Part shown: piece after piece, positions 1 to 33,553 of the stretch
Position numbering within the stretch: the stretch's first letter is position 1
How the letters are laid out: each line of letters begins with the position of its first letter
Assembly (NCBI GenBank): GCA_020630015.1
Contig: JAHDCF010000035.1
Location: 1-33,553 of the forward strand
Direction: 5' to 3'
DNA: 33,553 nt
Source of the DNA: Planktomarina sp.
GTDB lineage: Bacteria > Pseudomonadota > Alphaproteobacteria > Rhodobacterales > Rhodobacteraceae
Program-made: the position numbers and the translations under genes
The notes under the pieces: model-generated
Databases searched by the model: none
What the model was told of the DNA's origin: nothing
Seen by the model: the letters and a program-made list of their open reading frames with translations, nothing else

Positions 1-107
1 CGAAGTTTCCGCATATCGCCTTCCCGCAAATCTGCGATTGCAGACAGGTCTGCATTTGCAGCGGTGGCAAGGGCCGTATAAAGGGCAAAGCCAAGAATAA
101 AACGCAT
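1..107 (-). CDS. N-terminal fragment of a secreted protein, probably TlpA-type thiol:disulfide oxidoreductase
   Basis: Reading the minus strand from an ATG at 107 gives 35 open codons that run off the left edge. The first 20 or so residues form a signal peptide (Met-Arg, then a Phe/Leu/Ala-rich core, ending Ala-Asn-Ala before Asp). An AAAGG ribosome site lies 8 bases upstream. The following segment ([11 protein letters not shown]) resembles the start of the periplasmic TlpA thioredoxin-like proteins I remember as divergent from argH in Rhodobacteraceae. The thioredoxin CxxC is outside the window, so the identity rests on the N-terminus and context only. Confidence 0.55.
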
Positions 108-115
108 GTAAAAGC

Positions 116-125
116 CTTTCGAAAG
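116..125. promoter_or_regulatory. Palindromic shared ribosome-binding region between divergent genes
   Basis: The two divergent start codons are only 24 bases apart (108-131). The gap contains the perfect 10-base palindrome CTTTCGAAAG. Read to the right it supplies GAAAG, 6 bases before the argH ATG. Read to the left it supplies GAAAGG for the minus-strand gene. There is no room for promoters here, so both must overlap the opposite coding region. Confidence 0.5.
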
Positions 126-131
126 ACGATC

Positions 132-1517
132 ATGAGCCAAGACCAAAACAAAATGTGGGGCGGGCGGTTTGCCGCAGGACCAGACGCCATCATGGAAGCC
201 ATCAATGCATCCATCGGGTTTGATCGCCGCATGGCCGCCCAAGATATCGAAGGCAGCCGCGCCCACGCCCAAATGTTGGCCGCGGTTGGTATCATCTCAG
301 ATACAGATGCAGATGCGATCCGTGAAGGGTTGCTCACGGTCTTGTCAGAGATTGAGGGGGGAACGTTTCAATTTTCCATTGCATTGGAAGATATTCACAT
401 GAATGTCGAAGCGCGTTTGAAAGATTTGATCGGTGAACCCGCGGGCCGTTTGCACACCGCGCGTTCACGCAACGATCAGGTCGCGACAGATTTCAAACTT
501 TGGGTGCGTGATCAAATGGACGCCGCAATCGAAGGGATTGACGCCCTGATGCGCGCGTTTGTGGATCAAGCAGATGCAGGCGCTGATTGGGTTATGCCCG
601 GCTTTACGCATCTGCAAACGGCACAGCCCGTGACATGGGGCCATCACATGCTTGCCTATGTGGAAATGCTGGCCCGTGATAAATCCCGTTTTGAAGATGC
701 CAGACGCCGCATGAACACCTCGCCTTTGGGGGCCGCCGCCCTTGCCGGCACAGGGTTTGCCATTGACCGGGAAATGACTGCGCAAGCCTTAAGATTTGAT
801 CGCCCCGCCGCAAATTCGTTGGATGCAGTCAGCGACCGTGATTTCGCGTTAGAGTTTTTATCATGTGCCTCTATTTGCGCGATGCACCTCAGCCGTTTTG
901 CCGAAGAATTGGTGATATGGTCCTCTGCTCAGTTCAAATTTGTAACGCTCAGCGACCGGTTCAGCACCGGATCGTCGATCATGCCACAAAAGAAAAATCC
1001 AGATGCGGCGGAACTGATCCGTGCCAAGATCGGGCGTATTTTTGGGGCGAATGTCGCCTTGATGACCGTTATGAAGGGGCTTCCGCTGACGTATTCGAAG
1101 GATATGCAAGAAGATAAAGAACAGGTCTTTGATGCGGCGGATAACCTTATGTTGGCATTGGCGGCAATGACCGGGATGGTCACAGACATGACCGCGAACA
1201 AAGATGCCTTACGCGCGGCGGCCGCCAGCGGTTTTTCAACCGCAACCGATCTTGCAGATTGGTTGGTGCGGACTTTGGGAATGCCTTTCCGCGAAGCGCA
1301 CCACGTGACGGGAAGTTTGGTTGCACTGGCGGAAAGCCGCGATGTAGATTTGCCAGAATTGACTTTGGTTGAAATGCAATCAGTTCATGCTGATATTAAC
1401 GAAAGTGTTTTTGACGTTTTGACCGTGGAAAATTCGGTCCGGTCCCGAACGTCATTTGGTGGAACTGCCCCAGAAAATGTCAGGGCAGAGGTGAAACGTT
1501 GGAAAGGTTTGCTGTGA
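132..1517 (+). CDS. argH: Argininosuccinate lyase
   Basis: Last step of arginine synthesis: argininosuccinate is split into arginine and fumarate in the cytoplasm. The 461-residue protein has the family length and begins with the typical MWGGRF segment. It carries the HTARSRND block (108-115), the general-acid/base histidine in THLQ (His160), and the fumarase/aspartase-superfamily signature [11 protein letters not shown] (280-290), with the catalytic Ser in its mobile loop. No truncation or missing key residue is seen. The stop codon shares one base with the start of the next small lipoprotein gene, which suggests translational coupling. The start at 132 is preceded by a modest GAAAG ribosome site. 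Confidence 0.97.
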
Positions 1518-1687
1518 TGAAATATATTTTGGGATTGGCTCTTTTAGCCCTGACTGCATGTGGAATTGATGGTGCGCCGATTACACCGTCAATGAATGTG
1601 GGTGTTACGGTTTCATCTGATGGCGTAACGCCACGTGCCAGCGTTGGGGTGCGCAAAGGTCCATTGTCCGTCGGGGTTGGACTATAA
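1517..1687 (+). CDS. Small lipoprotein of unknown function
   Basis: This 56-residue protein starts at the ATG that overlaps the argH stop by one base (TGATG), with GGAAAGG about 10 bases upstream inside argH. It has a lipoprotein signal: Met-Lys, a hydrophobic core and the lipobox LTAC with Cys15. The mature part is about 40 residues, rich in Gly, Val, Ser and Thr, with a repeated VGV pattern suggesting a beta-rich chain. I recall small lipoproteins at this place after argH in related genomes. No function can be assigned. Confidence 0.75.
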   Translation: MKYILGLALLALTACGIDGAPITPSMNVGVTVSSDGVTPRASVGVRKGPLSVGVGL

Positions 1688-1688
1688 C

Positions 1689-1997
1689 ATGCGACAGTTG
1701 CGATGGATTTTTTTGGGCTTGGCCATTTGGGGCACCATCCACCCCATGTCCTGGTTCATCACTTGGTTCAACGCAAATGGGTATGATCTTGCTAAAATGG
1801 TGGATGCTTGGCACGTGAATGCCGCCACCAGTGGCTTGGTTTGGGATCTAACTGTCGCCGCGGTGGCATTGACGGTTTGGGTGATCATCGAAACCGTTCA
1901 GTCGAAAAAGTGGATCAATTTGATCGCAATCCCGGCCACGTTTTGCATCGGTGTCAGTTGTGGCCTGCCACTTTATATTTTCTTGCGTTGGCGTTGA
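1689..1997 (+). CDS. DUF2834 family membrane protein
   Basis: The 102-residue protein starts one base after the lipoprotein stop. It has three hydrophobic segments, at about residues 5-25, 44-66 and 74-97. The N-terminal pattern (an 'xWGTIHPMSWFITWF' motif, then an asparagine and glycine-rich turn) fits the small DUF2834 family of inner-membrane proteins, whose role is unknown. It is probably co-transcribed with argH. The ATG at 1689 is chosen because a GTCGGGGTTGG stretch just upstream provides a weak ribosome site and the family usually starts just before the first membrane helix. Confidence 0.8.
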   Translation: MRQLRWIFLGLAIWGTIHPMSWFITWFNANGYDLAKMVDAWHVNAATSGLVWDLTVAAVALTVWVIIETVQSKKWINLIAIPATFCIGVSCGLPLYIFLRWR

Positions 1998-2011
1998 AGC
2001 CAGCTTTGCAA

Positions 2012-2030
2012 TCAAATTCACATAATTTGA
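2012..2030. promoter_or_regulatory. Inverted repeat upstream of lysA
   Basis: TCAAATT and AATTTGA form a perfect 7-base inverted repeat around the 5-base spacer CACAT, in the 116-base gap before lysA. No T-run follows, so it does not look like an intrinsic terminator for the preceding operon. It has the geometry of an operator for a dimeric regulator, but its binding protein is unknown. Confidence 0.35.
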
Positions 2031-2113
2031 CGCCGTAATTCCAACCAAGCGGGGTGGACGATTGCGCTTGTGCTGATATGTCCAAGTTACGTCATTTGGG
2101 AAGGCGCGGACAT

Positions 2114-3379
2114 ATGGATCATTTCTTATATCGTGATGGCAATCTATTTGCCGAAGATGTTGCAATCGCCGATATCGCAGCGGCGGTTGGCACACCGTTT
2201 TACGTTTATTCCTCTGCCACGTTGTTGCGTCATTTCAAGTTGTTCGACGACGCCTTGGATTGGACGGATCATCTTGTTTGTTTTGCGATGAAATCCCTGT
2301 CGAACCAAGCTGTGCTAAAACTTTTGGGCGATACTGGGGCTGGCATGGATGTGGTGTCGGGTGGTGAATACGCCCGTGCCCGCGCCGCGGGCGTGCCGGG
2401 TGATCGCATCGTGTTTTCGGGCGTTGGTAAAACCAAAGAAGAAATGCGCATGGCCTTGGAGGGCGGTATTCGTCAGTTCAACGTGGAGTCAGAACCTGAG
2501 ATGAAGGCCCTTTCAGACGTGGCCAGCAGCATGGGCGTGGAAGCGCCAATTACCATTCGGGTGAATCCAGATGTGGATGCGAAAACGCATGCAAAAATCG
2601 CGACAGGTAAATCCGAAAACAAATTCGGTATTCCTATTTCGCGTGGGCGTGAAGTCTATGCCATGGCAGCGGCTTTGCCGGGGCTGAAAGTCATCGGCAT
2701 CGATGTGCACATCGGATCGCAGCTGACCGAACTCGAGCCCTTTGGCTTGGCCTATGAAAAAGTGGCAGAGCTGACAGAGGCGCTGCGCGCTGATGGGCAC
2801 GAGATCAAGCGGCTTGATCTGGGCGGTGGTCTTGGCATCCCTTACGAACAGGGCAATTCCCGCCCGCCATTGCCCACCGAATATGGCGCATTGATCCGCG
2901 AAAAAGTGGGTCACTTGGGTTGTGAGATTGAGATTGAACCGGGCCGATTGGTGTCGGGCAATGCTGGGCTTTTGGTCAGCAAAGTTATTTATGTGAAAGA
3001 GGGGGAAGATCGGGAATTTCTGATTTTGGACGCTGCGATGAACGATCTGGTGCGCCCCGCCATGTACGAGGCGCATCACGATATTGTTCCAGTCATAGAG
3101 GCCCCCATTGGCACAGAATATGTGCCTTACGATATCGTTGGCCCAGTCTGCGAAAGTGGTGACACCTTTGCAAAGGGTCGGCAAATGCAACCATTGCAAG
3201 ATGGTGATTTGGTCGCCTTTCGCAGCGCAGGCGCATATGGCGCCGTAATGTCCAGCGAATATAACAGCCGCCCATTGATTCCAGAGGTTTTGGTGCAAGG
3301 TGATCAATTTGCGGTTATCCGGGCCCGTCCCACCTTTGACGAGATGATAAATCGCGATACCATCCCAGAATGGCTTTAA
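2114..3379 (+). CDS. lysA: Diaminopimelate decarboxylase
   Basis: A PLP enzyme of fold type III that converts meso-diaminopimelate to L-lysine, the last step of lysine synthesis. The 421-residue protein shows the PLP lysine in VCFAMKSLSN (Lys60), the HIGSQ motif, the phosphate-binding GGGLGIPY segment, EPGR, the CESGD motif with the catalytic cysteine of the partner subunit, and a C-terminal YGAVMSSEYNSRP segment. An in-frame GTG 60 bases upstream is possible, but the ATG at 2114 has a GGGAAGG site at good spacing and matches the family N-terminus. The gene stands apart from the argH group by 116 bases. Confidence 0.96.
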   Translation: MDHFLYRDGNLFAEDVAIADIAAAVGTPFYVYSSATLLRHFKLFDDALDWTDHLVCFAMKSLSNQAVLKLLGDTGAGMDVVSGGEYARARAAGVPGDRIVFSGVGKTKEEMRMALEGGIRQFNVESEPEMKALSDVASSMGVEAPITIRVNPDVDAKTHAKIATGKSENKFGIPISRGREVYAMAAALPGLKVIGIDVHIGSQLTELEPFGLAYEKVAELTEALRADGHEIKRLDLGGGLGIPYEQGNSRPPLPTEYGALIREKVGHLGCEIEIEPGRLVSGNAGLLVSKVIYVKEGEDREFLILDAAMNDLVRPAMYEAHHDIVPVIEAPIGTEYVPYDIVGPVCESGDTFAKGRQMQPLQDGDLVAFRSAGAYGAVMSSEYNSRPLIPEVLVQGDQFAVIRARPTFDEMINRDTIPEWL

Positions 3380-3389
3380 TGCCCAAAAC

Positions 3390-5927
3390 ATGCGCGGTCC
3401 TTTAATGGAGCCGCTGCCGAAACAGGCAAGACGTGCCCTGAGGCTGACCCATTGGGGGCTGTGGGGGGAGCGGCTTTGGCGTGCCTTCTGGCCGTTTTTA
3501 ACACTGATATGTCTTGGGATTGCGCTTGCGTTTTTGACAACGCCAGATGCTTGGCCGATCGAAGGTGTTTGGTTGGTGGTCGCGACATTTGTCGCGGCGT
3601 TTTTATGGGCAATTGTTTATGCGGTTCGTCATTTCCGTTGGCCAACGAAACGGGACGCACAAGATCGCTTGGATTTGCATTTTGACGACCAACCGCTGAT
3701 GGCGTTGGACGATACTTTGTCGGCCGCATCCAACGACGAAGCGGCCAAAACCCTTTGGGAAGCGCATCAAACCCGAATGCGCCAACAGGCGTCAAAGGCC
3801 AAAGCAGCAACCCCCGACATGCGTATTGCACGAATGGATCCCTTTGCCCTGCGGTATATGGCGATGTTGTTGGCGATGATTGGGTTGATTTTTGGAAGCC
3901 TTTTTTCATTTCGCGAAATTGAATTGACCGCATCTCAACAGGTTGCAACGGGCCCGGTTTGGGAAGGCTGGGTGCAACCCCCAAGATATACCCGAAAGCC
4001 AACGCTGTACTTGAATGATTTGATGGGGCAGACCGTTTCAGTCCCCGAAGGTAGCGAAATCATGATCCGCCTTTACGGAGAGGTTGGTGAATTCACGGTG
4101 GATGAAACCGTGTCAGCACGCATTGGCGATTTGCCCAGTGTGACCGAGGCCGAACAACGTTTCAGCGTGGTGCAATCCGGACGAGTGTCTGTGAACGGAA
4201 ACAGGGGCGCCGATTGGGTGATCGCGATGCAGCCCGATCAACCACCTTCGATCCAACTCACCGAAAGCCCCGCAGATCGTCAGGGGGCACCGGGTTTGTA
4301 TCGCCAAGATTTCAAAGCATTGGACGATTACGGTGTCATCTCAGGCGAGGTAGAGGTCGTTTTGAACCTGCAAGAGGTTGACCGGCGTCATGGCCTTGCC
4401 TTGGCCCCGTTTGAACGTGCACCGTATAAATCAGCAATCCCTCTGACGGTTTCTGGCAATCGTGCGGATTTCCAAGAAACTTTCTCAGATGATTTTTCCA
4501 AACATCCTTGGGCCGGGCTTCCGGTGCGTGTTGTGTTCACGGTCAATGATGCCGCGGGGCAGGCAGGTTCATCAGCAGTAGAAGAGATGACATTGCCATC
4601 ACGCGCATTTTTTGACCCGATGGCAAAGGCCTTGATCGAACAGCGACGGGACATCCTGTGGACCCCGGAAAATTCCACGCGCAGCTCTCAGATTTTGCGT
4701 GCCTTGCGGGTGGCGCCCGATCAGGTCTTCCGTGATATCGAAGATGATACAACGTTGCAGGGTATCATTGCGTCTTTGGAACAAGGTTTGCCCGATGAGG
4801 CAAAGACCAATGATGTTGCCGAAGAACTTTGGAATTTGGCGATTGAACTGGAAGACGGCGATTTGGCTGATGCGGCGGCGGCTTTGGAACGCGCCGAAGC
4901 CAAATTGGAAGAGGCGATCCGCAATGGCGCAAGCCCCGAAGACATCAAAAGATTGATGGATGAATTGCGCCAAGCACAACGCGATTACATGCAAGAATTT
5001 GCCGAACGAAATCCACCTGAAGCCGGTGAACAACAACAGGGCCAGCAAGGGGAAGAAGTGACCCAAGATCAATTGCAAGAGATGATGGACCGTTTGGAGC
5101 AATTGATGAAAGAAGGGCGCATGGCCGAGGCACAAGAGTTGTTGGAAGAAATAAATCGTCTGATGGACAATCTTGAAGTCCAGCAAGCCCAAAACGGCCA
5201 ACAAGGCCAAGGCCAACAACAGATGCAAGATTTGTCAGACACATTGCGCGAACAACAAAACCTGAGCGATGAGGCATTCCGCCAGCTTCAAGAACAATTC
5301 AATCCAAATGGTCAGCAACCCCAAGGTCAGCAAGGGGATGGCCAACAAGGCCAACAACCCCAAGGTCAACAGGGGCAACAAGGGAATGGTCAGGATCAAG
5401 CGGGGAATGGCCAACAAGGACAGCAACCTTCTTTGGCGGATCAGCAACGTGCCCTGCGCCGTGAATTGCAAAGGCAACAACGTGGGTTGCCCGGGGCAGG
5501 TACCGAAGAAGGGGAAGAGGGTCGCCGCAGGCTTGGCGAAGCCGCAGATGCGATGGATCGGGCGGAACAAGATTTGCGCGACGGCGACATGGCCGGGGCG
5601 ATTGAAAATCAATCCCAGGCAATTGAAAATCTGAGGGAAGGATTGCGAAACCTTGGCGAAGCCCTTGCAAATGAACAGCAAGGACAGGGCCAAGCTGAGG
5701 GCCAGGCAAATGGTCAACAGTCTGGGCCACGTCAAGATGATGTTGATCCAACCGGGCGCAGTTTGGGAATGAATGGCAACAGTGGCACCCAAGAAAACGC
5801 CCTTCCCGAACAGGAATTGCGGCGCAGAACGCAAGAGTTAACAGAGGAAATTCGCCGCAGGTCAGGTTCCCTAGAGCGGTCGCAGGAAGAGCGGAATTAC
5901 CTCAAAAGATTGTTGGAAGACGACTAA
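3390..5927 (+). CDS. DUF4175 (TIGR02302-type) large membrane protein with Gln-rich C-terminus
   Basis: The 845-residue protein fits the alphaproteobacterial DUF4175/TIGR02302 family, whose function is not established. Two hydrophobic segments lie near residues 33-50 and 57-75 and a third near 152-170. A periplasmic region follows with beta-rich segments (a WEGWVQPPRYTRKPTLYL motif near 190, and DDYGV). The last 350 residues are alpha-helical and Glu/Gln-rich, with many QGQQ copies (about 600-680). It may start at 3390 or at the ATG at 3405; neither has a strong ribosome site. The stop overlaps the stop of the convergent zinc-ribbon gene by 4 bases (CTAA). It could act in the cell envelope, but this is only inferred from topology. 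Confidence 0.85.
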   Translation: MRGPLMEPLPKQARRALRLTHWGLWGERLWRAFWPFLTLICLGIALAFLTTPDAWPIEGVWLVVATFVAAFLWAIVYAVRHFRWPTKRDAQDRLDLHFDDQPLMALDDTLSAASNDEAAKTLWEAHQTRMRQQASKAKAATPDMRIARMDPFALRYMAMLLAMIGLIFGSLFSFREIELTASQQVATGPVWEGWVQPPRYTRKPTLYLNDLMGQTVSVPEGSEIMIRLYGEVGEFTVDETVSARIGDLPSVTEAEQRFSVVQSGRVSVNGNRGADWVIAMQPDQPPSIQLTESPADRQGAPGLYRQDFKALDDYGVISGEVEVVLNLQEVDRRHGLALAPFERAPYKSAIPLTVSGNRADFQETFSDDFSKHPWAGLPVRVVFTVNDAAGQAGSSAVEEMTLPSRAFFDPMAKALIEQRRDILWTPENSTRSSQILRALRVAPDQVFRDIEDDTTLQGIIASLEQGLPDEAKTNDVAEELWNLAIELEDGDLADAAAALERAEAKLEEAIRNGASPEDIKRLMDELRQAQRDYMQEFAERNPPEAGEQQQGQQGEEVTQDQLQEMMDRLEQLMKEGRMAEAQELLEEINRLMDNLEVQQAQNGQQGQGQQQMQDLSDTLREQQNLSDEAFRQLQEQFNPNGQQPQGQQGDGQQGQQPQGQQGQQGNGQDQAGNGQQGQQPSLADQQRALRRELQRQQRGLPGAGTEEGEEGRRRLGEAADAMDRAEQDLRDGDMAGAIENQSQAIENLREGLRNLGEALANEQQGQGQAEGQANGQQSGPRQDDVDPTGRSLGMNGNSGTQENALPEQELRRRTQELTEEIRRRSGSLERSQEERNYLKRLLEDD
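5185..5437 (+). repeat. Gln/Gly-coding low-complexity repeat inside the DUF4175 gene
   Basis: Short, imperfect units of the type CAACAAGGCCAA recur many times and encode Gln-Gly-Gln runs such as QGQQPQGQQ. A second, smaller patch of the same kind lies near 5675-5730. Such units can expand or contract without changing frame if changes come in multiples of three. Confidence 0.8.
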
Positions 5928-6682
5928 GCCCCGCCGCCCATTTGCGCGTCCAGCCAAGTTTGGGCATCAGAAGCTTTTTCGGAAAGCCAACTGCGCAAAC
6001 CATCGACCCAACTTACGTAACTGTTCAAGTAATCGGTGGTGGCGGGAATGTTCTTTTGAATGATCGGCGCATCTTTGTATATGAAGAACGCCAAAATGAG
6101 GATCGCAATGGCCACCCAAAACCCAAACTGAAATCCAAACCGATTTCGCCGTTTCAGTTTTGTTGGATCTTCAGCAGGAATCTCTTTTTCGCGCGGTTGC
6201 AGGCCGGACAATGCTTCGTCCATGTCGGTATCAAGATCATCGACATCGGGCAGGCTGTCTTTGGATTTTTCGGCCGGTGCCCGTTCTTCGATTTCTGTTG
6301 CAGAGGTCGCCGGCGCGGTGGCCGGCAGATCGTCCAAACCTAAATCTTGTTGGCGTTCCAATGCTGCATTGGCATCTGCCTTGCGGGCGGCGACCTCGCG
6401 ATCGACCTCTTGTTGCAAGATATCCTTTACACTTGCGTCCAGCTCTTGACGCGGTGGCAGGGGGTCACGCTCTTGTGGTGGGTAAGGCCGCGGAGGCGCC
6501 TTAGGCGCCGGGCGCGGGCGCGGGGTTTCCCCAACCGCTTTGTCCGAAGGGTTTTCAGGGCGTGCAAACCATGTTTGTCCACAATCAGAACATTGCACAT
6601 CCCGCCCTGTTGCGGGGATGGCATCATCAGGCACTTCGTATCGCGCCGCGCAATTTGGACAGGTTATTCGCACTTCATTCAA
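5924..6682 (-). CDS. Zinc-ribbon (MJ0042-type) single-pass membrane protein
   Basis: The 252-residue protein begins with a zinc ribbon of the MJ0042/zinc_ribbon_5 type: Cys8-x2-Cys11 and Cys31-x2-Cys34, the second followed by GQTWF. A proline-rich and acidic linker follows, then one transmembrane helix at about 190-208 (FWVAIAILILAFFIY) and a short C-terminal tail. With the zinc ribbon before the helix, a cytoplasmic N-terminus is likely. It is divergent from ftsE with a 141-base gap, an arrangement I recall in Rhodobacteraceae. Its function is unknown; regulatory or anchoring roles are possible. Confidence 0.85.
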   Translation of the reverse strand: MNEVRITCPNCAARYEVPDDAIPATGRDVQCSDCGQTWFARPENPSDKAVGETPRPRPAPKAPPRPYPPQERDPLPPRQELDASVKDILQQEVDREVAARKADANAALERQQDLGLDDLPATAPATSATEIEERAPAEKSKDSLPDVDDLDTDMDEALSGLQPREKEIPAEDPTKLKRRNRFGFQFGFWVAIAILILAFFIYKDAPIIQKNIPATTDYLNSYVSWVDGLRSWLSEKASDAQTWLDAQMGGGA

Positions 6683-6823
6683 CCAGTGATTCTAGGGCCA
6701 TTACTTAATTCGTGAATGTGTTGTTAACAGGTGGGGACCAATTGGCCAAGTTTTCCCCCGCAAGCCCGTTGAACCCCACGCAAGGATGCTGCAAAGTCAA
6801 ATCAACTGTGAAGGGGCAGTGCA

Positions 6824-7501
6824 GTGATCGAATTTCAAGGTGTTTCCTATACGTATGGCGGCAGTTCGCTGTTGGATGAGGTGTCATTTGCATTGCCGCA
6901 GGGATCCTTTCATTTCCTGACTGGGCCATCTGGTTCCGGCAAGACGACGTTGATCAAACTTTGTTATGCCGCCCTCCGGGCCTCGGCCGGGCAAATTCGT
7001 GTCTTTGGTAAAGACGCAGCCACCCTTGATCGTGATGGCGTTGCCTTTCTGCGCCGTAATGTGGGGGTGGTGCATCAAGATTGCCAGTTTTTGGATCACC
7101 TTAGCGTGGCTGAAAACATTGCTTTGCCCACAGTCGTTTCTGGACAAGCTGGTGCGCGATCAGTGGGCAACCTGCAGGATTTGTTAAATTGGGTCGGTTT
7201 AGCAGAAGTGGCCAATTCATTTCCGCCAGAGATTTCGGGCGGTGAACGCCAACGCGCGGCCTTGGCGCGTGCTTTGATCAATGCCCCTGACATTATCTTG
7301 GCCGATGAACCAACCGGTAACATTGATTGGGAAATGGCGCAGCGTCTTTTGAAGTTGTTGATCGAACTCAACAAGATGGGAAAAACAGTTTTGATCGCCA
7401 CCCATGATATGGCGTTGATCCGGGCGGCGAAAACCCAAGTGCAATCGCGGGTTTTGCGGATTCAAGCGAAACAAGTTTGGCTTGCGGGGGCAGATCTGTG
7501 A
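6824..7501 (+). CDS. ftsE: Cell division ATP-binding protein FtsE
   Basis: ABC-type ATPase that works with FtsX at the division site to control peptidoglycan hydrolases. The 225-residue protein has Walker A GPSGSGKT (34-41), the Q-loop in VVHQDCQF, the signature SGGERQRAAL (138-147) and Walker B IILADEPTGN (157-166), followed by the switch histidine in ATHD. It starts at GTG 6824 with AAGGGG about 9 bases upstream. Its last four bases (GTGA) contain the start of ftsX. The context ftsX-plsC downstream supports the call. Confidence 0.95.
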   Translation: MIEFQGVSYTYGGSSLLDEVSFALPQGSFHFLTGPSGSGKTTLIKLCYAALRASAGQIRVFGKDAATLDRDGVAFLRRNVGVVHQDCQFLDHLSVAENIALPTVVSGQAGARSVGNLQDLLNWVGLAEVANSFPPEISGGERQRAALARALINAPDIILADEPTGNIDWEMAQRLLKLLIELNKMGKTVLIATHDMALIRAAKTQVQSRVLRIQAKQVWLAGADL

Positions 7502-8403
7502 AAGGCATTTTTGAAAATATTCTGATCTTCCTGATTGGGGACGCACAAGCCGAACGCATGGTGCCACCCACGGGGTTCACTGTGCGTCTTACAGTGTTTG
7601 CCGCCGCTGCCATGGCGTTTTTGGCGACAATGGCCCTTGCGTTTTCTATGGCAACGGGGCGCTTGGCGGATAAATGGACCAGTGAATTATCGCGCAGTTC
7701 CACCATCCGCATTGCATCATCCACCCAACAAGCGATTGCGCAGCGGGACGCAGTTCTGGGTGTTCTGGCAACGACACCGGGTGTGGAATCTTACCGTGTG
7801 ATTGATACCGAAGAACAAAGGCAATTGTTGGCACCGTGGTTTGGGCAAGAGATTGATCTGGAACTTTTGCCCGTACCAACCCTGATCGAAATCGTTGAGC
7901 GGCCCGGTGGATTTGACGCGGAAAATCTTCAGTTCCGATTGGCGGCCGAAGCCCCCGCCGCCGTTTTTGACACGCACCGTCGTTGGCGCGCTCCATTAGT
8001 GAATGCCGCAAACAGATTGAAGATATTGGGTTGGGTTGCCTTGGCGTTGATAATTGCCAGTTTGGCCGTGATGGTCACCTTGGCTGCGCAATCGGCATTA
8101 GCGGCCAATCACCAAGTGATTTCGGTTATGCGTCTGATCGGTGCACGGGATGGATATATTGCCCAAGCATTCGTTCGGCGCTTCACCATCCGCGGTTTGA
8201 TTGGGGCGGTGATCGGTGTCTGCCTCGGTCTTTTGGCCCTTGCCCTGATGCCATCGGCAGGGGGTGTTGCCGGATTTTTAACAGGTTTGGCCCCAACGGG
8301 GTGGGGATGGCTGTTTCCGGTTTGGATCCCTATTGTGACAGGCATCATCGCTTTCTTGGCGACAAGACGTGCTGCAAACAGATTACTGAGGTCCCTTCCA
8401 TGA
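7498..8403 (+). CDS. ftsX: Cell division protein FtsX
   Basis: Permease-like partner of FtsE. The 301-residue protein has the expected topology: a cytoplasmic N-terminus, a first membrane helix near 27-48, a periplasmic domain of about 120 residues (with EDTEEQRQLLAPWFGQEID-like content), and three further helices near 170-192, 218-243 and 262-287. The start is the GTG at 7498, inside the GTGA overlap with ftsE, preceded by GCGGGGGC as ribosome site. It ends in an ATGA overlap with plsC, so ftsE, ftsX and plsC should be translated together. Confidence 0.92.
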   Translation: MKGIFENILIFLIGDAQAERMVPPTGFTVRLTVFAAAAMAFLATMALAFSMATGRLADKWTSELSRSSTIRIASSTQQAIAQRDAVLGVLATTPGVESYRVIDTEEQRQLLAPWFGQEIDLELLPVPTLIEIVERPGGFDAENLQFRLAAEAPAAVFDTHRRWRAPLVNAANRLKILGWVALALIIASLAVMVTLAAQSALAANHQVISVMRLIGARDGYIAQAFVRRFTIRGLIGAVIGVCLGLLALALMPSAGGVAGFLTGLAPTGWGWLFPVWIPIVTGIIAFLATRRAANRLLRSLP

Positions 8404-9128
8404 TGTATGCAATCCAATGGTTCCGTTCGTTGCTGTTCATCATTCAGATGTATCTCATGATGTTGATCATGGCCGTGGTGTTTTTAATCCCCATGTTGAT
8501 TAGCAAACGTTGGGCGATCCGGGCTTGTCACACCTATTGCCGATGGGTGGTTTGGACCGCGCGTTGGATGGTGGGTATCACATCAGAAATTCGTGGGAAC
8601 ATACCCACAGGCGAGGTGATGGTCGCCGCAAAACACCAGTCTTTCTTGGATATCATCCTAATCTTCGGGTGCATGCCCCAGCCAAAGTTCATCATGAAAC
8701 GTGAACTTTTGTGGGCCCCGATTTTGGGGCAATATGCGTACCGTTTGGGATGCGTGCCTGTAAATCGAGGGGGCCGGGCAGAGGCCGTGACCGATATGCT
8801 GGCGGATGTTCAATCAGGCCGCGCTTTGCCTGGGCAATTGGTCATTTATCCGCAAGGTACCCGTGTCGCTCCGGGGGCAGAGCTTGCCTATAAGAAAGGG
8901 ACAGCGATCCTTTATGCCGCCCTTGGGCAACCTTGCGTACCTGCGGCCGTAAACGTTGGCGTTTTGTGGCCCAAGCGCGGAATTTATCGAAAGCCTGGCA
9001 AAGCAATAGTTGAGTTTCTTGATCCGATCTTACCCGGCATGCCGCAAGAAGAGTTCATGGAAAAAATTGAACAAGAGATTGAAGCAAAGTCGAATGAACT
9101 GATGGCCGAGATCGGGTTCAAAGTTTGA
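8400..9128 (+). CDS. plsC: 1-acyl-sn-glycerol-3-phosphate acyltransferase
   Basis: Makes phosphatidic acid from lysophosphatidic acid in the inner membrane. The 242-residue protein has an N-terminal membrane segment (about 9-34), the catalytic H-x4-D motif (His79, Asp84 in HQSFLD), the substrate-binding VPVNRGG block (119-125) and a YPQGTR block (150-155). The usual form of the last motif is FPEGTR, so Gln replaces the common Glu; I believe Gln also occurs in related proteins. The ATG at 8400 overlaps the ftsX stop; a second ATG follows at once at 8403. The gene runs into the next by a TTGA overlap. Confidence 0.9.
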   Translation: MMYAIQWFRSLLFIIQMYLMMLIMAVVFLIPMLISKRWAIRACHTYCRWVVWTARWMVGITSEIRGNIPTGEVMVAAKHQSFLDIILIFGCMPQPKFIMKRELLWAPILGQYAYRLGCVPVNRGGRAEAVTDMLADVQSGRALPGQLVIYPQGTRVAPGAELAYKKGTAILYAALGQPCVPAAVNVGVLWPKRGIYRKPGKAIVEFLDPILPGMPQEEFMEKIEQEIEAKSNELMAEIGFKV

Positions 9129-9730
9129 GAACCATCAACGACATAGCCACGTTGGAAGCGCTTTACCCGCGCGCCATAGATCCAAACAGTTTGCGCAAAG
9201 TTGCCACCCAAATGACGGCTGAATACGCAGCTTGGATTGATGCGTCGAACTTTTGTGTTTTGACAACTGTGGGGCCACAGGGCACCGATGGCAGCCCACG
9301 AGGGGATGCGGGCCCAGTGGTGCGTATTGTGGGAAACAAAACCCTTTGGATGCCTGATTGGCGCGGCAACAATAGGTTGGATTCACTTCGCAATATCGTG
9401 GAGGATGGACGGGTGTCATTGATGTTCATGGTTCCCGGTCAAACCAATGTCATTCGTGTGAATGGAAAAGCGGTTCTAACGGATGAACCCGAAATTGTTC
9501 AAAGTTTTGATCAAAAGGGCAAACATCCATCCAGCGTAATCATTGTCACCATTGCAGAGATATACAGCCAATGCGCCCGCGCATTAATCCGGTCCGGCCT
9601 TTGGAATGGGGCCGCAGAAGTTAACTTGCCATCCATGGGGGAAATATTGCGCGCCCAGACATCTGGTGATGTGGACGGCAAAGCTTATGATGAAACGTGG
9701 GCGTCCCGCGCAGAAAAAACCATGTGGTAG
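9125..9730 (+). CDS. Pyridoxamine 5'-phosphate oxidase-like flavoprotein (MSMEG_1061-type)
   Basis: The 201-residue protein has the split-barrel FMN-binding fold of the PPOX family: the strand CVLTTVGPQGTDGSPRGD (46-63), the LPDWRGNNRLDS-like block (here MPDWRGNNRLDSL) and the later segment SVIIVTIAEIYSQCARAL. These match the FMN-dependent subfamily named after MSMEG_1061, whose substrate is not established. The only start that includes the conserved N-terminus is the TTG at 9125, which overlaps the plsC stop by 4 bases (TTGA); the next in-frame ATG is near residue 30. It is the last gene of the ftsE group and converges on accA with an 8-base gap. Confidence 0.85.
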   Translation: MRTINDIATLEALYPRAIDPNSLRKVATQMTAEYAAWIDASNFCVLTTVGPQGTDGSPRGDAGPVVRIVGNKTLWMPDWRGNNRLDSLRNIVEDGRVSLMFMVPGQTNVIRVNGKAVLTDEPEIVQSFDQKGKHPSSVIIVTIAEIYSQCARALIRSGLWNGAAEVNLPSMGEILRAQTSGDVDGKAYDETWASRAEKTMW

Positions 9731-9738
9731 GTTGGCGA

Positions 9739-10701
9739 TTAGGCCGCCAAACCTTTGGAACCCATGTCCAAGAATTTTTGACGGCGATCTTTCAGCAAAG
9801 CCGCTGGTTTCTTCTTGTTCAAATCTTTCAGCATAGATGCGATCGCAGCTTTCACCGCTTCGATTGTGGCGGGTTTGTTTCGGTGCGCGCCGCCCAGAGG
9901 CTCCAATATGATTTTGTCGCACACACCCAATGTCTTTAGGTCTTGTGCCGTAAGGCGAAGGGCCTCTGCCGCTTCTCTCATCTTTTCTGCGTCTTTCCAA
10001 AGAATGGAGGCGCATCCTTCTGGACTGATGACAGAATAAATGGAGTGTTCCAGCATCGCCACACGGTTTGCGGTTGCAAAGGCCACAGCCCCACCGGACC
10101 CGCCCTCACCGATAATGACTGACACCATCGGCACCTTCAATTGCAGGCATTTTTCAGTTGATCGGGCGATTGCTTCGGATTGGCCGCGCTCTTCGGCACC
10201 TTTGCCCGGATATGCGCCGGGCGTATCCACCAAAGTAATCACAGGCAGACCAAATCGGTTGGCCAAATCCATAAGACGGATGGCTTTGCGATATCCCTCG
10301 GGACGCGCCATGCCAAAATTGCGTTCGATGCGAGATTTGGTGTCGCTTCCTTTTTCATGGCCAATGACCACAACCGGCTGATCATTGAAACGCGCCAGCC
10401 CCCCCATCACGGAATGGTCATCCGCGAAATTCCGATCACCTGCCAATGGGGTGTATTCGGTAAAAAGCTCTGCAATGTAATCTTTGCAATGGGGGCGATC
10501 TGGGTGACGGGCGACTTGGCATTTGCGCCACGGCGTCAGATTTTTGTACAAATCCACAAGCATCGCCGCCGCTTTTTTATCAAGGGCGGCGGCTTCTTCT
10601 GTGACGTCCATTTCATCGTTTCCGCGGGCGATTGCACGCAATTCTTCTGCCTTGCCTTCGATTTCGGCCAAGGGTTTTTCAAAGTCCATATAGTTGGTCA
10701 T
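9739..10701 (-). CDS. accA: Acetyl-CoA carboxylase carboxyltransferase subunit alpha
   Basis: Part of the carboxyltransferase half of acetyl-CoA carboxylase, which transfers the carboxyl group from biotin to acetyl-CoA to start fatty acid synthesis. The 320-residue protein has the family length and N-terminus ([13 protein letters not shown]), the block DRPHCKDYI, the acyl-CoA-binding region with [20 protein letters not shown] and the oxyanion GEGGSGGA motif, and [13 protein letters not shown]. It is transcribed alone on the minus strand, and its promoter should lie in the 106-base gap to the next gene at 10808. Confidence 0.97.
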
Positions 10702-10807
10702 TGGTGCGTCCTGCAGAAATAGGGTTGCCCCGTATATGGTCGGTCTCTAATCTTTTGGCAATAACCCCAAACGCCTTGCGGTTAATTGGTTTTGAAGGAT
10801 GAAATTT

Positions 10808-11260
10808 ATGAAATGGAAGCTTGCACCCTCATTGGGGTTAATCATTGCTTTGGCTGTGCCATCGGTTGGGTTTTCTCAATCTGTTAAATTTGGTGATAAC
10901 AAAAGCGAATATGCAAATGATGGCGAATGTGATGATCGTAGGTTCATCGGGCAAGGAATGGCCACCAGTCTTGATGAAGATGACAATTTCCACGACGCCA
11001 ATGATTGCCGCAAATTGTATCGCGCTGGGATGATCAAGCTGACCAGTGAAAAGCTTGGTCGGGCAGCGACGAATTGTTCCAAGATTAAATTTGGGAATAA
11101 TAGTTCCAAATGGGCGCGTGATGGTGAATGCGATGATGCGCGATTTGACGGCCCGGGATCCGACGGCATCATTGCCGTCGATGACGTGATGAAGGATGCA
11201 CGTGATTGCAAACGTCAGTGCCAAGCGGGCAACATTTGGCTTCGCACCGCTGCGCAATAA
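10808..11260 (+). CDS. Secreted protein with two Cys/Asp-rich tandem repeats
   Basis: The 150-residue protein starts with a signal peptide (MKWK, hydrophobic core to about residue 22, ending GFS-Q). The mature part is a duplication: two units of about 50 residues, each with KFG(D/N)N, Ser, an aromatic, DGECDDxRFxGxG, an acidic stretch, DA(N/R)DC(R/K) and AG(M/N)I. The paired cysteines and the DGECDD core could bind calcium or form disulfides, loosely like Excalibur-type DxDxDGxxCE motifs. I do not recognise the family. The ATG at 10808 is preferred over the one at 10799 because GAAGGA lies 8 bases upstream of it. Confidence 0.75.
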   Translation: MKWKLAPSLGLIIALAVPSVGFSQSVKFGDNKSEYANDGECDDRRFIGQGMATSLDEDDNFHDANDCRKLYRAGMIKLTSEKLGRAATNCSKIKFGNNSSKWARDGECDDARFDGPGSDGIIAVDDVMKDARDCKRQCQAGNIWLRTAAQ

Positions 11261-11279
11261 AAATCGTATGAAAAATGCA

Positions 11280-11313
11280 AAGGGCCAATCCATGAAATAT
11301 TGGATTGGCCCTT
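11280..11313. terminator. Bidirectional intrinsic terminator
   Basis: A perfect 13-base inverted repeat (arms 11280-11292 and 11301-11313, core GGGCCAATCC/GGATTGGCCC) with an 8-base loop lies between two convergent genes. On the minus strand it is followed by a T-rich stretch (TTTGCATTTTTC), which suits the end of mcl1. On the plus strand the T-run is weaker (AAATGTTTC). Confidence 0.75.
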
Positions 11314-11389
11314 AAATGTTTCGCGCGCGAAACAATGATGGCTCAAGTGATTGAGGTTACACAGTCAACCCACACCCCGTTCGATGCGT

Positions 11390-12349
11390 TTACGCGCCCT
11401 CAATCATTTCTGATTGTTTGACGATCACTTCGGCTTGTTTGATTGACGCGATGTCAACCAAACGACCTTTGTAAACCGTGGCCCCTTCACCATTGGCTTT
11501 GGCTTGCTCCATGGCTGCCAAAATCTCTCGTGCTTCGGCGACAGCTTCAGCTGATGGGGTGAAAACTGTATTGGCGAGGGCGATCTGTTTTGGATGGATG
11601 GCCCATTTGCCAACCATGCCCAAAGTGGCAGACCGTTTTGCCTGTGCGACAAATCCATCATCATCACTGAAATCCCCAAAAGGCCCATCGACCGGCAAAA
11701 CGCCATGGGTACGGCAGGCGGCAACAATTGCGGCTTGTGCCCAATGCCATGGGTCGGACCAATGTTTCGCCCCTTCGTGCATCATGTAATAGTTTTCTTG
11801 CGTGCCACCAATTCCCGTTGTTTGCATTCCCATTGATGCTGCGAAATCTGCAGCGCCCAGTGACATGGCAACCATGCGGGGGCTTGCACTTGCGATTTCT
11901 TCTACGTGGGCGATGCCAGCCGCGCTTTCGATGATCACTTCAAATTCAATTGGCTTGGTGCGCCCTTTTGCGGCTTCGATGGCTGTCACCAAGGCATCAA
12001 CGGCATATATGTCGCCTGCGCATCCCACCTTTGGGATCATAATTTGATCAAGACGGTCGCTGGCTTGTTCCAGCAAATCCACGACGTCACGATACCAATA
12101 AGGTGTATCAAGGCCGTTGATGCGAACCGACAGAGTTTTATTCCCCCAATCAATGTCATGCGTGGCCTGGATCACATTTTTGCGTGCCTCTTCTTTGTCG
12201 GATGGGGCCACGCTGTCTTCCAGATCAAGGTTGATCACATCCGCCGCTGAAGCTGCCATTTTTTCAAACAATGCTGTGCGTGAACCCGGGCCGAACAGTT
12301 GGCATCGGTTTGGGCGTTCTGCAGGGGTGGGTTGCAGGCGAAAAGACAT
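11390..12349 (-). CDS. mcl1: L-malyl-CoA/beta-methylmalyl-CoA lyase
   Basis: Cleaves beta-methylmalyl-CoA to propionyl-CoA plus glyoxylate and makes or cleaves malyl-CoA; it serves the ethylmalonyl-CoA pathway and glyoxylate assimilation in Rhodobacteraceae. The 319-residue protein closely follows the Rhodobacter Mcl1 sequence as I remember it: start MSFRLQPTPAERPNRCQLFGPGSR, the Mg-site block INLDLEDSVAP, EVIIESAAG, MSLGAADFAASMGMQTTGIGG, WAQAAIVAACRTHG and GKWAIHPKQ. It belongs to the HpcH/HpaI citrate-lyase-beta superfamily. A GGAG ribosome site precedes the ATG. It is divergent from the D-amino-acid operon across 268 bases. Confidence 0.93.
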   Translation of the reverse strand: MSFRLQPTPAERPNRCQLFGPGSRTALFEKMAASAADVINLDLEDSVAPSDKEEARKNVIQATHDIDWGNKTLSVRINGLDTPYWYRDVVDLLEQASDRLDQIMIPKVGCAGDIYAVDALVTAIEAAKGRTKPIEFEVIIESAAGIAHVEEIASASPRMVAMSLGAADFAASMGMQTTGIGGTQENYYMMHEGAKHWSDPWHWAQAAIVAACRTHGVLPVDGPFGDFSDDDGFVAQAKRSATLGMVGKWAIHPKQIALANTVFTPSAEAVAEAREILAAMEQAKANGEGATVYKGRLVDIASIKQAEVIVKQSEMIEGA

Positions 12350-12400
12350 GTCGAAATCTCCGGTGCGAAATATTATTACGAATTTTGTTGGCTGAGGGAT

Positions 12401-12536
12401 ATGAACTTACGCGAAGCGCTGCAAGCGCATTTTGCAGGTGCAGCATAAGCGCGATTCGGGGATCGCGGCGGAATATTTGCAGAATGCGCAAGATATCACC
12501 GAAATTGCATACAAAATCCGAAGATTTACTCATTAA
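12401..12536 (+). pseudogene. Possible small gene broken by a +1 frameshift, in the mcl1-dgcN gap
   Basis: An ATG at 12401, shortly after GAGGG, opens 15 codons (MNLREALQAHFAGAA) ending at TAA 12446. Skipping the single T at 12446 continues in the +1 frame as KRDSGIAAEYLQNAQ and on to a TAA at 12534. The joined product of 44 residues reads as a coherent charged helical protein. This could be a one-base insertion in a small gene, a sequencing error, or chance. No slippery site is evident. The stretch also contains possible operator repeats, so it may not be coding at all. Confidence 0.3.
12419..12491. promoter_or_regulatory. TGCAA/TTGCA inverted repeats in the mcl1-dgcN divergent region
   Basis: CTGCAA (12419-12424) and TTGCAG (12432-12437) form a perfect 6-base inverted repeat with a 7-base spacer. 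About 40 bases on, TTGC (12477-12480) and GCAA (12488-12491) form a second, also with 7 bases between. From memory, ScfR-family regulators of acyl-CoA metabolism (RamB, PccR) bind TTTGCAA-like sites, which would fit control of mcl1. The match is tentative. Confidence 0.3.
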
Positions 12537-12617
12537 ATTGTTGTTATCGTCGAACTATTCTATGGAAATTGCATCGATTTTGTCCCAAACCGCGCACAAC
12601 ATTGAGGGGATATAGTT

Positions 12618-13619
12618 ATGATCAAAACACCGTACCTTTTGTTTTTGGGCGACGCGCCTGACATGTTGGCGGCGAAAGTTGCAATTGGCATTCGGGATTG
12701 GCGTCCTGAAAATGCCGTTGGCCAATTTCGGATGGAAGGTTGCAAGGCCGATTTGGGCATGACCGAGATGACCTTGGCCGAAGCCAAGGAAGCTGGCGCC
12801 AAGACATTGGTCATTGGTGTGGCAAACCGTGGCGGCGTGATCAGCGACGCTTGGAAATCCGTTTTGATCGAAGCGCTGAACATGGGTTATGATCTGGCCT
12901 CTGGTTTGCACAATCTTCTGCGCGAAGAGGCTGATTTGGTTGCAGCGGCCGAGGCAAACGGTTGTGAACTGCACGATGTGCGCGTTCCTTCGGTTCAATA
13001 CCCGATCGCCACAGGCAAAAAGCGCACAGGCAAGCGTGTTTTGACAGTGGGCACCGACTGTTCAGTTGGCAAAATGTACACCGCCATGGCGATGGATCAG
13101 GAAATGCGGAAGCGCGGTATGAAATCAACGTTCCGTGCCACAGGCCAAACCGGTATTCTGGTGCACGGCGATGGTGTTCCGCTGGATGCTGTGATCGCTG
13201 ACTTTATGGCCGGTTCTGTTGAATACCTGACACCAGACAATGACGAAGATCACTGGGATCACATCGAAGGGCAGGGCAGCTTGTTCCATGCTTCTTATTC
13301 CGGTGTGACCATGGCGTTGGTGCATGGCGGTCAACCGGATGCGCTGATTTTGGGCCATGAACCAACACGTGAACACATGCGCGGTTTGCCGGATTATCAG
13401 CAGCCAGCGCTGGAAGATTTGCGGGATGTGGCATTGCGTCTGGCACAGGTTGTGAACCCGAATTGTAAGGTTGTCGGCATTTCGATCAACACGCAGCACA
13501 TGGGTGAAGATGAGGCGATGGCCTATCTGGCCGAAGTTGAAGATCGCATGGGCCTACCAACAACCGATCCGATCCGCGTGGGTGCGGGCAAGCTGGTTGA
13601 TGCATTGGCCAACATCTGA
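12618..13619 (+). CDS. dgcN: D-glutamate N-acetyltransferase-type protein (DUF1611, DgcN)
   Basis: The 333-residue protein is of the DUF1611/COG3367 type. It has an N-terminal Rossmann-like part (about 1-135) and a C-terminal P-loop domain beginning VGTDCSVGKM (144-153), the family's Walker-A-like motif. Members beside a dipeptide-epimerase-like gene were described as DgcN, which acetylates D-glutamate with acetyl-CoA in a D-glutamate breakdown route. The neighbour dgcA starts on its stop codon (TGATG), and dat follows, so the context fits D-amino-acid use. A GAGGGGATA site precedes the ATG. Activity is inferred from family and context. Confidence 0.88.
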   Translation: MIKTPYLLFLGDAPDMLAAKVAIGIRDWRPENAVGQFRMEGCKADLGMTEMTLAEAKEAGAKTLVIGVANRGGVISDAWKSVLIEALNMGYDLASGLHNLLREEADLVAAAEANGCELHDVRVPSVQYPIATGKKRTGKRVLTVGTDCSVGKMYTAMAMDQEMRKRGMKSTFRATGQTGILVHGDGVPLDAVIADFMAGSVEYLTPDNDEDHWDHIEGQGSLFHASYSGVTMALVHGGQPDALILGHEPTREHMRGLPDYQQPALEDLRDVALRLAQVVNPNCKVVGISINTQHMGEDEAMAYLAEVEDRMGLPTTDPIRVGAGKLVDALANI

Positions 13620-14578
13620 TGCAAATCAGTGTAAAAACAGACATCTTTAAGCTCGCGCAGGTCTTCACGATCTCGCGCGGGTCACGCACGCAGGCCGAAG
13701 TTCTGACGGTCAGCGTTGAAGGTGATGGTGCAAAGGGCTTTGGTGAATGTGTGCCGTACGCGCGCTATAACGAAACGCTTGAATCGGTTACCGCGCAAAT
13801 CAATGCGTTTGATGGAACTTGGGCCGATTTGCCTGACGCCATCGAAGCGGGTGCAGCACGCAATGCGCTGGATTGTGCTTTTTGGGATCATGCGGCGAAA
13901 AAGGCGGGTAAGCGGGTGTGGGATCTTTTGAACCTGCCTGCACCTAAGCCTGAAATCACGGCCTATACCCTGTCGCTGGACACGCCCGAAGCGATGGAAG
14001 CACAGGCGCAGAAAAACGCCTTTCGTCCGCTGTTGAAGATCAAATTGGGCACACCGGATGATATGCCACGGCTTGAGGCGGTGCGCCGCGGTGCACCAGA
14101 CACGCCCATTATTATTGATGCCAACGAAGGCTGGACGGCCGAGGTTTATTCCGAGCTTGCCCCACATTTGGTGGGCCTTGGTGTAAAACTGGTGGAACAG
14201 CCTTTGCCTGCGGGCCAAGATGATATGTTGGCCGAAATTGAACGGCCTTTGCCTGTGTGCGCCGACGAGTCCTGCCATGATCGCGAAAGCCTTCCCAAAT
14301 TGAAGGGCAAGTATGATGTGATCAACATCAAACTGGATAAAACCGGCGGCCTGACCGAGGCTTTGGCCCTGCGCGAGGCGGGTCTGGCACAGGGATATGG
14401 CGTTATGGTGGGCTGCATGGTGGGCAGTTCACTGGCCATGGCACCGGCCACGATTCTGGCCCAAGGTGCGGCATTTACCGATCTGGACGGCCCGCTTCTT
14501 TTGGCCGAAGATCGCGATACACCTTTGACTTTTGATGATCAGGGCGTTCACGCCCCTGATGCAGCTTTATGGGGATAA
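13619..14578 (+). CDS. dgcA: N-acetyl-D-glutamate racemase-type enolase-superfamily protein (DgcA)
   Basis: The 319-residue protein belongs to the dipeptide epimerase/mandelate-racemase branch of the enolase superfamily. The catalytic pair is visible: KIK (Lys140, Lys142) on one side and Lys238 in INIKLDKTGG on the other. The metal ligands are Asp167 (IIDAN), Glu193 (EQPLP) and Asp216 (ADES). An L-Ala-D/L-Glu dipeptide epimerase is the classical annotation. The one-base overlap with a dgcN-type gene instead points to DgcA, which turns N-acetyl-D-glutamate into N-acetyl-L-glutamate. Which substrate is used cannot be settled from the sequence alone. Confidence 0.85.
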   Translation: MQISVKTDIFKLAQVFTISRGSRTQAEVLTVSVEGDGAKGFGECVPYARYNETLESVTAQINAFDGTWADLPDAIEAGAARNALDCAFWDHAAKKAGKRVWDLLNLPAPKPEITAYTLSLDTPEAMEAQAQKNAFRPLLKIKLGTPDDMPRLEAVRRGAPDTPIIIDANEGWTAEVYSELAPHLVGLGVKLVEQPLPAGQDDMLAEIERPLPVCADESCHDRESLPKLKGKYDVINIKLDKTGGLTEALALREAGLAQGYGVMVGCMVGSSLAMAPATILAQGAAFTDLDGPLLLAEDRDTPLTFDDQGVHAPDAALWG

Positions 14579-14580
14579 CC

Positions 14581-15438
14581 ATGACACGCACAGTTTATGT
14601 GAATGGCGAATATAAGCCAGAAAATGAAGCAACCGTATCCATCTTTGACCGGGGCTTTCTGTTTGCCGATGGTGTGTATGAGGTGACATCGGTTCTGGGT
14701 GGCAAGCTGTTGGATTTCGACGCACACGCGGTGCGCCTTCAACGCTCGCTCGATGAGCTGGAGATGCGCAACCCGATCAGCAAAGAAGATTTGTTGGAAG
14801 TTCACCGCGAATTGGTGCGCGCCAACAACATCCAAGAAGGCTTGGTGTATCTGCAGATCACACGTGGTGCTGCAGATCGTGATTTTGCCTATCCAGGTGA
14901 TGATGTGGAACCAACCATTGTGTTGTTCACCCAGTCCAAGCCCGGATTGGCCAACAGCCCCATGGCACAAAAAGGCATGAAAGTTATTTCCATCGAAGAT
15001 CAACGCTGGGGCCGTCGTGACATCAAAACGGTTCAATTGCTGTACCCTTCGATGGGCAAAATGGCGGCAAAAGCTGCCGGTGCGGATGATGCTTGGATGA
15101 TCGAAGATGGCATGGTGACCGAAGGCACATCGAACAACGCTTATATTGTGAAAGGTGACACCATTGTCACACGCCACCTTTCAAATGAGATTTTGCACGG
15201 TATTACCCGTGCTGCCGTTTTGCGCTTTGCGCGTGAAGCACAGATGAAGGTTGAAGAAAGATCCTTCACGTTGGACGAAGCGAAGGATGCCGACGAAGCC
15301 TTTATCACATCCGCATCCACATTTGTGATGCCGGTTGTTGATATTGACGGCAAAGCAATCGGAACGGGAAAGCCCGGAAGTGTTGCCGCCCGTTTGCGCG
15401 AGATATATCTCGAAGAAAGTCTGAAATCGGCGATATAG
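14581..15438 (+). CDS. dat: D-amino-acid transaminase
   Basis: A PLP fold-type IV aminotransferase exchanging amino groups between D-amino acids, typically D-alanine plus 2-oxoglutarate with pyruvate plus D-glutamate. The 285-residue protein begins TRTVYVNGEY, has the D-AAT-like PLP lysine in RRDIKTVQLL (Lys149), and the EGTSNNAYIV cofactor block (181-190), with FITSASTFVMPV near the C-terminus. The ATG at 14581, two bases after the dgcA stop, is preferred over an in-frame ATG at 14569 because GGGGATA sits just upstream. As the third gene of the operon it would link D-alanine and D-glutamate pools to the DgcN/DgcA route. Confidence 0.88.
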   Translation: MTRTVYVNGEYKPENEATVSIFDRGFLFADGVYEVTSVLGGKLLDFDAHAVRLQRSLDELEMRNPISKEDLLEVHRELVRANNIQEGLVYLQITRGAADRDFAYPGDDVEPTIVLFTQSKPGLANSPMAQKGMKVISIEDQRWGRRDIKTVQLLYPSMGKMAAKAAGADDAWMIEDGMVTEGTSNNAYIVKGDTIVTRHLSNEILHGITRAAVLRFAREAQMKVEERSFTLDEAKDADEAFITSASTFVMPVVDIDGKAIGTGKPGSVAARLREIYLEESLKSAI

Positions 15439-15468
15439 TTGTTAGACTTTTAAGTCACACATTATCTG

Positions 15469-15507
15469 GGGGGGACGGGTCCGCGCGCGTTCCCCCTTGT
15501 TGTTTTT
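15469..15507 (+). terminator. Intrinsic terminator after the dgcN-dgcA-dat operon
   Basis: GGGGGGACG (15469-15477) pairs with CGTTCCCCC (15488-15496), with one G-U pair, giving a 9-base G/C-rich stem and a 10-base loop. TTGTTGTTTTT follows directly. Only 47 bases separate it from the start of the next gene. Confidence 0.85.
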
Positions 15508-15554
15508 AAGGAAATCTCGTTCTTTCCGCAAAACTGAATTTGGGGGGACTGACC

Positions 15555-18500
15555 GTGCATGTAATTCTCGGCGTCATCGTATTGGTATTAGGTGTTGGTA
15601 TTCTTGGCTGGTGGGGCACGACCCACAATGCCGTCGATATGGAAGCCGACATTACAGAACGCGCAGGTTCTGCGTTGGGTCAAACAACACATCCGGTTGA
15701 TTTACGGGTATTTGGTCGTGACGTCACTGTGACGGGCCGCGCAAATTCAGAGGCCGAACGCGATGCAATCGTCGATCGCTTGAATGCTTTGGACGGACGT
15801 CGGGTGGTTCATGATGAACTAGACCTTTTGAAGGTCGCGTCGCCTTATGTTTTCAAATCACAAAAATCAGCTGATGGGCAATCATTTGCGGGCAACACCC
15901 CAACCGAAGGTCAACGATCCACATGGGCTGGATCTCTTGGGGATGCGGCGGCTGGGTTCGACCTTGCCGCAGGGATGCCCGACGCACAGTGGCCTTCCGT
16001 GGTGGATAAAGGTCTTGCTGGTTTGGCCCTTTTGAAAAATGGCGAATTGAATGTTTCTGACCGCGATGTGCGCATCACCGGTCTTGCCGGTTTGCCTGCG
16101 CAGCGTGAAGCGGCATTGAATGCCATCGGTGATCTTCCTGAAGGGTATTCCCTGACCAGCGATATCCAGATTGAGGATGATGGAACGCCAATGCGTTTGA
16201 CCGTGCGTCGTGACGAAGCAGGGGCAACCGCGGTTGGGAAATTCCCAGCTGACATGGACCCTGCGATTGTTGCGGGTGCCTTGGGCCTTGATGCGACTGA
16301 AGGTGACATCAACGTCGCACAGGTTGCTGCGCCTTACGCCGATTGGAATACGACGGTTGATACCGGGCTTGGTGCCTTGGCCAAACTATCCACTGGTACT
16401 TTGGCGATCGCGGATCGCGATGTTTCGTTGACAGGCACAGCAACACGTGCAGATCGTGATGCGGCCATTGAAATGATGTCTGGTATTTCTGGCGATTATT
16501 CGGTGTCTACAGACATTGGGTTTGTCGACGATGGCCAGCCGTTCAATTTGATGGCTGTGCGCGGGGCCGAAGGTAACACAATCTCTGGCAAGGTTCCGTT
16601 TGGTATGGCGAATACCGATTTGGCTGGTGTCGCCGGGTTTGATGCGACTTCGGATGTGCAAGTAGCTGAGATCGAAGCAGATGGGATGAATTGGCCCGCT
16701 GTTTCGGGTTTGGGTTTGTCCGCATTGGGCAAATTGCAGACGGGTAACCTTTCAGTAACTGACAATGCGGTCAATTTGTCTGGTGTTGGATCACGCGCAC
16801 AAATTGACGCCGCAAAAACATTGCTGGCTGGGATGCCAGAAGGGGTTGCGGTTACCGAAGATCTGAACATTTTTGATGATGGAAAAGCCTTTGGATTGGT
16901 TGCTGCCAAAGCGGCAAACGGTAACAGCCTTTCAGGCAAGCTTCCTTACGCCATGAAAGATACTGATTTGGCTGCACTTGCCGGATTTGAAGCGCAATCA
17001 GATGTTCAAGTCGCGGATATAGACGCAGATGGCATGGATTGGTCGTTGGCATCTGGCGCTGGGCTTGGGGCACTTGGTGCTTTGGATTCAGGTGAATTGT
17101 CTGTGGCCGAAGGTTCAATTTCCTTGAGAGGTGTTGGAACACGTGCAGGTATCGCTGCTGCCAAGGAATCCCTTGCCAAGGCGCCTGAAGGTGTGAGTGT
17201 TTCTGAAGATTTGGCCATTGCCGATGATGGGCAACCCATGTCTTTGATGGTGGACAATACGTCTGGTCAACCTGTTGCATCTGGAAAATTGCCATTTGGA
17301 TTTGGTGATGCAGAGGTTGATACTGCGTTTGGATCTGACGTGGATACCAACGGCGTGACCTTCGCAGAAATCGAAGATCCCGCGTTTGCCGATCGCGCGA
17401 ACAATGGTTTGATGGCGCTGTCGAAGTTGCAACGTGGATCTCTGACGCTTGGTTCTGACACCACAAAACTAACCGGCACGGCAATCACCCCAACGGGTAT
17501 GGCGGCGGCCATGGCGGCTTTGGGTGACGGTGCTGCGGAAATGGCTTCAATCGAAGTGATCGATGATGGTGCACCGTTTGTATTAAACGCGCAACGTCGT
17601 GGTGGAATGACGACAGTTACAGGCAAATCCCCAGCTGAATTGTCAGCGGCGGCCATTGAAGGGCTTGCCACAGGGAATGCGACTGTTGGTGCAGATGTAT
17701 CTGCCCTTTCAGGACCTGATTTTGCAATTCGCGCGTCATCGGGTTTGAAGGCATTGGACGCATTGAAAGATGGTATGTTGACCGTAACGGAAGATGCGGT
17801 TGAGCTGACGGGTGCAGGAACGCGGGAAGGTGTTGCCGCGGCTGAGGCTGAACTGGCCAACATCACGGACGTAAACGTAACCAAGTCTTTGTCTTTTGCA
17901 GATGATGGTGCGCCATTCTCGCTTGAGGCAAGCTATGATGGGAAACAGGTGTTGTCGGCTGGTAAACTGCCGTTCGGTATGGACACAGATATTGCCGCGT
18001 CTGTTCTGGGTGTAGAAAGCCCATCATCCCTAACGCGCAATGCAGATATCGAAAGTGCAGACGGCCAATGGCCAGGCTTTGCCAGCACTGGTTTGATCGC
18101 ATTGAAAGGCCTGAATTCTGGCCAATTGTCTGTCACTGGTTCTGAAATGACTTTGACCGGTGTTGGCACCCGCGCTGCAAAATCAGCGGCACAAGACGCG
18201 CTGGCAACAGTGCCTGCGGGTTATACCGCAACATCCGACATCAGCATCTTTGATGATGGTGAAGCATTGATGTTGAACGCGACACGCGGTGAAAGCACGA
18301 TTGCCTCTGGTAAACTGCCGTTTGGATTGTCTGATACATATTTGTCAGGTGCCTATGGTGGTGATTTGGACACCAGCGCCGTGAAACGAGGTGAGCTGAC
18401 AAACGGCGCATTTGCACGTCGCACAAGTGCCGGGCTGGCTGCCCTCGCTGGTCTTGAAACGGGTGAGCTGACGGTCACAGAAGGCAAAACAATGCTAACT

Positions 18501-19745
18501 GGTATGGCAACCAATCCAGCGGCACGGTCTAAGGCGATTGCACCTTTGGCAGGTCTTGATGATGTGGTTACAGACATTGATGTGCTGGACGACGGTCGTC
18601 CGTTTGCGATGCGAGTTGATTACGATGGTCAGGTGGCCGTCGGATCTGGCAAAGTTCCGGCCGAAATGTCCGCCGATGTGGTGTCAGGCGCATTTGAAGT
18701 GAACAGCGATGTTGATCTCACTGTGTCACGCAATGGCGATGCGGGTTTTGACGCCAAAGCCCGTGCAGGGTTGGCATCATTGGCAATGCTGGAACGCGGG
18801 TACATGCAGATCGAAAACAATCTGCTGACAGTTCGCGGTGATGCACGCACACCCGCTGAAAAAGCCAAAGCGGAAGAAGCTTTGGGTGGTTTGGGTGACG
18901 TGGTTGCAATCAATGCGCTTGATGATGGTAAGGCCCCGCGCTTTACCGCGGATTATCGCAAAGGTGCATCCGCCACATTGATCGGAAAATTGCCGGAAGG
19001 TGTGTCAGCATCTGATGTGGCTGGATCGCTTGGTCTTGCTTCATTCGACAGCTCAGCGACCGAAGGAATGATGGATACGGATCAACCCGTCTTGGATCAG
19101 TTGGGCAAACTTGCGTCCGCTGTTCCACAGGTGGATTACCTGATCTTTACGGGTGGGGACATCGATCCTCAAATCGAAATGGGTGCATCGGAGGGCGTAG
19201 ATTACAACGCCTTGAAAGCAGGGGTGCTTGCTGATTTCCCAACCGCGATTGTCAATCCTGCACCCGAGCGTGCCCCACAAAATGGGGATCGTCGTGTAAA
19301 TGACGAAACCGGTCAGGATGAGGAATATCGCGATGGTGCATGGCGTACCGTGTTTGGTTTCAGCCCAACACCAGATGCATGCCGCGCGGCGACGACGGAT
19401 CTGCTGGCGGACAACCAAGTTAACTTTGTCACCTCCAAGGCGGATCTGGATCCATCTTCTGCCCAAAGCATTGCACGCCTTGCTGGTCTGATCGATTTTT
19501 GTATTCGCGAAACCAATCTGAAACTGGAAGTTGCGGGTCACACCGACAGCGTTGGTTCAGAAAGCAGCAACCAATCGTTGAGCGAAGCACGAGCAAATGC
19601 AGTGCGTGATGCATTGTTGGCCCGTGGCCTGCCGGCGGATCGCATGGTTGCAACTGGATATGGTGAAGCACAACCGATTGCGGATAACGACACGGACGAA
19701 GGCCGTGCCGCCAACCGCAGAACTGAAATCAACTGGTCCGAGTAA
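15555..19745 (+). CDS. Membrane-anchored protein with about nine BON-like repeats and a C-terminal OmpA domain
   Basis: This 1396-residue protein has one N-terminal membrane helix (about 3-21) with no cleavage site seen. A half-unit follows (residues ~50-120), then nine units of about 115 residues. Each unit has an aromatic, GLxALxxLxxGxL, xLxGxxxR, an Ala-rich helix, DDGxPF and SGKxPxG. The alternation of strand and helix resembles BON domains. The last 120 residues are an OmpA peptidoglycan-binding domain (VAGHTDSVG, LSEARANAVRDAL, ANRRTEI) with two cysteines before it. The architecture recalls mycobacterial ArfA (helix-BON-OmpA), much expanded. The GTG at 15555 is chosen for the GGGGGGA 6 bases upstream; TTG 15540 is the alternative. 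It probably forms a unit with the next gene. Confidence 0.85.
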   Translation: MHVILGVIVLVLGVGILGWWGTTHNAVDMEADITERAGSALGQTTHPVDLRVFGRDVTVTGRANSEAERDAIVDRLNALDGRRVVHDELDLLKVASPYVFKSQKSADGQSFAGNTPTEGQRSTWAGSLGDAAAGFDLAAGMPDAQWPSVVDKGLAGLALLKNGELNVSDRDVRITGLAGLPAQREAALNAIGDLPEGYSLTSDIQIEDDGTPMRLTVRRDEAGATAVGKFPADMDPAIVAGALGLDATEGDINVAQVAAPYADWNTTVDTGLGALAKLSTGTLAIADRDVSLTGTATRADRDAAIEMMSGISGDYSVSTDIGFVDDGQPFNLMAVRGAEGNTISGKVPFGMANTDLAGVAGFDATSDVQVAEIEADGMNWPAVSGLGLSALGKLQTGNLSVTDNAVNLSGVGSRAQIDAAKTLLAGMPEGVAVTEDLNIFDDGKAFGLVAAKAANGNSLSGKLPYAMKDTDLAALAGFEAQSDVQVADIDADGMDWSLASGAGLGALGALDSGELSVAEGSISLRGVGTRAGIAAAKESLAKAPEGVSVSEDLAIADDGQPMSLMVDNTSGQPVASGKLPFGFGDAEVDTAFGSDVDTNGVTFAEIEDPAFADRANNGLMALSKLQRGSLTLGSDTTKLTGTAITPTGMAAAMAALGDGAAEMASIEVIDDGAPFVLNAQRRGGMTTVTGKSPAELSAAAIEGLATGNATVGADVSALSGPDFAIRASSGLKALDALKDGMLTVTEDAVELTGAGTREGVAAAEAELANITDVNVTKSLSFADDGAPFSLEASYDGKQVLSAGKLPFGMDTDIAASVLGVESPSSLTRNADIESADGQWPGFASTGLIALKGLNSGQLSVTGSEMTLTGVGTRAAKSAAQDALATVPAGYTATSDISIFDDGEALMLNATRGESTIASGKLPFGLSDTYLSGAYGGDLDTSAVKRGELTNGAFARRTSAGLAALAGLETGELTVTEGKTMLTGMATNPAARSKAIAPLAGLDDVVTDIDVLDDGRPFAMRVDYDGQVAVGSGKVPAEMSADVVSGAFEVNSDVDLTVSRNGDAGFDAKARAGLASLAMLERGYMQIENNLLTVRGDARTPAEKAKAEEALGGLGDVVAINALDDGKAPRFTADYRKGASATLIGKLPEGVSASDVAGSLGLASFDSSATEGMMDTDQPVLDQLGKLASAVPQVDYLIFTGGDIDPQIEMGASEGVDYNALKAGVLADFPTAIVNPAPERAPQNGDRRVNDETGQDEEYRDGAWRTVFGFSPTPDACRAATTDLLADNQVNFVTSKADLDPSSAQSIARLAGLIDFCIRETNLKLEVAGHTDSVGSESSNQSLSEARANAVRDALLARGLPADRMVATGYGEAQPIADNDTDEGRAANRRTEINWSE
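15950..19040 (+). repeat. Tandem BON-like coding repeats, nine units of about 345 bases
   Basis: The GLxALxxL motif recurs with starts near 15976, 16336, 16687, 17035, 17389, 17722, 18069, 18412 and 18748, so the period is 333-360 bases. Units 2, 3 and 4 are most alike (VPFGM/LPYAM/LPFGF, DVQVAEI/DVQVADI); units 5, 6, 8 and 9 are more diverged. Divergence at DNA level is high, so the array is old rather than a recent expansion. Confidence 0.85.
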
Positions 19746-19758
19746 TCGCTCGGTCCAG

Positions 19759-19771
19759 CCCACAATGTGGG
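19759..19771 (+). other. Short hairpin between the OmpA-domain gene and the next gene
   Basis: CCCAC and GTGGG pair across the loop AAT in the 62-base gap. No T-run follows, so it is more likely an RNA processing or stability element within one transcript than a terminator. Confidence 0.3.
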
Positions 19772-19807
19772 ATCTGAATAAGCCAAAGCTCGAAGGGAGT
19801 AGAACAA

Positions 19808-20503
19808 ATGTTCCGTGAATGGGGTTTTCTTTTAGGCGAGATCTGGGTTCTTCTTGCATTGGCCGCGTTGATCGGCCTGTTTGCAGGATGGTTAATCTGG
19901 GGACGCCGGTCTGAAGTTAATGTCGATGGTGATGTACAAGGTGATCTTGATGCATGCTTGCGCGGTCGTGCCGACCAAGACGCAGAAATTGCACGCTTGA
20001 AAGCCGATTTGGAAGCTTGCCGCAACGATTGCGCCAGCAAAGACGCAGAAATTTCTGCCGCCGCAAAAGCTGCAACCGCCGCCGCCGCCGCAACGGCCGC
20101 AGCAGCTGCAGTCGCTGCGAAGCCGAAGCCAGCACCAAAGCCGAAACCGGCCGCAAAGATCGAAGCCGATGATCGCGATTTTGATGGCGATGGCGTGATC
20201 GAAGGTAAAAACGAAGGTACCCGACCCGAGCAGTTGAAAGCTGCACGTGGTGGCAAAGCCGATGATCTGAAAATGATCAAAGGTGTTGGCCCAAAAATGG
20301 AAAAGCTTTGTAACAAACTGGGCTTTTACCATTTTGACCAAATCGCCAGCTGGAAGAAAGCCGAAGTGGCGTGGGTTGACGCAAACCTAGAAGGTTTCAA
20401 AGGCCGCGTTTCCCGTGATGAATGGGTCAAGCAAGCCAAGATTTTGGCCAAAGGGGGAACGACAGAGTTTTCCAAAAAGGTCAAAAAAGGTGGCGTGTAT
20501 TAA
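19808..20503 (+). CDS. Membrane protein with Ala-rich coil and C-terminal helix-hairpin-helix domain (COG3743-like)
   Basis: The 231-residue protein has one membrane helix (about 12-32) followed by GRR, so the rest is predicted to be cytoplasmic. Next come a likely coiled coil with repeated Cys and Asp (DADLEAC-like pattern, about 45-85), an Ala-rich stretch, a Pro/Lys linker (about 100-115), an acidic DRDFDGDGV patch and a C-terminal domain (about 150-225) with LKMIKGVGPKMEKLCNKLGF and DQIASW. That domain is the helix-hairpin-helix type seen in COG3743 and also fused to NuoE and L21 in this group. AAGGGAG precedes the ATG. It follows the OmpA-domain gene by 62 bases with no terminator between. 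Function unknown. Confidence 0.8.
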   Translation: MFREWGFLLGEIWVLLALAALIGLFAGWLIWGRRSEVNVDGDVQGDLDACLRGRADQDAEIARLKADLEACRNDCASKDAEISAAAKAATAAAAATAAAAAVAAKPKPAPKPKPAAKIEADDRDFDGDGVIEGKNEGTRPEQLKAARGGKADDLKMIKGVGPKMEKLCNKLGFYHFDQIASWKKAEVAWVDANLEGFKGRVSRDEWVKQAKILAKGGTTEFSKKVKKGGVY

Positions 20504-20531
20504 GAACCTGACAAGGGTTACAATTGAAAAG

Positions 20532-20556
20532 GCCGTCCCAATGGGGCGGCTTTTTT
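20532..20556 (+). terminator. Intrinsic terminator after the helix-hairpin-helix gene
   Basis: GCCGTCCC (20532-20539) pairs with GGGGCGGC (20543-20550), with one U-G pair and a 3-base loop, followed by six T. It closes the transcript of the OmpA-domain and helix-hairpin-helix genes. Confidence 0.88.
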
Positions 20557-20684
20557 CGTGTTGAAATTGAATAAAATGCCCCATTATCGGCGAAACTTTG
20601 CAAGATTTGCGGATATTTCCCCCCATCGTTGACAGCTTAGAGTTGCCATTTGATGCTGATCCTCAACAATCGGTGGAGGATGTT

Positions 20685-22184
20685 ATGGAAATTTTACTAA
20701 TTTTATTGGGTTTGGCATTCCTGCTTGATGGAAGCGACGGGGGATCGTCAACATCTGACGCAACAGCCGAATCTGGAGAAGACACCGTTTCCATGGGGTC
20801 AGGTGATGACACCATTGATATGGGTTCCGGCGACGATGGCATGGCACCCGGATCCGGTGATGACACCGTGAACGCCTCGGGCGAAGATTCCTTGAATATC
20901 ATAACCTTTGGTTCAGGTGATGACACGTTGATTGGCGATATCGATCCTTCACTGGTTTATGGTGGATCTGGTGCAGATACACTTTCCTTGTACGCGGGTG
21001 ACGACAGCGCCTTTGGCGGCGACGGGAATGATGAAATCAATGCGGGCGACGGCGAAGACAGCATCTTTGGTGGCGTGGGTGATGATCTTATTCGTGGTGG
21101 ATTGCGAGGGGACGTCTTGGTTGGCGGATCGGGCGAAGACACCTTAGACGGCGGATACGGAGACGACACTGTCTCTGGTGGGCCGGGCGATGACAGCATC
21201 GTTGGCGGCGTCGGTGATGATGAGCTTTATGGATACGGCCAAGATGATGAGATCTTGGGTGGTGCCGGCGTTGATACCCTTTGGGGGGGGACGGGCGCTG
21301 ATACGTTGAATGGCGGAACAGGTTCCGATCTAATCTACAGCGGCAACGCGGGAACTACACCCGATTTGATCTATGCCGGCGATGGAATCGACGAGGTTTA
21401 TGGAGATGGTGGTCTTCAGATCGTCTATGGTGGGGGTGGCATCGATCTTATTTATGGGGGTGCTGGTGCCGATAATCTTCATGGCGAAAATGGTTCTGAC
21501 AGCATGTTTGGTGGCGTAGGCGCCGACATTATGTCGGGGGATAATGGTAATGATCGTCTGCACGGTGAAGTGGGTGATGATATCCTTTCAGGCGGCGATG
21601 GTGCAGATGTATTGGAAGGTGGATCGGGTGCCGACAATCTGGATGGCGGGTTTCACAACGATACACTTTTTGGTGGCAGCGGATTTGATACGTTGAACGG
21701 CGGTGGTGGAGCAGATGTTCTGACCGATGGTGACGGCCGATCGTTGATGTTTGGTGGTGCAGGCAACGATTACATTTCTGGCATCGATTCAGTCGACTAT
21801 GTTTTTAACGACGATAGCATCGCGGGCGGATCTGGCGCTGACACATTGATTGGGGACAATAATGACACCCTTGCAGGGCATTATCTCCAAAGTGGCGTGG
21901 GTGATAACGCCGAAGATGTATTTGTCGTGCGTGTGGACGATGCCGAAGAAACCAATGTTGTAATTCGGGGGTTCGAAGTGGGCACGGATGTTATCGCCAT
22001 TGATGTCAGCAATCACCCTGATGCAGATAACATTGATCCCAGTGACGTTACGGTCGAAACCTCACCTAATGGGCAAAATACAATCGTCAGACTCGGCGAT
22101 GAACAAGTTGCTGCGATAAAAGGACGTGTCGGGATTTCGCCGTCAGATGTTGTGCTGATAAACGCACCCCAAGAAGGGGGTTGA
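20685..22184 (+). CDS. RTX calcium-binding protein with N-terminal hydrophobic segment
   Basis: The 499-residue protein has about 27 RTX nonapeptides (GGxGxDxxx) between residues ~100 and 420, which bind calcium and form parallel beta rolls outside the cell. Before them is a second, shorter GSGDDT-type repeat (about 35-90). The first 15 residues (EILLILLGLAFLL) are hydrophobic without a leading basic residue. The C-terminus (about 425-499) has FVV, RGFEVGTDVIAID and VVLIN, resembling the C-terminal part of other type I secreted proteins. The ATG at 20685 has GGAGG 5 bases upstream. No transporter gene is in the window. Role unknown: adhesion, matrix or cell-surface function are options. Confidence 0.85.
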   Translation: MEILLILLGLAFLLDGSDGGSSTSDATAESGEDTVSMGSGDDTIDMGSGDDGMAPGSGDDTVNASGEDSLNIITFGSGDDTLIGDIDPSLVYGGSGADTLSLYAGDDSAFGGDGNDEINAGDGEDSIFGGVGDDLIRGGLRGDVLVGGSGEDTLDGGYGDDTVSGGPGDDSIVGGVGDDELYGYGQDDEILGGAGVDTLWGGTGADTLNGGTGSDLIYSGNAGTTPDLIYAGDGIDEVYGDGGLQIVYGGGGIDLIYGGAGADNLHGENGSDSMFGGVGADIMSGDNGNDRLHGEVGDDILSGGDGADVLEGGSGADNLDGGFHNDTLFGGSGFDTLNGGGGADVLTDGDGRSLMFGGAGNDYISGIDSVDYVFNDDSIAGGSGADTLIGDNNDTLAGHYLQSGVGDNAEDVFVVRVDDAEETNVVIRGFEVGTDVIAIDVSNHPDADNIDPSDVTVETSPNGQNTIVRLGDEQVAAIKGRVGISPSDVVLINAPQEGG

Positions 22185-22198
22185 CTGATCATGGGGTA

Positions 22199-22612
22199 TT
22201 AGGAGGAACTAACCTGATGCACCTCAACGACGTTCCCATCGGGATCATAGAAAAAGATTTGGTGCCATCCGTCGACGGCGGTGTGGCCCCAATCTGAAAA
22301 GGGAATTTCAGCGGCGGTTAGCGTTTCTTTTACAGCTTCCAAATCCGAGGTCCGATAGGCCACATGCCCCCGCGAAACTGGGTTGACGGCTTGACCCGTT
22401 TTAAAACCTGCATGGATGTCTTTTTGGGCAAGATGCATCTGAATTTTGCCGTCTGACAAAAAGGCGACATCCCCGGCGTATCCTTTGCCTTTTTCCAGCT
22501 TCGGCAAACCATCCACATTTGAAGACAGCCCCAGTACGTCTTCATAAAACCGCCGCATGCGATCAACGTCTTCGGTCACCAAGTTGATGTGATGCAGCTT
22601 CAGGTCAGCCAT
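22199..22612 (-). CDS. VOC (glyoxalase/bleomycin resistance) family protein
   Basis: The 137-residue protein is a single-domain member of the vicinal oxygen chelate superfamily. Paired beta-alpha-beta-beta-beta modules are visible, with the metal-ligand-type positions HHINLVTEDVDRMRRFYEDVLGL at the N-terminus and GHVAYRTSDLEAV, FFYDPDGNVVEVHQV at the C-terminus. Its substrate cannot be told; members include lyases, dioxygenases and resistance proteins. It is the last gene of a four-gene minus-strand operon and its start overlaps the DUF1244 gene by 8 bases. Confidence 0.88.
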   Translation of the reverse strand: MADLKLHHINLVTEDVDRMRRFYEDVLGLSSNVDGLPKLEKGKGYAGDVAFLSDGKIQMHLAQKDIHAGFKTGQAVNPVSRGHVAYRTSDLEAVKETLTAAEIPFSDWGHTAVDGWHQIFFYDPDGNVVEVHQVSSS

Positions 22613-22907
22613 GGCTGTCTTTGAATTTTGCCTTTACTTCATCGCTGGCGTCTGTTTGAAAGTTTGCCTTCCATTCGGAAAATGGCATTCCGTAAAATGC
22701 CTCGCGACCTTCATCCTTGGTCATCTCAATTCCGTGTGCATCCGCCGCTTCTTGATACCAACGGCTAAGACAGTTTCGGCAAAACCCGGCAAGGTTCATC
22801 ATATCGATGTTTTGCACATCGGTACGATCTTCCATCAGATGCTTTTGCAATCTTCGGAATGCAGCGGCTTCAAGTTCAAGCTGGGTTTGTGGGTCAATTT
22901 TTGCCAT
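22605..22907 (-). CDS. DUF1244 family protein
   Basis: The 100-residue protein matches the small DUF1244 family of proteobacteria: an all-helical chain with the conserved block DVQNIDMMNLAGFCRNCLSRWY, in which the cysteine pair CRNC stands out, followed by YGMPFSEWK. Its function is unknown. It starts directly against the stop of the tautomerase gene (0-base gap) and overlaps the following VOC gene by 8 bases, so all are in one transcript. Confidence 0.9.
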   Translation of the reverse strand: MAKIDPQTQLELEAAAFRRLQKHLMEDRTDVQNIDMMNLAGFCRNCLSRWYQEAADAHGIEMTKDEGREAFYGMPFSEWKANFQTDASDEVKAKFKDSHG

Positions 22908-23243
22908 TCAAAGATACCGTTTTGCGTAGCTTTCACCGTGCATATCCACGATTTCACAGGTCAGGCTGGCCGTATTGGGGAAAGCGGATTCAAGCGCGCC
23001 AAGAACCGCTTGGCTAACTTCTGATTTAAGATCATTTGTGCGTCCCGCAAGCATTCGAACCGTTGCGTGTACAAAATCATCACCTGTGCCACCTGTATGA
23101 TTGGCGCACAGGCGTGATCTTACTTTGACGGCCTCTGGATTTGGAAACGTTTCACATCCGCAAGCTGCTTCAAAAACAGCTTTGCATACGTCTGCCATTT
23201 TTGCCGCGGTTTTTTCGGTGTGTTCGATGACGATATGTGGCAC
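22908..23243 (-). CDS. 5-carboxymethyl-2-hydroxymuconate isomerase-like tautomerase
   Basis: The 111-residue protein resembles the CHMI family of the tautomerase superfamily, in which the N-terminal proline exposed after Met removal is the catalytic base; here Pro2 follows the start in MPHIVIEHT. The segment VRSRLCANHTGGTGDDFVHATVRMLAGR fits the family. It starts at a GTG with AGAGGGG just upstream, one base after the amidohydrolase stop. No other genes for homoprotocatechuate breakdown are nearby, so the true substrate may differ. Confidence 0.8.
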   Translation of the reverse strand: MPHIVIEHTEKTAAKMADVCKAVFEAACGCETFPNPEAVKVRSRLCANHTGGTGDDFVHATVRMLAGRTNDLKSEVSQAVLGALESAFPNTASLTCEIVDMHGESYAKRYL

Positions 23244-23244
23244 G

Positions 23245-23991
23245 TTAGACCCCTCTTATATCACTTAAGACGTTTGTAAAAATTGGGGCGAGTTTTTCCG
23301 CCCACTTCCGCTGTCCTGCTTCGGTTTCGATTAAATCGTTCCGTATTTCAATCAATATATTAAGATGGCCATGTTGCAGCGCATGGCGATCAACGCTGTC
23401 ACCAGGCAGTTCGCCCGAATAGGGCTCATTCACCCCGACGATAACATCTGAATCCGCCTGTAATGTTTGAACAAGCGGATCAGAAAGTCGTGTGTCATGA
23501 GCGTGAAGCACACCCACATGCCAAGGTCGCAATGGCCGGTCTTTCAATTGCGGCGTGAACGAATGGATCGCCAGTATGACCGGGTTTGGGCGCGATTTTA
23601 CCAAGCGACCAAAAGCGGCGTGATATGGCTGATACAATTCATTTATTCGCCGGTTTCGATCATCTTCTGTCATGGGGTGGTTGGCGTCGATGATGGTTCC
23701 ATCATACAGTTTCATGATCAAAGTGGGATCATCCAAGCCCCGATTTGGATCGATAACCAGGCGCGAAAAATTTGAGGCAATCACTGGACTGTTCAATAAG
23801 ATGCCCAATTGCCGGGCAACACCTTCGGCCCCAATATCAAAAGCAATATGGCGAGACATGTCATGTTCAGATAGGCCCAGACACCCACCATTCACCCAGG
23901 TGGGAACGGTGTTTCTTGCGTGATCAGCTGTGATTACCCAAGGTCCGGGATTTTCAGCGCCAAAAATGTGAAATGGGCAATGTTCTTCCAT
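23245..23991 (-). CDS. N-formylglutamate amidohydrolase family protein
   Basis: The 248-residue protein belongs to the FGase family, zinc hydrolases that release glutamate from N-formylglutamate, the end of one histidine-breakdown route; many members have other or unknown amide substrates. Conserved blocks seen are ITADHARNTVP (20-30), FSRLVIDPNRG, ILAIHSFTP and LNILIEIRNDLI, which contain the His, Asp and Glu residues expected for zinc and catalysis. No hut genes are near. It is the first gene of a minus-strand operon divergent from pyk, with a 90-base gap. Confidence 0.88.
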   Translation of the reverse strand: MEEHCPFHIFGAENPGPWVITADHARNTVPTWVNGGCLGLSEHDMSRHIAFDIGAEGVARQLGILLNSPVIASNFSRLVIDPNRGLDDPTLIMKLYDGTIIDANHPMTEDDRNRRINELYQPYHAAFGRLVKSRPNPVILAIHSFTPQLKDRPLRPWHVGVLHAHDTRLSDPLVQTLQADSDVIVGVNEPYSGELPGDSVDRHALQHGHLNILIEIRNDLIETEAGQRKWAEKLAPIFTNVLSDIRGV

Positions 23992-24081
23992 CCAGCGCCA
24001 ATAGCGCAGTTGCCCTTGAAAGGGAATTGGGTCAAAAGACCTTCATCACACCGATAGCGATAACAAAGCAAAGAGGCACTT

Positions 24082-25530
24082 ATGAAGCGGGATAGAAACG
24101 TCAAAATTGTTGCGACACTTGGACCAGCGTCAAATGATTACGACACTATTCGCGCGTTGTTTGAGGCCGGTGCAGATGTGTTTCGACTGAATATGTCCCA
24201 CGGGGACCACGCTGAAATTGAAGAACGGCACAATATAATTCGGAAAATCGAAGCGGATTTGGGTACGCCCATTTGCATCTTAGCTGATTTGCAAGGGCCG
24301 AAACTGCGGGTTGGCACCTTCAAGAACGGCGAAGAAGAATTGGCGGAAGGCGCCACCTTCCGCTTTGATTTGCAAGACAAAGAAGGTGACGCCAAGCGGG
24401 TTCAATTACCGCATCCTGAAATCTTTCAGGCGCTTGAATCCGGCGCGTCATTGCTTGTGAATGACGGTAAAATTCGCATGAAAGTGAATACATGTGGGCC
24501 TGAATACGCGGAATGTACTGTGGTGGCCGGGGGCACCATCAGCAATCGTAAAGGCGTTAACGTGCCGGATGTGGTTTTGCCGCTTAAAGCGCTCAGCGAA
24601 AAAGACCGCAAAGATCTTGAATTTGTTTGTAACTTGGGCGTTGATTGGTTGGCGCTCAGTTTTGTTCAACGTGTTGAAGATGTGTATGAGGCACGCGCCC
24701 TTGCCAACGGGCGGGCGGCGGTTTTGTCAAAAATCGAGAAACCCACGGCGGTCGAAAACTTTGATGATATCTTAAATGTTAGTGATGGGATCATGGTTGC
24801 GCGTGGGGACCTTGGGGTTGAACTTCCTGTGCAAGCGGTGCCCCCGATCCAAAAGCAACTCGTACGCAAATGCCGTGCCGCTGCAAAACCGGTGATCGTG
24901 GCAACGCAAATGTTGGAAAGCATGATCGACAGCCCAATGCCAACACGTGCAGAGGTGTCTGATGTGTCTAATGCGATCTATGAAGGCGCAGATGCGATCA
25001 TGTTGTCTGCGGAATCAGCGGCAGGAAGTTTCCCGATCGAAGCGGTTACCACAATGACGAACGTAGCGATCGAAGTGGAAAAAGACCCAACGTATCGACG
25101 CATCATAGAGGCAAGCCGCACGGCGGAACGCACAACCGTTGCAGACGCCATTGTTGCGGCGGCGCGTGAGATCGCAGAGACGACGGAAATTAAAGCCATT
25201 GCCTGTTTTACATCTTCGGGAACAACTGCGGTTTTAACGGCCCGCGAACGCCCGCGCGTGCCCATCATTGCATTAACGTCAGAGGTGGCAACCGCGCGCC
25301 GTTTGTGCCTGTCTTGGGGGACAAATTGTGTGATGACAGGCCCTGTAGAACGATTTAAAATGTGCGTAGTTGCGGCTGTTCGTGCGGCTGTGGGGCAGGG
25401 TTTTGCCGAAACCACTGATCAAATTGCGGTCACCGCCGGGGTTCCGTTTAATCAGGCTGGTACGACAAATATTCTGCGTATTGCACCGTGCGAAGAACGG
25501 CTGATCTTTAAATCGGAGCCTGATACCTGA
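24082..25530 (+). CDS. pyk: Pyruvate kinase
   Basis: Final step of glycolysis: phosphoenolpyruvate plus ADP gives pyruvate plus ATP. The 482-residue protein has KIVATLGPAS (8-17), the active-site block VFRLNMSHG, DLQGPKLRVG, SKIEKPTAVEN with the catalytic Lys, VARGDLGVELP, and VATQMLESMIDSPMPTRAEVSDVSNA. A C-terminal allosteric domain is present from about residue 350, so this looks like a regulated full-length form. The ATG at 24082 has AAAGAGG 6 bases upstream. The next small gene begins on its stop codon. Confidence 0.97.
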   Translation: MKRDRNVKIVATLGPASNDYDTIRALFEAGADVFRLNMSHGDHAEIEERHNIIRKIEADLGTPICILADLQGPKLRVGTFKNGEEELAEGATFRFDLQDKEGDAKRVQLPHPEIFQALESGASLLVNDGKIRMKVNTCGPEYAECTVVAGGTISNRKGVNVPDVVLPLKALSEKDRKDLEFVCNLGVDWLALSFVQRVEDVYEARALANGRAAVLSKIEKPTAVENFDDILNVSDGIMVARGDLGVELPVQAVPPIQKQLVRKCRAAAKPVIVATQMLESMIDSPMPTRAEVSDVSNAIYEGADAIMLSAESAAGSFPIEAVTTMTNVAIEVEKDPTYRRIIEASRTAERTTVADAIVAAAREIAETTEIKAIACFTSSGTTAVLTARERPRVPIIALTSEVATARRLCLSWGTNCVMTGPVERFKMCVVAAVRAAVGQGFAETTDQIAVTAGVPFNQAGTTNILRIAPCEERLIFKSEPDT

Positions 25531-25757
25531 TGGAAGCCTTACCCGCATATTTGACCGTTGGTGCAACACTGCTGTGTGGGTTTGGTTTGATTGGTATTTT
25601 GTCTGCCTCTATCGACCGGCGTTCAATAATCTTTCCCTTGTTAATGATTTTGGTGGGTGTCGGTTGTGCCTATTACGGTTACACACTTCAGCCAGAGGTA
25701 AATGGCGCCCGACTTCCGCTTGCCTTCGTTGAGGTGTTCGCTCTGTTCTGGCGGTAA
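25530..25757 (+). CDS. Small two-helix membrane protein
   Basis: The 75-residue protein starts at the ATG that shares one base with the pyk stop (TGATG). It has two hydrophobic segments (about 7-25 and 33-52) separated by a basic turn (IDRRS). This suggests both ends are periplasmic and the loop cytoplasmic. The family is not recognised. Coupling to pyk suggests co-expression, but no metabolic link can be claimed. Confidence 0.65.
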   Translation: MEALPAYLTVGATLLCGFGLIGILSASIDRRSIIFPLLMILVGVGCAYYGYTLQPEVNGARLPLAFVEVFALFWR

Positions 25758-25877
25758 ATCTGGGCAAGTTTTTCCTTGTCATTTACGTCAGGCTTATCTA
25801 AAGACCCCCATCCGCACGTGTCCGGCCAAAGTGGCATGCCGAGTCGCGTGAAAACTCTGAACGATTAGGAGAGCCAA

Positions 25878-26078
25878 ATGCCCAAGATGAAGACGAAGTC
25901 GAGCGCGAAAAAGCGCTTTAAGGTGACTGCGAAAGGCAAAGTCCTTGCAGCACAGGCCGGTAAACGGCACGGTATGATCAAACGTACCCGCAAATTTATT
26001 CGTGACGCACGCGGCACGACCACCCTGTCTGCTCCTGACGCGAAAATCGTCAAGAGCTATATGCCATACGATCGTTAA
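25878..26078 (+). CDS. rpmI: 50S ribosomal protein L35
   Basis: A 66-residue, very basic ribosomal protein with the standard start [17 protein letters not shown] and the [14 protein letters not shown] segment. An AGGAGAG site lies 6 bases upstream. It is followed by rplT after 14 bases, the usual pairing. infC, often upstream, is absent here; the 120 bases before rpmI must hold the promoter and could carry an L20-responsive leader, but I saw no convincing structure in it. Confidence 0.97.
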
Positions 26079-26092
26079 GGGAGGGGTAGAAC

Positions 26093-26455
26093 ATGTCTCG
26101 CGTAAAATCAGGTGTTGTCACGCACGCCCGTCACAAAAAGGTTATCAAGGCTGCAAAAGGTTATTATGGCCGCCGCAAGTCTAACTTTAAAACCGCAACA
26201 CAGGCGGTTGATAAAGCCAACCAATACGCCACACGCGATCGCAAAGCGCGGAAACGTAATTTCCGCAGCTTGTGGATTCAGCGTATTAATGCCGCCGTGC
26301 GCAGCCACGACGAAAGCCTGACATACAGCCGTTTCATTAATGGCCTGTCATTGGCTGGCATCGAAGTGGATCGGAAAGTTTTGGCCGATCTGGCCGTGCA
26401 TGAGCCAGAGGCCTTTACAGCCATCGTTGAAAAGGCACAATCAGCCCTAGCTTAA
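26093..26455 (+). CDS. rplT: 50S ribosomal protein L20
   Basis: A 120-residue ribosomal protein with the expected length, needed early in large-subunit assembly. The N-terminal basic tail ([28 protein letters not shown]) and the block [24 protein letters not shown] are diagnostic. GGGAGGGG precedes the ATG. In many bacteria L20 represses its own operon; whether that holds here is not visible. A strong terminator follows directly. Confidence 0.98.
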
Positions 26456-26478
26456 GGCGCTGTTAAGCAAGTTATTGG

Positions 26479-26512
26479 AAAGTCCCGTCAGCGCTGCTGG
26501 CGGGGCTTTTTT
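26479..26512 (+). terminator. Intrinsic terminator of the rpmI-rplT operon
   Basis: A 14-base stem (26479-26492 with 26496-26509, two U-G pairs, core CCCG/CGGGG) with a 3-base loop is followed by a T-run to 26512. The next gene begins only about 20 bases later. Confidence 0.9.
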
Positions 26513-26534
26513 GTTGTTGGGGGTATTTTTTGTT

Positions 26535-27194
26535 TTGATCCGGATTTTCTTGTTGCTGTTTTGCATTGGCCTTGGGACCACGACACATGCCCAAAATGAT
26601 CTAAAAATTTTAGCCATGGGCGACAGCATGATGGCGTGGAATCGCATCACTGGCCGATCAATTCCACAGATCTTGGGAAAGGAATTGGGCGTAAGGGTTA
26701 AAAATATGTCTGCGGTCGGTGCCATGTTTCATGGTGATGCATCGCAGCACTTGGGCATCACCCAACAATACAAAAAAGGCGATTGGGATTGGGTTGTTAT
26801 CAATGGTGGTGCAAACGACCTCATTTTTAAATGCAGCTGTAATAACAAAGCTTGCCAACCCATTATGGATAAAATGATCTCAAAAGACGGCCAATCAGGA
26901 TCGATACCCCGACTGGTGGATGAAGTGCGCAAAGATGGCGCCAAGGTTTTGTTTGTCGGGTATCATCGTGCACGAGAGATGGATGCACCTGCGCGCCGGT
27001 GTGGGGATGATTTGGATGCCATGGATGCGCGACTTTCGCTGATGGCAAAGCGGTGGAAATCTGTGCATTTCGCCAATATGCAAAATGTGTTTCCGGCGGG
27101 CGACACCTCCTTTTATGCCTTTGACAGAACCCATCCTTCACCCAAAGGATCCAAAACGATGGCATTGGCGCTTTTGCCTTGGTTCAAGAAATAG
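26535..27194 (+). CDS. Secreted SGNH/GDSL hydrolase
   Basis: The 219-residue product carries the SGNH hydrolase blocks: ILAMGDSMM with the nucleophile Ser31 in GDS, GGAND (block III) and DRTH near the C-terminus (Asp197, His200) as the rest of the triad. The first 20 residues form a signal peptide (IRIFLLLFCIGLG...AQ). Two cysteines close together (CSCNNKAC) may be oxidised outside the cytoplasm. No in-frame ATG occurs before the catalytic block, so the start must be a rare codon; TTG 26535 is chosen because it yields a normal signal peptide and has GGGGG about 11 bases upstream. Its substrate (lipid, sugar ester or peptidoglycan acetyl group) is unknown. Confidence 0.8.
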   Translation: MIRIFLLLFCIGLGTTTHAQNDLKILAMGDSMMAWNRITGRSIPQILGKELGVRVKNMSAVGAMFHGDASQHLGITQQYKKGDWDWVVINGGANDLIFKCSCNNKACQPIMDKMISKDGQSGSIPRLVDEVRKDGAKVLFVGYHRAREMDAPARRCGDDLDAMDARLSLMAKRWKSVHFANMQNVFPAGDTSFYAFDRTHPSPKGSKTMALALLPWFKK

Positions 27195-27290
27195 GCGCTA
27201 GGGAACAACACCAACCACTGTTGAACGCATTGCCCATCTTGTCCTAACCGGCCAATCCCGTTAGCAAGCGCAAAGGTTCTGGAGATGGTG

Positions 27291-28364
27291 ATGGACGATC
27301 TACGCGAAAAGTATTTGGGTCTTATTTCAGACGCGGCAGACGAAGCGACGGTGGAAGACCTGCGGGTGCAGGCCCTCGGTAAAAAAGGCGAAATCAGCCT
27401 GAAAATGCGCGAACTGGGTAAAATGGATCCAGAAGAACGTAAAACAGCGGGACCCGCGTTAAATGCCCTGAAAGAGGAAGTGAATTCCGCGATCATGGCG
27501 CGTAAAACCGCCTTTGCCGATGCCGCCTTGGAAGAACGTTTGAAAACCGAATGGCTGGACATCACCTTGCCTAGTCGCCCGGAACGTCGCGGCACCATCC
27601 ACCCAATCAGCCAAGTTTGGGAAGAGGTGACGGCGATTTTTGCGGATATGGGATTTTCGGTGGCCGAAGGTCCGCAGATCGAAACAGATTGGTATAATTT
27701 TGACGCGCTAAACATCCCGGGCCATCACCCCGCCCGCGCCGAAATGGACACGTTTTACATGCATCGCGCAGAAGGCGATGAGCGCCCGCCCCATGTTTTG
27801 CGCACACACACCAGCCCGGTGCAAATTCGTTCCATGGAAAAGATGGGGGCGCCTTTGCGCGTGATCTGCCCTGGGCGTGTGTATCGCGCAGATTACGACC
27901 AGACGCACACTCCGATGTTCCACCAGGTGGAGGGTCTTGCCGTTGATACAGAAATCTCTATGGCGAACCTAAAATGGTGTTTGGAGGAATTCGTAAAAGC
28001 ATTCTTTGAAGTTGATGATGTCGAACTTCGTTTCCGTGCCAGCCACTTTCCGTTCACGGAACCTTCTGCCGAAGTCGACATTCGGTGTTCGTGGGACAAA
28101 GGGCAGCTGAAGGTTGGCGAAGGTGACGATTGGTTAGAGATTTTGGGATCCGGAATGGTTCATCCCAAAGTTTTGGCAGCAGGTGGTATTGACGCCGAAA
28201 AATACCAAGGCTTTGCCTTTGGCGTTGGGATCGATCGAATTGCGATGCTGAAATATGGTATTCCTGATTTACGTGCGTTTTTTGACAGCGATCTTCGCTG
28301 GTTGCGCCACTATGGTTTCAGCAGTCTTGACCAACCCGGGTTGGTCGGAGGGTTGTCGCGGTGA
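27291..28364 (+). CDS. pheS: Phenylalanine--tRNA ligase alpha subunit
   Basis: Catalytic subunit of the alpha2-beta2 synthetase that charges tRNA-Phe. The 357-residue protein has an N-terminal coiled-coil arm (about 1-85) and a class II core: [31 protein letters not shown], the motif 2 region [25 protein letters not shown] and motif 3 [18 protein letters not shown]. The ATG at 27291 is preferred over the one at 27285 because GGAG lies 6 bases before it and MDDLREKY is the usual family start. Its stop overlaps the next gene by four bases. Confidence 0.97.
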
Positions 28365-28777
28365 CCCCCTACGTCACAACCGTTTCAAAATCCTATCGGC
28401 GGCGAACATTTCTGCACATCGCGTTTGTTGTCGCGGCGGCACTTTTGTTGGGATCGATGACGACAGGTGGTTTGCGTTTGATTGTGCAACTTAGCTTTTT
28501 GCCGATCGCGGTGTTATTGTCGCTGCGCTGTTACATGATTTTTATTCTGAAATCGCCGTTGGTGGCTGATATAACTGGAATTCGTTTATTCGCTTTTGGC
28601 CCCACCTTGATCCGCTGGTCTGAGGTAGCGGGGATCGCTGGCACGGGGGATGTTGTGACCCTGAACGTTACGCGAAAGGGCAAAGAAACCACATTTGATT
28701 TGCCAATGAATATGATCGCCGAACCGGCTGATGCGGTGCGTCACGAATTAAATTCAAGATTTTCGGAAAGGGCCTAA
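28361..28777 (+). CDS. Small membrane protein, possibly with a bacterial PH-like domain
   Basis: The 138-residue protein starts at a GTG in a GTGA overlap with the pheS stop and ends 3 bases before pheT, so it sits inside the pheST operon. Two hydrophobic segments (about 15-35 and 40-62) are preceded by a basic stretch (KSYRRR). The second half is soluble: [22 protein letters not shown] resembles the strand pattern of bPH domains fused to membrane hairpins (an IxWSEI-type motif). The family call is tentative and its role next to tRNA charging is unknown. Confidence 0.65.
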
Positions 28778-28780
28778 GAC

Positions 28781-31165
28781 ATGAAATTCACTCTGTCATG
28801 GCTAAAAGACCATTTGGAAACATCTGCCTCTGTCGATGAAATCGATGAGGCTTTGACAGATTTGGGGCTTGAGGTTGAGGAAATCTCAAACCCGATGGAC
28901 CGGTTGTCGGCCTTCACCATCGGCAAGGTGAAAGAGGCAGAAAAACATCCCGATGCAGATAAGCTGCGCGTTTGTCAGGTCGAAACCGATGAGGGAATGA
29001 CGCAAATCATTTGCGGTGCACCCAATGCGCGGGCGGGCATTACTGTGGTGATCGCAAAGCCCGGTGTTTATGTGCCAGGCATCGATACAACCATCGGGGT
29101 TGGCAAAATCCGTGGCATCGAAAGCTTTGGTATGATGTGTTCGGAACGCGAAATGGAACTTTCCGACGAACACGATGGAATCATCGAATTGCCATCGGGT
29201 GAGGTGGGTGACAGTTTTACAGATTGGTTGGCGGCCAACGATCCGGCGAAAGTGGATCCCATGATCGAAATCGCGATCACCCCCAACCGTCCAGATGCGT
29301 TGGGCGTGCGCGGCATTGCACGTGATCTGGCCGCACGTGGTTTAGGCAAAATGAAACCCCGGGACGTTGTTCCCGTGGAAACAAGCTTTCAGTCAGATAT
29401 CACTGTTTCGATCGACGACGACACAATGGATGGATGTCCTGTGTTTTGTGGACAGCTGATCAAAGGGGTGAAAAACGGCCCAAGCCCCCGTTGGTTGCAA
29501 GATGCACTGTTGGCGATTGGTTTGCGACCCATTTCATTCCTCGTGGATGTAACCAACTTCTTCACATATGATCGTAACCGACCTTTGCATGTCTTTGATG
29601 CCGACAAAGTAAAAGGCAACTTACGGGTACACCGGGCGAAAGGTGGGGAAACCATTACCGCGCTGGATGAAAAAGAATATACACTTCAACCGGGTCAAAT
29701 GGTAATTTCGGATGACAGCGGTGCTGAAAGCATCGCAGGCATTATGGGTGGTCTCAGCACCGGTGTGACCGAAGAAACCGTGAATGTTTTTGTTGAAAGT
29801 GCTTATTGGGATCCGGTGCAGATTGCCTATGCCGGGCGTGCATTGAAGATCAATTCAGATGCGCGGTACCGTTTCGAACGTGGGGTTGATCCGGCCTTTA
29901 CACCGGATGGTTTGGATCATGCGGTTCGTATGATCGTTGACAATGCCGGTGGTGAGGTCAGCGAAATGATCGTTGCCGGAAAGGTGCCGGATACGTCGCG
30001 TGCCTTTAGGTTGGATGCGGCGCGGGTGCAGTCCTTGGTCGGCATGGATATTCCAGAAGCAGAGCAGCGCCAAACGTTGACGGCGCTTGGTTTTGAACTG
30101 TCTGGGGATATGGCGCATGTTCCAAGTTGGCGTCCAGATGTGATGGGCGAGGCGGATCTGGTGGAAGAGGTAGCGCGCGTTGCCTCCCTTACCAAATTGC
30201 AAGGCAAACCCATGCCGCGTATCAGCAGCGGCGTTCCAAAACCTGTTCTAACACTTGGACAACGTCGTGAGCAGATTTCACGCCGAACAATGGCAGCGTT
30301 GGGATATAATGAATGTGTAACTTACAGCTTTGTCGATGCAAATTCCGCTGCGATGTTTGGTGGGGGTGGTGATGCCTCTATGTTGGAAAACCCAATCAGT
30401 TCAGAGATGAGCCATATGCGCCCATCGCTTTTGCCGGGTCTTTTGCAAGCTGCGGCACGAAATCAAACGCGTGGATTTGCGGATCTGGCTTTGTTCGAAG
30501 TTGGCCCAGTTTGGAGCGGCGGCGAACCAGAGGATCAAGAAGTTTTGGCATGTGGTATATTGGTTGGCCACACAGGGCCAAAGGATGTGCACGGTGCGCG
30601 GCGCCCCGTGGACGTTTATGATGCCAAAGCTGATGCCGAAGCTGTTTTGCATGCCCTGGGTGCGCCGGCCAAAGTTCAATTTCAACGAGGCCTGAGCGAT
30701 TGGTGGCACCCGGGACGGTCCGCCCGAATGGCATTGGGTAAAACATCGTTGGCTGGATTTGGCGAACTGCACCCCAAAGTTTTGGATGCAATGGACATTA
30801 AAGGCCCGGCCGTGGGATTTGCCGTTCACATCAAAAATGTTCCCGTCCCAAAATCAAAATCCGCGACACGTCCAGCTTTGCATTTAAATGACCTGCAAGC
30901 GGTTGAACGGGATTTTGCATTTGTCGTGGACACAGCTGTGGAGGCAATCACATTGGTTAACGCAGCCAAAGGGGCTGACAAAGCATTGGTCGATGATGTG
31001 CGTGTGTTCGATGAATACCTGATGGGGGATGGTCAGAAATCCTTGGCGATTACTGTCCGCCTTCAACCTACAGATGCGACTTTAACCGACAAAGATATCG
31101 AAGCGGTATCCGCGAAGATCGTGGAAAAAATTAATAAGGCAACCGGCGGATCATTGCGGGCCTAG
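28781..31165 (+). CDS. pheT: Phenylalanine--tRNA ligase beta subunit
   Basis: The 794-residue structural and editing subunit of phenylalanyl-tRNA synthetase. Domains in order: an N-terminal start (MKFTLSWLKDHLE), a tRNA-binding EMAP-II-like domain (about 39-148, with KHPDADKLRVCQV and ICGAPNAR), the B3/B4 editing domain (about 200-395), the B5 domain (about 400-475), the core-like domain (about 490-690) and a C-terminal ferredoxin-like anticodon-binding domain (about 700-793, AVERDFAFVVD and SLAITVRLQP). Length is normal for bacteria. ytoQ follows after 13 bases. Confidence 0.97.
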   Translation: MKFTLSWLKDHLETSASVDEIDEALTDLGLEVEEISNPMDRLSAFTIGKVKEAEKHPDADKLRVCQVETDEGMTQIICGAPNARAGITVVIAKPGVYVPGIDTTIGVGKIRGIESFGMMCSEREMELSDEHDGIIELPSGEVGDSFTDWLAANDPAKVDPMIEIAITPNRPDALGVRGIARDLAARGLGKMKPRDVVPVETSFQSDITVSIDDDTMDGCPVFCGQLIKGVKNGPSPRWLQDALLAIGLRPISFLVDVTNFFTYDRNRPLHVFDADKVKGNLRVHRAKGGETITALDEKEYTLQPGQMVISDDSGAESIAGIMGGLSTGVTEETVNVFVESAYWDPVQIAYAGRALKINSDARYRFERGVDPAFTPDGLDHAVRMIVDNAGGEVSEMIVAGKVPDTSRAFRLDAARVQSLVGMDIPEAEQRQTLTALGFELSGDMAHVPSWRPDVMGEADLVEEVARVASLTKLQGKPMPRISSGVPKPVLTLGQRREQISRRTMAALGYNECVTYSFVDANSAAMFGGGGDASMLENPISSEMSHMRPSLLPGLLQAAARNQTRGFADLALFEVGPVWSGGEPEDQEVLACGILVGHTGPKDVHGARRPVDVYDAKADAEAVLHALGAPAKVQFQRGLSDWWHPGRSARMALGKTSLAGFGELHPKVLDAMDIKGPAVGFAVHIKNVPVPKSKSATRPALHLNDLQAVERDFAFVVDTAVEAITLVNAAKGADKALVDDVRVFDEYLMGDGQKSLAITVRLQPTDATLTDKDIEAVSAKIVEKINKATGGSLRA

Positions 31166-31178
31166 TTTGGAGACGACA

Positions 31179-31625
31179 ATGTTAAACGTTTATCTGAGTG
31201 GTGAAATCCACACCAATTGGCGTGAAGAAATTATCGGTGCTTGTTCTGGTTTGAACGTGCAATTTCATGCACCGGTTACTGATCACGGAGCCAGCGATGA
31301 TTGCGGTGTTTCTATTTTAGGACCAGAAGCCGACAAATATTGGCACGATCACAAAGGGGCGATGGTAAATGCCATTCGCACGCGCAAAGGTATCGGGGAT
31401 GCCGATGTTGTGGTGGTTCGCTTTGGTGAAAAATATAAGCAATGGAACGCCGCATTTGATGCTGGATACGCATCTGCTTTGGGTAAGTCATTGATCATCG
31501 TACATGGCCCGGATCATCAGCACGCCCTGAAAGAAGTAGATGCAGCCGCTTTGGCCGTGACGGATGACCCCAAGAAAGTTGCAGACATTCTGCGTTATGT
31601 TTTGACGTCAGCACTTCCGGCCTGA
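31179..31625 (+). CDS. YtoQ family protein
   Basis: The 148-residue protein matches the YtoQ family, compact alpha/beta proteins related in fold to nucleoside 2-deoxyribosyltransferases. Typical blocks are NVYLSGEIHTNWREEI at the start, VQFHAPVTDHGASDDCG, LGPEADKYWHDHKGA and DADVVVVRFGEKYKQWNAAFDAGYA. Enzymatic function is not established. The ATG at 31179 has TTTGGAGA 7 bases upstream; an in-frame TTG 12 bases earlier is a poorer start. It is probably read from the pheST transcript. Confidence 0.88.
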   Translation: MLNVYLSGEIHTNWREEIIGACSGLNVQFHAPVTDHGASDDCGVSILGPEADKYWHDHKGAMVNAIRTRKGIGDADVVVVRFGEKYKQWNAAFDAGYASALGKSLIIVHGPDHQHALKEVDAAALAVTDDPKKVADILRYVLTSALPA

Positions 31626-31706
31626 ACCAAATCATTCTTTTAAAAAGCGAATGTTTAGATAAGTGGGAATTTTCTCAAGGTACCGACGGGGAAACAATGC
31701 TTAGTC

Positions 31707-31734
31707 TTGCCCTTAAAGACGGCCACTATATATG
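31707..31734 (+). promoter_or_regulatory. Candidate promoter for mscL
   Basis: TTGCCC (31707-31712) and TATATG (31729-31734) are separated by 16 bases and lie about 100 bases before mscL, in an A/T-rich 211-base gap. They match the sigma-70 type consensus only in part (four of six each). Nothing else was identified in this gap. Confidence 0.35.
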
Positions 31735-31836
31735 CGACAAACTTGTGGATTTTTCGAGGTTTTTGGGTATGAGTGCACTTGGATGAATAAAAAAACTTCG
31801 AAATCATCCTAGGGATAATAAGGAAAGGGACTGCAA

Positions 31837-32217
31837 ATGTTGCAGGAATTCAAAGATTTTATTGCCAAAGGCAATGTCATGGACATGGCAGTTGGTATCA
31901 TCATCGGTGGCGCGTTCACAGCGATTGTCGGGTCATTGGTCGCAGACATCATCAACCCGTTGATCGGTATGTTCTTGGGCGGGATTGATTTCTCTGCTTT
32001 GTCTGCCTCTGTTGGTGACGCTGTATTCACATATGGTAACTTCATCATGGCAATTATCAACTTCTTGATCATCGCATTTGTGGTGTTCATGTTGGTCCGT
32101 CAAGTGAACAAAATCAAAGAAGCAAACGCGAAAAAAGAAGAAGCAGAAGCACCGGCCGATCCTGGCCCAAGCGAAAAAGATCTTCTTGCCGATATCTTGG
32201 CCGCTTTGAAAAAATAA
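31837..32217 (+). CDS. mscL: Large-conductance mechanosensitive channel
   Basis: Inner-membrane emergency valve opened by membrane tension after osmotic downshock. The 126-residue protein begins [27 protein letters not shown], the family N-terminal helix and the pore-lining first membrane helix (about 15-42). It has a short periplasmic loop, a second helix (about 68-92) and a charged C-terminal helix bundle ending ALKK. The periplasmic loop lacks a long insert, as in many alphaproteobacteria. AAGGAAAGGG precedes the ATG. Two stop codons in a row (TAATAA) end it, and a strong terminator follows, so it is a single-gene unit. Confidence 0.97.
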
Positions 32218-32237
32218 TAAAGGTTACATACCTTTTG

Positions 32238-32268
32238 AAAGGCCACCCTTCATGGGTGGCCTTTTTTT
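32238..32268 (+). terminator. Intrinsic terminator of mscL
   Basis: AAAGGCCACCC (32238-32248) pairs perfectly with GGGTGGCCTTT (32254-32264) around a 5-base loop, with seven T at 32262-32268. Confidence 0.93.
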
Positions 32269-32272
32269 GTGA

Positions 32273-32313
32273 GATGTCCGATCATAGAAAGAGTTAATCT
32301 GCAAACGGACATC
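32273..32313. promoter_or_regulatory. Inverted repeat in the leader of the Lrp-type gene, candidate operator
   Basis: GATGTCCG (32273-32280) and CGGACATC (32306-32313) form a perfect 8-base inverted repeat. The centres are 33 bases apart, about three helical turns, so two sites would face the same side of DNA. It lies between the mscL terminator and the Lrp/AsnC gene start at 32325, where autoregulatory sites of such regulators commonly occur. It could also form an RNA stem, but no T-run follows. Confidence 0.5.
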
Positions 32314-32324
32314 GGACCCCAATC

Positions 32325-32783
32325 ATGAGCCTTGACGTAATTGACAAGCGGATTTTGCATGAACTGCAACGCCGGGGGCGACTTTCCAATACGGAACTTG
32401 CAGATATTGTCGCTCTCTCTCAATCGGCCTGCCATCGCCGGGTTCAAAGGTTGGAGGAGGAGGGATATATTCGTGACTATGTTGCGTTGTTGGATGCGCG
32501 AAAAATCAATCGTCCTACGACTGTTTTTGTTGAAATCAAACTTTCTGGACAGACCGAAGAAGTTTTGGACAAATTTGAAAATGCCTTGGCCCTTATCCCA
32601 GAGGTTTTAGAATGCCATTTGATGGCAGGGTCGGCTGATTACTTGTTAAAAGTGGTGGCGAAAGACACAGATGATTTTGCCCGGATTCATCGAAAGTCTT
32701 TGGCGACCCTTCCTGGGGTGACGCAGGTGCAAAGTTCTTTTGCGTTAAAGACTGTGTTCAAAACAACGGCCCTTCCATTGTAA
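32325..32783 (+). CDS. Lrp/AsnC family transcriptional regulator
   Basis: The 152-residue protein has an N-terminal winged helix-turn-helix (about 3-60; LDVIDKRILHELQRRGRLSNTELA and SQSACHRRVQRLEEEGYI) and a C-terminal RAM/ligand-binding domain (about 66-140; VFVEIKL, VLECHLMAGSADYLLKVVAKDTDDFARI). Such regulators sense amino acids and often control amino acid uptake or breakdown, and themselves. The target cannot be read; no linked metabolic gene lies beside it. The inverted repeat just upstream is a likely self-binding site. Its ribosome site is weak. Confidence 0.93.
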   Translation: MSLDVIDKRILHELQRRGRLSNTELADIVALSQSACHRRVQRLEEEGYIRDYVALLDARKINRPTTVFVEIKLSGQTEEVLDKFENALALIPEVLECHLMAGSADYLLKVVAKDTDDFARIHRKSLATLPGVTQVQSSFALKTVFKTTALPL

Positions 32784-32804
32784 GAAAGGGCCGCAGAAGT
32801 TTTT
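32767..32804. terminator. Probable bidirectional terminator between convergent genes
   Basis: CGGCCCTT (32767-32774) and AAGGGCCG (32786-32793) form a perfect 8-base stem with an 11-base loop that includes the stop of the Lrp-type gene. TTTTT follows at 32800 on the plus strand; on the minus strand TTGTTTTG follows at once. Confidence 0.6.
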
Positions 32805-32821
32805 AAGGATTTGAAATTGAA

Positions 32822-33553
32822 TTATGCCGTTGATGTTTCGTCAGCGCCATAAATTTCAAGGGTTTCTGGATCAACAACCTGAATGACATCTTCAGCTTGT
32901 TCATCTGTCAATTCTGCGCCGGTTACGATGATAAGTGTGTCACCATCATTTCCTGAAACGGAAACCAAGGTTCCTTCCAGCAATGCATTGTTCACGGGAT
33001 CAGAACCGACGAATGTTTCAACGTCGATGGAACTGCCATCACCGTCACCTGACAAATTCACCAACCGCAGGACATCTGTTTCCGGGTTAAAATTCGTGAC
33101 AAGATAACCTTCTTCTTCTGGCTGATCTTCACCCACCGGCAGATAAACATTTTCCGGGGCGTCATTTAATTGAACGATGCTGGTAAGTGGATCTTCCCCA
33201 AAGCCATATCCAATATCCAGAGTTTCAACTGGTTGCTCTTCCTCGGGTGCGACGATTTCATCTTCTTCTTGTTCATCAGACGGTTGATCATCAACGACTG
33301 TATCTGGATCAGTATTGACGGGTTCGTCCACCTCGTCATCTTCGTCGTCTGATTCCTCTGAAGCTTCATCGGTGTTTGGCGTATCAGCGGTCTCTTCGGG
33401 GGCCGCTTCTGTGTCAGTTTCATCAACCTCTTCATCCGCCGACGTTTGCGAATCTGAGCTTTCGTCACTGGATTGATCATCAGAATTGGATGATTCTTCA
33501 TCCGCATCCGCATCCGCATCCGCATCCGCATCCGCATCCGCATCCGCATCCGC
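32822..33553 (-). CDS. C-terminal part of a very acidic, Asp/Glu-rich protein with (Ala-Asp)n repeat
   Basis: The reading frame is open from the right edge to TAA at 32822, giving 243 residues with no start in the window; an internal GTG at 33331 is not a convincing start. The N-terminal visible part is nine Ala-Asp pairs, then about 90 residues dominated by Asp, Glu and Ser. The last 115 residues look folded: GYGFGEDPLTSIVQL, then EGYLVTNFNPETDVLRLVNLSG and GDTLIIVTGAEL. The pattern FxPxTDVLRL is like the C-terminal part of type I secreted RTX proteins, including the one ending at 22184. A secreted acidic protein is therefore likely but not shown. Confidence 0.65.
   Translation of the reverse strand, partial: ADADADADADADADADADEESSNSDDQSSDESSDSQTSADEEVDETDTEAAPEETADTPNTDEASEESDDEDDEVDEPVNTDPDTVVDDQPSDEQEEDEIVAPEEEQPVETLDIGYGFGEDPLTSIVQLNDAPENVYLPVGEDQPEEEGYLVTNFNPETDVLRLVNLSGDGDGSSIDVETFVGSDPVNNALLEGTLVSVSGNDGDTLIIVTGAELTDEQAEDVIQVVDPETLEIYGADETSTA
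33499..33553 (-). repeat. Hexanucleotide repeat GCGGAT coding for Ala-Asp pairs
   Basis: Nine exact copies of CATCCG (GCGGAT on the coding strand) are visible and the array continues past the window edge. Because the unit is six bases, copy-number changes alter protein length by two residues without a frameshift. Confidence 0.95.

Follow-up and report, generated by a model that had tools for sequence, protein, structure and literature searches.

A BON-type repeat array ending in an OmpA-type domain in Planktomarina: an expanded version of the ArfA envelope-protein plan and a possible tether of variable reach

The closest described counterpart of the protein analysed here is ArfA (OmpATb, Rv0899) of Mycobacterium tuberculosis, which carries an N-terminal anchor, as is probable here too, a central BON-type domain and a C-terminal OmpA-type peptidoglycan-binding domain. 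The ArfA operon includes the small membrane proteins arfB and arfC, and a 2011 paper reportedly described an Rv0899-defined family in nitrogen-fixing bacteria. In the central domain of ArfA, 6 strands are combined with 3 helices (PMC6151718). DolP and OsmY are further periplasmic proteins with BON domains in tandem, yet each has two of them (ordered alpha-beta-beta-alpha-beta in DolP) and lacks OmpA, and DolP is an outer-membrane lipoprotein (PMC7806268). Closer in domain order is the “BON + BON + OmpA” cluster 7 in Table 1 of the same paper, which holds 220 UniRef100 entries, 157 of them alphaproteobacterial, although two BON domains are listed there and no arrays of 4–9 units (PMC7806268). 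Among the papers listed by our literature searches, mostly from outside subscription journals, no title or abstract opening dealt with BON arrays of more than two domains combined with OmpA.

The window, i.e. the whole 33,553-nucleotide stretch of Planktomarina sp. DNA that was analysed, carries on its forward strand an open frame of 1396 amino acids (15555..19745), starting with GTG 6 bases downstream of a ribosome-binding-site-like GGGGGGA (15542..15548). Its product consists of a hydrophobic anchor, nine units of about 115 residues and an OmpA-type peptidoglycan-binding domain; this architecture had been proposed in a previous sequence-only reading and is confirmed here by the frame, the profiles and Pfam. 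The hydrophobic segment, judged by eye, spans residues 3–20 (15561..15614, + strand). There is no cysteine before residue 1276, hence no lipobox cysteine, and 20 of the 23 proteins with a conserved alanine behind this segment (22 relatives and the window protein) lack A, G, S, T or V at position -3 of that alanine. On these grounds we read the segment as a probable uncleaved inner-membrane anchor. With the OmpA domain present and the lipobox absent, the protein departs from the DolP/OsmY plan of two BON domains behind a lipoprotein or Sec signal without OmpA. The C-terminal domain (residues 1291–1388; 19425..19718, + strand), which the sequence-only reading had also named, scored 76 bits against Pfam PF00691 (cut-off 27.2). 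It aligns with solved peptidoglycan-binding domains, that of ArfA among them (TD and RA regions, ArfA chain 2lbt), and the aspartate of (H/Y)TD and the arginine of LS..RA, here GHTD and LSEARA, are common to all five alignments shown. We take these two residues to be the positions of D271 and R286 of Acinetobacter baumannii OmpA. In that protein, D271 and R286 bind diaminopimelate (PMC6572160).

The nine diverged repeats of the sequence-only reading are borne out by nine DDG motifs spaced 111–117 residues apart and by profile matches. On the + strand, unit profiles place unit 1 (residues 146–261) at 15990..16337, unit 2 at 16338..16685, unit 3 at 16686..17033, unit 4 at 17034..17378, unit 5 at 17379..17714, unit 6 at 17715..18062, unit 7 at 18063..18404, unit 8 at 18405..18740 and unit 9 at 18741..19073. 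A profile built from these nine units only matched nine apiece in the relatives L031 and L032, while the larger profile A1, which includes the window's own units, matched the nine at E-values from 4e-26 to 1e-36 and a tenth, N-terminal unit at 4e-3 (6e-4 in a smaller set); the best whole-sequence score among 200 shuffles of the protein was 6.1 bits. Mean pairwise identity between the nine units is 33%, and Tandem Repeats Finder reported no DNA tandem repeat, thus the units are old and a recent tandem duplication at the DNA level is ruled out. Of the residue pattern previously ascribed to all units, the DDG … GKxP part stands as the invariant core over 42 aligned units, but the arginine of xLxGxxxR occurs in only five of the nine (units 2, 3, 4, 6 and 7). 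The N-terminal “half-unit” of the same reading is rather a module lacking helix 1, since it covers profile positions 21–102 of 115, and a B-A-phased profile matches its second half and the adjoining first half of unit 1 as one stretch (E 1.4e-16). This module 0 (residues 31–145; 15645..15989, + strand) is formed of a BON stretch and a second half. Behind unit 9, residues 1174–1235 (19074..19259, + strand) form, by eye only, a strongly diverged candidate terminal half-module, where the unit profile lists no match.

Periodicity gives each unit 3 helices and 6 strands, arranged as alpha-beta-beta-alpha-beta in half A, the part before DDG, and as beta-beta-alpha-beta, without the first helix, in half B, the second half. 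Fold and shape of the array are inferred from sequence here. The count equals that of the ArfA central domain (PMC6151718), leaving unsupported the suggestion that the unit is a new BON-related one. Over the whole protein, Pfam BON reached 56.6 bits in total, above its gathering score, with the best stretch at residues 31–90 in module 0, and among 48 isolated B-A modules from the window and its relatives, 10 matched BON (PF04972) at E ≤ 0.1 (best 0.0014). The HMM-HMM comparison with BON, as proposed in the sequence-only reading, gave a divided answer. In local hhalign, half A aligned with a probability of 80.5 and a score of 27.4 (best of 100 column shuffles 15.2), but in global mode the probability was only 4.2; half B scored 8.4, inside the shuffle range of up to 11.8, and gave no signal against half A. 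Judged by local profile comparison, half A is BON-related. In PDB searches with two differently phased unit profiles, ArfA/Rv0899 chains ranked first, albeit at a weak whole-sequence E of 0.005 and with a best single stretch of only 0.6–0.8; the first ArfA stretch paired with half B in one profile and with half A in the other, and with the long profile A2 all PDB hits stayed at chance level (best E 0.24, ArfA 0.33). This ranking supports the likeness to ArfA (helix, BON-like array and OmpA) drawn from the sequence before. Compared feature by feature, a central domain homologous to BON is found here by the BON bit score, the hhalign result of half A and the ArfA E-value of 0.005, whereas the single 6-strand, 3-helix central domain of ArfA is replaced by about ten such modules. 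The array protein also differs in belonging to another phylum, in having a transmembrane partner with a different C-terminal domain and in its D-amino-acid gene neighbourhood. The array reads best as an expanded version of a known envelope-protein plan of the ArfA type.

The array gene lies after the DgcN, DgcA and D-amino-acid transaminase genes. Planktomarina relatives either carry 9, 7 or 3 units at this locus or lack an intact array there, and other genera have 1, 3, 4, 5 or 6; the synteny with DgcN, DgcA and the transaminase holds at 1, 3, 4, 5, 6, 7 and 9 units. Taken together, DDG-type relatives have 1, 2, 3, 4, 5, 6, 7 and 9 units, and the short ones of 480–750 amino acids probably belong to the “BON + BON + OmpA” cluster, which has the domain order of the array protein and is mostly alphaproteobacterial (PMC7806268). 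A match at E ≤ 1e-20 was absent from 9 of 20 Planktomarina genomes, which implies a dispensable or lineage-specific role. OmpA was detected in six of nine scanned relatives, spanning 1 to 7 units, and went undetected in L151 (1138 amino acids), L165 (575) and L195 (a 158-residue remnant); repeats lost at random in homologues devoid of OmpA, named in the sequence-only reading as speaking against a spacer, were therefore mostly not seen. No match was found to the whole protein among plasmids at E ≤ 1e-30 or to residues 1–598 among phages at E ≤ 1e-3, so that neither supports a mobile origin of the gene.

In the unit tree, which rests on few columns and whose bootstrap had not settled, the last units of all 14 proteins, unit 9 of the window included, form one starred clade (98/97) with nothing else inside. 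Another, unstarred clade holds 28 of the 40 interior units; the remaining 12 fall outside it, and first units have no resolved placement. Such a tree indicates that interior units multiplied while the last unit is position-specific. Two nine-unit relatives are 56.6 and 58.2% identical to the window protein, and in each of them the unit at the same position is the best match for seven of the nine window units, the off-diagonal ones being units 6 and 7 against G019 and units 3 and 7 against G013. Units of the three species group together at eight of the nine positions, five of these groups being starred.

Directly downstream, on the same strand, lies the gene of a 231-residue protein, P0002 (19808..20503), with one N-terminal transmembrane segment recognised by eye, a low-complexity linker and a C-terminal domain which, from its IKGVGPK motif, we presume to be of the helix-hairpin-helix type. 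P0002 has no Pfam match at E ≤ 0.01. Its same-strand partnership is recurrent: of 31 loci examined, 28 have the partner beside the array, and it is missing from all seven Planktomarina loci without an intact array; no partner match lies beside the 720-residue arrays L034 and L035, and the neighbour of L157 is a transmembrane/coiled-coil frame without the C-terminal domain. A terminator-like hairpin followed by TTGTTGTTTTT (15468..15497, + strand) separates the transaminase gene from the array gene (RNA fold -21.9 kcal/mol, z -1.95, 7 of 200 shuffles as stable). A second one, with a 14-bp stem and a T run, stands 3′ of the partner gene (20526..20556, + strand), its 71-nt fold reaching -27.1 kcal/mol (z -3.94) with none of 200 shuffles equal; a simple terminator scan listed neither. 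The array gene and P0002 can be read from these elements as a two-gene unit bounded by terminator-like hairpins. The C-terminal domain of P0002 is common to a complex I subunit and to RC-LH1 chain O. A link to photosynthesis was considered from the latter match and dropped, because the clean alignment covers only this domain, which is present in the complex I subunit as well. None of six terms searched occurs in a Dinoroseobacter shibae RC-LH1 paper (PMC12079452).

We favour, with moderate confidence, an ArfA-plan tether of Rhodobacterales from the inner membrane to the wall, whose reach is expandable by units and which works with the downstream partner. The N-terminus would sit in the inner membrane and the array in the periplasm, its B-A module (B beta-beta-alpha-beta, A alpha-beta-beta-alpha-beta) multiplied to about ten, with the OmpA domain gripping peptidoglycan. 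Interior units may act as a spacer that can be lengthened and is probably flexible in part; it would determine how far the tether reaches and not an exact membrane-wall distance, while the last unit would be a fixed contact on the wall side and the N-terminal module probably one facing the membrane or the partner. The membrane protein encoded downstream may link the anchor to something at the cytoplasmic face. The original proposal of a stiff rod, a strict ruler of how far the inner membrane stands from the wall, would suit the fixed last unit with interior expansion and the nine units kept mostly in place across three species. It has a precedent in Lpp, a length-setting envelope protein of Escherichia coli: with 14 or 21 extra residues in Lpp, the periplasm became 3 or 4 nm wider (PMC5736177). 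Nevertheless, at about 3 nm per globular module, a figure obtained by arithmetic from mass, ten of them add up to about 30 nm. A typical periplasm measures about 20–25 nm. This length, together with unit numbers of 0, 3, 7 and 9 found within one genus at the same locus, weakens the notion of a set distance and makes a straight distance-fixing rod unlikely. Variation in unit number could also reflect neutral drift, in which unequal recombination alters the number without function, as the wide range, the nine genus genomes without a match and the off-diagonal best matches at two of nine units per comparison would allow. Yet nine mostly position-specific units were kept across about 42% protein divergence, DNA-level repeats are gone, the last units form their own clade and array and partner are absent together, leaving drift quite improbable.

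Other functions of a BON array have to be weighed as well. Units binding anionic phospholipid, with more units giving more avidity and OmpA merely holding the array near the wall, would fit the BON kinship of half A and could be modelled on DolP, where the first helix of BON2 binds phosphatidylglycerol and cardiolipin and guides localisation (PMC7806268). However, BON1 of DolP binds no lipid, the key residue W127 is absent from BON1 and OsmY, and BON domains were suggested not to be generalist lipid binders (PMC7806268); moreover, conservation in our units peaks at DDG … GKxP, outside helix 1, so we give lipid binding as small a chance as drift. An adhesive array without tether function, exposed on the surface or carried by vesicles, is suggested by two abundant vesicle proteins of D. 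shibae annotated as OmpA/MotB-domain outer-membrane lipoproteins, whose kinship with the array family is only putative (PMC7901474); as the lipobox cysteine is absent here and the OmpA domain and inner-membrane-type partner point to the periplasm, we consider it very improbable. Within the favoured tether reading, array and partner might even form a two-gene trans-envelope link in which the C-terminal domain of the partner, lying in the cytoplasm and serving as a tag common to a complex I subunit and an RC-LH1 chain, docks bioenergetic or other inner-membrane machines, anchored to the wall by the BON array. We hold this extension to be highly improbable; if true, a reach set by unit number would tune where docked complexes may move.

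The coupling of inner membrane and wall in Gram-negative bacteria, and the role of spacer length in it, are hard to test without a natural length series. One locus of a marine lineage offers such a series, with orthologues of 1, 3, 4, 5, 6, 7 and 9 units, extended by close relatives in which gene and partner are both absent from the locus, and would make it possible to test directly how length relates to envelope spacing and what job the conserved partner does. The B-A profile matched in every one of 121 genomes sampled from the order, which all belong to the window's own family, and many of the matches listed lie in frames the size of a BON-OmpA paralogue of about 620–680 residues. This paralogue, present in the window's own genome as well (G000:C6, L043), resembles the array protein in its N-terminal BON, three diverged unit matches and C-terminal OmpA, but differs in its locus and in its DDG count of 0 or 1 in eight copies (L043–L050). 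At the three loci inspected (L043, L048 and L153), it is followed by a transmembrane/coiled-coil frame of 90–110 residues.

The window is a contig of 33.6 kb, whose array gene (15555–19745, plus strand) encodes 1396 aa. Nine DDG motifs lie 111–117 aa apart in this protein, the unit profile matches nine units and a weak extra N-terminal module (E 4e-3), and Pfam places its best BON match at aa 31–90 and OmpA at aa 1291–1388, confirming the nine-unit array with a C-terminal OmpA domain described in the sequence-only reading. Judged from sequence, the predicted layout is anchor, module 0 (the N-terminal module ahead of the units), nine units, a terminal half-module, which was assigned by eye, and OmpA.

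DDG and G-K-x-P are the invariant residues in 42 aligned units from the window and its relatives. Averaged hydrophobicity and propensity, a simple home-made estimate with some smoothing by eye, suggest that a unit opens with helix, strand, strand, helix, strand and continues past DDG with strand, strand, helix, strand, for a total of 3 helices and 6 strands. A review counts three helices and six strands in the central domain of mycobacterial ArfA (PMC6151718). ArfA chains ranked top among the PDB matches of both profile phases, A-B and B-A (half A preceding DDG, half B following it), at E 0.005 to 0.04, every other PDB match being at E >= 0.3; single ArfA stretches reached E 0.6–0.8 at best, and the two profiles differed in where the first of them aligned, half B in one case and half A in the second. 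Against 27 alphaproteobacterial BON domains, with 100 column shuffles as control, half A gave a local hhalign probability of 80.5 and a score of 27.4 (top shuffle 15.2), the probability in global mode being 4.2, while half B scored 8.4, below its best shuffle of 11.8, which speaks neither for nor against kinship to BON. This HMM-HMM comparison thus bears out the suggested BON relationship for half A, in local alignment, and not for half B. ArfA is a one-domain precedent, whereas the window protein carries an expanded array.

Within the genus, Planktomarina, the array was found at E <= 1e-20 in 11 of 20 genomes, the window's own included; by the proposed count of repeats per genome, three of them have 9 units, one has 7 and seven have 3, and the nine genomes without a match are 67–99% complete. 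Beyond the genus, DDG-type relatives carry one unit (L154–L157, L189), two (L164), three (many), four (L148/L181, L179, L183), five (L150/L190, Harenicola maris) or six (L149/L170, Shimia ponticola), and profile counts revealed no 8-unit array among them. A branch nearly devoid of the DDG core has 8 units in L151 (5368–8784, minus strand; one DDG) and 7 in L152 (4357–7806, plus strand; none), at E < 1e-3, apparently as independent expansions; no OmpA domain was detectable in L151. The A-B profile matched 271 of 394 family genomes at E <= 1e-4 (45 by hand count at 1e-10 or better) and 6 of 190 in a class sample, among them the window's own and two of the same family. With the B-A profile, all 121 genomes of an order draw, every one from the window's own family, matched at E <= 0.001, many of the matches listed lying in paralogue-sized frames of ~620–720 aa. 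At L043 (5515–7368) and similar loci, a BON-OmpA paralogue family of ~620–680 aa was observed; each of the three loci inspected (L043, L048, L153) has a TM/coiled-coil ORF of 90–110 aa downstream of it.

A tree built on 67 units drawn from 14 proteins, with few columns and bootstrap not settled, groups the last units of all 14 proteins in one starred clade (98/97) with no other members and 28 of 40 interior units in a second, unstarred clade (89/91), the remaining 12 lying elsewhere. In the nine-unit proteins, units 5 and 8 stand outside the interior clade in a starred group of their own. First units show no resolved grouping, and one row, G365_u1, is the N-terminal module of its protein, admitted by threshold and with a very long branch. 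By pairwise identity, seven of nine window units best match their positional counterpart in either comparison with a nine-unit relative; the exceptions are 6 and 7 in the comparison with G019 and 3 and 7 in that with G013. Therefore, as far as so few columns and an unsettled bootstrap allow, the last unit is old and fixed in place and the interior units have multiplied, probably several times independently.

The array gene is preceded by DgcN, DgcA and a D-amino-acid transaminase, an order common to array loci with 1, 3, 4, 5, 6, 7 and 9 units; these neighbours are lacking in the fetched stretches of L154, L155, L156, L159, L162 and L164. The transaminase gene was found in 7 of the 9 array-less genus genomes (not in G006 and G016), and at all seven loci array and partner were absent at E <= 1e-4 between it and the downstream genes, except for a 158-aa remnant, a hydrophobic segment plus BON, in G007. 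At L158 (G181:C1:2025000-2037000), the array gene is split into several frames by TAA and TGA stops, the neighbours and partner giving full-looking matches; this is either a decaying gene or an assembly error.

The partner, P0002 (19808–20503, plus strand), starts 62 bases past the array stop. Among 31 loci compared, which are fetched loci and not a random sample, leaving out the paralogue loci, 28 have a homologue of it downstream of the array in the same orientation; none was found at E <= 1e-8 at L034, L035 and L157. The eight paralogue loci L043–L050 and L153 gave no such match either. The pair is bounded by hairpins with T runs, neither listed by a simple terminator scan: for the one ahead of the array gene z is -1.95, with 7 of 200 shuffles folding equally well, and for the one past the partner z is -3.94, with 0 of 200 doing so. 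Arg-Arg follows the partner's TM segment and, by the positive-inside rule, this side is cytoplasmic, so the C-terminal domain should lie in the cytoplasm. This domain, which we take from its motif to be of the helix-hairpin-helix type, recurs in a complex I subunit (9wqv_a, at 4e-27) and in chain O of RC-LH1 (8yy9_O, at 1.5e-38); its scores against the NCBIfam models of NuoE, L21, S2 and phasin PhaH stay under the cut-offs of these models, and it may be a tag common to several proteins.

An anchor, a periplasmic array and a wall-binding domain suggest that the protein would tether the inner membrane to peptidoglycan. A globular 115-aa module would be ~3 nm across and ten end to end ~30 nm, by arithmetic that holds if modules are globular, and the usual periplasm is below 30 nm. 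This length, together with 0–9 units at one locus, speaks against a rod keeping the membrane at a set distance from the wall and argues for unit number giving the tether's reach or slack. Perhaps the array binds lipid instead, yet this is less likely because DolP's own BON1 binds none and the authors of that work (PMC7806268) doubt general lipid binding by BON domains. The tether reading keeps the first reading's observation and only part of its interpretation; the ArfA plan was already known, and the expanded array and the conserved partner are what differs.

After the partner gene, 20598–22184 encodes an RTX-type calcium-binding repeat protein (528 aa, 12 stretches), with homologues only at L032 and L158 among the compared loci. 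A 137-aa protein (22611–23024) without a Pfam or NCBIfam match has homologues near the array in 8 compared loci and at 5 of 7 loci without an intact array. Finally, 5001–6000, in the 3′ part of a DUF4175 gene (3390–5927), shows strong AT skew (0.365) and long open frames on both strands.
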